DNA of 64,000 nt, from the NCBI GenBank assembly GCA_030715195.1, contig JAUYVI010000001.1, positions 62,001-126,000 on the forward strand, written 5' to 3'. Positions 1-64,000 of the stretch are shown in pieces (position 1 is the stretch's first letter; the number at the start of each line of letters is the position of its first letter). Below the pieces are notes generated by a model that was not told the DNA's origin, searched no databases, and saw only the letters and a program-made list of their open reading frames with translations. The DNA comes from Dongia sedimenti (GTDB lineage Bacteria; Pseudomonadota; Alphaproteobacteria; Dongiales; Dongiaceae). A program made the position numbers and the translations under genes.

Positions 1-1413
1 ACCTCCGCCGAGATCGCCGCCGCCGCCAATGGCCGGGCCGGCAAGCGCTTCGAAGCCGACGGCGTTTCGATCGACAGCCGGAAGATCGCGCAGGGCGATC
101 TGTTCGTCGCTCTGCATGGGCCGAATTTCGACGGCAACGACTTCGTCGCGGGTGCTTTGACCGCCGGCGCCGCCGGGGCGCTGGTCGATCGCCTGCCCGT
201 GGGTCTGGCCGCCGACATGCCGGTCGTGGTGGTCGCGGATACGCTGAAGGGGTTGCAGGATCTGGGCGCCGCCGCACGGGCACGCACCCCGGCGAAGTTC
301 GCCGCAGTGACCGGCAGCGTCGGCAAGACCAGCACCAAGGAGGCGCTGAAGGCCGCCTTGGCGCCGTTCGGCCGCACCTATGCCAGCGTCGGCAATCTCA
401 ACAACCATTGGGGCGCGCCGCTCTCGCTCAGCCGGATGCCGCGCGACACCGAATACGGCGTGTTCGAGCTCGGCATGAATCACCCGGGCGAGATCGCGCC
501 GCTCTCCAGGCTGGTGAAGCCGCAGGTCGCGATCATCACCAATGTCGAAGCCGTGCATATCGAGTTCTTCAATTCCGTGGCCGAGATCGCCGATGCCAAG
601 GCCGAGATCATGGACGGCATGGACCCCGACGGCACGGTGATCCTGCCGCGCGACAATCCGCATTACGATCGGCTGGTCGCGCATGCGAAGCGGCGCGGCA
701 TCGCGCATGTTCTCTCTTTCGGCACCGACGCGGCCGATGCGCGGCTGATCGACTGCCGCGTCTCGCCGACCGGCAGCCGGGTCACCGCCGAGGTGATGGG
801 TCGGCGCGTGACCTATGCGCTGGGACTGCCCGGCCTGCATCAGGCGAAGAACAGCCTGGCGGTGCTGGCCGCGGTTCAGGCGCTGGGTCTCGATGTCGCG
901 GGCGCCGCGGCGGCTTTGGGCGGCCTCGCCGCGCTGAAGGGCCGCGGGGCGCGCGAGCAGTTGATGCTGGTTTCCGGCCCGATCACCCTGCTCGACGAAT
1001 CCTACAATGCGAGCCCGGCTTCGGTGCGCGCCGCGCTGTCGCTGCTCGCAGCCGCGCAGCCCGAAGGCAACGGGCGGCGGATCGCGGTCTTGGGCGACAT
1101 GCGCGAGCTCGGCACGTCGGGGCCGATGCTGCATCGCGAGCTGATGCCCGACCTCGTCGCTTCCGGCGTAGATCACGTGTTCCTGGTCGGTCCGATCATG
1201 CAGGAGCTGCACGCGATCCTGCCGGAGAAGATCCGCGCCGGGCATTGGGGAGAATCGACGCAAGTCATCCAGCCGCTGCTGGGGAGCCTGCGCGGCGGCG
1301 ACGTCGTGCTGGTGAAGGGTTCGCTCGGCACCCGCATGGCGCCGATCGTGGAAGCCTTGCGCGCGGTCGACCAGGCCACCGTCTCGCGGCCCAAAGCCGC
1401 CAACGGCGCCTGA
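1..1413 (+). CDS. murF: UDP-MurNAc-tripeptide:D-Ala-D-Ala ligase MurF (5' truncated by window edge)
   Basis: Cytoplasmic Mur ligase that adds D-Ala-D-Ala to the UDP-MurNAc-tripeptide, the last soluble step before MraY. The frame is open from base 1 (it begins [20 protein letters not shown]), so the true start lies upstream; only a short N-terminal piece is missing, since 470 codons are present. Visible features are the N-terminal SIDSRK segment that binds the uracil side of the substrate, the ATP P-loop GSVGKTSTK near base 315, the central [10 protein letters not shown] segment, and [11 protein letters not shown] in the C-terminal domain. The next gene, mraY, starts 16 bases after its stop, as in alphaproteobacterial dcw operons. 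In-frame ATG codons inside the window are internal to the domain and are not starts. Confidence 0.96.
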
Positions 1414-1429
1414 AGGGGGAGAGTGGCAC

Positions 1430-2518
1430 GTGATCTATAACCTGTTTGCACCACTGGCGGAGGACGGCGGAATCTTCAATCTGTTCCGCTATCTCACCTT
1501 CCGCACCGGCGCCGCGATCCTGTTCTCGCTGGCGCTCACCCTGCTGATCGGCCCGATGATGATCCGCTGGCTGAAGAAGGTGCAGCGCGAGGGCCAGCCG
1601 ATCCGCGACGACGGACCGCAATCGCATCTGGTCACCAAGAAGGGCACGCCCACCATGGGCGGCCTGATGTTCCTGATCTCGGCGGCCATCACCACGCTGC
1701 TTTGGGCCGATCTCACCAACGGCTTCGTCTGGATCGTGCTGCTGGTCACGATCGGCTATGGCCTGATCGGCTTCGGCGACGACTTCCTGAAGCTCACCAA
1801 GCGCAACACCAAGGGCCTGCCCGGTCGGGTGAAGCTGGTGCTCCAGGCCGCGATCGGCCTCGTCGCGGCCTATTGCGCGATGAGCCTGACGCCGGCGCCG
1901 CTGGCGACCGGCGTCGCGGTGCCGTTCCTCAAAGAAGTGCTGATCCCGCTCGGCTGGTTCTTCATCCCGTTCGCCGCCTTCGTGATGATGGGTGCCTCCA
2001 ACGCGGTCAACCTGACCGACGGGCTCGACGGCCTCGCCATCGTGCCGGTGATGATCGCGGCGGCCTGCTTCTCGCTGATCGCCTATCTGGTCGGCAATTC
2101 GGTGTTCGCCGAATACCTGCAGCTGCATTTCGTGCCGCGCACCGGCGAGCTCGCGGTGTTCTGCGGTGCGCTGTGCGGCGCGGGATTGGGCTTCCTCTGG
2201 TTCAACGCGCCGCCGGCCATGGTGTTCATGGGCGATACCGGCTCGCTGTCGATGGGCGGCGCGCTCGGCGCCATCAGCGTCATCACCAAGCACGAGCTGG
2301 TGCTCGCCATCATCGGCGGGTTGTTCGTGCTGGAGACGGTCTCGGTCGTGGTCCAGGTGGTGAGCTTCAAGACCACCGGCCGCCGGGTCTTCATGATGGC
2401 GCCGCTGCACCATCACTTCGAGAAGAAGGGCTGGGCGGAGCCCACCATCGTCATCCGCTTCTGGATCATCGCCGCCGTGCTCGCGCTGGTCGGCCTTGCC
2501 ACCTTGAAGCTGCGGTAG
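1430..2518 (+). CDS. mraY: phospho-MurNAc-pentapeptide transferase MraY
   Basis: Integral membrane enzyme that transfers phospho-MurNAc-pentapeptide to undecaprenyl phosphate to give lipid I. The 362-residue length and about ten hydrophobic segments match the family. Diagnostic motifs are the DD pair in GFGDDFLK, the [10 protein letters not shown] loop with catalytic aspartates, and [11 protein letters not shown] near the C-terminus. The start is GTG at 1430, preceded by AGGGGGAGAG; no better ATG exists at the family's usual N-terminus. It sits between murF and murD, with murD 7 bases after its stop, so translational coupling is likely. Confidence 0.97.
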
Positions 2519-2525
2519 GAGACCG

Positions 2526-3913
2526 ATGGCCAGCTCGATCCGCATCCCCAACGTCGCGAACCAGGTGGTGGCCGTGCTCGGCCTCGCCCGTTCGGGGCTG
2601 GCTGCGGTCGAGGCGCTGCACAATTCCGGCGCCATCGTCTGGGCCTGGGACGATGCGGAGAAGGCGCGCGCCAACGTGCCGGAGCCGCTGCTCGCCGATC
2701 TCCATCAGGCGGATTGGTCGAAGGCGACGGCGCTGGTGATGAGCCCCGGCATCCCGACCACCTTCCCGAAGCCCAATCCGGTCGCGGCCGCGGCCAAGGC
2801 CGCCGGCCTGCCGCTGATCAGCGATATCGAGCTGCTGTATCGCGCCGAGCCGAAGGCGCGCATCGTCGGCATCACCGGCACCAACGGCAAGTCCACCGTC
2901 ACGACCCTGCTCGGCCACATCCTGAAATCGGCCGGCCGCAACGTCGCGGTCGGCGGCAATCTCGGCCAGGCGGTGCTCGGCCTGCCGGCGCTGGGCGGCG
3001 GCGGCATCTATGTGCTGGAGCTCTCCTCCTATCAGCTCGACATCACGCCGAGTGCGGTTTCCGACGTGGCGATCCTCCTGAACATCACCCCCGACCATCT
3101 CGACCGCCATGGCGGCATGGAAGGCTATGTCGCGTCGAAGCAGCTGATCATGCGGCCAAAGGGCTCGACCAGCATCGGCATCATCGGCGTCGATGACGCG
3201 CCTTGCCGCAATATGTTCGCGGCGCTCAAGGCCGCGGGCAAGCGGCGCATGATCCCGATCTCGGCCGAGCGCGCGATCGAAGCCGGCGTGTCCGCCGTCG
3301 ATGGCAGGCTGGTCGATGCGATCGCCGGCAAGCCGATCGAGATTCTCGACCTCAACACCGTCGCGCGCCTGCCGGGCAAGCACAACTGGCAGAACGCTGC
3401 TGCGGCCTATGCCGCGGCGCGGGCGCTCGGCCTCGGCATCGACGAGGTGGCCGAGGGCCTCAGGACCTATCCCGGCCTGGTGCATCGCCAGGAGCTGGTC
3501 GCGACCATCGACGGCATCCGCTTCGTCAACGACAGCAAGGCGACCAATGCCGATGCCGCGGCCAAGGCGCTCGCCTGCTACGACAACATCTATTGGATCG
3601 CCGGCGGCAAGCCCAAGGAAGGCGGCCTGGCCGGCCTCGAGCCCTTCTATCCGCGCATCCGTCGCGCCTATCTGATCGGCGAGGCGGCCGAGGCGTTCGG
3701 CAAGCAGCTCGGCGGCGCCGTCAAGGCGACCCAGAGCGGCACGCTGGACCAGGCCGTCACTGCCGCGGCGGCGGATGCCAAACAGGACGCCGCGCAAAGC
3801 CCGGTCGTGCTCCTTTCGCCGGCCTGCGCCTCCTTCGACCAGTACAACGACTTCGAAGAGCGCGGCGACCATTTCCGCCAGATCGTGGCGACACTCGAAG
3901 CCAAGGGGGTCGC

Positions 3914-3917
<4 letters not shown>
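2526..3917 (+). CDS. murD: UDP-MurNAc-L-alanine:D-glutamate ligase MurD
   Basis: Cytoplasmic Mur ligase adding D-glutamate to UDP-MurNAc-L-Ala. The 463 residues contain the N-terminal Rossmann-like segment (VVAVLGLARSGLAAV), the ATP loop GTNGKSTVT, the central ELSSYQLD and NITPDHLDRHG motifs, and VNDSKATNADA with KPKEGG in the C-terminal domain. The ATG start is preceded by TAGGAG within the mraY end. The stop overlaps the ftsW start as ATGA at 3914-3917, so these two are translationally coupled. Confidence 0.97.
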
Positions 3918-5043
<1,126 letters not shown>

Positions 5044-5047
<4 letters not shown>

Positions 5048-6162
5048 GCGCCATGAATCCTGGACGCATCCTCCTGGCAGCCGGCGGCACCGGCGGGCAC
5101 CTGTTCCCGGCGGAAGCGCTGGCGGGGGCTTTGCTCGGCCGCGGTTTCTCGGTCGATCTCGTGACCGATGAGCGCGCCACCGGCTTTGCCGGCAAGCTGG
5201 CCAGCGTGCCGGTCCACCGCATTGCTTCGGGCGGCATCGCCGGCAAGGGCGTTGCGGTCCGCGCCAGGAACTACGCGCGGCTGATGCTGGGCGTGCTGCA
5301 ATCGCGCAGCCTGTTGAAGCGGCTGAAGCCGTCGGTCGCCGTCGGGTTCGGCGGCTATCCCTCGGTGCCGCCGATCCTGGCGGCGCAATGGGCCAAGATC
5401 CGCACCGTGGTGCATGAGCAGAACGCGGTGGCCGGGCGTGCCAACCGCCTGCTGATGAAGCGTGCGAACCGCGTGGCACTGAGCTTCGAGAGCGTGCGCT
5501 TCACCGAGCAACTGCCGGCGGCGAAGAAGGCCCTCACCGGCAATCCGGTGCGTGCCGCCGTGTCCGCGATCGCGCCCTATGTCGCGCCGGGCGCCGACGG
5601 CCCGATCAACCTGCTGGTGTTCGGCGGCAGCCAGGGCGCGCGCGTGTTCGGGCGGGTGACGCCGCCGGCGATCGCGCAACTGCCGGAAGCTCTGCGCCTG
5701 CGCCTCAAGCTGGTGCAGCAGGTGCGCCGCGAGGATGTGGAAGACGTGACCAAGGCCTATCGCGACATGGGGCTCGACGCCGAGCTCAGCCCGTTCTTCA
5801 AGGACATGCCGGCGCGCTATGAATGGGCGCATCTGGTGATGTGCCGCTCCGGAGCATCTTCGGTCGCGGAGATCGAGGCTGCCGGCCGTCCGGCGCTGAT
5901 GATTCCGCTCCCCAACTCGATCGACGATCACCAGCGCGCCAATGCGCGCTCGCTCGGCGATCGCGGCGCCGGTTGGGTCCTGGACGAGAACGACTGCTCG
6001 CCGCAAGCCCTGGCGGAGCGCCTGACCGCGATCCTCGGCGACAGCGCCGGCCTGCAGAGCGCCGCCGAGAACGCGCGGCACCTGGCGCGCACCGATGCGG
6101 CCGAGCGCTTGGCCGACGTGGTGGCCGATCTTGCCCAGTCGACCATGGGGGAGGCGCGCTGA
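5044..6162 (+). CDS. murG: lipid I GlcNAc transferase MurG
   Basis: Peripheral membrane GT28 glycosyltransferase that converts lipid I to lipid II with UDP-GlcNAc. The start ATG at 5044 overlaps the ftsW stop; the product has 372 residues. The N-terminal donor/acceptor motifs [16 protein letters not shown] and [10 protein letters not shown] are present, followed by [12 protein letters not shown], the nucleotide-binding [11 protein letters not shown], and the UDP-GlcNAc site [24 protein letters not shown] with DDHQRANA. The end overlaps murC by one base (TGATG). Confidence 0.97.
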
Positions 6163-7616
6163 TGCGGGCACTTCCTCTCGATATCGGCGTCATCCACTTC
6201 GTCGGGATCGGCGGCATCGGCATGAGCGGCATCGCCGAGACGCTGCACAATCTCGGCTACAAGGTGCGCGGCAGCGATCTCGCCGACTCCTACAACACCA
6301 AGCGCCTGCGCGAGCGCGGCGTGCAGATCGAGATCGGCCATCGCGCCGAGAATCTGGCCGATGCCTCGGTCGTGGTGGTGTCCTCGGCGGTGAAGCCCGA
6401 CAATCCGGAGGTGCTCGCCGCCCGCGCGCGCCTGCTGCCTGTCGTGCGCCGCGCCGAGATGCTCGGCGAGCTGATGCGCCTGAAATGGTCGATTGCCATC
6501 GGCGGAACCCACGGCAAGACCACGACCACCTCGCTGGTCGGCGCGCTGCTGGAGGCCGGCGGCTTCGATCCCACCATCATCAACGGCGGCATCATCAACA
6601 ATTACGGCACCAATGCGCGCTTGGGGGCCGGCGACTGGATGGTGGTGGAGGCCGATGAGAGCGACGGCAGCTTCATGAAGCTGCCCGCGACCATCGCCAT
6701 CGTCACCAATATGGACCCGGAGCATCTCGATTACTACGGCACGGTCGAGGCGATGAACCGCGCCTACGAGACCTTCGTCGAGAACATCCCGTTCTACGGC
6801 TTCGCGGCGCTCTGCATCGACCATCCGGTGGTGCAGGCGATGATCCCGCGGCTGATCGACCGCCGCATCATCACCTACGGCTTCAGCCCGCAGGCCGACG
6901 TGCGCGCCGTCGATCTCACCATGCATCCCGACGGCTCGCAGTTCCGTGTCGTAATCACCGACCGCTACCGCGATGCCCAGCGCGACATCGCCGGCGTCAA
7001 GCTGCCGATGGTCGGGCAGCACAACGTGCAGAACAGCCTCGCCGCGATCGCCGTCGCCAACGAGATGGGCGTCAGCGACGACACGATCCGCAACGGCTTT
7101 GCCGGCTTCGGCGGCGTGAAGCGCCGCTTCACCAAGACCGGCGAAGCGCGCGGCGTCACCGTGATCGACGATTACGGCCACCATCCGGTCGAGATCGCGG
7201 CCGTGCTCACCGCCGCGCGCCAGGCCAGCCGCGGCCGCGTCATCGCCGTGGTGCAGCCGCATCGCTACACGCGCCTGCACAGCCTGTTCGACGGCTTCGC
7301 CACCTGTTTCAACGATGCCGATGTCGTGCTGGTGGCCGATGTCTATTCCGCCGGCGAACCGCCGATCGAAGGCGTCAGCGCCGAGGCGCTGGTGCAGGGC
7401 ATGCGCGAGCGCGGCCATCGCCATGTCGAGTACATGCCGGATCCGAAAGGCCTCGCCAAGCAGATCGCGCCGCTGGTGCGGCCGGGCGACATGGTCGTCT
7501 GCCTCGGCGCGGGCTCGATCACCTATTGGGCGCAATCCTTGCCCGCGGAACTCGAAGTGGAGTTCGCCGCCCGCGGCCCCTCTGATCAAGGCCGGGCCTC
7601 GGGAGCGGCGGAATGA
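6162..7616 (+). CDS. murC: UDP-MurNAc:L-alanine ligase MurC
   Basis: First of the four Mur ligases, adding L-Ala to UDP-MurNAc. The product has 484 residues from ATG 6162. Visible are [15 protein letters not shown] at the N-terminus, the P-loop [20 protein letters not shown] in the central domain, [12 protein letters not shown], and [10 protein letters not shown] in the C-terminal domain. Gene order murG-murC-murB with single-base and ATGA overlaps is typical for alphaproteobacterial dcw clusters. The last 25 or so residues ([14 protein letters not shown] region) are a low-complexity tail beyond the conserved domain. Confidence 0.97.
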
Positions 7617-8569
7617 GGGCGATCATGATCCAGCAGCGTCCCCTGATCGAACGCCTGCCGCAAGTCCGCGGCCGCCTGACCGCCGGCGCCAGCCTCGCCA
7701 ACGTGACCTGGTTCCGGGTCGGCGGCGCGGCCGAGGTGCTGTTCAAGCCGGCCGATCTCATGGATCTGCAGGGCTTCCTCGCCCGCAAGCCGGATGACGT
7801 GCCGGTGACGGTGCTCGGCGTCGGTTCCAACCTGCTGGTGCGCGATGGCGGCATTCCCGGCGTGGTGATCCGCCTGGGGCGTGCCTTCACCGAAGTGCGC
7901 GCCAACGGCACCACAATCACGGCCGGCGCCTCGGCGCTCGACCTCAACGTCGCGCTGGCGGCGCGCGATGCCGGCGTCGCCGGTCTCGAATTCCTGTCGG
8001 GCGTGCCCGGCCTGATCGGCGGCGCGCTGCGGATGAACGCCGGCGCCTATGGCAGCGACATGGCGGCGGTGGTGGCTTCGGCGACCGCGCTCGATCCCCA
8101 TGGCCGGCTGCACAAGCTCTCGAAGGACGAGCTCGGCTTCACCTATCGCGCGAGCGCGGTCGATCCCGACTGGATCTTCATCGGCGCGGAGCTGGCGGGG
8201 CGGGCCGACAGCCCGCAGGCGATCCAGGCGCGAATCACCGAGATCCAGAACGCCCGTGCCGAGAGCCAGCCGATCCGGTCGCGCACGGGGGGCAGCACCT
8301 TCACCAACCCGCCGCACCGCAAGGCCTGGGAGCTGATCGACGCCGCCGGCTGCCGCGGTCTCACCGTCGGCGGCGCGCAGGTTTCGGAGAAGCACTGCAA
8401 CTTCCTGATCAACACCGGCACCGCCACCGCCGCCGATCTGGAAGCCCTGGGGGAAGAGGTGCGCCGGCGCGTGAAAGCGCAGTCCGGCGTCGAGCTCCAC
8501 TGGGAAATCAAGCGCATCGGCGTGCCGGCGGATTCGCCGCTGCGCGTCAAGACAGAGAGTGAAGCATGA
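7613..8569 (+). CDS. murB: UDP-N-acetylenolpyruvoylglucosamine reductase MurB
   Basis: Flavoenzyme that uses NADPH to reduce enolpyruvyl-UDP-GlcNAc to UDP-MurNAc. The 318-residue product has the FAD-binding [12 protein letters not shown], the [24 protein letters not shown] segment, and GGSTFTNP carrying the catalytic serine. The length and this arrangement fit type II MurB enzymes of alphaproteobacteria. ATG 7613 overlaps the murC stop; a second in-frame ATG at 7625 is an alternative start. Confidence 0.96.
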
Positions 8570-9495
8570 AGCGCGTATCGGTCCTGATGGGCGGCTATTC
8601 GAAGGAGCGGGAAGTCTCGCTCGCTTCCGGCGCCAATTGCGCCGCCGCGCTGAAGGAGGCCGGCTACCAGGTCGAGACGCTGGACGTCCAGGGCGACATC
8701 CGCGGCGTGATCGACCGCCTGCTGGCGCAGAAGCCGGACGTGGTCTTCAACGCCCTGCACGGCCGCTTCGGCGAGGACGGCAATTTCCAGGGCCTGCTCA
8801 ATCTGCTGAAGCTGCCTTATACGCATTCGGGCGTGATGGCCTCGGCCATGGCGATGGACAAGCCGGTCGCGAAGCGCATCTTCGCGGCCAACGGCATCCG
8901 CTGCCCCGAAGGCATCCAGCTCACCAAAGAGCAGATTCTCAAGGGCGATCCGCTGCCGCGGCCCTATGTGGTGAAGCCGTCGAACGAAGGTTCCAGCGTC
9001 GGCGTCTACATCATCCGCCAGGGCGACAACGCCAATCCCTTCTCCGGAATCGACTGGCCGTTCGGCGACCACGTGCTGTGCGAGCGCTACATCCCCGGCC
9101 GCGAGCTGACCGTCGGCGTCATGGGCGACAAGCCCATGGCGGTGACCGAGCTCAAGCCGAAGTCGGGCTTCTACGACTACACGAACAAATACACCGACGG
9201 CATGACCGAGCATCTCTGTCCGGCGCCGCTGCCGAAGCATGTCTATGACGAGGCGATGCGGATGGCGCTCGGCGCCTATCGCGCGCTCGGCTGCCGCGGC
9301 GTCGCCCGCGCCGATTTCCGCTGGGACGACAGCAAGGCCAATGGCCATGCGGTCGATGGACTCTATCTCCTCGAGATCAACACGCAGCCCGGCATGACCG
9401 CGTTGAGCCTGGTTCCGGAGCAAGCGCGCCATCTCGGGATTTCCTATCCCGAGCTGGTGAGCTGGATGGTGGAGCACGCCGCATGGGACGAGTGA
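8566..9495 (+). CDS. ddlB: D-alanine:D-alanine ligase Ddl
   Basis: ATP-grasp ligase making D-Ala-D-Ala for MurF. The 309 residues carry VLMGGYSKEREVSL, NALHGRFGEDG, the omega-loop region VKPSNEGSSVGVYI, and the Mg-binding LLEINTQPGMT near the C-terminus. It overlaps murB by 4 bases and ftsQ by 13 bases. Together with murB and murC it completes the cytoplasmic branch of peptidoglycan synthesis in this operon; murE and probably ftsI would lie just left of the window. Confidence 0.96.
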   Translation: MKRVSVLMGGYSKEREVSLASGANCAAALKEAGYQVETLDVQGDIRGVIDRLLAQKPDVVFNALHGRFGEDGNFQGLLNLLKLPYTHSGVMASAMAMDKPVAKRIFAANGIRCPEGIQLTKEQILKGDPLPRPYVVKPSNEGSSVGVYIIRQGDNANPFSGIDWPFGDHVLCERYIPGRELTVGVMGDKPMAVTELKPKSGFYDYTNKYTDGMTEHLCPAPLPKHVYDEAMRMALGAYRALGCRGVARADFRWDDSKANGHAVDGLYLLEINTQPGMTALSLVPEQARHLGISYPELVSWMVEHAAWDE

Positions 9496-10391
9496 AGGAG
9501 CGGGCGATCAACGTCGCGCCGAAAGCCGGTCCGCGCTTCGGTCCGGTGACGTCGCGCGCGCCGAAGCGCGACGAGCTGCGGCCGCACGTGCACGGCGCGA
9601 CCACCCGCCGGGTGATGCGCTGGGCGACGACGAGCGCGGCCGTGATCGCCGTGGCGGCCCCTGTCTATTGGGCGATTTCCAGCGGCTGGATCGTCGAGAC
9701 CATCGAGGCGGCGCATCAGGGTCTATTGCAGACCACGGCGGCTTCCGGCTTCGCGCTGCGCGAAATCCGGGTCGAGGGCCGCGGCGAAACGGCGGTGGCC
9801 GACATCTTGAGCGCGGTGGGTGCCAATCGCGGCGACCCCATTCTCGGCATCGACATCGATGCGGTGCGGCAGCGCCTCGAGGCTCTGCCCTGGATCGAGA
9901 CCGCCAGCGTCGAGCGGCGCTTCCCCGATCAGCTCATCGTCCAGGTGACCGAGGCCGAGCCGATGGCGCTCTGGCAAAGGAGCCAGAAGCTCTTCCTGGT
10001 CAGCCGCGACGGCGCGGTGATCGAGACCGCCAATCTCGGGAAGTACGCCAAGCTGCTGATCATCGTCGGCGAGGACGCGCCGATGAAGGCGCAGGACCTG
10101 TTCGACATCCTGGCGCAGGAGCCGGAGCTGCGCACCCATGTGACCGCCGCCGTGCTGGTCGGCAAGCGGCGCTGGAACATCCGCATGGACAACGACGTGG
10201 ACGTGAAGCTGCCGGAGGACGGCGCGCTCGAGGCCTGGCGGCATTTCGCCGACCTCAACCGCCAGAACAACCTGCTGGATAAGGACGTGACCATCGTCGA
10301 TCTGCGGCAGCCGGACCGCGTCGTCGTGCGGCAAGGCCATCCGCAGCCGCCGGTCGATCCGGCGGTGCCGGCCAAGAGCAACGAGACTTGA
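9483..10391 (+). CDS. ftsQ: cell division protein FtsQ
   Basis: Bitopic divisome protein linking cytoplasmic and periplasmic division factors. The 302-residue product has a basic cytoplasmic N-terminus, one membrane segment around residues 45-65, and then a POTRA domain beginning at FALREIRVEGRGETAVADIL, followed by the beta domain (VERRFPDQLIVQVTEAEPMALWQ). Position between ddlB and ftsA supports the call. The ATG at 9483 overlaps the ddlB end; a GTG nine bases later is possible. The last 20 residues are proline-rich. Confidence 0.94.
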   Translation: MGRVKERAINVAPKAGPRFGPVTSRAPKRDELRPHVHGATTRRVMRWATTSAAVIAVAAPVYWAISSGWIVETIEAAHQGLLQTTAASGFALREIRVEGRGETAVADILSAVGANRGDPILGIDIDAVRQRLEALPWIETASVERRFPDQLIVQVTEAEPMALWQRSQKLFLVSRDGAVIETANLGKYAKLLIIVGEDAPMKAQDLFDILAQEPELRTHVTAAVLVGKRRWNIRMDNDVDVKLPEDGALEAWRHFADLNRQNNLLDKDVTIVDLRQPDRVVVRQGHPQPPVDPAVPAKSNET

Positions 10392-10452
10392 AGACCGTGG
10401 AACACGCATTGATAGGGGCGCGCGACTTGAAAAGGGATTTGGGGGACTTCCG

Positions 10453-11709
10453 ATGAAGAAGCCGCGGATTGTGACCAAGAACGGCCTGATCGCCGCCGTC
10501 GATGTCGGCTCCAGCAAGATCTGCTGCTTCATCGCCCGGCTGGCGGATGACGGCAAACCCAACGTGGTCGGCATCGGCCACCAGATCTCGCGCGGGGTGC
10601 GGCAGGGCGCGATCATCGACATGGAGCAGGCGGAGATGGCGGTGCTTTCGACCGTCCATGCCGCCGAGCAGATGGCGGAAGAGACCATCACCGACGTGGT
10701 CATCAACCTGTCGGGGGGCTATCCGGCCTCGCAGACCATCGGCGTCGAGGTCCCGCTCTCCGGCCGCGAGATCGGCGATCACGATCTGCAGCGCGTGCTG
10801 ATGCAGGGCGCGCAGATCAACGGCGGCGTCGAGCGGCGGCTGATCCATTCGATCCCGGTCGGCTACACGATCGACGGCTCGCGCGGCATCCGCGACCCGC
10901 GCGGCATGTTCGGCGACCGGCTCGGGGTCGATATGCATGTCGTGACCGCGGCGGCCGGCGCCGTCCGCAACCTGACCAACTGCGTCTCGCGCTGCCACCT
11001 CGAGATCAAGGCGCTGGTGGTCTCGCCCTATGCATCCGGCCTCGCCACCCTGGTCGAGGACGAGATGGATCTCGGCGTCACCGTCATCGACATGGGTGCC
11101 GCCACCACCTCGATCGCCGTCTTCTTCGACGGCCATGTGGTCTACACCGATTCGATTGCCATTGGCGGCTCCCATGTCACCAATGACATCGCGCGCGGCC
11201 TGTCGACGCCGCTCGCCCATGCCGAACGGATGAAAACGCTGTACGGCAACTGTCTCGCCACACCCGCGGATGAGCGCGAGATCATCCAGGTTCCCCAGGT
11301 CGGCGAGGAGGAGGCGGGCATCACCAACCCGATCCCGCGCTCGATCCTGATCGGCATCGTGCAGCCGCGACTCGAAGAAACCTTCGAGCTGGTGCGCTCG
11401 CGCTTGGAAGCCTCGGGCTTCGACAAGATCGCCGGACGTCGCGTGGTGCTGACCGGCGGCGCCAGTCAGCTCGGCGGCGTCAGAGAGCTCGCGGCCCTCG
11501 TGCTCGACAAGCAGGTCCGCATGGGCCGTCCGATTCGCATTCATGGTCTGGCCGATTCGACCGGCGGCCCGGCCTTCGCGACCGCTTCCGGTCTTCTGAA
11601 CTACGCACTGCAGGCAGAGCCTGAAAGCCTGAAACCAAGCCGTTCCCAGCACGAATCTGCGTCCGGACTCTTCGGACGGTTTGGTTCTTGGTTGAAAGAA
11701 AACTTCTGA
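10453..11709 (+). CDS. ftsA: divisome actin-like protein FtsA
   Basis: Actin-fold ATPase that tethers FtsZ to the membrane. The 418 residues start with AAVDVGSSKICCFIA (phosphate-1 loop), include DMGAATTSIAVF (phosphate-2) and VVLTGGASQLGGV (adenosine loop), and end in the amphipathic helix LFGRFGSWLKENF that binds the membrane. The 1C subdomain follows the first motif, as expected. The 61-base gap after ftsQ is the longest in this operon and could hold a secondary promoter. A good Shine-Dalgarno (TTTGGGGGACTTCCG) precedes the ATG. Confidence 0.97.
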   Translation: MKKPRIVTKNGLIAAVDVGSSKICCFIARLADDGKPNVVGIGHQISRGVRQGAIIDMEQAEMAVLSTVHAAEQMAEETITDVVINLSGGYPASQTIGVEVPLSGREIGDHDLQRVLMQGAQINGGVERRLIHSIPVGYTIDGSRGIRDPRGMFGDRLGVDMHVVTAAAGAVRNLTNCVSRCHLEIKALVVSPYASGLATLVEDEMDLGVTVIDMGAATTSIAVFFDGHVVYTDSIAIGGSHVTNDIARGLSTPLAHAERMKTLYGNCLATPADEREIIQVPQVGEEEAGITNPIPRSILIGIVQPRLEETFELVRSRLEASGFDKIAGRRVVLTGGASQLGGVRELAALVLDKQVRMGRPIRIHGLADSTGGPAFATASGLLNYALQAEPESLKPSRSQHESASGLFGRFGSWLKENF

Positions 11710-11742
11710 TCACCGACCATCAAAACTCTTAGGAGGCACCAA

Positions 11743-13449
11743 ATGGCACTCAATCTCTCGATTCCGTCGGATCCGTTCGACATCCGGCCCCGCATCACCG
11801 TGATCGGCGTCGGTGGCGCCGGCGGCAATGCGGTCAACAACATGATCCGCGCCCAGCTCGAAGGCGTGGAGTTCCTGATCGCCAACACCGACGCACAGGC
11901 GCTGCAAGGCAGCATGTGCGAGCGCCGCATCCAGCTCGGCCAGAGCGCGACCAAGGGCCTCGGTGCGGGTGCGCGTCCCGATGTCGGCCGCGTCGCCGCC
12001 GAGGAAGCGGTCCGCGAGATCGCCGACCAGCTGGCCGGTTCCAACATGGCCTTCATCACCGCCGGCATGGGCGGCGGCACCGGCACCGGTGCGGCGCCCG
12101 TCGTGGCGCAGATCGCCAGGGAGCAGGGCATTCTCACCGTCGGCGTGGTGACCAAGCCCTTCCATTTCGAGGGTGCGCACCGCATGCGGCTCGCCGAGTC
12201 CGGCATCCAGGAGCTGCAGCAATACGTCGATACGCTGATCATCATCCCGAACCAGAACCTGTTCCGGGTCGCCAACGAGAAGACCACCTTCGCCGACGCC
12301 TTCAAGATGGCCGACGAGGTGCTCTATTCCGGCGTGCGCGGCGTGACCGACCTCATGGTGATGCCGGGCCTGATCAATCTCGACTTCGCCGACATCCGCG
12401 CGGTGATGGGCGAGATGGGCAAGGCGATGATGGGCACCGGCGAGGCGACCGGCGAGAACCGGGCGATCGCCGCCGCCGAGGCCGCGATCTCCAACCCGCT
12501 GCTGGATGAAGTCTCGATGAAGGGCGCCCGCGGCGTCCTCATCAACATCACCGGCGGCATGGACATGACCCTGTTCGAGGTCGACGAGGCCGCGAACCGG
12601 ATCCGCGACGAAGTCGATCCCGAAGCCAACATCATCTTCGGCTCGACCTTCGACCAGTCGCTCGACGGCAAGATCCGCATCTCGGTCGTCGCGACCGGCA
12701 TCGAGGCGGTCGCCCAGCAGCAGCGTCCGACCCAGACCGGCGGCGTCAACCTGAGCGTCATCGCGAGCAACCCGGCGCCGCAGCCGGCGGCCTATACCGC
12801 GCCGAACCTCAGCACCGTCGCGGAAGACCGCGGCTTCGCCCGCATGGAAGCGGCCCGGATGGACGCACCCCAGGCGCCGATGCCGACCTACCAGTCGGCG
12901 CCGATCGTCGCCCAGGCACAGGCCGCTCAGACCGTTGCCCAGGCCGCGGCACCGCGTCCGATGCCGGCCCAGGGCAATGCCTCTATGGGCATGACCACCT
13001 CGAGCATCGGGGCGACCGCGCTGCAGGCGCAGCCGGCCCGCCCGCCGATGGTGAAGGACGAGATGGCGCATCTGCAGCGCGCAACCACGGTTGCGCGTCA
13101 GGCCGAGCGTCCGGTCGATGACCGCCCGTTCATCGCCCCGCAGGCGATGGAAGCGGGGCGGGGCCAGCTCCAGCAGGGTGAACCCGCCCGGCGCGGCGCC
13201 AGCCTGTTCGAGAAGATGACCTCGCGCCTGACCGGCCAGCCCTTGCCGGCGCAGCCGGCGGCTCAGCCGTCGCGGATGCAGGCCCCGGCGGCCCAGGCGC
13301 CGCGGGTCCAGGTCCGCGAGCCGCAGCGGGTCGAGCAGCCGGCGGCGCAGCCGATGCTGAACCTCGATCCCAACGACCGGATCGCGGCGCCGCGCGCCGA
13401 GGAGGATCTGCTGGACATTCCGGCGTTCCTCCGTCGCCAGGCGAACTGA
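11743..13449 (+). CDS. ftsZ: cell division GTPase FtsZ
   Basis: Tubulin-like GTPase that forms the Z ring. The N-terminal GTPase domain has [15 protein letters not shown] and the tubulin signature [10 protein letters not shown]; the T7 loop reads NLDFADIR. Residues from about 330 to 545 form a long Q/A/P-rich linker, making the protein 568 residues, long as in other alphaproteobacteria. The extreme C-terminus [11 protein letters not shown] is the conserved peptide that binds FtsA and other partners. The start follows a strong AGGAGG Shine-Dalgarno 6 bases upstream. Confidence 0.98.
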
Positions 13450-13483
13450 CCCTTGGCGAACTGACGGTCCTTGACCGCTCTAT

Positions 13484-13507
13484 CCCGGGAGCCTGACCGC
13501 TCCCGGG
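13484..13507. other. perfect 9-bp hairpin after ftsZ
   Basis: CCCGGGAGC (13484-13492) and GCTCCCGGG (13499-13507) are exact inverted copies around a 6-base loop. No T-run follows, so on its own it is not a classical terminator. It could protect the 3' end of the ftsZ mRNA or work with the terminator 22 bases downstream. Confidence 0.6.
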
Positions 13508-13528
13508 TCTAGGTGCCTCCTTAAACTC

Positions 13529-13567
13529 GCCCGGCGCGCAGCGATGCACGCCGGGCGTTTCTTTTTT
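13529..13567 (+). terminator. rho-independent terminator of the dcw operon
   Basis: GCCCGGCG (13529-13536) pairs with CGCCGGGC (13549-13556) around a 12-base loop and is followed by GTTTCTTTTTT. This is the expected form of an intrinsic terminator and lies 80 bases after the ftsZ stop. Confidence 0.85.
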
Positions 13568-13686
13568 GCGATTCCATGCCGCGGCGCTCCAGACCGGTCG
13601 CTTCATGCTCCATTAAGACTCGCCGGCCAGTATCGGCGGGTCAGAGCCATTCATTCGGGATGCTCTCGCAGAGGGGCAGAATCATC

Positions 13687-14070
13687 ATGACGACAAGCTT
13701 CATCGCTCGGACCACGCTCGCGGTCGCGGCATTCGGCGCGCTGGCGCTCGCGGGCACGGCGGCGCTGGCCGGCGACCAGGATTTCGCGCTGCTCAACGCC
13801 ACCGGCTATGAGATCGGCGAGCTCTATGTCGCGCCGGCGCAGTCCTCCGACTGGCAGGAAGACGTGCTCGGCCAGGACGTGCTGAGCGACGGCCAGCAGG
13901 CCAACATCAAGTTCAGCCGCGACGAGGACACCTGCGCTTGGGATTTGAAGGTGGTCTATTCGGAGGACAATTCCTCGGCTGAATGGAGCAACGTCAACCT
14001 CTGCGAGCTCAGCGCCGTCACCATCAAGTACGACGCCGATTCCGGCGAGACGTCGGCTTACGGCCAATAG
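13687..14070 (+). CDS. small secreted protein of unknown function
   Basis: A 127-residue protein with a clear Sec signal peptide (basic MTTSFIARTT, a hydrophobic core, cleavage probably after GTAALA), so the mature part of about 100 residues is periplasmic or secreted. The mature protein begins GDQDFALLNATGYEIGELYVAP and has two cysteines (CAWDL, NLCEL) about 27 residues apart that could form a disulfide. The N-x-T-G-x-x-I-x-x-L-Y-V pattern recalls a family of small periplasmic hypothetical proteins in alphaproteobacteria, but I cannot assign a function. It is a single-gene unit with terminators on both sides, in the place where lpxC is usually found. The start is supported by AGAGGGG about 10 bases upstream. 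Confidence 0.8.
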   Translation: MTTSFIARTTLAVAAFGALALAGTAALAGDQDFALLNATGYEIGELYVAPAQSSDWQEDVLGQDVLSDGQQANIKFSRDEDTCAWDLKVVYSEDNSSAEWSNVNLCELSAVTIKYDADSGETSAYGQ

Positions 14071-14084
14071 CACCGCCCGATATC

Positions 14085-14124
14085 GGCCCGGCGCGGGGTC
14101 GATGCCCGCCGGGCCGTCCTTTTG
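14085..14124 (+). terminator. rho-independent terminator after the small secreted protein
   Basis: GGCCCGGCG (14085-14093) and CGCCGGGCC (14107-14115) form a 9-bp stem with a 13-base loop, followed by GTCCTTTTG. It lies 14 bases after the stop of the preceding gene. Confidence 0.85.
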
Positions 14125-14220
14125 TCAGTTTTCATAAGGGCTTGGCGCTGCTCCGCCGGGCTTGAGAAGGGCCGCCGCTCCGCCTATAGTCCCGCGGTCT
14201 AAACAGGGAACGGCGGAATC

Positions 14221-15273
14221 GTGCGCCTCATTCGAAGCTTCGGGCGGTTTTCACGCGCATGGGCATTGCCCGTCGCGCTGCTGGCGCTTGCCGCCTGCAA
14301 GAGTCCGGAGCCGGATATCCCGGATACCCCGGTCGATGAGCTCTACAACAACGCCCTCGACACGCTGAACGCCGGCAACACCAGGCAGGCGGCCAAGCTG
14401 TTCGACGAGGTGGAGCGCCAGCATCCCTATTCGACCTGGGCGACCCAGGCGCAGCTGATGTCGGCCTATTCCTATTACCTGGTCGACTCTTATGACGACG
14501 CGATCCCCTCCTTGGAGCGCTTCATCGACCTCCACCCCGGCAATCGCGGCGCCGCCTATGCCTATTACCTGCGGGCACTCTGCTACTACGAGCAGATCGC
14601 CGACGTCAGCCGCGACCAGGGCAACACCGAGGAGGCGCAGCGCGCGCTCTCGGACGTGATCGCCCGGTTTCCGAACACGCCTTATGCCCGCGACGCGACT
14701 TTGAAGCTCGACCTGGTGCGCGATCACTTGGCCGGCAAGGAGATGGCGGTCGGGCGCTATTATATGGAGCGCGGCCAGTACCTGGCTGGGATCAACCGCT
14801 TCAAGAACGTGATCGACCAGTACCAGACGACGACGCACGTGCCGGAGGCGCTGGAACGTCTGACCGAATCCTATGTGGCGCTCGGCATCTATGACGAGGC
14901 GGAGCGCACCGCTTCGGTGCTCGGCTACAACTATCCGGGCAGCGATTGGTACCAGGACGCCTACAACCTGCTCACCAGCAAGGGCATCTCCATGGAGAGC
15001 GCCGAGCTCCCGCCGGTGGTCACCAATCCGGACCAGCCGCCCGAGGGCCCGCCGCCGCCGGAGCCGCAGCCGGACCAGGCCACCAACGATCTCGGTCTGC
15101 CGCCGCCGCAAACCCCGCCCGACAGCAGCTCGGTGATCCAGAACCAGACCGGTCCCGGCTTGCCCCCGCCGCCGCCCGCCGTGCCGACACCGCCGGTCCA
15201 AGAGGAGCCGGTGCCGGAGTCGCGCCCGTCGCCGACCGGCGGCGGCGTGTTCGGGCCGACCGGCGGACTCTAG
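14221..15273 (+). CDS. bamD: outer membrane assembly lipoprotein BamD
   Basis: Lipoprotein of the BAM complex that inserts beta-barrel proteins into the outer membrane. From GTG 14221 the product has 350 residues. The signal peptide ends in a lipobox LALAAC, giving a lipidated cysteine at about residue 22. Several TPR-like repeats follow (for example DELYNNALDTLNAGN and KLFDEVERQHPYSTWATQA; ALSDVIARFPNTPYA). Residues from about 262 to 350 are an unusually proline-rich tail absent from the core family. It is followed 7 bases later by recN, the usual alphaproteobacterial order. Confidence 0.94.
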   Translation: MRLIRSFGRFSRAWALPVALLALAACKSPEPDIPDTPVDELYNNALDTLNAGNTRQAAKLFDEVERQHPYSTWATQAQLMSAYSYYLVDSYDDAIPSLERFIDLHPGNRGAAYAYYLRALCYYEQIADVSRDQGNTEEAQRALSDVIARFPNTPYARDATLKLDLVRDHLAGKEMAVGRYYMERGQYLAGINRFKNVIDQYQTTTHVPEALERLTESYVALGIYDEAERTASVLGYNYPGSDWYQDAYNLLTSKGISMESAELPPVVTNPDQPPEGPPPPEPQPDQATNDLGLPPPQTPPDSSSVIQNQTGPGLPPPPPAVPTPPVQEEPVPESRPSPTGGGVFGPTGGL

Positions 15274-15280
15274 ACCGGCA

Positions 15281-19035
<3,755 letters not shown>

Positions 19036-19061
19036 TACCTCGGCTCAGGCCTCCGAGGTAT

Positions 19062-19241
19062 TCACTCTTCTTCCAGCTTCTTCCCTTGATGCAATTGTGC
19101 GCTGCGTTCGGCGGCACGGCGGTCGTTCTCCTTCTCCGCCTTGGTGCGACCATATTTGATGCGGTTGGCCTGGGCGCGCGACTCGTCCTCGGCGCGGGAC
19201 TTGGCCTTGCGCAGCTTGTTCAGGTTGACGATCTCGGCCAT
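19062..19241 (-). CDS. DUF4169 family protein
   Basis: A 59-residue very basic and acidic helical protein starting MAEIVNLNKLRKAKSRAEDE and containing NRIKYGRTKAEKENDR, which matches the short DUF4169 family of alphaproteobacteria. I chose the ATG at 19241 because the family begins with MAEIVNL; the open frame extends 41 codons further upstream without conservation. Function unknown. In several alphaproteobacteria I recall this family next to fumC, an RHH_4 protein and sspB; here fumC and the RHH gene lie 6 kb away on the same strand. Confidence 0.85.
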   Translation of the reverse strand: MAEIVNLNKLRKAKSRAEDESRAQANRIKYGRTKAEKENDRRAAERSAQLHQGKKLEEE

Positions 19242-19283
19242 GGCGCCTCGCGCAGATTTCACTGAAAAACCGGCTGGAATGCC

Positions 19284-19313
19284 TTGCCGGGCATTCTTTC
19301 CTTTTGTGATAAT
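19284..19313 (+). promoter_or_regulatory. predicted sigma70-type promoter for the AsmA-like gene
   Basis: TTGCCG (19284-19289) and GATAAT (19308-19313) with an 18-base spacer. Transcription would start near 19320, giving a leader of about 130 bases that contains the GGGGCGTTCG repeats. It lies between the divergent DUF4169 and AsmA genes. Confidence 0.5.
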
Positions 19314-19364
19314 GCGGGGAAGCGCGGGGAGAGCGCAAGGCGACGACCGAACCCCAAGCCCCAA

Positions 19365-19419
19365 GGGGCGTTCGTCCGAGGGGCGTTCGTTTAGGGGCGT
19401 GTCCCGGAAGGGCGTTCGG
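19365..19419 (+). repeat. four imperfect GGGGCGTTCG tandem repeats in the asmA leader
   Basis: GGGGCGTTCGT at 19365-19375 and again at 19380-19390, a diverged copy GGGGCGTGTCC at 19394-19404, and AGGGCGTTCGG at 19409-19419. The period is 14-16 bases. No ORF is evident over them, and they precede the AsmA start by 34 bases. Confidence 0.7.
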
Positions 19420-19452
19420 TCGTCAGGGCAAAAAAGGGCGGAGCGCGTGACT

Positions 19453-22400
19453 ATGAAGAAATTGCTCTATTTCGTCGGCGGTATCGTGGTCCTGGTGATT
19501 GCGGCCGCTTTGATCGCGCCCTTCTTCATCGACCTCAACGACTACAAGGGCACGATCGAGGCCAAGGCCAAGGAAGCCACCGGCCGGGACCTGAAGATCG
19601 ACGGCAAGATCTCGCTCTCGCTCCTGCCGCTGCCTTCGGTCACCGTGGACGGCATCAAGTTCGGCAACGCGCCCGGCGGCACCGCGCCCAACATGGCGGA
19701 GATCGAATCGGCGAAGGTCAAGGTGGCGGTGATGCCGCTGCTCTCCGACAAGGTGCAGATTACGGAAATCACCCTGACGCGCCCGGTCATCGTGCTGGAG
19801 AAGCTGAAGGACGGCACCGGCAACTGGGTGCTGAAGCCGGGCGCGGCGGAGAAGGCTATTGAGCCCAACCCGGCGCAGCCTGCCTCGCCAAGCGCCACGT
19901 CTTCCGCCGGCGGTTGGGATGTGCAGATCGACGGCGCCACCGTCGAGGACGGCACGTTCATCTACCGCGATGCCGCGACCGGCGCGGAGCAGAAGGTCGA
20001 CAAGATCAATGTCGATCTCTCGATCGACAGCCTCAAGGGGCCATTCGACGCCAAGGGCAGCCTGGTCGCGATGAACCTGCCGCTGGGCTTCAGCGCCAAG
20101 ACCGGGCGCATGGACCCGAGCGCGCCGATGCCGATCGAGGTCACACTGACGGTCGGCGAAACCAAGGGCAGCTTCGGCTTTTCCGGCCAGGCCGACATGG
20201 CGGCGGCCGGCGATCCCACCAAGCCGATCGTCACCGGCAAGCTCTCGGCGAAGGCGGAGAACGTGGCCGAGCTGATGGCGGCTTTGTCCGGCGGGACCGC
20301 GGCGGCGCAGCCCCCGGCCTTGGCGCGGCCGTTCACGCTCGCCGGTGATGTCACCGCCGGTTCTGCGGCGGCCGATATCAAGAACCTCGCTTTGACGCTG
20401 GGCGACATCGCGGCGCAGGGCGCGGTCGGCGCGCAGTATGGCGAGGCCACGACGGTCGACGCCAATCTCGCCGTCGGCCGGGTCGATCTCGACAAGCTGA
20501 TGCCGGCCGGCAAGGCTGGAGAGGCCACCGAGAAGAAGACGGAGGGCGAAGCCGCCGGCGGCGCGGCGAAACCCGCGGCGCCCTTCACCCTGCCGGCCGG
20601 TATCACCGCCAACGTCACCGCGACGGTCGAGCAGATCGCCTATCAGGGCAAGGCGATCGACGGCACCAAGCTGGTCGCGCAATTGAAGGACGGCGCACTC
20701 AATCTGACCCAGCTTTCGGCGCAGCTGCCGGGCAACACCGCGTTCACGCTGTCCGGTGTGCTGGCGCCGAAGAGCGGCCAGCCGAGCTTCACCGGCGCGC
20801 TCAAGGCGAGCTCGGACAACCTGCGCGAGGTGGCCGACATGTTCGCGCCGGGCGCCCTCGCCAGCGTGCCCTCCGACCGGCTGCGCAAGCTGGCGCTCAC
20901 CAGCCGCTTGAATGCCAGTCCGGCCCAGGTCGAGATCGCCGATCTCAACGCCACGCTCGACGCCTCGAAGATCTCGGGCGGCGTGATCCTGGCGCTACCC
21001 GACGACCAGAAGCGCAAGCGCATGGCCTTCGGCGTCGGCCTCTCGGTCGACAAGCTGAATGTCGACGGCTACCTGCCGCAAAGCGGCAAGAAGGTCGGCG
21101 AGCCCAGCACCTCCAACGACACGACCAAGACCAAGGCGGCGCCGGACAATCCGCTGAAGGCGCTGGCGCCGCTCGGCGACCTCGATGCCAATATCGAGAT
21201 CAAGGCCGGCAGCCTCACCATGAACGGCCAGCAGGTCAAAGGCCTGCACGCGCTGATCGGCCTCGCCGACGCCACGCTCAACATCAAGGACATCTCGGTC
21301 AACGACCTGATGGGCGGCAAGGGCGAGATCAACGGCAAGGTCACCGATCTGAAGGGCGATCCCAAGTTCGACATCAATTACGACATCTCGGCCAAGGATG
21401 CCGGCAAGCTGCTGGTGATGGGCGGCATGGAACCGCAAGCGCCCGGCAAGTTCGGCGCGCTCACCTTGAAGGGTAAGGCCAACGGCAACGCCAACGACGT
21501 CACCTACGACATCGCCATGGCGATGACCGGGGTCGGCCTCGACGGCACGGCCAAGGGCACGGCCTCCGGGTTGATGGCGGGCGGCATCCCGAAGATCAAC
21601 TCCGACTTCGACATCAAGGCCAAGGACACGGCCGCGCTGGCGCAGCTGTTCGGCGGTCCGGCCGATGCGGCGAAGCAGCTGGGCTCGGTCGCCTTCAAGG
21701 GCACGGCGCAAAGCGGCGCCGACGACCTCACCTATGATGTCACCCTCGCGATCGGCGGCATCGGCGGCTCCGGCAAACTGGCCGGCAAGGTGACCGGCAT
21801 CTCCGGCACGCCGCAGGTCGATACCACGCTCGACCTCAAGGCCGATAAGCCGGCGCCGCTGCTGCAGCTGGCAGGGCTGGCCGGTCCGAAGGCGCAGGCG
21901 ATGGGCGCGCTGACCGCCGCCGGCGCGCTCAAGGGCAACGCCGAGGACATGAACCTCAACCTCGACCTCTCGGCGGCCGGCGCCACCGCGAAAGTCGCCG
22001 GCAATGTGAAGATGCCGAAGCAGCAGCCGATCGCCTTCGATCTTTCGATCACCGCGAACCATCCGGAATTCACCGATCTGATGAAGATCGCGGACATGCC
22101 GGCCTCGGGCGCCAAGGGCGGGCCGCTGGCGCTTGCGGTGAAGGCCGCCGGCACCACCCAGAAGGCCTCGGTCAGTCAACTCGACGCCAAGTGGGGCGAT
22201 TCCAGCCTGGCCGGCACCGCGAATTACGACGCGACCGGCGCCAAGCCGATGATCACCGCCAACCTCTCCGGCGGCACGGTCAATCTCACGCCGTTCATGG
22301 CGCCTTCGACCAAGACCAATGCCTCCAAGAGCACCACCGGGTCCGGCGGTTCCGGCTCGCCCGCCAAGACCAGCGGGCCGTGGTCGACCGAGCCGCTCGA

Positions 22401-23721
22401 CCTGAGCGCCCTCGGCAAGCAGGACGCCGATATCGACTTCAAGGCGAAGTCGCTGATCATGCCGGACCAGCGCATCGACGATCTGGTCGCCAAGATCACG
22501 ATCAAGGACGGTCTGATGACCATGCAGACCCTGAACGGCAAGATCTATGGCGGCGCCTTCGATCTCTCCGGCACAAGGGTCAACGGCAACGGCACGCCGA
22601 AGATCGATGCCAAGGTCGCGGTGAAGGCGATCCAACTCGCCGAGCTGCTGGGCGGCGGCATCGCCGGCAGCCAGGTCAAGGGCCCCATCTCGCTCAACTT
22701 CGACGGCACCGGCAGCGGCCTCAGCCAGGCCGACATCGTCCGCTCGCTCACCGGCAAGGGCAATCTCGACGGCACCGTGCTGATCATCGGCAAGATCGAG
22801 CAGACCGTCGGCTCCGCCCTGCTCGGCGTGCTCGGCCAGAAGGTGAAGCAGGTCCAGGGCATCGCCGACAAGATCAACGGCGTGCTCTCGGCCTATACCG
22901 GTGTCGATAACAAGCTCGGCGGCACCTTCGACATCGTCAACGGCGTGCTCAACACCGAGGACACCGCCTTCACCAACCCGAAGGCGCGCGGCACGGCGAA
23001 AGGCAAGGTCGACCTGGCGCAGATGGCGCTCAGCATGCTGATCGACCTGTTCGGCTCCAGCGCCGAGCAGGCCTTCATGAGCGTCAATCTCGACGGCCCG
23101 GTCAGTTCGCCGAAGCCCTCGTTCTCGGGCGGCGGAGCCGCACCAAGCGCCAGCGGCATTCCGGGTCTCAACATTCCCGGCGTGAACCTCCCGGGTTTCG
23201 GCGGATCGACCGATACGTCGACCGAACCGGGTGGTGCCGCGACCGGCATCGGCGGCGCGGCGGGTTCGGCGGTCGGCGGGGCCGTGGGCGGCACCGGTGG
23301 TGCTGCGGTCGGCGGCGCGGCCGGCGGCCTCATCAACGATTTGCTCGGCGGTAAGGACAAGAAGAAGAAACAAGAGGAGCAGCAGCAGGCGCCGGCCTCG
23401 CAGGAATCCGCACCGGCCGCCGAGCCCGGCGCTGCCGGCACGGCGCCGGCGGCGGAGCCCGAAGTAGCACCGGCCGAACCGGCTCCGGCGGAGCAAGCGC
23501 CCGCCGCGACCGAGCAACCTCCCGCGGAGGCGGCACCGGCCGAGCCGGCGCCGGCCACCGAGGAAGCGCCGGCCGAACCGGCCCCGGCTGCGGAACCCGG
23601 CGCAACACCCGCCCCGGCCGAGGCAGCGCCCGCCGAACCGGCGCCGAGCGAGCTCATCCCGCTGCCCAACAACGAGACCACGACGGAGCCGGCGCAGGAA
23701 CCGGGCGCCAGCGGGAACTGA
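19453..23721 (+). CDS. large AsmA-family protein with low-complexity C-terminal tail
   Basis: AsmA-like (bridge-type) envelope protein; relatives are thought to help lipid transport or outer-membrane homeostasis. From ATG 19453 it has 1422 residues, longer than typical AsmA. One N-terminal membrane anchor (residues about 5-27) is followed by the AsmA N-terminal motif DLNDYKGTIEAKAKEATGRD and LSLLPLPSVTVDGI; the middle is long beta-rich repeats of NxDLS/GKL type; the AsmA C-terminal region (FDGTGSGLSQADIVRSLTGKGNL...) covers about residues 1080-1200. From about 1256 there is a Gly/Ala zipper-like stretch, then KDKKKKQEEQQQ near 1300, then about 100 residues of A/P/E-rich sequence. A GTG two codons upstream (19447) is an alternative start. 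Nothing adjacent suggests a specific substrate. Confidence 0.88.
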   Translation: MKKLLYFVGGIVVLVIAAALIAPFFIDLNDYKGTIEAKAKEATGRDLKIDGKISLSLLPLPSVTVDGIKFGNAPGGTAPNMAEIESAKVKVAVMPLLSDKVQITEITLTRPVIVLEKLKDGTGNWVLKPGAAEKAIEPNPAQPASPSATSSAGGWDVQIDGATVEDGTFIYRDAATGAEQKVDKINVDLSIDSLKGPFDAKGSLVAMNLPLGFSAKTGRMDPSAPMPIEVTLTVGETKGSFGFSGQADMAAAGDPTKPIVTGKLSAKAENVAELMAALSGGTAAAQPPALARPFTLAGDVTAGSAAADIKNLALTLGDIAAQGAVGAQYGEATTVDANLAVGRVDLDKLMPAGKAGEATEKKTEGEAAGGAAKPAAPFTLPAGITANVTATVEQIAYQGKAIDGTKLVAQLKDGALNLTQLSAQLPGNTAFTLSGVLAPKSGQPSFTGALKASSDNLREVADMFAPGALASVPSDRLRKLALTSRLNASPAQVEIADLNATLDASKISGGVILALPDDQKRKRMAFGVGLSVDKLNVDGYLPQSGKKVGEPSTSNDTTKTKAAPDNPLKALAPLGDLDANIEIKAGSLTMNGQQVKGLHALIGLADATLNIKDISVNDLMGGKGEINGKVTDLKGDPKFDINYDISAKDAGKLLVMGGMEPQAPGKFGALTLKGKANGNANDVTYDIAMAMTGVGLDGTAKGTASGLMAGGIPKINSDFDIKAKDTAALAQLFGGPADAAKQLGSVAFKGTAQSGADDLTYDVTLAIGGIGGSGKLAGKVTGISGTPQVDTTLDLKADKPAPLLQLAGLAGPKAQAMGALTAAGALKGNAEDMNLNLDLSAAGATAKVAGNVKMPKQQPIAFDLSITANHPEFTDLMKIADMPASGAKGGPLALAVKAAGTTQKASVSQLDAKWGDSSLAGTANYDATGAKPMITANLSGGTVNLTPFMAPSTKTNASKSTTGSGGSGSPAKTSGPWSTEPLDLSALGKQDADIDFKAKSLIMPDQRIDDLVAKITIKDGLMTMQTLNGKIYGGAFDLSGTRVNGNGTPKIDAKVAVKAIQLAELLGGGIAGSQVKGPISLNFDGTGSGLSQADIVRSLTGKGNLDGTVLIIGKIEQTVGSALLGVLGQKVKQVQGIADKINGVLSAYTGVDNKLGGTFDIVNGVLNTEDTAFTNPKARGTAKGKVDLAQMALSMLIDLFGSSAEQAFMSVNLDGPVSSPKPSFSGGGAAPSASGIPGLNIPGVNLPGFGGSTDTSTEPGGAATGIGGAAGSAVGGAVGGTGGAAVGGAAGGLINDLLGGKDKKKKQEEQQQAPASQESAPAAEPGAAGTAPAAEPEVAPAEPAPAEQAPAATEQPPAEAAPAEPAPATEEAPAEPAPAAEPGATPAPAEAAPAEPAPSELIPLPNNETTTEPAQEPGASGN

Positions 23722-23733
23722 GAGTCTTCAGCG

Positions 23734-23779
23734 CGAAGCCGCGGGCCGCCCCGGAGAGAGATCGGGCGCGGCGGCTTCG
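23734..23779 (+). other. inverted repeat after the AsmA gene (possible terminator)
   Basis: CGAAGCCGC (23734-23742) and GCGGCTTCG (23771-23779) are exact inverted copies separated by 28 bases, starting 12 bases after the AsmA stop. No T-run follows, so intrinsic termination is uncertain. The rest of 23780-23915 shows no gene I can support. Confidence 0.4.
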
Positions 23780-23915
23780 CCGGCTGGTTCAGGAGATCGG
23801 CGTCTCACGTCCGTTCGCCGATATCCCGCGCGCGCATCGACGGACAACCGGCCAGCCTCGCGGCGTATCGCGGCGAGGTGCTGCTCGCGATCAATGGCCC
23901 GTGGGCCGCTTGTGC

Positions 23916-24104
23916 TCAGCGGTGACCGCCACCGAGATGATCGTCGAAGCTGTCGTGACAGCAGGATCCATCGGAAAAAGCCGACGGTTGCGGAAACAAG
24001 TCGATACCTTGGTAGTGAGAATCCGCTTCTGCGCTGCAGCCGGCGAGGATCGCGGCGATTGCAATCAGCGCAAAGGGCGCGGCCTTCCGGGTCGCCGCAA
24101 ACAT
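23916..24104 (-). CDS. small lipoprotein of unknown function
   Basis: A 62-residue product with a textbook lipoprotein signal: basic start (MFAATRKAA), hydrophobic stretch, lipobox LAGC with the lipidated cysteine at residue 23. The mature part is only 40 residues and is rich in possible metal ligands in its last 16 residues (SCCHDSFDDHLGGGHR). GGAGA lies 8 bases before the ATG, in good position, which supports translation. No family is recognised. It is divergent from the DUF2280 gene and convergent with AsmA. Confidence 0.7.
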   Translation of the reverse strand: MFAATRKAAPFALIAIAAILAGCSAEADSHYQGIDLFPQPSAFSDGSCCHDSFDDHLGGGHR

Positions 24105-24162
24105 GGTCGTTCTCCATCAGTCGTTTCGCCGGCCGTGTCCCCGATCTGCGGACACGAGATTC

Positions 24163-24217
24163 AATTGGCGGGCACCGCGCGGAGATCAAGGGAGACACAC
24201 TGAATTGACGGGCACCG
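24163..24217 (+). repeat. 15-base direct repeat pair upstream of the DUF2280 gene
   Basis: AATTGGCGGGCACCG (24163-24177) and AATTGACGGGCACCG (24203-24217) differ at one base and are offset by exactly 40 bases, close to four helical turns. They lie 91 bases upstream of the -35 element and could be paired protein-binding sites. Confidence 0.6.
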
Positions 24218-24307
24218 AAACCACGCGCCCCAGGCAGTCCGAGCCGAAAAGCGCCGGTCGCGTCTATGCCCGCAGATCGCCCAGGAATTCAGCCATAAAA
24301 CATACTA

Positions 24308-24336
24308 TTGTGTAGGCATAACAGCTGAGCTATACT
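24308..24336 (+). promoter_or_regulatory. predicted sigma70-type promoter of the DUF2280 gene
   Basis: TTGTGT (24308-24313) and TATACT (24331-24336) with a 17-base spacer that contains CAGCTG. The start would be near 24343, about 133 bases before the ATG at 24476. Confidence 0.6.
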
Positions 24337-24475
24337 GCCTCCTGCAGTGGCCCTCATGCGTCCGCTGCGACCCCGCCCTGCGGGCGCTTCTTGCATTCCG
24401 GCACCCTGTGCCGCATCCCCGTTCACGACCATGAGCGACCGACGCCCCGCGTCTGTCGCCGGCTGGAGAGGAGAC

Positions 24476-25435
24476 ATGACCGCAATGCAGACCGCACACA
24501 GACAGCCCGAAGACACCACCGAGACCCCGAAAGACCGGCTGAAGGCGTTCATCGAGACGCGCCTGGCCCGCCGCGAGACGACCACGGTGATCGCCAACGC
24601 CGCGCGGGCCTATTTCGAGATTGAGATCGAGGACGCGCAGGTCATCCCCTACTGGAAAGGCGAGATCACCCTGCCGACGCAGACCGAACGCAGACAGGAT
24701 AAGGAATCCGCGCAATTTCCCGAGGACGAAGCGAAGGCGCCGCTCTTCACCCGCATGCCCAGCGGCGAAACACCCGGCGAGACGCCCGAAGTCCTGCCGG
24801 CGCCATTCTCCATTACGCCGGATCCGGGTGTGCTCGCCGAAGAGGACGCGCCAACGCAGACGGCACACAGACAGGATGCAGACTCCCTGCAGATCCCGGT
24901 GGACGTGCGGGAAGACCCCGACGCCGCGCGCCACGCCGCCCTCGAAGCGCTGGGCGAGCAGGTGAAGGCGCGGCTCGGCATCGCGCCGGACCCGAAGCCG
25001 ACAACGCAGACCGGACGCAGACAGAATCAGAAACGGTCGGTTCTGACCGACGAGGTTAAGGTGTTCATCGTCAAGGGCTTGGCGCGCTACGAGACGCCCA
25101 GCCGCGTGGCGGCGTCTGTGTTGGCCGAGTTCGGCATCGCGATCGACCGGCGGCAGGTCTTCGCCTATGACCCCGCCGGCTCGCGGCCCCCGGCGCAGCG
25201 CTGGATCGATCTCCACGCCGCGGCGCGGGCGAAGTTCCTGCGCGCCGTCTCGGAGATCGGTGTCGCGCAGAAAGTGGTGCGGCTGCGCATGCTGGATCGC
25301 CTGGCCAACCGCGCCGACGAATCCAACCAGACCGAGCGGGTCGCCAAGCTCCTGGAGCAGGCGGCGAAGGAATGCGGCGGCTTCTACGAGCGCTACGCGC
25401 GCCCGAAGGGTGTTCAGGCGCCGGCCTCTGCCTGA
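24476..25435 (+). CDS. DUF2280 (phage-type) protein with internal repeats
   Basis: A 319-residue protein whose C-terminal half (about residues 190-315) matches DUF2280, a family found mainly in prophages and thought to resemble terminase small subunits: TDEVKVFIVKGLARYETPSRVA, FGIAIDRRQVFAYDP, then KFLRAVSEIGVAQKVVRLRMLDRLA and LLEQAAKECGGFY. The first 41 residues of that domain are duplicated near the N-terminus (residues 20-60; 17 of 41 identical by eye). Four copies of a QT-x-x-RQ motif with about 14 related following residues begin at residues 5, 69, 128 and 178. The ATG at 24476 follows GGAGAGGAGAC; ATG 24485 is an alternative. No other phage gene adjoins it; it ends 6 bases from the convergent RHH gene. 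Whether it acts in DNA packaging, regulation or something else is unknown. Confidence 0.8.
   Translation: MTAMQTAHRQPEDTTETPKDRLKAFIETRLARRETTTVIANAARAYFEIEIEDAQVIPYWKGEITLPTQTERRQDKESAQFPEDEAKAPLFTRMPSGETPGETPEVLPAPFSITPDPGVLAEEDAPTQTAHRQDADSLQIPVDVREDPDAARHAALEALGEQVKARLGIAPDPKPTTQTGRRQNQKRSVLTDEVKVFIVKGLARYETPSRVAASVLAEFGIAIDRRQVFAYDPAGSRPPAQRWIDLHAAARAKFLRAVSEIGVAQKVVRLRMLDRLANRADESNQTERVAKLLEQAAKECGGFYERYARPKGVQAPASA
24487..25024 (+). repeat. four dispersed 19-bp in-gene repeats
   Basis: Copies of GCAGACCGRACRCAGACAG occur at 24487-24505, 24679-24697, 24856-24874 and 25006-25024, offset by 192, 177 and 150 bases, all multiples of three. Copies 1 and 3 (ending CACACAGACAG) and copies 2 and 4 (ending ACGCAGACAG) form two alternating subtypes. 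They encode the QT-x-x-RQ motif of the DUF2280 protein. Confidence 0.85.
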
Positions 25436-25441
25436 GTGGTC

Positions 25442-25678
25442 TCAGCGCGCGTCGCGCTGGCGCAACACGAAGACGCGGATCGCGCTGGAGAGGTTCGGCG
25501 CGGCGGGATCAGCGGCACGCGCGTCGTCGATCTCGGCGATGAGTCCGGCGACCGTGGCGTTGCGCCGCTGCGCGATCACGGTCAGCGCTTCCCAGAACGC
25601 GGCCTCCAGGGTCACGCTGGTGCGATGCCCGGCGATGCTGACCGAATGCTTCTGCAGGCGTGTCGGCGAAGCCGCCAT
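25442..25678 (-). CDS. ribbon-helix-helix (RHH_4) protein
   Basis: A 78-residue protein with the core KHSVSIAGHRTSVTLEAAFWEALTVIAQRRNATVAGLIAEIDDAR and NLSSAIRVFVLRQ, which is the RHH_4 family common in alphaproteobacteria. Such proteins are probably small DNA-binding dimers. I start it at ATG 25678, 32 bases after the fumC stop, because the conserved domain begins shortly after; the frame extends upstream over the fumC end. It is probably co-transcribed with fumC. Its own target is unknown. Confidence 0.85.
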   Translation of the reverse strand: MAASPTRLQKHSVSIAGHRTSVTLEAAFWEALTVIAQRRNATVAGLIAEIDDARAADPAAPNLSSAIRVFVLRQRDAR

Positions 25679-25710
25679 CAGCGGAAGCCCAAGCGCACGG
25701 ACTTCGGATG

Positions 25711-27135
25711 TTACTTCGGCCCGAGCATGTCTTCCGGCCGCACCCACTGGTCGAACTGCTTCTCGGTCAAGAGGCCGAGCGCCAGCGCCGCTTCCTTGAG
25801 GCTGGTGCCTTCCTTATGGGCCTTCTTCGCCACCTTGGCGGCGTTGTCATAGCCGATATGGGTGTTGAGCGCGGTCACCAGCATCAGCGACTGTTCCAGC
25901 GACTGCTGGATCCGCGGCAGGTTCGGCGTGATGCCGACCACGCAATTGTCGGTGAAGCTCATCGACGCGTCGGCGATCAGCTGGCCGGATTGCAGCACGT
26001 TGTGGATGATCACCGGCTTGAAGACATTGAGCTCCAGGTGGCCGTTCGAGCAGGCGACTGTGACGGCGACGTTGTTGCCCATGATCTGCGCCGCCACCAT
26101 GGTCATCGCCTCGGCCTGGGTCGGGTTGACCTTGCCCGGCATGATCGAGGAGCCGGGCTCGTTCTCCGGCAGGTTGATCTCGGCGAGACCCGAGCGCGGG
26201 CCCGAGCCCAGCAGGCGGATGTCATTGGCGATCTTCATCAGCGAGCAGGCGATGGTGTTGTAGGCGCCGGAAATCTCGGCGAAAGCGTCATGCGCCGCCA
26301 TGCCCTCGAACTTGTTCTCCGCCGCAACGAACTTGAAGCCGGTCAGCGCCGACAGCTCGGACGCGAAGGCCTTGTCGAAGCCCTTCGCCGCGTTGAGCCC
26401 GGTGCCGACCGCCGTGCCGCCCTGGGGAATGGCGAGCAGATGCGGCAGGCAGGACTTCACCCGGGCGATGCCGTTCTTCACCTGCGCCGCATAGCCGGAG
26501 AACTCCTGGCCGAGCGTCACCGGGGTCGCATCCTGCAGATGGGTGCGGCCGATCTTGATGATCTTGCCGAACTCTTTCGCCTTCTGGTCCAGCGCCTTTT
26601 GCAGATGCGCGAGCGCCGGGATCACCTCGTCCTGGATCTGCCGCACGGCGGCGATGTGCATCGCGGTCGGGAACGAGTCGTTGGACGACTGGCCGTAATT
26701 CACCTGGTCGTTGGGATGGATCGGCTTCTTGTCGCCGCGCTTGCCGCCCAGCATCTCGTTGGCGCGGTTGGCCAACACTTCGTTCACGTTCATGTTGGTC
26801 TGGGTGCCGGAGCCGGTCTGCCAGACCACCAGCGGAAAGTGCTCGTCCAGCGCGCCGGAGGCGACTTCCGCAGAGGCGGCATCGATCGCCTTGCCGAGCT
26901 TCGGGTCGAGCTTCTTCAGCTTCATGTTCGCCCGGGCCGCCGCCTGCTTCAGCAGGCCGAAAGCGCGAATGAGCCCGACCGGCATCCGCTGCCCGCCGAT
27001 CTTGAAGTTCTGCAGGCTCCGCTGGGTCTGCGCGCCCCAGAGCTTGTCGGCCGGCACGTCGATCGGGCCGAAGGAATCGGTTTCGCTGCGGGTGGCGGTC
27101 TTCGAGGCGGCGGATTTCAGGGCGGCTTTCGCCAT
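25711..27135 (-). CDS. fumC: class II fumarate hydratase FumC
   Basis: Iron-independent fumarase of the TCA cycle (fumarate to L-malate), a cytoplasmic homotetramer. The 474 residues include [71 protein letters not shown], and the superfamily signature [13 protein letters not shown]. The N-terminal ten residues ([11 protein letters not shown]) are a short extension. The length is close to E. coli FumC. It heads an operon with the RHH_4 gene on the minus strand. Confidence 0.97.
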
Positions 27136-27509
27136 GGGGAGGGCTCCGGGACTGGCTGTGTCCTGCGGCTTTTACCGGGAAAACCCACGGCCGGAAAGTC
27201 CCGTCAGGCCGCCGCGCGCTTCGCGTCGGACAAGCTCGCCGGAGCGACTAAAAATAGCGGAAGCGGCATGGCGGCGCTGTCGTCTATCGGCACTCTGGTA
27301 GGAAGCCGGTCCATGAGAAACCGGCATGCGAGCCGGCACGAGAACCACCCATGCGGAGGCGCGTTTGAAGATAATCCGTTAATTTCAATGGCTAGGAGCA
27401 TTCATTCTTCTCCCAAGCGGTCAACAGGCTTAACGTCCGGTAAATCTTCGCACTCTAAAATCCTGTGGAATCCCCTCGAGGGAAGCGACCTTCAGGGAGC
27501 GGTCACCGG
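27136..27509. other. 374-base divergent intergenic region fumC / sensor kinase
   Basis: No supported gene. The part near fumC is GC-rich; the part near the kinase (27360-27475) is distinctly AT-richer and contains the predicted kinase promoter. No clear fumC promoter could be picked on the minus strand. Confidence 0.5.
27430..27459 (+). promoter_or_regulatory. possible promoter of the sensor kinase / HD-GYP pair
   Basis: TTAACG (27430-27435) and TCTAAA (27454-27459) with an 18-base spacer in the AT-rich patch, about 50 bases before the kinase ATG. Match to consensus is moderate. Confidence 0.35.
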
Positions 27510-30500
27510 ATGACTGTGGCGAGCAACCGGCGCCGAGCAAGCGAATACGCAACCGCAGGGGTCGTCCGCCTGTTGCGGACCTTCGCCTTTGTCGTCTGCG
27601 CGCTGCTGGCGACGACGCCCGCGGCCTTCGCGCAGGAGCGCGAGGATTCGGTCTGGGTGCCGCTGAGCTCGGACGAGCGCTCGTGGCTCGCCAATCATCA
27701 CCCCATCCGGCTCGGCCTCTACAAAGGCGGCTGGGCGCCGTTCGATCTGTTGGACCGCACCGGCCGGCACCAGGGCATCAGCGCCGACTATCTCGCGCTC
27801 GTGACGCAGCGCCTCGGCATTCAAGTCGAGCCGGTCGTCTATCCCGATTGGCATTCGGTGCTGGAGGCGGCGAAATCGCATCAGGTCGATCTGTTGCTCT
27901 CGGTTGCACAGACGCCGGATCGCGAGGATTCCCTCGCCTTCTCCAAGGCCTACATCACCAGCAGCAACATCGTGGTCGCGCGACGCAGCAACAGCGCGAT
28001 CCGCTCGCTCGAGGACCTTGCCGGCACGACCGTGGCGCTGGAGAAGGGCTACGCCATCAACGACGTGCTGCCGGCCGAGGTGCCGGGCGTGAATATCGTC
28101 AACGTCGACGATACCGAGGCGGCATTGCGTGCGGTTGCCTCCGGTCGCGCCGATGCCTATGTCGGCGATCTCATCGTCTCGACCTTTCTGATCAATCGGC
28201 TGAACCTGGCGAACCTCGAGCTCCGCGGCGAGGCGGGATTCTCGACCAGCCAGCTGCACTTCGCCGTGCGCAAGGACTGGCCGGAGCTCGCCGCGCTGTT
28301 CGATCGCGCGATCGAGACCATCAGCGACGCCGATCGGCAGGCGATCCGCGACCGTTGGCTACCGCGCGTCTCCAGCATCGACTGGGGCGAACTCGCCGGC
28401 AAGTACTGGCCGATCCCGGCGGCGGCGGCGCTGCTGCTCGCCTGGGCGGTGATCTCCAACCGGCGTCTCCGGCACGAGGTGGCGGAGCGGCTGAAAGCCG
28501 AGCACGAGGCCGATCGCCATCGCGCCGAGCTCCAGGCGATCATGGATAACGCGCCGGCCTTGATCTATCAGAAGGATCTCGACGGCCGCTACCTCTTCGT
28601 CAACCGGCACTGGAGCGCCGCTTTCGGATTCAAGGACGGCGCTGCCGTCGGCAAGACCGATTATGAGCTCTTTCCCGCGTCCTCGGCCGAGGAGATCGCC
28701 GCCAGCGACAAATACGTGATCGAAAGCGGGCAGGTCCGGATCGCCGAGGAGCAGTTGCCGCAGGTGGATGGCATGCACACCGCCATCAACACCATGTTCC
28801 CGCTGATGGACGCGCTCGGCAGAGCCTATGCCGTCTGCGGCTTTTGCACCGACATCACCGAGCGCAAGCGTGCGGAAGAGAAGTTCCGCATGATATTCGA
28901 CAACACGCTCGATGCCTTCTTCCTCTTCAATGCCGCGGGCTTCATCGACTGCAACGCGGCGGCCCTGCGCCTGTTCGGCGTTCCGAGCCGCGAGCTGTTG
29001 ATCGGTGTCGACCTTCTCGATCCGCGCCTGACGCCGGTGATCCAGCCCAACGGCGACGCTTCGGCCGAGCGCGTCAAGGCGATGCTCGACGAGGTCGTGC
29101 GGACCGGCAAGGCCGTCACCTTCGACTGGTGCAATCGCAAGTGGGACACCGGAGAGGTGTTCTACAGCGAGGTCGTGCTGATGATGCTGGAGATCGAGGG
29201 CGAGCACGTCGCCTTTGCCAATGTGCGCGACATCACGCCCCGCAAGCTCGCCCAGGAAGCCATCCTGCACGCCAAGCAGGCTGCGGAAGCCGCAACCCGG
29301 GCAAAGAGCGACTTCCTGGCCAATATGAGCCACGAGATCCGCACGCCGATGAACGCCATCATCGGCATGTCGCACCTGGCGCTGAAGACCGGGCTCGATC
29401 CCAGGCAGCGCGACTACGTCAAGAAGATCCAGCAGGCCGGCCAGCACCTGATGGGGATCATCAACGATATTCTCGACTTCTCGAAGATCGAGGCCGGCAA
29501 GCTGTCGACCGAGGAGATCGATTTCGATCTCGAGAAGGTCATGGAGAACGTCTCGACCCTGGTTGCCGAGAAGGCAGGGGCCAAGGGGCTGGAGCTGATC
29601 ATCGAGGTCGATCGCGCGGTTCCGGGCGCATTGCGCGGCGATCCGCTGCGGCTCGGCCAGATCCTGATCAACTACGCCAACAACGCCGTCAAGTTCACCG
29701 AGACCGGCGAGATCCACATCGCGGTGAAGCCCGAGCAGGAGACCGATGAGCACATCCTGTTGCGCTTCTCGGTCCGCGACACGGGCATCGGCATGACTCC
29801 CGAACAACGGGCACGCATGTTCCAGTCGTTCCAGCAGGCCGACAGCTCGACCACGCGCAAGTATGGCGGCACCGGGCTCGGGCTCGCCATCTCGAAGCGG
29901 CTGGCCGAGCTGATGGGCGGCACGGTGGGGGTGGAAAGCGAGGCCGGCAAGGGCAGCACCTTCTGGTTCACCGCACGGCTCGGCAAGAGCGCGGTGAAGC
30001 GGAAGGCGCTGATCCCCAATCCAGACCTGCGCGGGCTGAAAGTGCTGGTGGTCGACGACAATCCGCATGCCCGCATGGTTCTTGCCGAGATGCTGACGGA
30101 GATGACCTTCGAGGCGATCCAGGCGGGCTCCGGCACGGAGGCGGTCGAGACATTGAAGGCGGAGGCCGCGGCCGGAAAGCCTGTCCGGACCGTGTATCTC
30201 GATTGGCAGATGCCGGTGCTCGACGGATTGGAGACCGCGCTGGCGATCCGGGCGCTGGACCTGCCGGTCATGCCGCATCTCGTCATGGTGACGGCGCATG
30301 GCCGGGAGGACGTGCTGAAGCGGGCACCCGCCGCCGGAATAGAAGCCGTGCTGATCAAGCCGGTGGCGCCGTCGCTGTTGTTCGATACGACGATCCGGGT
30401 CTTCGGCACCGAGCCGAACGAGGGCGTCGCGCAATTGCCCGCCCCACCGGAGGAGGCGATCGTTCTGCCCGAGAACCTGCAGGGCGCCCGCGTGCTGCTG

Positions 30501-31532
30501 GTCGAGGACAACGACTTCAACCAGGAGGTCGCGACCGAGCTGCTGCGGGAGGTCGGCCTCAAGGTCGAGGTGGCGGAGAACGGGCAGATCGCCCTGGAGA
30601 AGCTGCGCGGGGCGCCGGACGGCACGTTCGATCTCGTCCTGATGGACATGCAGATGCCGGTGATGGATGGCGTCGCGGCCACGATCGAGATCCGCAAGCA
30701 GGCGCGCTTCGACAGCCTGCCGATCGTGGCGATGACCGCGAATGTGATGGCGGCGGAGCGGCAGAAATGCCTGGAAGCCGGGATGAACGACCATGTCGCA
30801 AAGCCCATCGATCCGGCCGTGCTGTTCGATGCGCTGGCGCGCTGGCTGACGCCGCGTGCCGAAGCCGGGACCGAGCCGCGCCGCCGGCCGGCGACGGCGG
30901 CCGATCTCACCGACGATTTCGACCCTTCGAGCCTTACGGTCGATGGTCTGGATGTGAAGCTCGGACTCTCGCGCGTGCTCGGCAAGAAGCGACTCTATTC
31001 CGATCTTCTGCTCAAGTTCGCGCGTGACCAGACCAAGGCACCCGACCTGCTGCAGGAGGCGCTGGATGGCGGCGACCTGACAACGGCACAGCGTCTGGCG
31101 CATACCGCGAAAGCGCTCGCCGGCAATATCGGCGCCACGCGGCTGCAGGAGCAGGCGGGCCTGCTGGAAACGGCGATCCGCGACCATGCGCCACGCAGCA
31201 AGATCGATCCGCTGCTCGGCGTCTGGCGTGCCGCCGTGCGGGACCTCATCTCGGAGCTTTGGGCATCGCTGCCGTCGCCGCAGGCGCGGCGTCATAACGG
31301 TGCGGCGAAAGACACCGAGCGGCAGCGCGAGGTCGTGCGCCGTCTGATCGCTCTGCTGAAGAACGACGACAGCGATGCCGTCGATCTGGTGGATGCCGAG
31401 GCCGAGACGTTGCGCGCGGCATTGGGCGAATCCGGCTTCGACGCACTGGCCGAGGCCTCGCACGCCTTCGATTTCGATGCCGCACTCCAGGAACTGAGCC
31501 GCGGCGCGCGTACCGCCGATCTCGCGATCTGA
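27510..31532 (+). CDS. hybrid sensor histidine kinase (SBP_bac_3-PAS-PAS-HisKA-HATPase-REC-REC-HPt)
   Basis: BvgS-like phosphorelay kinase of 1340 residues. Signal peptide or first membrane segment at about 20-42; periplasmic SBP_bac_3 amino-acid-type binding domain about 60-287 ([19 protein letters not shown]...); membrane segment about 300-318; two PAS domains about 338-455 and 456-580; HisKA with [15 protein letters not shown] (phosphorylated His608); HATPase with [17 protein letters not shown] and [15 protein letters not shown]1 (phospho-acceptor Asp898 in [11 protein letters not shown]); REC2 (Asp1046 in [11 protein letters not shown]); HPt with [13 protein letters not shown] (His1198). 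The ATG at 27510 follows AGGGAG. The HD-GYP regulator 14 bases downstream is the likely output. The ligand is probably a small polar solute but cannot be named. Confidence 0.93.
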
Positions 31533-31546
31533 AAGGAAGGGACCCT

Positions 31547-32692
31547 ATGGAAACCGCGATCGAGCACGACGATGTCCCGACCATCCTTGCCGTCGATGAT
31601 ACACCGGTCAATCTCTCGCTGATCACCGGGCTCTTGAAGAGCCACTACCGCGTCAAGGTGGCCAATTCCGGCGAGAAGGCGCTCAGGATCGTGCATTCGG
31701 ACCTGCCGCCCGATCTGGTGCTGTTGGACGTGATGATGCCGGATCTCGACGGCATCGAGGTCTGCAAGCGGCTGAAGAGCGATCCCCGCACGCGGCACAT
31801 CCCGGTGATCTTCCTGACCGCCATGTCGAAGAGCGAGGACGAGCGCGTCGGCCTCGAAGCGGGTGCGGTCGATTACATCACCAAGCCGATCAGCCCGCCG
31901 ATCCTGCTGGCCCGGGTGAAGACCCATTTGCAGCTGAAGGCCGGCCAGGATTTCCTGAAGGACAAGAACGCCTATCTGGAGAGCGAGGTCTATCGCCGGA
32001 CCCGCGAGGTGCAGGCGATTCAGGACGTGACCATTCTGACCATGGCCTCGCTGGCCGAGACCCGCGACAACGAGACCGGCAATCACATCCGCCGCACCCA
32101 GCACTACGTGAAGGCGCTGGCCGTAAAGCTGCGCGATCATCCGCGCTTCGCCGGCTACTTCACCGATCACGTGATCGATCTCTTGTTCAAGTCGGCGCCG
32201 CTGCATGACATCGGCAAGGTCGGCATCCCGGACAAGATCCTGCTGAAGCCCGGCAAGCTCACGCCGGAAGAGTTCGAGGTCATGAAGACGCACACCACGC
32301 TCGGCCGGGACGCGATCGAGCAGGCCGAGCGGCAGTTGGGCACGCCGGTCGAGTTCCTGAAGGTGGCGAAGGAGATCGCCTATTCGCATCAGGAGAAATG
32401 GGACGGCTCAGGCTATCCCGAGGGCCTTGCCGGCGACGCCATCCCGGTCTCGGCGCGGCTGATGGCGGTGGCGGATGTCTATGACGCGCTGATCAGCCGG
32501 CGCGTGTACAAGCCGGCCTTCACCCACGAACGGGCGGTCGAGCTGATCGGCGAGGGACGCGGCAAGCATTTCGATCCGGACGTCGCCGATGCCTTCATGG
32601 AGATCCGCGAGGAGTTCCGCGCCATCGCCATAAGGTTCGGCGATTCCGACGGCGACATCGCCCGCCAGGCCGAGCGGCTGGTGGAGGCATAA
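31547..32692 (+). CDS. response regulator with HD-GYP c-di-GMP phosphodiesterase domain
   Basis: RpfG-like two-domain protein of 381 residues. The receiver domain (about 12-130) has DDTPVN, phospho-acceptor Asp61 in LLDVMMPDLDG, the T in FLTAMS and the K in YITKPI. A helical linker leads to the HD-GYP domain (about 165-365) with H220-D221 in LHDIGKVGIPD, HQEKWDGSGYPEGLAG (G289-Y290-P291) and ADVYDAL, so it should hydrolyse cyclic di-GMP. Its close spacing to the hybrid kinase suggests one operon in which the kinase's HPt feeds this receiver. A strong hairpin terminator follows. Confidence 0.93.
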   Translation: METAIEHDDVPTILAVDDTPVNLSLITGLLKSHYRVKVANSGEKALRIVHSDLPPDLVLLDVMMPDLDGIEVCKRLKSDPRTRHIPVIFLTAMSKSEDERVGLEAGAVDYITKPISPPILLARVKTHLQLKAGQDFLKDKNAYLESEVYRRTREVQAIQDVTILTMASLAETRDNETGNHIRRTQHYVKALAVKLRDHPRFAGYFTDHVIDLLFKSAPLHDIGKVGIPDKILLKPGKLTPEEFEVMKTHTTLGRDAIEQAERQLGTPVEFLKVAKEIAYSHQEKWDGSGYPEGLAGDAIPVSARLMAVADVYDALISRRVYKPAFTHERAVELIGEGRGKHFDPDVADAFMEIREEFRAIAIRFGDSDGDIARQAERLVEA

Positions 32693-32733
32693 CCGCAAGG
32701 CCCGGCCAGGGCTCCGGCGGGAACGGTCGCATG

Positions 32734-32765
32734 GCCCTCCCCCGAAGCCGGGGGAGGGCTCTTGC
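32734..32765 (+). terminator. hairpin terminator between convergent HD-GYP and DUF1127 genes
   Basis: GCCCTCCCCC (32734-32743) and GGGGGAGGGC (32750-32759) form a perfect 10-bp stem with a 6-base loop, followed by TCTTG. It lies 42 bases after the HD-GYP stop and directly abuts the end of the convergent DUF1127 gene, so it probably separates both transcripts. Confidence 0.75.
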
Positions 32766-32767
32766 GA

Positions 32768-33016
32768 TCAGCTGTCGAGGCCGATGTCGCGCCGCAGGTG
32801 CGGCGAGAGATCGGTCGGGCGGATCGACTGGACCCGATACCGCCACAGCTCGTGCTGGAAGCGCCGACCGAGGGACCGGGGCGGCGCCTGGCCGGACTGC
32901 GACAGCATGATCGGTCGTGGCCGCCGGTGGCGATCGCGTCTCAGCGCGGTCGTCAAGCGGTCGATGAAACCCGGCGTGGCGCCGATCAGATTGAGGAAGC
33001 TCAGGTAGAGAGCCAT
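32768..33016 (-). CDS. DUF1127-like small basic protein
   Basis: An 82-residue arginine-rich protein starting MALYLSFLNLIGATPGFIDRL. The C-terminal portion ELWRYRVQSIRPTDLSPHLRRDIGLDS matches the DUF1127 signature (L-x-x-L-x-x-H-x-L-R-D-I-G-L). DUF1127 proteins in alphaproteobacteria are small, often stress-induced, and linked to RNA metabolism or phosphate/arginine-related phenotypes. I choose ATG 33016, with GGAG six bases before it, over the upstream ATG at 33028, which lacks a ribosome site. The nearest convincing promoter is 400 bases upstream. Confidence 0.7.
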   Translation of the reverse strand: MALYLSFLNLIGATPGFIDRLTTALRRDRHRRPRPIMLSQSGQAPPRSLGRRFQHELWRYRVQSIRPTDLSPHLRRDIGLDS

Positions 33017-33028
33017 CTTCTTCTCCAT

Positions 33029-33351
33029 AAGGTTGTGCCGATCGGTCGCGCGCGGTGGCACGAGGGCAAGAGCTCCCGTTCGTCGAACGACCCTATCGGG
33101 GGCGCGCGGCGTCTCGGCGGTTCGGTGTTTGGAGATTCGATGCAGACGCGCGGCGCGGCTGGCTTCGCGGACCGCGAGACCTTGAACCGACGGAAAATCA
33201 GTGACTCCGGGAGTCTCTCGGGCGTGTACAGCCGCGAAAAAACCAAGAGTCCAACAGAGGAATCCCGAGAGAGGGATGCGCTGTCTTCAGATGTTCTGGC
33301 TTAATTCAAGGAGTCGCAGAGCGAAGACATGGCGCCTTCGCCGGCATCGAA
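33029..33351 (-). other. long untranslated leader upstream of the DUF1127 gene
   Basis: No supported long ORF. If transcription starts at the promoter at 33421-33449, this stretch is the 5' leader. On the minus strand it contains a 6-bp hairpin GCGAAG/CTTCGC just after the mini-ORF, an ATCCC/GGGAT hairpin, a T6 run near 33238-33243 and the 13-base palindrome GACTCCGGGAGTC (33203-33215). No classical terminator is formed by these. Confidence 0.4.
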
Positions 33352-33387
33352 TCAGGCGTGCGAAACGCCATCCATGTTGCAAGTCAT
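33352..33387 (-). CDS. putative 11-codon leader peptide (MTCNMDGVSHA)
   Basis: An 11-codon ORF preceded by an exceptionally strong ribosome site, AAGGAGGAGG at 33395-33404, seven bases before the ATG. A near-consensus promoter lies just upstream, so the ORF would begin about 25 bases into the transcript. Peptide length and position ahead of DUF1127 suggest a leader or regulatory peptide, but nothing in the peptide identifies a family. Confidence 0.4.
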   Translation of the reverse strand: MTCNMDGVSHA

Positions 33388-33416
33388 TCGACGACCTCCT
33401 CCTTGATTTGAGGCAC

Positions 33417-33472
33417 GCGCAATCTACCGAGTCCGACGCGCTGCGTCAACCCGCCACAATGTGGGATTGCGC
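33417..33472. repeat. 8-bp inverted repeat flanking the leader-peptide promoter
   Basis: GCGCAATC (33417-33424) and its exact inverse GATTGCGC (33465-33472) bracket the promoter; the first overlaps the -10 element. A further small palindrome CCACAATGTGG (33454-33464) lies between the -35 element and the second arm. These could be operator half-sites. Confidence 0.5.
33421..33449 (-). promoter_or_regulatory. near-consensus sigma70-type promoter (minus strand)
   Basis: Read on the minus strand: TTGACG (33449-33444), 17-base spacer, TAGATT (33426-33421). Transcription would start near 33414 and run into the 11-codon ORF and then the DUF1127 gene. Confidence 0.6.
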
Positions 33473-33509
33473 AGTTTGATCGTCACGGGTGCGCGAAAGC
33501 GCCGTGCGA

Positions 33510-34037
33510 TCAGTGCTTCTTGCGGAAATTATCGAGCGCGATGATGGTCGCGGGCTTCGCGTCGCCGCCGCCATTGGTCTCGGCGGGCTTCGTTTCCGAT
33601 TTCTTCGGCAACGCGGTCGGCGCTTCATCCTTCGCCGCGCCGGGTGCCGGCTTGTCGGCCGGCTGCAACTCGACCTGCTGGTTCTTCAACTCGAACTGCA
33701 GGCCGAACTTCACGGAAGGGTCGGTGAAGCTCACCAGTGCGTCGAACGGCACATGCAGGCGTTCATGCTTGCCGCTGAAACTAAGTGTCACGGCAAAGGC
33801 TTCGTCGGTCACTTCGAGACCCCAGAACTGATGCTGGAGCACGATTGTGATCTCTTTGGGAAACTGCGCCTTCAGGGTCGGGCCGATCGACACGCCCGGA
33901 TAGTCGGTGCGGAAGGTGATGTAGAAATGGTGATCGCCGGGCAGGCCCTTGCTGCCGACCTGCAGCAGGACTTCGCGCGCGACCCCGCGCAGCTGCCGCT
34001 CGACGATTCGATCGTAACCCAGTTCGTCCTTCGCCAT
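33510..34037 (-). CDS. sspB: ClpXP adaptor SspB (alphaproteobacterial type)
   Basis: Adaptor that binds SsrA-tagged proteins and delivers them to ClpXP. The 175-residue product from ATG 34037 has the alpha-type SspB core LGYDRIVERQLRGVAREVLL, GLPGDHHFYITFRTDYPGVS, PKEITIVLQHQFWGLEV, FAVTLSFSGKHERLHVPFDAL and DPSVKFGLQFE. A variable linker of about 45 residues leads to the short C-terminal ClpX-binding module (KPATIIALDNFRKKH). The frame extends 20 codons upstream but the family begins near MAKDELGYDR. Its gene lies immediately downstream of ssrA in the same direction. Confidence 0.92.
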   Translation of the reverse strand: MAKDELGYDRIVERQLRGVAREVLLQVGSKGLPGDHHFYITFRTDYPGVSIGPTLKAQFPKEITIVLQHQFWGLEVTDEAFAVTLSFSGKHERLHVPFDALVSFTDPSVKFGLQFELKNQQVELQPADKPAPGAAKDEAPTALPKKSETKPAETNGGGDAKPATIIALDNFRKKH

Positions 34038-34117
34038 ACCGATCAGCCGTTCCCTGCCGCTCCCCTGGAACCCAAAACGGCGCCTCTTCGCGGGCACGCG
34101 CCTTCAGGGAACCGGAC

Positions 34118-34157
34118 CTAAAATCAGTGGGGGGCATTCTGTTGCCCGGCGCCCCCC
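34118..34157 (-). terminator. intrinsic terminator of ssrA
   Basis: On the minus strand GGGGGGC (34157-34151) pairs with GCCCCCC (34135-34129) around a 15-base loop, then ACTGATTTTA. It separates ssrA from sspB, whose ATG is 80 bases further on. Confidence 0.7.
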
Positions 34158-34451
34158 GAACCGCGTTCTAAGTCAACAGCTTATAGCCCGTTAGGGCTAT
34201 TAGGCCGCCAGACGAAGATCAGATGCAACGTTGTCGTTGGCATCTCTGAAATGGCCCGATAACGGTGGTACCATACCGAGCAAAAACTCTGCCTTTACCA
34301 CGCACGTCGATCCTGTTTCGCCCCCATAACGGCCCACCTGGGCACCCAATCGGTGCTTCGGTGGGCAAACTGGTGGAGGCGCCGGGTACCGCCCCCGGGT
34401 CCGTAACGCTTATTCTACAGAGCGTTTATCGCCATAGTCGGTTGCCCGACA
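34158..34451 (-). ncRNA. ssrA: tmRNA, circularly permuted two-piece form
   Basis: Minus-strand gene. The acceptor piece comes first: a 5' hairpin GTCGG-GCAA-CCGAC (34450-34437), a 6-bp stem AACGCT/AGCGTT, a T-arm-like ACCCGGGGGCGGTACCCGG, and the 3' end CGCCTCC-ACCA at 34381-34371. A 45-base intervening segment (34370-34326) folds on itself with GCCCACC/GGTGGGC and GCACC/GGTGC. The coding piece starts at 34325 with GGGGGCGAAACAGGATCGACG; its GGGGGCG pairs with CGCCTCC to rebuild the acceptor stem. The tag frame is at 34241-34203, reading ANDNVASDLRLAA, with stop TAA at 34202-34200. Then a TAGCCC/GGGCTA hairpin. Permuted two-piece tmRNA is typical of alphaproteobacteria. Outer ends are approximate. 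Confidence 0.95.
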
Positions 34452-34457
34452 ATCGTT

Positions 34458-34486
34458 AATATAGGCGCTGACGGGCCGGGAATCAA
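34458..34486 (-). promoter_or_regulatory. ssrA promoter with flanking inverted repeat
   Basis: Minus strand: TTGATT (34486-34481), 17-base spacer, TATATT (34463-34458). The start would be near 34451, at the first base of the 5' hairpin. The -35 box lies in the 8-base centre of a perfect inverted repeat CGGGCCGG/CCGGCCCG (34472-34479 and 34488-34495). Confidence 0.75.
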
Positions 34487-34578
34487 ACCGGCCCGAGATT
34501 GCCCAGTTCGTTTGCCCGCCGGGCTCGGATCGCGTAAAAGTCCCGCCGTTTCAGCCCCGAGCCGAGATCACCCGAATC

Positions 34579-35517
34579 ATGCCGCTTTCCCAGGACCAGC
34601 AAGCCGAGATCGACCGCCAGCGCGCCGAATCCGCGCCGACCCGCCGGCCGGTGGCACCGGCCTTGGAAGAGGTGCTCTACCAGGCGATTCCGGTGCTCGA
34701 TCACGGCTTCGTCCGGGTGATCGATTACATGGGGGACGATACTGCCGTGGTGCAGGCGGCGCGGGTCTCCTACGGCAAGGGCACCAAGAAGGTGAGCGAG
34801 GACAAAGGCCTCATCCACTATCTGATGCGGCATCGCCATTCGACCCCCTTCGAGATGTGCGAGATCAAGTTTCACGTGAAGCTGCCGATCTTCGTCGCGC
34901 GGCAATGGATCCGTCATCGCACGGCAAACGTGAACGAATACTCTGCGCGTTACTCGATTCTGGACCGGGAGTTCTACATCCCGGCGCCCGAGCAATTGGC
35001 GGCGCAGTCGGTCGCGAACCGGCAGGGTCGTGGCGACGTGCTGACCGGGCCCGAAGCCGAGCGCGTGCTCGACATCCTGAAGCGGGATTCGACGACCGCT
35101 TACGATCACTACGCCGAGATGCTGAACGAGAGCGAGAGCGGCGAGATGGTCGATGCGGAGAAGCAGGGTCTGGCGCGTGAGCTCGCGCGCATGAACCTCA
35201 GCCTCAACTTCTATACCCAGTGGTATTGGAAGATCGATCTTCACAACTTCATGCATTTCCTCAGCCTGCGCGCCGACCCGCATGCGCAATACGAGATCCG
35301 GGTCTATGCCGACGCGATGCTGGACGTGCTCCGAAAATGGGTGCCGCTGACGGCGGAGGCTTTCGAGCAGCATCGCCTGCATGCGATCACGCTGTCGAAG
35401 AATGCGCTCGACGCGATCAAACGGATGCTGAAGGGCGAAGCGGTCACGCTCGAGACCAGCGGTCTCGGCAAGCGGGAATGGTCCGAGCTTCAGGCCGTGT
35501 TGAACGGCGAGCGCTGA
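34579..35517 (+). CDS. thyX: FAD-dependent thymidylate synthase ThyX
   Basis: Makes dTMP from dUMP with methylenetetrahydrofolate and FADH2. The 312-residue product has the ThyX signature [14 protein letters not shown] (R112-H113-R114 onward), plus [26 protein letters not shown], and [33 protein letters not shown]. Both dUMP- and FAD-binding segments are complete. The first 30 residues are a variable extension. It is divergent from ssrA, with 92 bases between the -35 region and this ATG. No thyA is seen in the window. Confidence 0.96.
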
Positions 35518-35523
35518 GCGTCG

Positions 35524-36093
35524 ATGTCCCACGTCACGTCGATCGCGAGCGAGGCCGGCCCGGCGTTTCCATTTCCGGGCCTGCGCCGGCGTCCATCGCC
35601 CCGGCTGGTTGTGCTGTGTTGCGCCATCACCTTCCCGCTGATCGGTTTTCTGGCATTCATCACGCTGGCCGGTCCGGCGATCGCCTGGTTCATCGGTCCC
35701 GTGGACAAGGTCCTCGTGGACAAGAGCGCCAAGAAGCTCTGGCTGATGCGCGACGGGGTGCGCCTCTACGAAGCCGATATCTCGCTGGGCAAACAGCCGA
35801 AGGGTCAGAAGCAGCGGGAAGGCGATCAGCGCACGCCGGAAGGCCGCTATACGCTCGACTGGCGCGACAGCGGCACCGACTATCACCGCGCGATCCTGAT
35901 TTCCTATCCGAGCAAGGCCGATCAGGCCCGTGGCGCCGCCGGCGGCGAGATCATGATCCATGGGCAGAAGTATTTCTGGCGCTGGTTCACCAAGTCGCCG
36001 CTGACCAACGGCTGCATCGGCGTCAGCAATCTCGCGATGGACGTCATTTGGTGGGCGACCGCGCTCGGCACGCCCATCGAGCTCAGGCCATAG
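35524..36093 (+). CDS. membrane-anchored L,D-transpeptidase (YkuD domain)
   Basis: A 189-residue protein with one N-terminal membrane segment (about residues 28-55) and a C-terminal YkuD domain that cross-links or modifies peptidoglycan with a catalytic cysteine. The catalytic motif is complete: MIHG with H146, and PLTNGCIGVSN with Cys164. The KLWLMRDGVRLYEADISLGKQPKG opening of the domain is typical. It starts 6 bases after the thyX stop, so the two are probably co-transcribed. Whether it makes 3-3 cross-links or attaches a protein cannot be told. Confidence 0.9.
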   Translation: MSHVTSIASEAGPAFPFPGLRRRPSPRLVVLCCAITFPLIGFLAFITLAGPAIAWFIGPVDKVLVDKSAKKLWLMRDGVRLYEADISLGKQPKGQKQREGDQRTPEGRYTLDWRDSGTDYHRAILISYPSKADQARGAAGGEIMIHGQKYFWRWFTKSPLTNGCIGVSNLAMDVIWWATALGTPIELRP

Positions 36094-36097
36094 TCCG

Positions 36098-37207
36098 ATG
36101 TTGCTGAAGGGTCTGCTCGCCAAGACGCGGCATTACCACCCGAGCTATCGGGGTGGTCTCTGCAACCATTGTCCGATGACGCTGATCGCGCTGGACCGGA
36201 TGGGCGCCACGCCGCAGCGCGTGGAAAGCTATGCGCAGGCCTATCTGAAGGCGATGGAGCCCGCGCCTTCGGCCGGCGAGGCGATCGACGCCGAGAATTG
36301 GCGGGAGCGGCTCGGCGATGAAACCGCATACGCCGATTATCTCGGCTTCTTCCGCCGCGAGGTCGGCCGGTTGAATGCCCGCGCGACGTTGCGCGCCTAT
36401 CTGCCCGGGTTGGCGCCGGGGCTCGCCGCGGCGGCCTTTCACCCGCTCATCCGCACCGCCTATGGCGTCATTGCCGAGGACTCGGAAGAGATCGCCGTTG
36501 GGCTGGCCTATTGGGCGTCGCGCCACCTGGCGCTGCCCGAACGCGAGGACCTGCCCACCGAGCTGCCTTTCGTGCCGAGCGACGATCCGTTGCAGATCCT
36601 GAAGAAGACGCGCACCTGGCCCGGTCTCGACTTCGAACCGGATGCCGATGCGCTCATCGATCGCGAGATGCTGAAGGCCGCGGACCCGACGCTGTTCCCG
36701 CTCCTGGTCGCGGCATTGCAGATCGACGATCTGACGCTGGACCGGCTGCGACAGGCCGCGGCGCTGCTGTTCCTGGGCGCGAACGACTTCAACAGCCTGC
36801 ATGCGGTGACGGGATTGCATGCCGCGCGGGTGCTGAGCGATTTCGCGATCGACCGCAGAGGCTTTTCACGGGAAGTGTGGCGGGCGCTGCTCGCGCTCTA
36901 TCTTTCGCTCGACCGGCCGGAACTGCCGACGCCAGCCGGCGCGGCGGAGTTGACCGCGGCGGACCTTCCCGACTGGAACGTGATCCTGCCGGCGGCGGTC
37001 GCCGATGAAGACGAGCATGTGATCAAGCTGGTCTTCTCCTGCTTCTCGGAAAGCCGCGCCGGTGGCGGGCGGCTCTATCGCTATCTGGCGGCCCGGAAGG
37101 CGGGGCTGCTCGGCGCGCCGGTCGCGGGCGAAGAGGCTTCATCCGAAACGATTCCCGCGCCGCCGCAGGGCCTTCCGCCCCAACCTCTCCCGGCGGCGCA
37201 ACGCTGA
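36098..37207 (+). CDS. questin oxidase-like (DUF4243) protein
   Basis: A 369-residue cytoplasmic protein. The N-terminus YHPSYRGGLCNHCPMTLIALDRMGA matches the questin oxidase / DUF4243 family, first named from a fungal Baeyer-Villiger-type enzyme of polyketide pathways; bacterial members have no settled role. His-rich motifs for a metal or flavin cofactor are few, so activity is not assured. There are FNSLHAVTGLHAARVL and HVIKLVFSCFSESRAG segments typical of the family's C-terminal part. It follows the transpeptidase by 4 bases and probably belongs to the thyX transcript. The tail is proline-rich. Confidence 0.75.
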   Translation: MLLKGLLAKTRHYHPSYRGGLCNHCPMTLIALDRMGATPQRVESYAQAYLKAMEPAPSAGEAIDAENWRERLGDETAYADYLGFFRREVGRLNARATLRAYLPGLAPGLAAAAFHPLIRTAYGVIAEDSEEIAVGLAYWASRHLALPEREDLPTELPFVPSDDPLQILKKTRTWPGLDFEPDADALIDREMLKAADPTLFPLLVAALQIDDLTLDRLRQAAALLFLGANDFNSLHAVTGLHAARVLSDFAIDRRGFSREVWRALLALYLSLDRPELPTPAGAAELTAADLPDWNVILPAAVADEDEHVIKLVFSCFSESRAGGGRLYRYLAARKAGLLGAPVAGEEASSETIPAPPQGLPPQPLPAAQR

Positions 37208-37214
37208 CCCGCTC

Positions 37215-38375
37215 TTATTGAATCACGATCCGCGGTGCCGGACGGAGCGGCTGGTCGTTGAGCTGGCGCCAGACCTGCTCGGCGACCGCGCGATAGGCGG
37301 CGCTGTGCGGTGAGTCCGGCTGGCTCGCGACGATCGGCGTGCCGGCGTCCGAGGTCTCGCGGATCTTGATGTCGAGCGGGATCTCGCCGAGGAAGGGCGT
37401 CTGCATCTTCTCCGCTTCGGCTCTTGCGCCGCCATGGGCGAAGATGTCGGTGCGGCCGCCGCAATGCGGGCAGGTGAAGTAGCTCATGTTCTCGACGATG
37501 CCGAGGACCGGCACGTCCACCTTGCGGAACATGTTGAGGCCCTTGCGCGCATCGATCAGCGCGATGTCCTGGGGCGTCGAGACGATCACCGCGCCGGAGA
37601 GCGGCACCGACTGCGCCATGGTCAGCTGGGCATCGCCGGTGCCGGGCGGGAGATCGCAGACCAGCACGTCGAGCTGGCCCCAATCGACCTCGCGCAGGAG
37701 CTGGGTGATGGCGCTCATCACCATCGGGCCGCGCCAGATCATCGGCGTGTCCTCGGCGACGACGAAGCCCATGGACATGACCTTGAGGCCGAATTTCTGC
37801 ATCGGATTGAGCTTCTTCTCCGGCGTCGTATCCGGCTTGCCGGTGATGCCGAGCAGGCGCGGTATCGATGGGCCGTAGATATCGGCGTCGAGCAGCCCGA
37901 CCTTCAGGCCGAGGCCGGCCAGGCCGAGGGCGAGATTGACCGCCGTCGTGGACTTGCCGACGCCGCCCTTGCCGCTGGCGACGGCGATGATGTGCTGGAT
38001 GCCGGCGACCGGCGTGCGGCCGGGGGCGCTGCGTTGCTGCGGCGCGCCTTGCGGATGCGGGTGGGCGTGATTGTGTTCATGCGCGTGTGCGTGGCTGTGC
38101 GGCTGCGCGGCCGCCTGGCCACCGCCGCGATGTGCCGTCAGCACCGCGGTCACCGACAGCACGCCGGGCAACTGCTCGACGGCCTTCTCGGCGGCCTTGC
38201 GCAGCGGCTCGAGCTTCGGCCCCTCGCGTGGATCGACCTCGATCGAGAAGCCGACATTGCCGTTCTTCAGCACCAGCCCGGTGATCATGCCGCGCCCAAC
38301 GATGTCGCCACCGCCATCGGGCGCCGGAATCGCGCGCAAGGCATCCCGGATTTGAGCTTCAGTGACCGCAGCCAT
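37215..38375 (-). CDS. apbC: Mrp/ApbC-type Fe-S cluster carrier P-loop ATPase
   Basis: Scaffold or carrier that delivers Fe-S clusters. The 386 residues comprise an N-terminal MIP18/DUF59 domain (MAAVTEAQIRDALRAIPAPDGGGDIV, about 1-90), a His-rich linker (HSHAHAHEHNHAHPH, about 93-107), and the ParA/Mrp ATPase domain with the deviant Walker A VASGKGGVGKSTTAVN, DADIYGPSIPRLLG, DLPPGTGDAQL, and the cluster-binding CPHC in MSYFTCPHCGG. AGGGAAG precedes the ATG. It converges with the questin-oxidase gene, leaving 7 bases between stops, and diverges from hflK. Confidence 0.93.
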   Translation of the reverse strand: MAAVTEAQIRDALRAIPAPDGGGDIVGRGMITGLVLKNGNVGFSIEVDPREGPKLEPLRKAAEKAVEQLPGVLSVTAVLTAHRGGGQAAAQPHSHAHAHEHNHAHPHPQGAPQQRSAPGRTPVAGIQHIIAVASGKGGVGKSTTAVNLALGLAGLGLKVGLLDADIYGPSIPRLLGITGKPDTTPEKKLNPMQKFGLKVMSMGFVVAEDTPMIWRGPMVMSAITQLLREVDWGQLDVLVCDLPPGTGDAQLTMAQSVPLSGAVIVSTPQDIALIDARKGLNMFRKVDVPVLGIVENMSYFTCPHCGGRTDIFAHGGARAEAEKMQTPFLGEIPLDIKIRETSDAGTPIVASQPDSPHSAAYRAVAEQVWRQLNDQPLRPAPRIVIQ

Positions 38376-38474
38376 AATTCTTCCCTACGATTTCTAAACC
38401 TTGATCTTATTGGGCAGGATTCCCATATTTCGCGCCACAGGCGGCACGAAAGTGACCTCTGGAAGGCCGTCGCG

Positions 38475-38503
38475 TTGCGGTGGCTTCCGGCCTGTCATAT
38501 AAG
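38475..38503 (+). promoter_or_regulatory. predicted hflKC promoter
   Basis: TTGCGG (38475-38480) and TATAAG (38498-38503) with a 17-base spacer. The start near 38510 gives a leader of about 75 bases to the hflK ATG. Confidence 0.5.
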
Positions 38504-38585
38504 GCCTTGCCCTTTGGTTGCCTACAGAATTGGCTGCCGGGTAGGGCCATAAACAAGAACAGCCGAGGCGGCTTAGGGGTATTTC

Positions 38586-39776
38586 ATGGCTTGGAACAAT
38601 CAGGGCGGTCCTTGGGGCGGCGGTGGCAAGAGCCCCTGGGGGCGCGGCTCCGGCCCGTCCGGCGGCGGCGGCGGAAATCGCCCCCCCGATTTCGAGGAGA
38701 TGCTGCGACGCGGTCAGGACCGGATGAAGTCGGTCCTGCCCGGCGGATTCGGCTCTTGGCGCGGCCTCGGTCTGGCTGTCGGCGTGCTTGTGGCGCTCTG
38801 GGGCGCGACCGGATTTTACGTGGTCAACCCCGGCGAGGTCGGTGTCGAGACCGTGTTCGGCGTTTACCGCGAACCGCCGGTGCAGCCTGGATTGCACTGG
38901 AACTATCCGCTCCCGATCGGCCGTGTCGAGACACCGGACGTGCAGTCGCGTTACAGCACCGAGATCGGATTTCGCAGGGCGGGCAGCGTTGGCGGCGGCA
39001 CCGAAGTGCAAGGCGAGAGCCTGATGCTGACCAAGGACGAGAACATCATCAAGATCGAAGCGGTCGTTCTGTGGCGTATCCGACCCGATCAGGTGCAGCG
39101 CTACCTGTTCGAGATTCAGGATCCGGCAGATTCCGTGAAGAAGGCGGTTGAATCGGCGATCCGCGAGATCATCGGCCAGTCCGAGTTCCAAGCGGCGACG
39201 ACGGCGGATCGATCCAAGATCGAGGCGCAAGCGACGGCCTTGGCGCAGAAGATGCTCGACAGCTATCATGCCGGCATCAGCGTCGAGCAGGTCTCGCTGC
39301 AGGATGTCGGCGCCCCTCAGGAAGTCATCGAGGCTTTCCTGGATGTGCAGCGCGCCAGCAACGATGCGACCAGCGCGGTGAATGACGCGCAGGCCTATCG
39401 CAACAAGGTCGTGCAAGGCGCTCAGGGTCAGGCGGTCCAGATGCTGCGCCAGGCGGAAGCCTACAAGGCCGAGAAGATCGCCAACGCGGATGGCGAAGCG
39501 CAGCGTTTCCTCTCGGTCTACGCGCAGTACAAGCTCGATCCGAGTTTGACGGAGCGGCGGATCTATCTCGAATCGATGCAGAACATCTTCGGCGGCATGA
39601 ACAAGGTGCTGATCGACCAGTCGGCCGGCGGTACCGGCGCTGTTCCCTACTTGCCGCTCGATCAACTGCTGAAGCGGGGCGGGACGGGTTCCACCGGCAA
39701 CGCCCCGGCGACGACGACGATGCCTCAGCCCGACATGAACCAGCAGTCGGCCTCGCCGGCGGGAGCGAGCCAGTGA
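38586..39776 (+). CDS. hflK: FtsH-modulating SPFH protein HflK
   Basis: With HflC forms the membrane cage that surrounds and regulates the FtsH protease. The 396 residues start with a Gly/Trp/Pro-rich segment (MAWNNQGGPWGGGGKSPWG), then PPDFEEMLRRGQDRMKSVLPGG, one membrane helix around residues 62-82, and the SPFH domain from GFYVVNPGEVGVETVFGVY to a long coiled coil (QAYRNKVVQGAQGQAVQMLRQ). The C-terminal 40 residues are Gly/Pro/Thr-rich. It overlaps hflC by GTGA at 39773-39776. Confidence 0.95.
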   Translation: MAWNNQGGPWGGGGKSPWGRGSGPSGGGGGNRPPDFEEMLRRGQDRMKSVLPGGFGSWRGLGLAVGVLVALWGATGFYVVNPGEVGVETVFGVYREPPVQPGLHWNYPLPIGRVETPDVQSRYSTEIGFRRAGSVGGGTEVQGESLMLTKDENIIKIEAVVLWRIRPDQVQRYLFEIQDPADSVKKAVESAIREIIGQSEFQAATTADRSKIEAQATALAQKMLDSYHAGISVEQVSLQDVGAPQEVIEAFLDVQRASNDATSAVNDAQAYRNKVVQGAQGQAVQMLRQAEAYKAEKIANADGEAQRFLSVYAQYKLDPSLTERRIYLESMQNIFGGMNKVLIDQSAGGTGAVPYLPLDQLLKRGGTGSTGNAPATTTMPQPDMNQQSASPAGASQ

Positions 39777-40708
39777 GAAACAAAGCTTCAGTTCTCGCCA
39801 TCGGCGCCATCATCGTCTTGGCGATCGGCCTCTATGCCGCGGCGTTCACCGTGAACCTCCGCGAAACGGCTCTGGTCCTGCAATTCGGCGAACCGAAGCG
39901 CGTCCTCACCGAGCCGGGCCTCTACTTCCGGGTTCCGGTGATCGAGAGCGTGACCTATCTCGACAAGCGGGTGCGGAACTTCGACGTCGAGCCGCAGTTG
40001 CTGCTGACCCGCGAGCAGAAGCGCGTCCTGATTTCCGCCTTTGTGCGCTATCAGATCGTGGATCCGCTGAAATTCTATCAGGTCGCCAAGACGACGATGA
40101 ACGCCGAAGGCCAGATCGGGTCCGTGCTGATCTCGACGCTGCGTTCCGCGGTCGGTAACACGCCGATGACCGACATCCTGACGCCGAAGCGCGCCGAATT
40201 GATGTCGCTGATCACCCAGGAGCTGACCCGCCAGGCGGCGGCGCCTTACGGCATCCGTATTGTCGACGTGCGCTTCCAGCGCGTCGATCTGCCGCCGCAG
40301 AACAGCGAGGCGGTGTTCACCCAGATGCGCTCGCAGCGCGCCCAGGAAGCCGCCGGGATCCGGGCGGACGGCGCCCGCCGCGCACTCGAGCTCAAGGCCG
40401 AAGCCGACAAGGAGCGGGTGGTGACCCTGGCCGAGGCGCAGCGCAAGTCCTCCATCACGCGCGGTGAAGGCGATGCGGAGGCGACCCGGATCTACAACGA
40501 GGCCTACAGCCAAGATCCGAAGTTCTTCGACTTCTACCGGTCGATGCAGGCGATGCAGCTGGGGCTCGGCGGCGACAACACGACCTTTGTCGGTGCGCCG
40601 ACCGGCGATTTCTTCCGATTCTTCGACCGCGAGGGAACGGCGGAGGCACCGGCGAAAGGTCCGGCGCCCGCCCCCCAAAGCCCGGCGCCGACGACCGGAC
40701 CGGAATAA
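39773..40708 (+). CDS. hflC: FtsH-modulating SPFH protein HflC
   Basis: Partner of HflK; 311 residues from a GTG start overlapping the hflK stop. N-terminal membrane anchor ASVLAIGAIIVLAIGLYAAAF, then the SPFH core (ALVLQFGEPKRVLTEPGLYFRVPVIESV, DKRVRNFDVEPQLLLTREQKRV, DVRFQRVDLP) and the C-terminal coiled coil with RQ/EA-rich repeats. The tail is A/P-rich. The degP-type gene that usually follows hflC is present 168 bases downstream; the small DUF2065 gene seen between them in some relatives is missing. Confidence 0.95.
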   Translation: MRNKASVLAIGAIIVLAIGLYAAAFTVNLRETALVLQFGEPKRVLTEPGLYFRVPVIESVTYLDKRVRNFDVEPQLLLTREQKRVLISAFVRYQIVDPLKFYQVAKTTMNAEGQIGSVLISTLRSAVGNTPMTDILTPKRAELMSLITQELTRQAAAPYGIRIVDVRFQRVDLPPQNSEAVFTQMRSQRAQEAAGIRADGARRALELKAEADKERVVTLAEAQRKSSITRGEGDAEATRIYNEAYSQDPKFFDFYRSMQAMQLGLGGDNTTFVGAPTGDFFRFFDREGTAEAPAKGPAPAPQSPAPTTGPE

Positions 40709-40763
40709 ACCGGTCTCGGACGCAGAAAACCGCCATCAAAACCGCCACAATCCGGCCGCAATG

Positions 40764-40818
40764 CCCCCGATAAAGTGATCGGGGGAAATTGCCGCCGGGG
40801 TGGCGGCGTTGCTATGAT
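40764..40818 (+). promoter_or_regulatory. hairpin pair and predicted degP promoter
   Basis: CCCCCGAT/ATCGGGGG (40764-40771 and 40778-40785) is a perfect 8-bp stem with a 6-base loop and may end the hflC transcript, though no T-run follows. A second stem GCCGCC/GGCGGC (40791-40796 and 40802-40807) overlaps a candidate promoter TTGCCG (40789-40794), 18-base spacer, TATGAT (40813-40818). A start near 40825 would give a 50-base leader to degP. Confidence 0.45.
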
Positions 40819-40876
40819 CGGAAATAGCCGCGGGGCTGCCCGCCGGCACGTTCTGCCTGGGTGAAGGAGCGTTGCG

Positions 40877-42319
40877 TTGAAGGTGTTTCGATCGGCGGCC
40901 TTGGCCGCGCTGCTTGCGGTGGGTTTGAGCTTCAGTCTCAGCCATATGGCATCGGCGCGCGGTGTGCCGGAAGGCTTCGGCGACCTGGCGGAGAAAGCTC
41001 TGCCCGCGGTAGTCAACATCTCCACCACCCAGACCTTGAGCACCGACAGCCAGGGGCAGGACCTCGACGAGCTGTTTCGCCAGTTCCTCGACCGGCAGCA
41101 GGGCGGCGAGGCGCCGAAGCCGCGCCGAGCGACCTCGCTCGGCTCCGGCTTCATCATCGATGCGACCGGCTTCGTGGTCACCAACAACCATGTGATCGAG
41201 AATGCCGACGAGATCACGGTCATCACCCATGACAACGAGGAGTTCAAGGCGAAGCTGATCGGCACCGACGAGAAGACCGATCTGGCGCTTCTCAAGATCG
41301 AGGCCGGCAAGCCGCTGCCCTTCGTGAACTGGGGCAATTCCGACAGCACGCGGATCGGCGACTGGGTCCTGGCGATCGGCAATCCGTTCGGCCTCGGCGG
41401 GTCGGTGACCGCGGGGATCGTCTCGGCCCGGCAGCGCGACATCAATGCCGGCCCCTATGACGACTTCCTGCAGACCGACGCCTCGATCAACCGCGGCAAT
41501 TCCGGCGGCCCGATGTTCAACATGGACGGCGAGGTCGTGGGGATCAACTCGGCGATCTATTCGCCGTCGGGCGGCTCGGTCGGCATCGGCTTCGCGATTC
41601 CGTCCAATCTCGCCAAGCCGATCATCGATCAGATCCGCCAGTTCGGCCACCCGCGCCGCGGCTGGATCGGCGTGCGCATCCAGTCGGTCAGCGCCGATCT
41701 CGCCGAGGGGCTGAAGCTGCCCAATGCGAAGGGCGCGCTCATCGCCAGCGTGACCCCGGGCGGACCGGCGGAGCAGGCCGGCATCAAGCAGGGCGACGTG
41801 GTGCTGAAGTTCGACGGGCGCGATGTGACCGAGATGCGCGGTCTGCCCCGCATCGTCGCGGAGACGCCAGTCGCGAAGTCGGTGGATGTCGTCGTCTGGC
41901 GCAAGGGCAAGGAAGTCGCTCTCAGCGCCAAGGTCGGCGAGTATCCGGAGAACGAGGATCAGGCCAGCGTCGAGCCGGCCAGCCAGCAGCCGAGCCAGCC
42001 CGAGGACGAAGGCAGCAAGATCGAAAGCCTCGGCATCGAGCTCGCGACCCTCGACCAGAAGGGCCGCGACAAGTACGCACTCTCCGGCGACACCGAGGGC
42101 GTGCTGGTGGTCGATGTCGACCAGAACGGGCCTGCGGCGGAGAAGGACCTGCGCGCCGGCGACGTGATCGTCGAGGTCGACCAGAAGGCGGTCAAAGCTC
42201 CCGGCGACGTGCGCGACCGGGTGAAGGCGGCGCAGGACAACGGCTACCGCGTCGTCACCCTGCTGGTGAACCGCAAGGGCGACTTCCAGTGGGTCGCGGT
42301 GAAGATCGGCAAGAGCTAA
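40877..42319 (+). CDS. degP: periplasmic Do-family serine protease (DegP/HtrA)
   Basis: Envelope protein-quality protease and chaperone. From a TTG start at 40877 (AAGGAG seven bases upstream; no ATG nearby fits) it has 480 residues with a signal peptide ending around SHMASA. The trypsin-like triad is complete: His105 in NNHVIEN, Asp135 in KTDLALLKIE, Ser209 in NRGNSGGPMFN. Two PDZ domains follow (about 270-360, with GALIASVTPGGPAEQAGIKQGD; and about 395-475, with GVLVVDVDQNGPAAEKDLRAGD). Location after hflKC is conserved in alphaproteobacteria. Confidence 0.95.
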   Translation: MKVFRSAALAALLAVGLSFSLSHMASARGVPEGFGDLAEKALPAVVNISTTQTLSTDSQGQDLDELFRQFLDRQQGGEAPKPRRATSLGSGFIIDATGFVVTNNHVIENADEITVITHDNEEFKAKLIGTDEKTDLALLKIEAGKPLPFVNWGNSDSTRIGDWVLAIGNPFGLGGSVTAGIVSARQRDINAGPYDDFLQTDASINRGNSGGPMFNMDGEVVGINSAIYSPSGGSVGIGFAIPSNLAKPIIDQIRQFGHPRRGWIGVRIQSVSADLAEGLKLPNAKGALIASVTPGGPAEQAGIKQGDVVLKFDGRDVTEMRGLPRIVAETPVAKSVDVVVWRKGKEVALSAKVGEYPENEDQASVEPASQQPSQPEDEGSKIESLGIELATLDQKGRDKYALSGDTEGVLVVDVDQNGPAAEKDLRAGDVIVEVDQKAVKAPGDVRDRVKAAQDNGYRVVTLLVNRKGDFQWVAVKIGKS

Positions 42320-42326
42320 AGGCCGA

Positions 42327-43001
42327 TCAGGGCAGAGTGAAACTGCGCGCCGCGGGCGCGCAGGTTTCGCAGGTCCTGATCTTCACCGTGAACGCGTTGT
42401 CACCGGCCCAGGCGAACGACGTGCGGTCGATCAGCCAATTGGCATTCTCGGCTTCGGCGGGATAGGTGGTCGTTGCGCCGCTGGCCGTGTCGACGACATG
42501 CAGCCATTCGGCGCCCTCGTTCCGGCTGATCAGTGCGACGCGGTGCTCCGTCGGACTCCAGCGCACCCAGTGCGATGGGCCGTACTTGCCGGCGCCGATC
42601 TCGTGCAGCGCGGCGTTGCGCGGATTCAACAGGCGCACCGCCCAGCACAGACTGTTCGCTTCGGCGGCCTCACAGGCCTGAACGATGCGGAAGCCCTTCT
42701 CCGGTGAGGGCGGGAACAGGATGACCTGCTGCGCCGGCAACGCCGTTCGTCCGTTGGCGCCCTCCTGATAGCTGACGATGATCGGCGGCGTGCGGCGGCC
42801 GTCGAAGCTGAGGCTGCCATCGGATTCCAGGGCGATGCCGCAAGCCGGCTTGTCCACCGCGATCTCCACGAAGCCGGCGGCGCAGGGGCCGCCTTCCGCT
42901 GCCCTGGCGATGGGCGCAGGCACCGTAGCGGTTTGCGAAGGGGTCGATTGCGAGCAGGCGGAGATCAGCGTGGCAAGAGCGATCGCGATGCTTCTTCTCA
43001 T
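42327..43001 (-). CDS. lipoprotein of unknown function
   Basis: A 224-residue product with a short lipoprotein signal and lipobox LISAC (lipidated cysteine near residue 16). The mature part carries six more cysteines (PCAAG, ACGIA, QACEA, LCWAV, CETCAP) that may form disulfides, and short beta-like segments with LHVVDTASGATTTYP and HWVRWSPTEHRVALIS that recall a beta-propeller blade. I do not recognise the family. The start overlaps the serB stop by ATGA, so it is translated from the serB message; it converges with degP. Confidence 0.75.
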   Translation of the reverse strand: MRRSIAIALATLISACSQSTPSQTATVPAPIARAAEGGPCAAGFVEIAVDKPACGIALESDGSLSFDGRRTPPIIVSYQEGANGRTALPAQQVILFPPSPEKGFRIVQACEAAEANSLCWAVRLLNPRNAALHEIGAGKYGPSHWVRWSPTEHRVALISRNEGAEWLHVVDTASGATTTYPAEAENANWLIDRTSFAWAGDNAFTVKIRTCETCAPAARSFTLP

Positions 43002-43909
43002 GATTCCTCGGCCGGGATGACAAACTCCTCGGCGAGATAACCCTGGAAGAAGAGAAGGGTTCGAAGATCGGTGTGATTGACCTGGGCGCGGACCTGTTCG
43101 CGCAGCAACGGCTTGCCGCGATAGGCGACGCCTAGGCCGGCCGCGAGCAGCATCGGCAGGTCGTTGGCGCCGTCACCGACCGTCACCGCATCGGCCGGGG
43201 TGAGGCCGCGCTCGGCGCTGAGCGTCTGCAGGGCATTCAGCTTGCCGTCCTTGTCCAGGATCGGCCCTTGCAACTCGCCGGTCAGCCGTCCGTCCGCCAT
43301 CGCGAGGTCGTTGGCAAGATCGAGCACAAAACCGGCGCGGGTCGCGACCTTGCCGGTGAAATACTTGAAGCCGCCGGAGACCAGCGCGGTGAAGGCACCG
43401 TTCGCCTTCATCGTATGCACCAGGGTGGCGGCGCCGGGAGAGAGCGTCAGCGCCGCAGCAGTCTTCGCAAGAGCCGATTCGGGCAGGTCGGCCAGCATCG
43501 CGACGCGCTCGACCAGAGCCTGGGCGAAGTCCAATTCGCCGCGCATGGTGCGGGCGGTGATCTCGGCGATGACATCCTTCAATCCGGCTTCGCCGGCGAG
43601 CTCATCCAAGGTCTCCGAGGTGACGATGGTCGAGTCCATGTCGGCGATCAGCAGGCGCTTGCGGCGATTGAGCGTGGGCTGTGCGTGGAAATCGATCGGG
43701 AGATCAGCTAGCGTCGCCCGGGCGACGTCGTGCGCGCGCGCGGTTGCGAGATGCGCGAAGGGCAGGTCGCAGGCGCGATCTTCGGGCGCCAGCCAGGTGA
43801 TCTCGCCGGTCGCGGCGCCGGCATCGCGCAGGGCCGCGCCGACGGTTTCGAGGAGCTTGGGGGCGAGCGCCTGCTGCTCCACGGCGACAAGGGTGAGAAT
43901 GTGCGTCAT
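42998..43909 (-). CDS. serB: phosphoserine phosphatase SerB
   Basis: HAD phosphatase for the last step of serine synthesis. From ATG 43909 it has 303 residues. An N-terminal ACT-like region (MTHILTLVAVEQQALAP) is followed by the HAD core: motif I LLIADMDSTIVTSE (nucleophile Asp), ELAGEAGLKD, LVSGGFKYFT (motif II), and TVGDGANDLPMLLAAGLGVAY (motif IV). The frame is open far upstream over miaA, but conservation begins here. The divergent miaA starts only 12 bases away. Confidence 0.95.
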   Translation of the reverse strand: MTHILTLVAVEQQALAPKLLETVGAALRDAGAATGEITWLAPEDRACDLPFAHLATARAHDVARATLADLPIDFHAQPTLNRRKRLLIADMDSTIVTSETLDELAGEAGLKDVIAEITARTMRGELDFAQALVERVAMLADLPESALAKTAAALTLSPGAATLVHTMKANGAFTALVSGGFKYFTGKVATRAGFVLDLANDLAMADGRLTGELQGPILDKDGKLNALQTLSAERGLTPADAVTVGDGANDLPMLLAAGLGVAYRGKPLLREQVRAQVNHTDLRTLLFFQGYLAEEFVIPAEES

Positions 43910-43921
43910 AGCGGGCGGACT

Positions 43922-44905
43922 ATGGGGAAGACGGCCACAATCGACAAGTTGAAAGCGATTGTCATCGCCGGCGCGACCGCCAGCGGCAAGTCGGCGCTGG
44001 CACTCGATCTGGCCGCCGAAGTCGGCGGCACCGTTATCAACGCGGATTCGATGCAGATCTATCGCGATCTGCCGATTCTGACCGCACAACCCGATGCCGC
44101 CGCCATGGCGGCGGTGCCGCATAAGCTCTATGGGGTCTTGCCGCTCGACGATCCGGCAACCGCGGCGCGCTGGGCGGAGCTGGCCGCGCAGGAGATCAGG
44201 GCGGCCTGGGAATTGGGCAGGCCGCCCTTTCTGGTCGGGGGCACCGGACTCTATCTGCGCGCGCTGCTGGAAGGCTTCGCGCCCATTCCGGAAATCGATC
44301 CCGCGCGTCGCGCGGAGGCGCAGGCGCTGTTGTCGGAACTCGGCGCCGGGGGATTGCATGCGCGGCTGCAGGCGCGCGATCCCGAGACGGCGGCGAAGCT
44401 CCGGCCGAGCGACAGCCAGCGGCTGATGCGGGCCTGGGAGGTGCTGAATGCGACGGGCAAGCCGCTTGCCTGGTGGCAGAAGCAGCCGAGCATTCCCCCG
44501 ATCGACATCGCGGCATTCTCCTTCGTGACGGCGCCGGCTCGCGCCCAGCTCTATGCGGCTTGCGACGATCGGCTGATCACCATGGTGGCGAGAGGCGCGG
44601 TCGAGGAAGTGCGGGCGGCGCGGCTGGCCTATCCTGAAGCCGATCAGGAGCAGGCGGGGTTCAAGGCGCTGGGGTTCCGGGAACTGGCCCGTCATATCGA
44701 CGGCGAACTCAGCCTGGAACAGGCGGTCGCGGCGGCGCAGCAGGCGACGCGAAACTACGCCAAACGGCAGGGCACCTGGTTCCGGCGGCAGCTCCTCGGC
44801 GCAACTTTCTTAGCTCCTGACCGGGGAGCTATGAAATTTTCACAAAGTTACCTTGCGCCAATACGTCATAAAATTCGCGATTTCCTGTTGACCCACCCGG
44901 AGTGA
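43922..44905 (+). CDS. miaA: tRNA dimethylallyltransferase MiaA
   Basis: Adds the dimethylallyl group to A37 of tRNAs that read UNN codons. The 327-residue product has the P-loop AGATASGKSALALDLA, NADSMQIYRDL, PHKLYGVL, GGTGLYLRALLEG, and QAGFKALGFRELARHIDGE. ATG 43922 lies 12 bases from the divergent serB ATG and lacks a clear ribosome site. The last 40 residues (FSQSYLAPIRHKIRDFLL) extend beyond the core. It precedes ilvB, a conserved alphaproteobacterial order. Confidence 0.94.
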   Translation: MGKTATIDKLKAIVIAGATASGKSALALDLAAEVGGTVINADSMQIYRDLPILTAQPDAAAMAAVPHKLYGVLPLDDPATAARWAELAAQEIRAAWELGRPPFLVGGTGLYLRALLEGFAPIPEIDPARRAEAQALLSELGAGGLHARLQARDPETAAKLRPSDSQRLMRAWEVLNATGKPLAWWQKQPSIPPIDIAAFSFVTAPARAQLYAACDDRLITMVARGAVEEVRAARLAYPEADQEQAGFKALGFRELARHIDGELSLEQAVAAAQQATRNYAKRQGTWFRRQLLGATFLAPDRGAMKFSQSYLAPIRHKIRDFLLTHPE

Positions 44906-44926
44906 GACTCTACGGTGCCGCGCCTT

Positions 44927-44946
44927 GGCCGCCGAAAACGGCCTTT
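44927..44946 (+). terminator. weak hairpin between miaA and ilvB
   Basis: GGCCG (44927-44931) and CGGCC (44939-44943) with a 7-base loop, then TTTCGGG. The short stem and run of three T make this a weak terminator at best; it may instead be read through to ilvB. No convincing leader peptide rich in Ile, Val or Leu was found in 44906-45020. Confidence 0.35.
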
Positions 44947-45020
44947 CGGGTGTTGCGCGCGGGTTGAAACGCGCTTCTATTTCGAGCGATATCAAAGATT
45001 TAAAGGCGTAGGAGCCGACC

Positions 45021-48402
<3,382 letters not shown>

Positions 48403-48418
48403 GCTTCCGGTCCATCCG

Positions 48419-49666
48419 ATGCGGCAAAGGCCAATGTGGAAAGTCTCCACATTGGCCTTTGCATTTCTGGCCCTGATTCCAGGCGCGCTCGCCGACCCGG
48501 CGCGGCATCCGTTTGGTCAAGATCACGTTGCTTTCCCGGCCGGGACATTGCGACCGTCGAAGAGCGTGGGCGATCTCGATCGCGCAGTCGGCGATTTCTA
48601 CAACCAGTGGCGGACCCGCTATCTGATCCCGGGCTGTAAGCCGGACGAGCTGCGGGTCAAGGCGAATGCCGGCGCGGTCGGCGACCGGATGACGGTGTCG
48701 GAAGGGCAGGGGTATGGGATGGTGATCGTGGTCCGGATGGCCGGCCACGAGCGCTACGCCCAAGCGGTGTTCGATGCGCTCTATCGCTTTGCCCGCCGGC
48801 ATCCCAGCCGTGCGGATCCCATGCTCATGGGTTGGAGCGAGAACCGCTACTGCCAGGATGAAAGGGAGCCGGGCTCGGCAACCGACGGTGATCTCGATAT
48901 TGCCTACGCGTTGCTGCTGGCGGATGCGCAGTGGGGTTCGGATGGTGCGATCGACTATCGCCAGGAATCCGTGCGTACCCTCGCGGCGATCCTCCGCCAC
49001 ACCGTGGATCCGGCGACTGGGGTGATCCTGCTCGGCGACTGGGTCGAGTCCGACGACCCGGCGGCGAAAGGCAGCCGGACTTCCGATTGGATGATCGACC
49101 ACTTTCGCGCTTTTGCGGCGCTCGATCCAGCCTCCTGGACTCACGTCCTGGATGTGCATCTGGGCCTTGTCGCGCGACTGCAGCGGACTTATGCACCGAA
49201 GACCGGCTTGTTGCCGGACTTCATCACCGATTTCGACACGGAGCCGGTGCCCGCGCCGCCGAACTTCCTGGAAGCGCAGACCGACGGAGACTATGCCTGG
49301 AACGCCTGCCGGACGCCGTGGCGCATCGGCAGCGATGCGCTGGTCAGCGGGGATCCGCGGTCGCGCGCGGCCGTCCGCAAGATGAGCGATTGGATCCGGG
49401 CGGCAACCGGGGGTGATCCGAGCAAGATCGTCGAGGGTTACAAGCTGGATGGCAGCCCACTCGGATCCGAGTCCAGCATGGCCTTCGCCGCGCCTTTTGC
49501 ACTCGCGGCCATGAGCACGCCCGGCGCCCAAGCCTGGCTCGACGCGCTTTGGGATGAGATCGTGGCGGCCCCACCCGAGGGTTACTACCCGGACAGCATC
49601 AAGCTGCAGGTTATGATGGCTGTCGCCGGCGCCTGGTGGGCGCCCGAAGGAGCAGCGACACACTGA
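48419..49666 (+). CDS. secreted GH8 glycoside hydrolase, copy 1
   Basis: A 415-residue protein with a signal peptide (MRQRPMWKVSTLAFAFLALIPGALA) and a single glycoside hydrolase family 8 domain. The general-acid Glu95 lies in SEGQGYGM; the family signature ATDGDLDIAYALLLADAQWG has Asp156. At the place where GH8a enzymes have the base Asp, this protein has Asn295 (WNACRTPWR), which suggests the GH8b subgroup that uses another base; members act on chitosan, beta-glucan or xylan. The start is uncertain: ATG 48419 gives a signal length like copy 2, while ATG 48434 lies inside a perfect 16-bp inverted repeat. It follows ilvC by 16 bases. No cellulose synthase gene is near, so it is not an obvious BcsZ. 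Confidence 0.88.
   Translation: MRQRPMWKVSTLAFAFLALIPGALADPARHPFGQDHVAFPAGTLRPSKSVGDLDRAVGDFYNQWRTRYLIPGCKPDELRVKANAGAVGDRMTVSEGQGYGMVIVVRMAGHERYAQAVFDALYRFARRHPSRADPMLMGWSENRYCQDEREPGSATDGDLDIAYALLLADAQWGSDGAIDYRQESVRTLAAILRHTVDPATGVILLGDWVESDDPAAKGSRTSDWMIDHFRAFAALDPASWTHVLDVHLGLVARLQRTYAPKTGLLPDFITDFDTEPVPAPPNFLEAQTDGDYAWNACRTPWRIGSDALVSGDPRSRAAVRKMSDWIRAATGGDPSKIVEGYKLDGSPLGSESSMAFAAPFALAAMSTPGAQAWLDALWDEIVAAPPEGYYPDSIKLQVMMAVAGAWWAPEGAATH
48424..48462 (+). terminator. perfect 16-bp inverted repeat at the ilvC / GH8 junction
   Basis: GCAAAGGCCAATGTGG (48424-48439) and CCACATTGGCCTTTGC (48447-48462) are exact inverse copies with a 7-base loop, followed by ATTTCTG. It could be the ilv terminator, an mRNA structure that masks the GH8 start, or both. 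The arms are also the signal-peptide codons of the GH8 gene. Confidence 0.6.
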
Positions 49667-49749
49667 GGGGCAAGCTTCAACCGGTGCGCAACATCCGGAG
49701 CCGGTGCGGCAATCTTCTAGATGGATGCAGGTTGGGGTATTCTCTGCAA

Positions 49750-51021
49750 ATGCGACTGGGTGCTCTGAAGCTGGCCTGGCTGTTGCCGGCTCTCGTCTTG
49801 TCCTGCCATGGCGCGCTGGCGGAATCGGCGAGCCATCCTTTCGGATCTTCGCATGTGCCTTTCCCGCGCGGGACCTTGCGCCCGTCCTGGAGCGTCGATC
49901 AACTCGACCGCGCGGTCACGGAGTTCTACGACGAGTGGAAGGCGCGCTATCTGATCTCCGGCTGCGGAGACGGTGAGCTTCGTATCAGGGCCGACGCCGG
50001 CGAGAACGGCGCGGCGACCACAGTCTCCGAGGGCCAGGGCTACGGCATGGTCATCGTCGCGCTGCTGGCGGGCCACGATCCCAATGCACGGTCGGTCTTC
50101 GATGGGCTCTTTCGGTATGCGAGAAAGCATCCGAGCGCCTTCGACCGGCGGCTGATGGCCTGGGCGCAGAACCGGCACTGCCAGGATATCCAGGGCCGCG
50201 ATTCGGCGACCGACGGCGATCTCGACATCGCCTATGGGCTGTTGCTGGCGGACGTGCAATGGGGCTCCGATGGGGCGATCGACTACCGCCACGAAGCGGA
50301 ACGGACGCTGCAAGCGATCCACCAGCACACGATCGATCCCGCGACCAAGGTGACGTTGCTCGGCGACTGGGTTGCGCCCGACGGCGACTTTGCCAAGGCG
50401 ACCCGTCCTTCGGACTGGATGGTCGATCACTTCCGGGTGTTCGCGACCGTCTCGCCGGACGACTGGGTGCCGGTCGTCGATGCGCATCTCGATCTCGTCA
50501 CCAGGATGCAGCGGTCCTTTGCGCCGGAGACGGGCTTGCTGCCGGACTTCATCACCGATATCTCCGGCCAGCCACGGCCAGCGCCGCCGCGCTTCCTGGA
50601 GGCGGAGACCGACGGCGACTTTTCCTGGAATGCTTGCCGCACGCCCTGGCGGCTCGGCGTGGATGCGCTGGTCAGCGGGGACGGGCGGTCGATCGCCGCC
50701 ATGCGCCACGTGACCGAGTGGATCCGCAAGGCGACCGGCGACGAGCCGGGCGCCATCGGGCAGAGTTACAAGCTCGATGGCACGGTGATCGACCCCGAGC
50801 CCAGCATGGCCTTCCTGGCACCGTTTGCCGTCGCGGCCATGAGCGTGCCGGAACGTGTTCCGGGAGCACAGGGCTGGCTCGACTCACTTTGGGAAAAAAT
50901 GGTCGCGACGCCGCCCCAAGGGTATTACCCGGACAGCATCAAGCTTCAGGTCATGATTGCGATGGCCGGCCATTGGTGGTCACCCGTGCGTGGAGACGGC
51001 ACGCGCACCGCGACACGCTGA
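49750..51021 (+). CDS. secreted GH8 glycoside hydrolase, copy 2
   Basis: A 423-residue paralogue of the preceding gene, aligned along almost its whole length (ASHPFGSSHVPFPRGTLRPSWSV; TVSEGQGYGMVIVALLAGH; ATDGDLDIAYGLLLADVQWGSDGAIDYR; PPQGYYPDSIKLQVMIAMAGHWW). Catalytic Glu94 and signature Asp155 are kept; the GH8a base position is Asn294, as in copy 1. Signal peptide MRLGALKLAWLLPALVLSCHGALA. I start it at ATG 49750, since the open frame upstream has no signal. The gap to copy 1 is 83 bases. This is a tandem duplication that has diverged in the loops. Confidence 0.88.
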   Translation: MRLGALKLAWLLPALVLSCHGALAESASHPFGSSHVPFPRGTLRPSWSVDQLDRAVTEFYDEWKARYLISGCGDGELRIRADAGENGAATTVSEGQGYGMVIVALLAGHDPNARSVFDGLFRYARKHPSAFDRRLMAWAQNRHCQDIQGRDSATDGDLDIAYGLLLADVQWGSDGAIDYRHEAERTLQAIHQHTIDPATKVTLLGDWVAPDGDFAKATRPSDWMVDHFRVFATVSPDDWVPVVDAHLDLVTRMQRSFAPETGLLPDFITDISGQPRPAPPRFLEAETDGDFSWNACRTPWRLGVDALVSGDGRSIAAMRHVTEWIRKATGDEPGAIGQSYKLDGTVIDPEPSMAFLAPFAVAAMSVPERVPGAQGWLDSLWEKMVATPPQGYYPDSIKLQVMIAMAGHWWSPVRGDGTRTATR

Positions 51022-51039
51022 AACGATCTATTAATTCCC

Positions 51040-51068
51040 TTGTGGGCCTATTGGGGGGGCGGTAAAAG
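51040..51068 (+). promoter_or_regulatory. possible mreB operon promoter
   Basis: TTGTGG (51040-51045) and TAAAAG (51063-51068) with a 17-base spacer. The leader to mreB would be about 230 bases; the rest of 51022-51305 shows no gene. Confidence 0.35.
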
Positions 51069-51224
51069 TCTCGCGGCCAACGCGGCTTACGAGGTTTCAG
51101 ACTCGGGCGCGTGGGGCCGCAAGGCGTGACAAATCCAAGTTAATTACCGCGTATTCCCGGATCGGCGGGGCCGCCGAATCAGGGTCGAGAGTTGCGGTTT
51201 TCCGGCAAGGTCGAGTCAGCCTGA

Positions 51225-52349
<1,125 letters not shown>

Positions 52350-52478
52350 GCGATCCGTTAACCAATTTCTGCGATAGTGCCTTAGCTTTTCGTTGCGGGC
52401 CGCACACCGCTGTGACAAAAATGGCCTAAGCGACGGAAATATTTGGGTTCAGCGGTTGCCCGCGTAGGGAGGGCATAC

Positions 52479-53396
52479 GTGAAACAGCGCGTCGGATCGG
52501 TGAGCATTGCGGTCGCGGCACGTAGCTGGACTCAAAGGTTCGCTTTTGTTCTCCTGATCCTCCTCTCCTTCGGCATCATGCTGGTCGGCAAAGCCGACAC
52601 GGTTGTCGTTTCCCGCGCCCGGACGCTTCTGATCGACCTGATCGCGCCCGTGATGGATGCGGCCTCACGGCCGATCGCCAGCGCCAAGGAAGCTGCAAGC
52701 ACGGTGCAGGAACTGGTCGCACTGAAGCAGGAAAACGCGCGGCTCGCCGAGGAAAACAAGACCCTGCTCGAATGGCAATCGATCGGCCGCGAGCTGCAGA
52801 GCCAGAATGCCGCCTTGCGCGATATCCTGAAATTCACGCCCGATCCCCGCGCAAGCTACGTCACCGCGCCGGTCATCGCCGATACATCGTCGAGCTACGT
52901 GCGCTCGCTGATCGTGCTCGCCGGACAGAATGACGGGGTGGTGAAAGGCCAAGCCGCCATCACCGGCGCCGGGCTGGTCGGTCGCGTGCTCGAGGTCGGG
53001 CGCCGTGCGTCGCGTGTGCTGTTGCTGACCGATATCAGTGCCCGTGTGCCGGTGGTCATCGAGCGCACTCGCGACCAGGCCGTGCTCGCCGGCAACAACT
53101 CCGACAATCCGGAGCTGCAGTACCTCCCGCGTGACGTCGACATCAAGGTCGGCGACCGCATCGTCACCTCGGGCGTCGGCGGCAACTTCCCGGTCGGTCT
53201 GCCGGTCGGCGAAGTGGCGCGACTCGCCGATGGCCATATCCTGGTGCAGCTTTATGCGCAACTCGATCGGATGGAGTACCTCCGGCTGGTGGATTACAGC
53301 CTGCCCGGCATCCTGATGCAGGACCTCGGCATCGATACGTCGAAGGCCGCGGGCGTGACTTCGCCTGGGTTGGGCAAGTTGCCCCGCGCGCAATAG
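52479..53396 (+). CDS. mreC: rod-shape scaffold MreC
   Basis: Bitopic elongasome protein that activates PBP2-RodA. I start it at GTG 52479, preceded by AGGGAGG six bases upstream; an upstream TTG frame extends 12 codons. The 305 residues have a membrane helix about 20-40 (FAFVLLILLSFGIMLVG), a coiled coil about 70-110 (ELVALKQENARLAEENKTLL), and the two-lobed beta domain with AITGAGLVGRV and VGDRIVTSGVGGNFPVGLPVG. The C-terminus is a short variable tail. Confidence 0.94.
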   Translation: MKQRVGSVSIAVAARSWTQRFAFVLLILLSFGIMLVGKADTVVVSRARTLLIDLIAPVMDAASRPIASAKEAASTVQELVALKQENARLAEENKTLLEWQSIGRELQSQNAALRDILKFTPDPRASYVTAPVIADTSSSYVRSLIVLAGQNDGVVKGQAAITGAGLVGRVLEVGRRASRVLLLTDISARVPVVIERTRDQAVLAGNNSDNPELQYLPRDVDIKVGDRIVTSGVGGNFPVGLPVGEVARLADGHILVQLYAQLDRMEYLRLVDYSLPGILMQDLGIDTSKAAGVTSPGLGKLPRAQ

Positions 53397-53417
53397 CCGC
53401 TTTGCGGCGGACTTGAG

Positions 53418-53945
53418 ATGGCGCTCAGGCCTACGGTAGGACAGCAGATCGATCTCGCTTTGCGGCGCTCGATTCCCGTGGCGCTGGCGGTCTTGCTGTT
53501 GTTTCTCGGCATCCTGCCCTGGAACACGCATGGCCTGGGTCCGATGAATGCCAACCTCGTGCTGATCCCGATCTACTACTGGACACTCTATCGGCCGCGG
53601 CTGATGACCGTCTGGGCGGTGGCGGCGCTTGGCCTCATCAGCGACTTCCTGATGGGGACGCTGCTTGGGGTCAACATGCTGACCTTCCTGGTCGGATACC
53701 GGGTCGCCGTGTCGCAGCGCAAGATATTCGCTGGTGCGCCCTTCATCATCGTCTGGGCGGGCTTCCTGCTGATGTCGGGGGTTGCCGGACTGGTGCAATG
53801 GCTGCTGGCCACGATCGTGAAGGAGCAGATCGACTTCAATCTGCGCCCGGCTTTGTTCCTCTACATGATTGGCGCGGTCGCCTATCCGCCTTGCGCCTAT
53901 GCCTTCGCCTGGATCCAGCGCCGCTCGCTGTTCAGGGTGGCGTAG
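53418..53945 (+). CDS. mreD: rod-shape membrane protein MreD
   Basis: Small polytopic protein of the elongasome; 175 residues with about five membrane segments (PVALAVLLLFLGILPW; MTVWAVAALGLISDFLMGTLLG; FIIVWAGFLLMSGVAGLVQWLL and others). The G-L-I-S-D-F-L-x-G-x-L-L-G segment is the most conserved part of the family. Its TAG stop shares its last base with the GTG start of mrdA. Confidence 0.92.
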   Translation: MALRPTVGQQIDLALRRSIPVALAVLLLFLGILPWNTHGLGPMNANLVLIPIYYWTLYRPRLMTVWAVAALGLISDFLMGTLLGVNMLTFLVGYRVAVSQRKIFAGAPFIIVWAGFLLMSGVAGLVQWLLATIVKEQIDFNLRPALFLYMIGAVAYPPCAYAFAWIQRRSLFRVA

Positions 53946-55819
53946 TGCGCAAACTCCCCAATCGCACCCAATCTCGCGTTTTCAACCGGCGCGCTGCGCT
54001 GATGGGACTCGGCCAAGCCGGGCTGACATTGGCTCTGGCGGGACGGCTCTATTACCTGCAGGTGCTGCAGGCGGACAAATACAAGCTTCTGGCCGACGAG
54101 AACCGGATCAATCTCCGGCTGCTGCCGCCCTCGCGCGGCCTGATCTACGACCGCTTCGGCCTGCCCCTCGCCGACAATTACCCGAACTACCGGGCGATGC
54201 TGGTTGCGGAGCAGACCTCGGATCTCGCGCGCACCCTGGCGGATTTCGCCGAGTTGGTGCCGATCACCGAACGCGAGCGGGCGAAGATCATGAAGGAGCT
54301 CTCGCGCAACCGGCCCTTCACGCCGATCCCGGTCAAGGAGGATCTCGACTGGGAGCAGGTGAGCCGGGTCGAGATCAATCTGCCCGATCTTCCCGGGATC
54401 AGCATCGAGGTCGATCAGAAGCGCGTCTATCCCTTCGGCGGCATCGCCGCGCATCTGTTGGGCTACGTCTCGGCGCCGAACGAGAAAGATATCGAGGACG
54501 ACAAGGATCCCCTGCTCTCGCTGCCCGGCATCCGCATCGGCAAGAACGGGCTGGAGCGGCAATACGAGTCGCCGTTGCGCGGTCAGGCGGGACAGAGCGA
54601 GCTCGAGGTCAATTCGGTCGGCCGCGTGATCCGCGAACTCGCGCGCGAGGAGGGAACGCCGGGCAAGGACCTGGTGACCAGTCTCGATATCGGATTGCAG
54701 CAGTTCGTGCAGCAGCGCCTTTCGGCGGAGTATTCCGGCGCGGCCGTGATCATGGATATCTATAACGGCGACATCCTGGCCATGGCCTCGACGCCGACTT
54801 ACGACCCTTCCGCCTTCTACCGCGGCCTTTCGCCGGCGGAGTGGCAGCAGCTCACTTCCGACGAATATCATCCGCTCACCAACAAGGCGATCGCCGGTCA
54901 GTTCGCGCCGGGCTCGACGTTCAAGATCGCGACCGCAGTCGCTGCTCAGCAGGTCGGCGTCAGCCCGGCCTTCAACGTGTTCTGTCCCGGCTATTACACG
55001 CTCGGCAACATGCGCTTCCATTGCTGGAAGAAGGAGGGCCACGGTCATGTCGACATGCCGGGCGCGCTCCAGCATTCCTGCGACGTTTTCTTCTACGAGC
55101 TGGCGCGCACGATCGGCATCGATGCCATCGCCGTGGCGGCTCGAGAACTGGGCTTGGGCGATGTCGCTGGCCTCGATCTTCCCGGCGAGCGGCCAGGTGT
55201 GATGCCGACTCGTGCCTGGAAGAAGGCGACCCTCGGTCAGTCTTGGCATCCGGGCGAGACGCTGATCAACGGCATCGGCCAGGGCTTCGTGCTGGCGACG
55301 CCTCTGCAGCTCTGCGTGATGACGGCGCGGGTCGCCAATGGCGGCTATGCGGTGAAACCGCATCTCTTCAAGGCGAACGAGCCGCCGAAGGCCGACGGGC
55401 CGAGCCCGTACCCCAAGATGAATCTGCAGCAAAGCTGGCTCGATGTCGTGAAGGACGGTATGGACCGGGTCTGCAACAACCAGCGCGGCACAGCCTATAG
55501 CTCGCGCATCACCATCCCCGGCATGGAGATGGCGGGGAAGACCGGCAGCGCCCAGGTTCGCCGCATCAGCATGGCCGAGCGCGCGACCGGTGTCCGCAAG
55601 AACGAGGACATTCCCTGGCGCCAGCGCGACCACGCCCTGTTCGTCGCCTTCGCGCCGGTGCACGAGCCGCGCTATGCCTGTGCCGTCGTCATCGAGCATG
55701 GCGGCGGCGGTGCCCGGTATGCGGGCCCGATCGCCCGCGACATGCTGATCGAGACCCAGCGCCGCGATCCCGCGCGCCGCAATCCGAACAACGAAGGCGG
55801 AAGGCGGGAGATGCCTTGA
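53945..55819 (+). CDS. mrdA: penicillin-binding protein 2 MrdA
   Basis: Class B PBP, the transpeptidase of the elongasome, 624 residues from GTG 53945. Short cytoplasmic tail, membrane helix about 17-37, pedestal domain, then the transpeptidase domain with SxxK at S324-T-F-K327, the SxN-equivalent SCD in LQHSCDVFFYELA, and KTG at K532 in MAGKTGSAQVRR. The C-terminal residues RRDPARRNPNNEGG form a polar tail. It overlaps mreD and rodA by one base on each side. Confidence 0.96.
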   Translation: MRKLPNRTQSRVFNRRAALMGLGQAGLTLALAGRLYYLQVLQADKYKLLADENRINLRLLPPSRGLIYDRFGLPLADNYPNYRAMLVAEQTSDLARTLADFAELVPITERERAKIMKELSRNRPFTPIPVKEDLDWEQVSRVEINLPDLPGISIEVDQKRVYPFGGIAAHLLGYVSAPNEKDIEDDKDPLLSLPGIRIGKNGLERQYESPLRGQAGQSELEVNSVGRVIRELAREEGTPGKDLVTSLDIGLQQFVQQRLSAEYSGAAVIMDIYNGDILAMASTPTYDPSAFYRGLSPAEWQQLTSDEYHPLTNKAIAGQFAPGSTFKIATAVAAQQVGVSPAFNVFCPGYYTLGNMRFHCWKKEGHGHVDMPGALQHSCDVFFYELARTIGIDAIAVAARELGLGDVAGLDLPGERPGVMPTRAWKKATLGQSWHPGETLINGIGQGFVLATPLQLCVMTARVANGGYAVKPHLFKANEPPKADGPSPYPKMNLQQSWLDVVKDGMDRVCNNQRGTAYSSRITIPGMEMAGKTGSAQVRRISMAERATGVRKNEDIPWRQRDHALFVAFAPVHEPRYACAVVIEHGGGGARYAGPIARDMLIETQRRDPARRNPNNEGGRREMP

Positions 55820-56988
55820 TGGGACTGGGACCGCAGCTCGGCGTCTCCGCACGCAACCGGATGACCTGGCGCGACAAGATCGCGCATATCAGCTGGCCGA
55901 TGATCTTCCTGATCGGCTGCATCGCGTCGATCGGCTTCGCCATGCTCTATTCGGCCGCCCACGGCAGTGCCGACCCGTGGATGGATCGCCAGGCCGCGCG
56001 CTTCGGCGTCGGCCTGGCGATGATGTTCGCGGTCGCCATGATCGACCTGAAGACGCTGATGCGCTTCGTCTATCCGGCCTACGTGGTTTCGATCCTGCTG
56101 CTGGTCTGGGTCGACTTCGCCGGCGAGGTCGGCATGGGCGCCCAACGCTGGATCGATCTCGGCGTGGTGCAGTTGCAGCCGTCCGAGATCATGAAGATCA
56201 CGCTGGTCATGACGCTGGCGCGCTATTTCCACGGCCTGAGCTACGAGGATGTCGGGCGTCCGCTCTCGCTGATCGTGCCGACGCTGCTGGTCCTGGTCCC
56301 GGCCGCGCTGGTGTTGAAGCAGCCCGATCTCGGGACCGCCGGCATGCTGATGATGGTGGCGGCGGCGATGTTCGTCGTGGTCGGGGTGCGCTGGTGGAAG
56401 TTCGCGCTGGTCCTGGCGATGGGCGTCGGCGTCGCCTACTACGCGTGGAACTCGCCGGACATCCTGCACGACTACCAGAAGGCCAGGATCATGACCTTCA
56501 TGGATCCGGAGAGCGATCTCCAAGGCACCGGCTATCACATCACGCAGTCCAAGATCGCGCTCGGCTCCGGCGGCGTCTGGGGCAAGGGCTTCCTGCAGGG
56601 GACGCAAAGCCATCTCGATTTTCTCCCGGAGCGGCAGACCGACTTCATCTTCACCATGTATGCCGAGGAGTTCGGCATGGTCGGCGGCCTGGTGCTGCTG
56701 GGCCTTTACGTGCTGCTGGTCGCCTATGGCGTGGTGATCGCGGTGCGCTGCAAGAGCCAGTTCGGACGGCTGCTGGCCTTCGGCCTGTCCTTCAATCTGT
56801 TCTGCTACTTCTTCATCAACACCGCGATGGTGATGGGCCTGATCCCGGTGGTCGGCGTGCCGCTGCCGCTGATTTCCTATGGCGGCACCGTGCTGATGAC
56901 CGTTCTGATCGGCTTCGGGCTGGTCATGTCGGTCAATATCCACCGCGACCAGCGGATCGGCCGGCGCCTGGGCAACGAGGACGCCTGA
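55819..56988 (+). CDS. rodA: SEDS-family lipid II polymerase RodA
   Basis: Glycosyltransferase partner of PBP2 in lateral wall growth, 389 residues with about ten membrane segments. Family motifs: GAQRWIDLG, LQPSEIMKI, KQPDLGTAGML, the loop with GTQSHLDFLPERQTDFIFTMYAEEFG, and PLPLISYGGTVLMT. ATG 55819 overlaps the mrdA stop. The mreB-mreC-mreD-mrdA-rodA block is complete. Confidence 0.96.
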   Translation: MGLGPQLGVSARNRMTWRDKIAHISWPMIFLIGCIASIGFAMLYSAAHGSADPWMDRQAARFGVGLAMMFAVAMIDLKTLMRFVYPAYVVSILLLVWVDFAGEVGMGAQRWIDLGVVQLQPSEIMKITLVMTLARYFHGLSYEDVGRPLSLIVPTLLVLVPAALVLKQPDLGTAGMLMMVAAAMFVVVGVRWWKFALVLAMGVGVAYYAWNSPDILHDYQKARIMTFMDPESDLQGTGYHITQSKIALGSGGVWGKGFLQGTQSHLDFLPERQTDFIFTMYAEEFGMVGGLVLLGLYVLLVAYGVVIAVRCKSQFGRLLAFGLSFNLFCYFFINTAMVMGLIPVVGVPLPLISYGGTVLMTVLIGFGLVMSVNIHRDQRIGRRLGNEDA

Positions 56989-57030
56989 TCCGTCCGGCCA
57001 AGCTATTGGGATTTCAGGTGAATTGGGCTA

Positions 57031-57059
57031 TCGACAAAGCCCGGACCCTTTGCTATATC
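57031..57059 (+). promoter_or_regulatory. predicted tRNA-Lys promoter
   Basis: TCGACA (57031-57036) and TATATC (57054-57059) with a 17-base spacer, about 64 bases upstream of the mature tRNA. The transcript start would be near 57066, at the foot of the next hairpin. Confidence 0.5.
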
Positions 57060-57066
57060 CCGCCGC

Positions 57067-57088
57067 GGCCGCGCCAGTCAGCGCGGCC
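57067..57088 (+). terminator. perfect 8-bp hairpin upstream of tRNA-Lys
   Basis: GGCCGCGC (57067-57074) and GCGCGGCC (57081-57088) enclose CAGTCA and are followed by TTGATCTTT. It lies 78 bases after rodA and could end the mre transcript, yet it would also be at the 5' end of the tRNA precursor if the promoter just upstream is used. Confidence 0.5.
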
Positions 57089-57122
57089 TTGATCTTTCCG
57101 GACACCCACCGATTCCGGGGCC

Positions 57123-57183
<61 letters not shown>

Positions 57184-57198
<15 letters not shown>

Positions 57199-57516
57199 TC
57201 CCAAACCCAGGATTTCTGCGGCTCTCAGGCGCTTCCGACGCGGTGTTGGTGCGTCGGTTTTACGGTCCCACGAGCCCGGTTTTACGATTTCAGTTGCGTT
57301 CTGTTCCGCGGTCGCAGCGTTGAGAACGCCGATCGCGATCTTGGCTTTGCGCTCTTGCTCTGTGTAGTGCTCGACCATTTCCTTCGTGTCGTGGCCGGTG
57401 ATGGAGGCGATTACGTCCCAGCTCAGGCCGAGCTCCTTGAGCCGCGTGGCGGCGGACAGGCGTAGGCCATGAGGAGTGACACCGGCGGAGCGGTGGGTGC
57501 GGCCGCGCTCGGCCAT
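57184..57516 (-). pseudogene. C-terminal remnant of a tyrosine integrase
   Basis: A 110-codon piece of a phage-type tyrosine recombinase. It keeps the later part of the catalytic domain: TPHGLRLSAATRLKELGL (H-x-x-R motif), ITGHDTKEM (GH), and EHYTEQE with the nucleophile tyrosine, followed by a C-terminal tail. Integrases of this kind have about 350-400 residues; the DNA-binding and first catalytic arginine regions are missing, so it cannot be active. The frame is open some 30 codons further upstream without clear homology and no ATG there. The last codons (WWAQ-stop) are read from the tRNA-Lys 3' end. This is the expected geometry for an element inserted at a tRNA, here mostly lost. Confidence 0.85.
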
Positions 57517-57632
57517 GCTTTCTCGCTGAAAACCGTTTAGGCTCGATTGTGCGTAGTGACCCGATGGCTCCGCAGGAGTGAGCTGCCTGATCGCATCGAT
57601 CCAGCTCGATGCTGCGCTCGGCCCATGCCCGA

Positions 57633-58454
57633 CTATTTCAGGACATCGGCCAGGAAGCGCTGGAGCAGCGGATTGAATTGCTCCGGTGCCTCCCAGAACG
57701 GCGCATGGCCGATCTTCGGAAAGATATGGACCTTGCCGTCCCAGAGATTGCCGTAGGTGAGGCTGGCGCAGTAGTCGTTGTTGATGAAGGGCTCGCCGCC
57801 GCCATTGGCGACTGCGACCGGAACGGAGGTCTTCTCGACCACCTCGCGCTGGTTGGAGCCCGAGCCGGCAAGGAAGGCCTCGAACATATAACGGCGGGCG
57901 CGGCCGTCGGTGCGTTGCACGGCTTCCAGCAGGAAAGGCTCGAAGGGCGCATCGACGCCGCAGGTATGGTGCGCGAAATTCTCGGCGTCAGGGCCGGTGA
58001 AGTTTTCCTTGCTGGCAAGGCCGATATGCTCGCAGGGTAGGAAGCCGAGCCCGACTTCCTCCTGCGTTTTGCCGACCGGCGGCGTGCCGGTGATGAGTAG
58101 GCCCGCGATCTGCGACGAGCGGGGCAGCATCTCGATGCCGATATGGCCGCCGAGCGACCAGCCGACGACGGCGACGCGGCCGACCTTGAGTGCCGCGAGC
58201 ACTTCGAGCGCCGCTTCGGCATAGGCCGGCATGCTGTAGGAGCGGCGGGGATCCGGAGCATCCGATGATTTTCCGTGGCCCGGCAGGTCCATGGCGATGC
58301 AGCGGTATTTCGCGCCGATCTCGCCCGTCATCTGGTGGCGGAACACCTCCTTGCAGGAGGAATTGCCGTGGATGAAGAGAACGTCGGGGCCTTTGCCTTC
58401 GCTGTCGGCCGCGGCGATCTGTGCATGGCTGGTCTCGACCCTGAACTCTTTCAT
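57633..58454 (-). CDS. alpha/beta-fold hydrolase
   Basis: A 273-residue cytoplasmic enzyme with the alpha/beta hydrolase order: oxyanion strand FIHGNSSCKEVF, MDLPGHGKSSDAP, nucleophile elbow VVGWSLGGHIG with Ser100, and the late histidine in KIGHAPFWEAPEQF. The acid residue is likely in the PVAVANGGGEPFINNDY region. AGGGAGAGGG precedes ATG 58454. Substrate cannot be told from sequence; esterase or haloalkane-type activity are possible. It is divergent from the M20 gene. Confidence 0.88.
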   Translation of the reverse strand: MKEFRVETSHAQIAAADSEGKGPDVLFIHGNSSCKEVFRHQMTGEIGAKYRCIAMDLPGHGKSSDAPDPRRSYSMPAYAEAALEVLAALKVGRVAVVGWSLGGHIGIEMLPRSSQIAGLLITGTPPVGKTQEEVGLGFLPCEHIGLASKENFTGPDAENFAHHTCGVDAPFEPFLLEAVQRTDGRARRYMFEAFLAGSGSNQREVVEKTSVPVAVANGGGEPFINNDYCASLTYGNLWDGKVHIFPKIGHAPFWEAPEQFNPLLQRFLADVLK

Positions 58455-58602
58455 CGCGCCCTCTCCCTGGCCTTTGCCCCGATCTCGGTTGGTTCTTAAT
58501 CGGCCGGTCTTCCGGAGGGCAATTGTTAGGGGTGATAGGCGACACCCAATGGGATCGCGTGCCAACCTCATGGCTTCGACGCGGTATCAGGGGAGGAAAG
58601 CG

Positions 58603-59913
58603 ATGTCGGCACGGCTCTTCGACAGCGTTGCGGCGCGGCTCGATCGGGAGACGAGCTTCCTGCTCGACTTGACCCGCAGCATGGTCCGGATCCCGACCGT
58701 GAATCCCAAATTCGAGGCGGATCCCGAGATCAACCGCGAGCCGGACCACCAGGACCTGCTCGACACGGTCTTGAGCGACATCGGCTTCAAGACCACCCGC
58801 AGCTTTCCCTTGGAAGGCCGGCCGAACCTGACCGGCGACTGGGCGGGCGACGAAGAACGCAGCCTCATTCTCTGCGGCCACGTGGACGTCGTGCCGATCG
58901 GCGAGCGCGCGCTCTGGACCGTCGATCCATTCGGCGGCGAGATCAAGAACGACAAGCTCTACGGTCGTGGCGCGCTCGACATGAAAGGCGGGCTCGCGGC
59001 CTGCATCGCCGCCTGTCGTGCGCTGCGCTTGGAGGGTGTCGAGCTCGCCGGCCGGGTCTCGGTCCATGCCGTCGTCGATGAGGAGGCCGGCGGCTTCGGC
59101 GCCATGGATCTGGTGAAGCGCGGGCAGATGGCCAAGGCCGCGATCATCGCCGAGCCGACCTGGGGCGTGGTGAATCCCTCGGAGGGCGGTCTGGAATGGG
59201 TGCGCGTCACAATCCGCGGCAAGAACGCCCATGCCGGCTGGCGCTACAACTCCATCTATCCCCAGGTGCCGCGCAATACCCGGCCGGAGCCCGGCGTCAA
59301 TGCGATCGAGCTCGGCGCGCGCTTCATCGAAGCGGTGCGCGAGCTGGAACGGGAATGGGGCATGCGCAAGTATCATCCCGACTTGCCGCCCGGAATCACC
59401 ACGATCAATCCGGGCGTGATGCTGGCGGGCGCCGGGATGGGCGAGGATGGACGCCCGAAGGTCACGACCAATCCGGCGATCATCCCGGATGTTTGCGTGA
59501 TGGACTTCGATCTCAAATTCCTGCCGAGCGAAAGCGCGGCCGACGTGCGGCGCGAGTTCGAGGATTTCGTGCACCATTGGGCCCAGACCAATAGCTGGCT
59601 GCGCGACAATCCGCCTAAGGTGCAATGGGAATTGGGCGGCCTGCATTTCCCGCCGGTCGATACGCCGACCGATCATCCGATCGTCCGTTCGCTGGTCTCG
59701 AACCGCAAGAAGCTCGGCCGCGAGACCGACATTGCCGGCTTCGTTGCGGTCAGCGACGCTGCGCATTACGCGGGTGCCGGTGCCACCTGCGTCATCTACG
59801 GGCCGGGCGGCGACGGTTTCCACGGCATCGACGAATACATCGAGATTCCCTCACTCCTGGAGAGCGCAAAGATCATCGCCGCCACCATCGTTGATTGGTG
59901 CGGCACACGCTGA
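58603..59913 (+). CDS. M20 family metallopeptidase (ArgE/DapE-like)
   Basis: Zinc-dependent amidohydrolase, 436 residues from ATG 58603 (GGGAGG six bases upstream; the open frame reaches back into the divergent gene). Metal ligands are present in ILCGHVDVVP (His), GRGALDMKGGLAA (bridging Asp), VVDEEAGGFGA (catalytic Glu and next ligand Glu), AEPTWG, and a late His near GPGGDGFHGIDEYIEI. The dimerisation insert begins at VRVTIRGKNAHAGWRYNSIYPQ. It is of the ArgE/DapE type but the longer loop NSIYPQVPRNTRPEPG is unusual. It lies upstream of a LuxR regulator and a Liv-type importer, so a peptide or N-acyl amino acid is a reasonable substrate class (inference). Confidence 0.88.
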   Translation: MSARLFDSVAARLDRETSFLLDLTRSMVRIPTVNPKFEADPEINREPDHQDLLDTVLSDIGFKTTRSFPLEGRPNLTGDWAGDEERSLILCGHVDVVPIGERALWTVDPFGGEIKNDKLYGRGALDMKGGLAACIAACRALRLEGVELAGRVSVHAVVDEEAGGFGAMDLVKRGQMAKAAIIAEPTWGVVNPSEGGLEWVRVTIRGKNAHAGWRYNSIYPQVPRNTRPEPGVNAIELGARFIEAVRELEREWGMRKYHPDLPPGITTINPGVMLAGAGMGEDGRPKVTTNPAIIPDVCVMDFDLKFLPSESAADVRREFEDFVHHWAQTNSWLRDNPPKVQWELGGLHFPPVDTPTDHPIVRSLVSNRKKLGRETDIAGFVAVSDAAHYAGAGATCVIYGPGGDGFHGIDEYIEIPSLLESAKIIAATIVDWCGTR

Positions 59914-59986
59914 TCCTGCCCGGTTTTTGGGCAAGAACTGCGCGCGCGGCAAGCAGATCGACCGTGGCCGGCAAGGTGAATGCATA

Positions 59987-60027
59987 TTGACAGCGGCGTG
60001 ACATCGACGCTTCCATGACAGATGTCA
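59987..60027 (+). promoter_or_regulatory. consensus -35 element and palindrome upstream of luxR-type gene
   Basis: TTGACA at 59987-59992 is a perfect -35 hexamer; no good -10 follows at 16-18 bases. TGACAGATGTCA (60016-60027) is a palindrome (TGACA arms, 2-base centre), and a further TGACA lies at 59999-60003. This looks like an activator- or autoregulator-dependent promoter. Confidence 0.45.
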
Positions 60028-60052
60028 CACGAACCGATGTCGGGTGGTTCCC

Positions 60053-60859
60053 ATGCCTGAAACGGCGCGATTTGCACCGAGGCAGAGAAAGCCGGGTCGA
60101 GCGCCGCTCGGCGACGCTTCGCTGCATGTCGATGCCGCGCTGAAGGTTCTGGACGACATCGAAAGCTGCTCCGAGCTCGACGTGAAGCTTGGCGGCCTCT
60201 GCTCCCGGCTCGGCTTCGACTATTTCTCCTTCGTGCTGGCGGATCGCCATCAATTGGGCGATGCGACGCTCGGGACTGCGCGCGCCGGCGAGCCGATGAT
60301 CGCCAACAGTTATCCAAAGCCTTGGCGCGAGCGCTACGGCCGCGCCCGCTACGACCGGGTCGATCCGGTCGTCACGGTGGGCAGTCGCACCCGACGGCCG
60401 TTCTTCTGGGGCGATGCCGAATATCTGCGGCACCTCTCGGAGCCGCGCCGCCGCGTCTTCGACGAGGCGCGCGATTTCGACATCCGCTCCGGCTACACCG
60501 TGCCGCTGCACGGGCCGACCGGCGAATGCGGGCTGTTCTCCGTATCGACCGCGGGCGAGATGAGCCGCTGCGAGGCGGCGGTCGGCGAGAGCCGCCATCT
60601 CCTCCAGCTGATCGGTTCCCAGGTCTATAGCCTTGTGGTCGATCGGCTTTGTCCCGCGACCGAGGTGCCGGAACTGACCGAGCATGAGCGCGTCTGCCTC
60701 AGCTGGACGATCCGCGGCAAGACCGCCTGGGAGATCGCGCAGATCCTCAATCGCAGCCGTCCGACCATCGACTTCCATCTGCAGCGGGCGATCCGCAAGC
60801 TCGGTGCTGCCAACAAGGTCCACGCCGCCTTCAAGGCGCTGCACGCCGGGCTGATCTAA
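60053..60859 (+). CDS. LuxR-type autoinducer-binding transcriptional regulator (orphan)
   Basis: A 268-residue regulator with an N-terminal autoinducer-binding domain and a C-terminal LuxR-type helix-turn-helix. All six residues invariant in ligand domains of this family occur at the exact family spacing: Trp91, Tyr95, Asp104, Pro105, Trp119, Gly147. The three of the DNA-binding domain are also there: Glu212, Leu216, Gly222 in ELTEHERVCLSWTIRGKT, followed by TAWEIAQILNRSRPTIDFHLQRAIRKL. No luxI-type synthase is in the window, so it is a candidate LuxR solo. ATG 60053 is chosen; GTG 60044 is an alternative start. The ABC transporter starts 95 bases downstream in the same direction. Confidence 0.9.
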   Translation: MPETARFAPRQRKPGRAPLGDASLHVDAALKVLDDIESCSELDVKLGGLCSRLGFDYFSFVLADRHQLGDATLGTARAGEPMIANSYPKPWRERYGRARYDRVDPVVTVGSRTRRPFFWGDAEYLRHLSEPRRRVFDEARDFDIRSGYTVPLHGPTGECGLFSVSTAGEMSRCEAAVGESRHLLQLIGSQVYSLVVDRLCPATEVPELTEHERVCLSWTIRGKTAWEIAQILNRSRPTIDFHLQRAIRKLGAANKVHAAFKALHAGLI

Positions 60860-60953
60860 CCCGCTTTCGGCATAACTATCATCTCTACTAGGCGTCCACC
60901 GCGCCGTCCTTCGCTACATTTCCGCACCGTGTTTGAGAGCGGAGGGGACGACG

Positions 60954-62216
60954 ATGACGTGGAATGTAGGATCGCGGGCCTGGGTCAAGCGGGCCGTGGC
61001 GCCGCTGGCCCTGACCATTGGATTGGCGACCATTGCGGCGGCACACGCCGAGGACACGGTGAAGATCGGAATCCTGGCCCAGGTGACCGGATCCTCCAGC
61101 GCCGATGCGCAGGAATCGATCCGCGGCGCCCAGATGGCGATCGACGAAGCGAATGCGGCGGGCGGCATCGCCGGCCACAAGTTCGAGCTCGTGGTCGGCG
61201 ACGTGAAGAACGGCGATGCCGGCGATGTGACGAGCGCGGCCGAACGGCTGCTGGGCGATGACGACGTCCATTTCATGCTGACCGGCTATGCCAGCCTCAC
61301 CAATTTCGAGATCGACATGATGGCCGAGGCCGGCATGCCCTATATGCTGGCTGCGACCTCGACCCAGACCCGCGAGATCATCGCGCCCAATCCCGACAAG
61401 TACTGGTGCTGCTGGTCGCTGACCCCGTCCTTCGATGCCTACGGCACCGATGTCACGGTCCTGGCGGAGAATCTCGCCAAGGCCGGCAAGATCAAGCTCA
61501 AGAACCACAAGGTCGCCATTATCTCCTCCGACAACGCCTATTCGAAGACCATCTCGGAGGCGATGAAGGTCAAGTTCAAGGCAGCCGGCTGGACCATCAC
61601 CGTCGATGAAATGGTGCCGTTCGGCGAGGTGAACGACTGGCGCACCATCCTCACCAAGGTGCGGCAGGATCCGCCGGACGTGGTGATCAATGCCGACTAC
61701 CTGCCGAACAATTCGGCGACCTTCCTGAAGCAGTTCCAGGAACAGCCGACCGACAGCCTGGTCTTCCTGCAATACGCGCCGAGTGTCCCGGAGTTCATCA
61801 AGCTCACCGGCGAGGGCTCGACCGGTGTCGTCTACGATCTGCTCGGCGGCGTCATCAACTCGCCGAAGAATCCCCGCGCCATCGATCTCTCGGAGAAGTT
61901 CAAGAAGCTCTACGGCGTCGATAGCGGCACCTACGGCATCGGCCTCTACGAGATGGTCAGCATCTACTTCGATGCCTTGAAGAAGTCCGGCGGCGATCCG
62001 ACGAACCATGAAGCCGTCGCCAAGGCAATCGGCGCGACCGACAAGGTTGCCGCCGAGGGCCGGATCCAGTTCGATCCGAAGACTCATCTGTCGGTGCAGG
62101 GCGACGACAACGTGCCGCTGCTGTTCTTCCAGATCTGGAAGGGCGACCGCGTCCTGATCCAGCCCGACAAGTTCAGCACCGGCGAATTTCAGCTGCCGCC
62201 CTGGATGAGCAAGTGA
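60954..62216 (+). CDS. ABC transporter periplasmic binding protein (Peripla_BP_6, Liv/urea type)
   Basis: A 420-residue protein from ATG 60954 (GGAGGGG eight bases upstream). Signal peptide ends near AAAHA-ED. The type I binding fold has VKIGILAQVTGSSSADAQESIRGAQMAIDEANAAGGIAGHKFELVVGD at its start and MLTGYASLTNFEI, FGEVNDWRTILTKVRQDPPDVVI in its body. This clan binds branched-chain amino acids, urea, short amides or aromatic acids; the ligand cannot be told. It is the first gene of the importer unit. Confidence 0.9.
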   Translation: MTWNVGSRAWVKRAVAPLALTIGLATIAAAHAEDTVKIGILAQVTGSSSADAQESIRGAQMAIDEANAAGGIAGHKFELVVGDVKNGDAGDVTSAAERLLGDDDVHFMLTGYASLTNFEIDMMAEAGMPYMLAATSTQTREIIAPNPDKYWCCWSLTPSFDAYGTDVTVLAENLAKAGKIKLKNHKVAIISSDNAYSKTISEAMKVKFKAAGWTITVDEMVPFGEVNDWRTILTKVRQDPPDVVINADYLPNNSATFLKQFQEQPTDSLVFLQYAPSVPEFIKLTGEGSTGVVYDLLGGVINSPKNPRAIDLSEKFKKLYGVDSGTYGIGLYEMVSIYFDALKKSGGDPTNHEAVAKAIGATDKVAAEGRIQFDPKTHLSVQGDDNVPLLFFQIWKGDRVLIQPDKFSTGEFQLPPWMSK

Positions 62217-62247
62217 GATCGGGCGGGTTGAAGACACGGCATGGCGC

Positions 62248-62976
62248 ATGCCCCTGCTGACCGTCGAATCCGCTTCGAAATCCTTCGGCGCGCTCCGTGC
62301 CGTGGACGGGGTGTCGTTCTCGGTCGAGCCCGGCGAGCTCTTCGGCATCGCCGGGCCGAACGGGAGCGGCAAGAGCACGCTCTTCAACCTCATCTCCGGT
62401 ATTCCCTTCGGCCCCGATAGCGGAAGGATCCTGTTCGCCGGGGAAGATCTCGCCGGCCGCAAGGGCCATCAGATCGCGCGGCTGGGCCTGGTGCGGACCT
62501 TTCAGCGCGAAACTGCCTTCGACACGCTGAGCGTCTTCGACAATGCGCTGATGGGGGCCACCTATGGCGGCAAGGGCCCAGTGCCCGAAGAGCGCAGCGC
62601 CGAAGCGCTCGCCTTCGTCGGCTTCGCGCCGGCGGATTTCGACCGCAAGGCCGCTGAACTCTCGGTCTACGACCGCAAGCGCCTGATGCTGGCGAGCGCG
62701 CTTGCCCTCTCGCCGCGCCTGCTCCTGCTGGATGAACCCGCCTCCGGCCTCACCAAGCCGGAGATCGAGGCGCTGATCGCGCTCATCCGCCGGATCGCGG
62801 CCACCGGTGCCACGATCCTGTTGATCGAGCATGTCCTGACGGTGCTGCTGGCGCTCTCGCAGCGGCTGATGGTGCTGAACGAGGGCAGCCTCCTGGTGCT
62901 CGACCGCCCGGATGTCGTGGTCCGCGATCCCCGCGTGATCCGCGCCTACCTCGGCGATCGGAGGCACGTGGCGTGA
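62248..62976 (+). CDS. Liv-type ABC transporter ATPase subunit 1 (LivG-like)
   Basis: A 242-residue ATPase. Walker A is GPNGSGKSTLF, Q-loop TFQRETAFD, Walker B LLLLDEPASGL, and the H-loop is LLIEHVL. The C-loop reads ELSVYDRKR where the usual form is LSGGQ/LPYGQ. This is a strong departure, though some Liv-type ATPases have related forms. It lacks the usual LivG C-terminal extension. Its stop overlaps the GTG start of the second ATPase. Confidence 0.9.
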   Translation: MPLLTVESASKSFGALRAVDGVSFSVEPGELFGIAGPNGSGKSTLFNLISGIPFGPDSGRILFAGEDLAGRKGHQIARLGLVRTFQRETAFDTLSVFDNALMGATYGGKGPVPEERSAEALAFVGFAPADFDRKAAELSVYDRKRLMLASALALSPRLLLLDEPASGLTKPEIEALIALIRRIAATGATILLIEHVLTVLLALSQRLMVLNEGSLLVLDRPDVVVRDPRVIRAYLGDRRHVA

Positions 62977-63701
62977 GCGATCTCCTCGAAGTCGAGGCGC
63001 TGGAGAGCGGCTATGGCCGCATCGGCATCCTGCATGGCATCTCGCTCGCGACCGGCGGTCACAATGTCGGCCTGTTCGGCCCGAATGGCCACGGCAAGAC
63101 GACTCTGCTGCGCACGATTTCCGGCGTGATCCGTGCGACCCGCGGCAAGATCCGCTTCGCCGGCGAGGACGTCACCGCCTGGCCGGCGCGCCGCATCGTC
63201 GAGCTCGGGCTCCTGCACGTGCCGCAAGGCAGCCGCCTGTTCCCCGATCTCACCATCCGCGAGACCTTGCGCCTCGGTGCCTGGCCGCGGCGGGCGCGAC
63301 CGCGCGAGGCGCGCAACCTGGAACGCGCCGTCGCAATCTTCCCCCGGCTGAAGGAGCGCTGGAACCAGCCGGTGAAGACCCTCTCCGGCGGCGAGCGCCA
63401 GATGGTCGCGATCTCGGTCGCGCTGATGGGCGATCCGAAGCTCTTGATTCTCGACGAGCCCACCCTCGGTCTCGCGCCCCGCTTGAAGGACGAGCTCTGC
63501 GCGGCGATCCGCCAGGTCTCCGACGAAGGCGTTCGCCTGGTCGTGGTCGAGCAGGACGTCGAGTTCCTGCTCGATCTCGCCGATCATCTCTATCTCGTCA
63601 ATCACGGCGAGATCGCCGCGGAGATCCGTCCCGGCGAGAGCATGAACCACCAGGCGATCATGGAAATGTATTTCGGCCGCGAACTGGGTCCCCTCACATG
63701 A
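62973..63701 (+). CDS. Liv-type ABC transporter ATPase subunit 2 (LivF-like)
   Basis: A 242-residue ATPase with GPNGHGKTTLLRTISG (Walker A), LHVPQGSRLFPDLT (Q-loop), TLSGGERQMVAISVALM (canonical signature), LLILDEPTLGLAPRL (Walker B) and VVEQDVEF (H-loop position has Gln-Asp rather than His). Starts at GTG 62973 overlapping the first ATPase, and its stop overlaps the permease start by ATGA. Confidence 0.92.
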   Translation: MSDLLEVEALESGYGRIGILHGISLATGGHNVGLFGPNGHGKTTLLRTISGVIRATRGKIRFAGEDVTAWPARRIVELGLLHVPQGSRLFPDLTIRETLRLGAWPRRARPREARNLERAVAIFPRLKERWNQPVKTLSGGERQMVAISVALMGDPKLLILDEPTLGLAPRLKDELCAAIRQVSDEGVRLVVVEQDVEFLLDLADHLYLVNHGEIAAEIRPGESMNHQAIMEMYFGRELGPLT

Positions 63702-64000
63702 CCGTGCTCGGCCAGATCCTGTTGAGCGCCCTGTTCCAGGGCTCGCTCTACGCCATGATGGCGGTGGGGCTGGCGCTGGTCTGGACCACGATCGGCGTGT
63801 TCAATTTCTGCCACGGCGTGCTGATGACCTTGGGCGCCTATCTCGCCTGGCAATTCGTGGATCCCGAGGCGCTGGGCCTGCCGATGTTTGTCGCTTTGCC
63901 GCTGGCGCTGCTGGTCGTCGCGGCGATCGGGTTCGCGCTGCAGGCACTGCTGATCCGCCCCTTCATCGGTCGCGGCGACGTCGTCCTGGTGGCGGTGATC
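63698..64000 (+). CDS. Liv-type ABC transporter permease (LivH-like), 3' truncated by window edge
   Basis: The first 101 codons of a membrane permease. It starts MTVLGQILLSALFQGSLYAMMAVGLALVWTTIGVFNFCHGVLMTLGAYLAW, with the G-x-x-x-F-N-x-x-H-G motif typical of the BPD_transp_2/LivH family, and then a second and third membrane segment. The rest lies outside the window, and a LivM-like partner is expected next. Confidence 0.88.
   Translation, partial: MTVLGQILLSALFQGSLYAMMAVGLALVWTTIGVFNFCHGVLMTLGAYLAWQFVDPEALGLPMFVALPLALLVVAAIGFALQALLIRPFIGRGDVVLVAVI

Follow-up and report, generated by a model that had tools for sequence, protein, structure and literature searches.

The stretch of DNA that we analyzed (the window; 64,000 nucleotides of the Dongia sedimenti genome) contains a long DUF2280 gene, in which a first-pass annotation had noted four near-identical 19-mers. 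The features of the locus, from left to right, are the following.

24285-24290, + strand: GAATTC; at the DNA level, the similarity to two sister copies (L022, L023) starts at 24294
24300-24313, + strand: ACATACTATTGTGT, an imperfect ACACTATTGTGT palindrome, seen by sequence comparison with sister genes
24331-24336, + strand: TATACT, a −10-like hexamer at the position of the sisters' CTATAnT, by consensus resemblance only
24476-25435, + strand: long DUF2280 gene, 319 amino acids (open reading frame, DUF2280 match at 4.3e-28, coding score); no adjoining terminase gene recognized
24487-24505, + strand: site copy 1 (QTAHRQ), the least exact pair, TGCAGAC/CACAGAC
24538-24652, + strand: degenerate duplicate of the DUF2280 helix-turn-helix, after copy 1 (nhmmer, 1.6e-8, profile positions 21-135)
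24679-24697, + strand: site copy 2 (QTERRQ), by sequence match
24856-24874, + strand: site copy 3 (QTAHRQ), by sequence match
25006-25024, + strand: site copy 4 (QTGRRQ), at the ancestral position, ~17 nt 5′ of the DUF2280 domain
25043-25327, + strand: DUF2280 domain (PF10045), residues 190-284, E value of 4.3e-28
25148-25168, + strand: predicted recognition helix RRQVFAY, residues 46-52 of the modeled 140-amino-acid domain

A ribbon-helix-helix protein (RHH_4, 3.2e-26) is encoded on the − strand at 25442-25747, with the DUF2280 gene on one side and a fumarase-like gene on the other. The repeats had been reported as spanning 24487-25024 inside a DUF2280 gene. They do lie inside it, but the gene itself runs from 24476 to 25435, so the span starts within the open reading frame.

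Four in-frame 19-mers in the order A-B-A-B were confirmed, starting at 24487, 24679, 24856, and 25006, at a level far above chance. The intervals between them are 192, 177, and 150 bp, each a multiple of 3, and after a common GCAGA copies 1 to 4 read CCGCACACAGACAG, CCGAACGCAGACAG, CGGCACACAGACAG, and CCGGACGCAGACAG. Within each 19-mer, a heptamer occurs twice in direct orientation, CGCAGAC-N4-CGCAGAC, with a period of 11 bp (one DNA turn), and in copies 2 to 4 the heptamer pair is followed by AGAAT or AGGAT. The first-pass annotation had described the repeats as a QT-x-x-RQ motif. The peptide is indeed encoded in frame, but the motif is not chiefly a peptide; it is a DNA heptamer pair, and it is not unique to this gene, being dispersed across the genome. 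Since the segment at 24538-24652 is a degenerate duplicate of the helix-turn-helix, copies 1 and 4 both precede homologous segments, and the repeat pattern therefore arose in part by duplication of the site together with the domain.

Scanning the whole genome with the degenerate 19-mer gave 132 matches at up to 2 mismatches, compared to 2 for a reversed control; the consensus 19-mer had 94 near-exact copies, compared to 0 for the control. With these counts, we set aside a chance origin of the repeats. The first-pass annotation had held that its idea would fall if the 19-mer proved to be common genome-wide, which it is. This finding enlarges the idea rather than ending it, because the copies elsewhere in the genome are themselves part of the DUF2280 system. 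Among the 95 other genomes searched with the consensus, 3 had one or two scattered matches, and the consensus was absent from all 16 that belong to the same family. A longer 19-mer pattern found 2 lone actinobacterial matches in 84,980 named species genomes (own species excluded), which we took as chance, and a viral search for the exact 19-mer context gave 0 matches. Related site types were also frequent: sites of the GGTTTAC form had 32 genome-wide matches at up to 3 mismatches (control, 0), and a pattern for further types had 47 (control, 4), of which, as judged by eye, 34 were perfect pairs, 3 were pairs with one difference, and 10 were unrelated.

There are 17 DUF2280 genes in the 6.13-Mb genome, all above the Pfam cutoff; gene calls were made specifically for this genome. 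A protein search found no DUF2280 in 40 relatives, and a family search found 0 in 384 other members of the class. Inspection by eye of gene starts indicated that 16 of the 17 apparently have only housekeeping genes around them, and beside these lone genes, no integrase, capsid, or replication genes were recognized in this way; the gene C26_23 is preceded by a phage-like-looking gene. A heptamer pair lies 12 to 29 nt 5′ of the DUF2280 domain in 15 of the 17 genes, in six types, when 6 or more of the 7 heptamer bases must match. The exceptions are C20_121, which has three CGTTGAC pairs further upstream, ~106 nt from the domain, and C12_782, in which the pair before the domain is broken. Six long genes have CGCAGAC or CACAGAC sites, three genes have CCTTTAC, and three have CTTGTAC/CTTTTAC; the further types are CCCCGAC, GGTTTAC, and TCCCGAC/TCACGAC (the last in C26_23).

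The long genes number seven, namely, the window gene and six sisters 54 to 96% identical to it (tblastn), and their proteins contain QTxxRQ because the reading frame runs through the site. In eight short genes, 12 to 14 nt separate the end of the pair from the start of the domain match, and the GGA of the pair is likely the Shine-Dalgarno core. The leaders of short paralogues (upstream of L091:5121, L093:5055, L094:5366, and others) also contain tandem stem-loop-like units, CGCCGTGCCGGG ... CCCGATAACGCGGC, which from their sequence are possibly a regulatory RNA structure.

We ran the synonymous-site test that had been suggested for the repeats. The second arginine of the motif is encoded by AGA in 22/22 in-frame sites of the long genes (an overlapping out-of-frame match, L022 3258, was excluded), compared to 1.2% of arginine codons in called genes. 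Similarly, the glycine, where present, is GGA in 13/13 in-frame sites, compared to 5.3% genome-wide. Among the seven long paralogues, codon pairs for identical residues differed in 22/345 cases inside sites and in 1013/3955 outside; for arginine codons of the same seven genes, the counts were 0/67 and 128/441, respectively. The suspicion that the DNA is constrained beyond what the peptide requires thus gained support, although gene conversion could mimic constraint on codons in the sites.

Upstream of the coding regions, 12 of the 16 DUF2280 modules displayed have GAATTC on the 5′ side of the −10 region, and this hexamer also occurs near the left end of intergenic elements. The ACACTATTGTGT palindrome precedes the −10 region in three sisters, at the place taken by a LexA-type box in six other paralogues. 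Such a box, GAAC-N7-GAAC (GTTC-N7-GTTC), abuts CTATAnT in 6 of the 17 DUF2280 genes and is absent from the other 11; there are 16 boxes in all in 536 kb, counting both strands. One of them precedes a gene that we presume, from its sequence, to be lexA. By sequence, six DUF2280 genes have the promoter box of the LexA/SOS regulon of alphaproteobacteria, and some of the DUF2280 genes may accordingly be SOS controlled. One paralogue, L092:4515-5438 (C20, ~462 kb), has both a GGTTTAC site and a LexA-type box; its neighbors resemble comEC and gltX, with the presumed lexA gene close by.

Homologues with the same repeats had been proposed as a further test, and phage DUF2280 leaders share the paired half-site arrangement. 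Of 50,697 phage records, 318 contain relatives of DUF2280, 181 of these records being from Salinibacter, and IMG/VR yielded relatives as well. A viral scan with the window's own DUF2280 domain found no relative; a paralogue query found 23, and a phage protein query found 542, of which 80 were kept. The resulting 113 viral loci (80 of them from one scan for close relatives) have 66 distinct upstream regions. Two half-sites ending in AC, 10 to 11 bp apart, occur in 58/66 of these regions, compared to 91/8060 other ATGs in the same loci, and the pair lies 12 to 13 nt before the ATG in 55/66, compared to 4/8060. The first AC was at a spacing of 10 (24 regions) or 11 (34 regions) in 58 of 59 anchored regions, and both halves had an identical KAC in 57 of the 59. 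The anchored pair was missing from 8/66 upstream regions, including that of the Salinibacter representative, L227; some of the eight look like variants or like a misplaced start (L085). The viral sites sit outside the coding region, and in phages and short paralogues alike, the second half-site merges into the Shine-Dalgarno sequence just 5′ of the DUF2280 start codon. No second copy of the leader site within 5 mismatches was found in two phage genomes searched whole. An alphaproteobacterial DUF2280 gene on a Sinorhizobium meliloti plasmid (L228; NZ_CP021821.1) has a perfect CTTTGAC-GGGG-CTTTGAC just before its start.

The two halves of a site change in concert. Neither the co-variation tests nor the ATG control required the halves to match. 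The 36 distinct viral pairs agree at 3.42 of 5 positions, compared to a mean of 2.22 and a maximum of 2.81 in 20000 shuffles that ignore relatedness. For 23 distinct intergenic pairs from this genome, agreement was 3.78 of 5, compared to a shuffled value of 2.08 and a maximum of 3.04 (5000 shuffles, again ignoring relatedness and with loci that had been picked by site type). Among loosely anchored intergenic sites, the halves agree at 5/5 positions in 73/108, and at L043 the homologous second site of aligned elements is of another type on both halves.

The base before AC also co-varies with the protein. Among 57 viral entries, residue 50 and this base are E with G in 45, G with G in 3, and A with T in 8, with one gap. 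The excess mutual information with this base is higher for residue 50 than for any other column (z = 22.1; the other nine listed columns reach at most 8.8), and residue 50 falls within residues 46 to 52, the helix placed third of the helix-turn-helix by AlphaFold2. Domain models have three short helices followed by long helices, with modest confidence (pLDDT 70 and 73). On a tree built without the residue-50 column, there were 6 base changes and 6 residue-class changes (with E, G, and gap treated as one class). At the three bases more distant from AC, the columns that correlate best are 12, 34, and 38. None of these is part of the predicted recognition helix, and the data therefore point to a single contact; residue 51 ranks only fourth, for two of these three bases. 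We infer from the co-variation that residue 50 probably touches the base before AC. Among the 17 paralogues of this genome, residue 50 fails to predict the base, Y occurring with both TAC and GAC types.

To describe the dispersed copies, we tabulated 168 sites in the fetched loci, requiring that 6 or more of the 7 heptamer bases match and fixing the flanking letters, a rule that misses some sites, such as window copy 1 and the C22_691 site. There were 24 sites in genes and 144 between genes. All but one of the 24 in-gene sites (23/24) are in DUF2280 genes, and the 24th is in the end of the gene preceding C26_23. The 144 intergenic sites form 62 loci, of which 7 are leaders to intact DUF2280 genes and the remaining 55 are not. 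More than one site was present in 41/62 loci, with all sites on one strand in 41/41, and 36 of the 62 loci contain more than one site type, a count that is biased because the loci were chosen by site patterns. Convergent gaps made up 32/56 site-bearing gaps (median, 548 bp), compared to 62/368 other gaps in the same loci (median, 25 bp). A DUF2280 profile match (E value up to 10; best, 7.2e-9) lies within 110 nt downstream on the same strand for 43/135 intergenic sites, compared to 6 matches upstream and 0 on the other strand; in some arrays, the first DUF2280 codons follow the site on the same strand in truncated or decayed form. Many places in this genome share a 310-bp element that begins near ATTCCTGAATTC. 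A search by DNA for the empty site of one locus in six congeners matched only scattered pieces outside the 310-bp element, no Rfam family reached its gathering score in the 12 loci searched of more than 50, and by eye, array strand had no consistent relation to third-codon GC skew.

The arrays on contigs C21, C22, and C23 mostly point the same way. Five contig ends near sites (L017, L019, L021, L036, and L045, on contigs C2, C3, C12, and C21) have similar sequence, with ~153 bp at 98 to 100% identity in four of the five. The assembly thus breaks at the DUF2280/site family, so that the true copy numbers may be higher than those counted.

The function of the phage family DUF2280 (PF10045, phrog_546) is given as unknown, and one paper that names it lists it in this way, next to a large terminase; searches of open papers gave no report of a DUF2280 site. 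The idea that it is a candidate terminase small subunit gained support from the phages: the next gene is annotated as a terminase in 9/10 DUF2280 phages, and the tenth, Salinibacter 5_13, has hypothetical names only. By these annotations, phage DUF2280 genes lie beside the large-subunit gene; beside those of this genome, none was recognized by eye. No known small terminase matched DUF2280 significantly by sequence or fold. Among named families, searches returned only DUF2280 itself in Pfam and PHROGs of unknown function, with nothing significant in NCBIfam or PDB; in Foldseek, with the DUF2280 model (pLDDT 70 to 73), the small terminases of G20c and P74-26 appeared at E values of 2 to 8 and a TM score of ~0.25. 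The only large-terminase-like match in the genome, L234 (C1:194188-195015), was found by one phage query, is 35% identical over part of its length, and is not beside any DUF2280 gene. Because the window gene has housekeeping neighbors and this sole match is elsewhere, the repeats find no support as the pac site of a phage in the window.

We propose that the repeats are probably the cognate DNA site of DUF2280, as pac and/or operator, captured into frame in the long paralogues. That they are DUF2280's own site, as the first-pass annotation had suggested, is the most likely reading because phage leaders share the arrangement and residue 50 co-varies with the base, and the concerted change of the half-sites points the same way. 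The site would consist of two half-sites ending in GAC or TAC, 10 to 11 bp apart on the same strand, each read by the predicted helix-turn-helix with residue 50 contacting the base before AC. In phages, DUF2280 would probably be the small terminase subunit, and by its position and the precedent of SPP1, the site may serve as pac, as an operator through which the protein silences its own gene, or as both. In the present genome, the family would have expanded to 17 paralogues, most of them lone in the chromosome, with sites of six or more types; in the seven long paralogues, the frame passes through what would be former leader sites, yielding QTxxRQ. The family presumably spread as promoter-site-gene modules, many now decayed, and truncated copies of promoter, site, and gene start would have produced the one-stranded arrays between genes. 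A bolder version strikes us as improbable: that a phage packaging-recognition protein has been domesticated into a multi-specificity system of 17 small-terminase-like proteins, several of them SOS controlled and each with its own site type, for which the more than 50 directional intergenic loci would be chromosome landmarks or starts from which a gene transfer agent or a helper phage packages host DNA.

A competing explanation that we consider a real possibility, though not the one we favor, is that the site is an operator only. DUF2280 would then be an autorepressor, acting at the DNA or mRNA level to close its own ribosome-binding site, with no role in packaging, and the dispersed sites would be a regulon or serve in titration. 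The fixed 12 to 13 nt to the ATG and the Shine-Dalgarno fusion in viruses are consistent with such an operator, the fusion being found also in short paralogues, as are the single site copy in the two phage genomes and the lack of a recognized large terminase beside the chromosomal genes. However, an operator alone does not account for the place of DUF2280 directly before a terminase gene in 9/10 phages, and the intergenic sites are often not before genes, 32/56 of the site-bearing gaps being convergent. It is also rather unlikely, in our judgment, that the sites are functionless today, as neutral leftovers of the tandem and dispersed duplication of a phage-derived gene and its later decay, the likeness of the sites reflecting recent common descent or gene conversion. 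Such leftovers would resemble the weak, truncated DUF2280 starts held by the arrays (downstream of 43/135 sites), would be frequent in convergent gaps, where insertions harm little, and would be confined to this species, as they are in the sets searched; gene conversion could mimic part of the codon and matched-half signal. Against this, synonymous divergence is four times lower inside the sites than in the rest of the same genes, and the halves stay matched while the types differ, as in the 73/108 intergenic sites that agree throughout and in L043, where both halves have switched.

Two other explanations fare worse. If the 19-mer were an independent mobile repeat, like a Rickettsia palindromic element or REP, inserted in frame by chance, then its 94 to 132 dispersed copies, mostly intergenic and clustered, and the 310-bp element with its recurrent left end would be readily explained. 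Yet the repeats are direct and not palindromic, the same arrangement precedes DUF2280 genes of unrelated phages, the tabulated in-gene sites are confined to DUF2280 genes apart from the one at the end of a gene just before such a gene, and intergenic copies carry DUF2280 sequence along; we regard this origin as very improbable. Hardly credible is selection on the peptide QTxxRQ, as a linker or interaction motif, with the DNA identity as a by-product: the site is in frame in all seven long paralogues, but the rare AGA codon is used in every one of the 22 sites, other paralogues retain the DNA architecture although they encode TFTGPLQ or GFTQGLQ there or carry the pair outside the gene, and phage sites are outside the coding region.

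For DUF2280, the data suggest candidates for its job, its DNA target, and a contact residue, and the paralogues with different site types would be a natural set for working out a helix-turn-helix recognition code. The genome adds to this a chromosomal expansion of a phage packaging-type gene.

Several known systems resemble this one in part. PICI satellites carry their own small terminase and pac site. As in PICIs, a packaging-type gene here travels with its site; unlike in PICIs, no accompanying integrase, capsid, or replication genes were recognized by eye beside the lone DUF2280 genes. PhoB/OmpR-type operators consist of 7+4-bp direct repeats with an 11-bp period on one DNA face. The present sites likewise have two heptamers and an 11-bp period, but the partner, DUF2280, is of a different protein family. 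Similarity to the REP/REPIN-RAYT system (PMC3116915, PMC2817692, and PMC8266576) lies in the short extragenic multicopy sequences of several types and in a related chromosomal gene family; the repeats here are, however, direct and not inverted, and the partner is a phage helix-turn-helix protein rather than a tyrosine transposase, so we did not assign them to REP/RAYT. Nor did we assign them to the Rickettsia-type in-frame palindromic elements, since 23/24 tabulated in-gene sites are in DUF2280 genes and the other is in the end of the gene before one. As for the small terminases of SPP1/SF6-like phages, PMC4737164 describes the recognition of pac by small terminases as poorly defined and the SF6 domain as binding DNA largely without sequence preference, the latter counting against the reading we favor. 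DUF2280 is like the SPP1/SF6-type proteins in being a predicted helix-turn-helix protein whose phage gene directly precedes that of the large terminase. It differs in its compact heptamer pairs one turn apart and in having no significant sequence or fold match to them, and this bacterium, unlike those phages, has 17 mostly free-standing copies of the gene together with dispersed sites.
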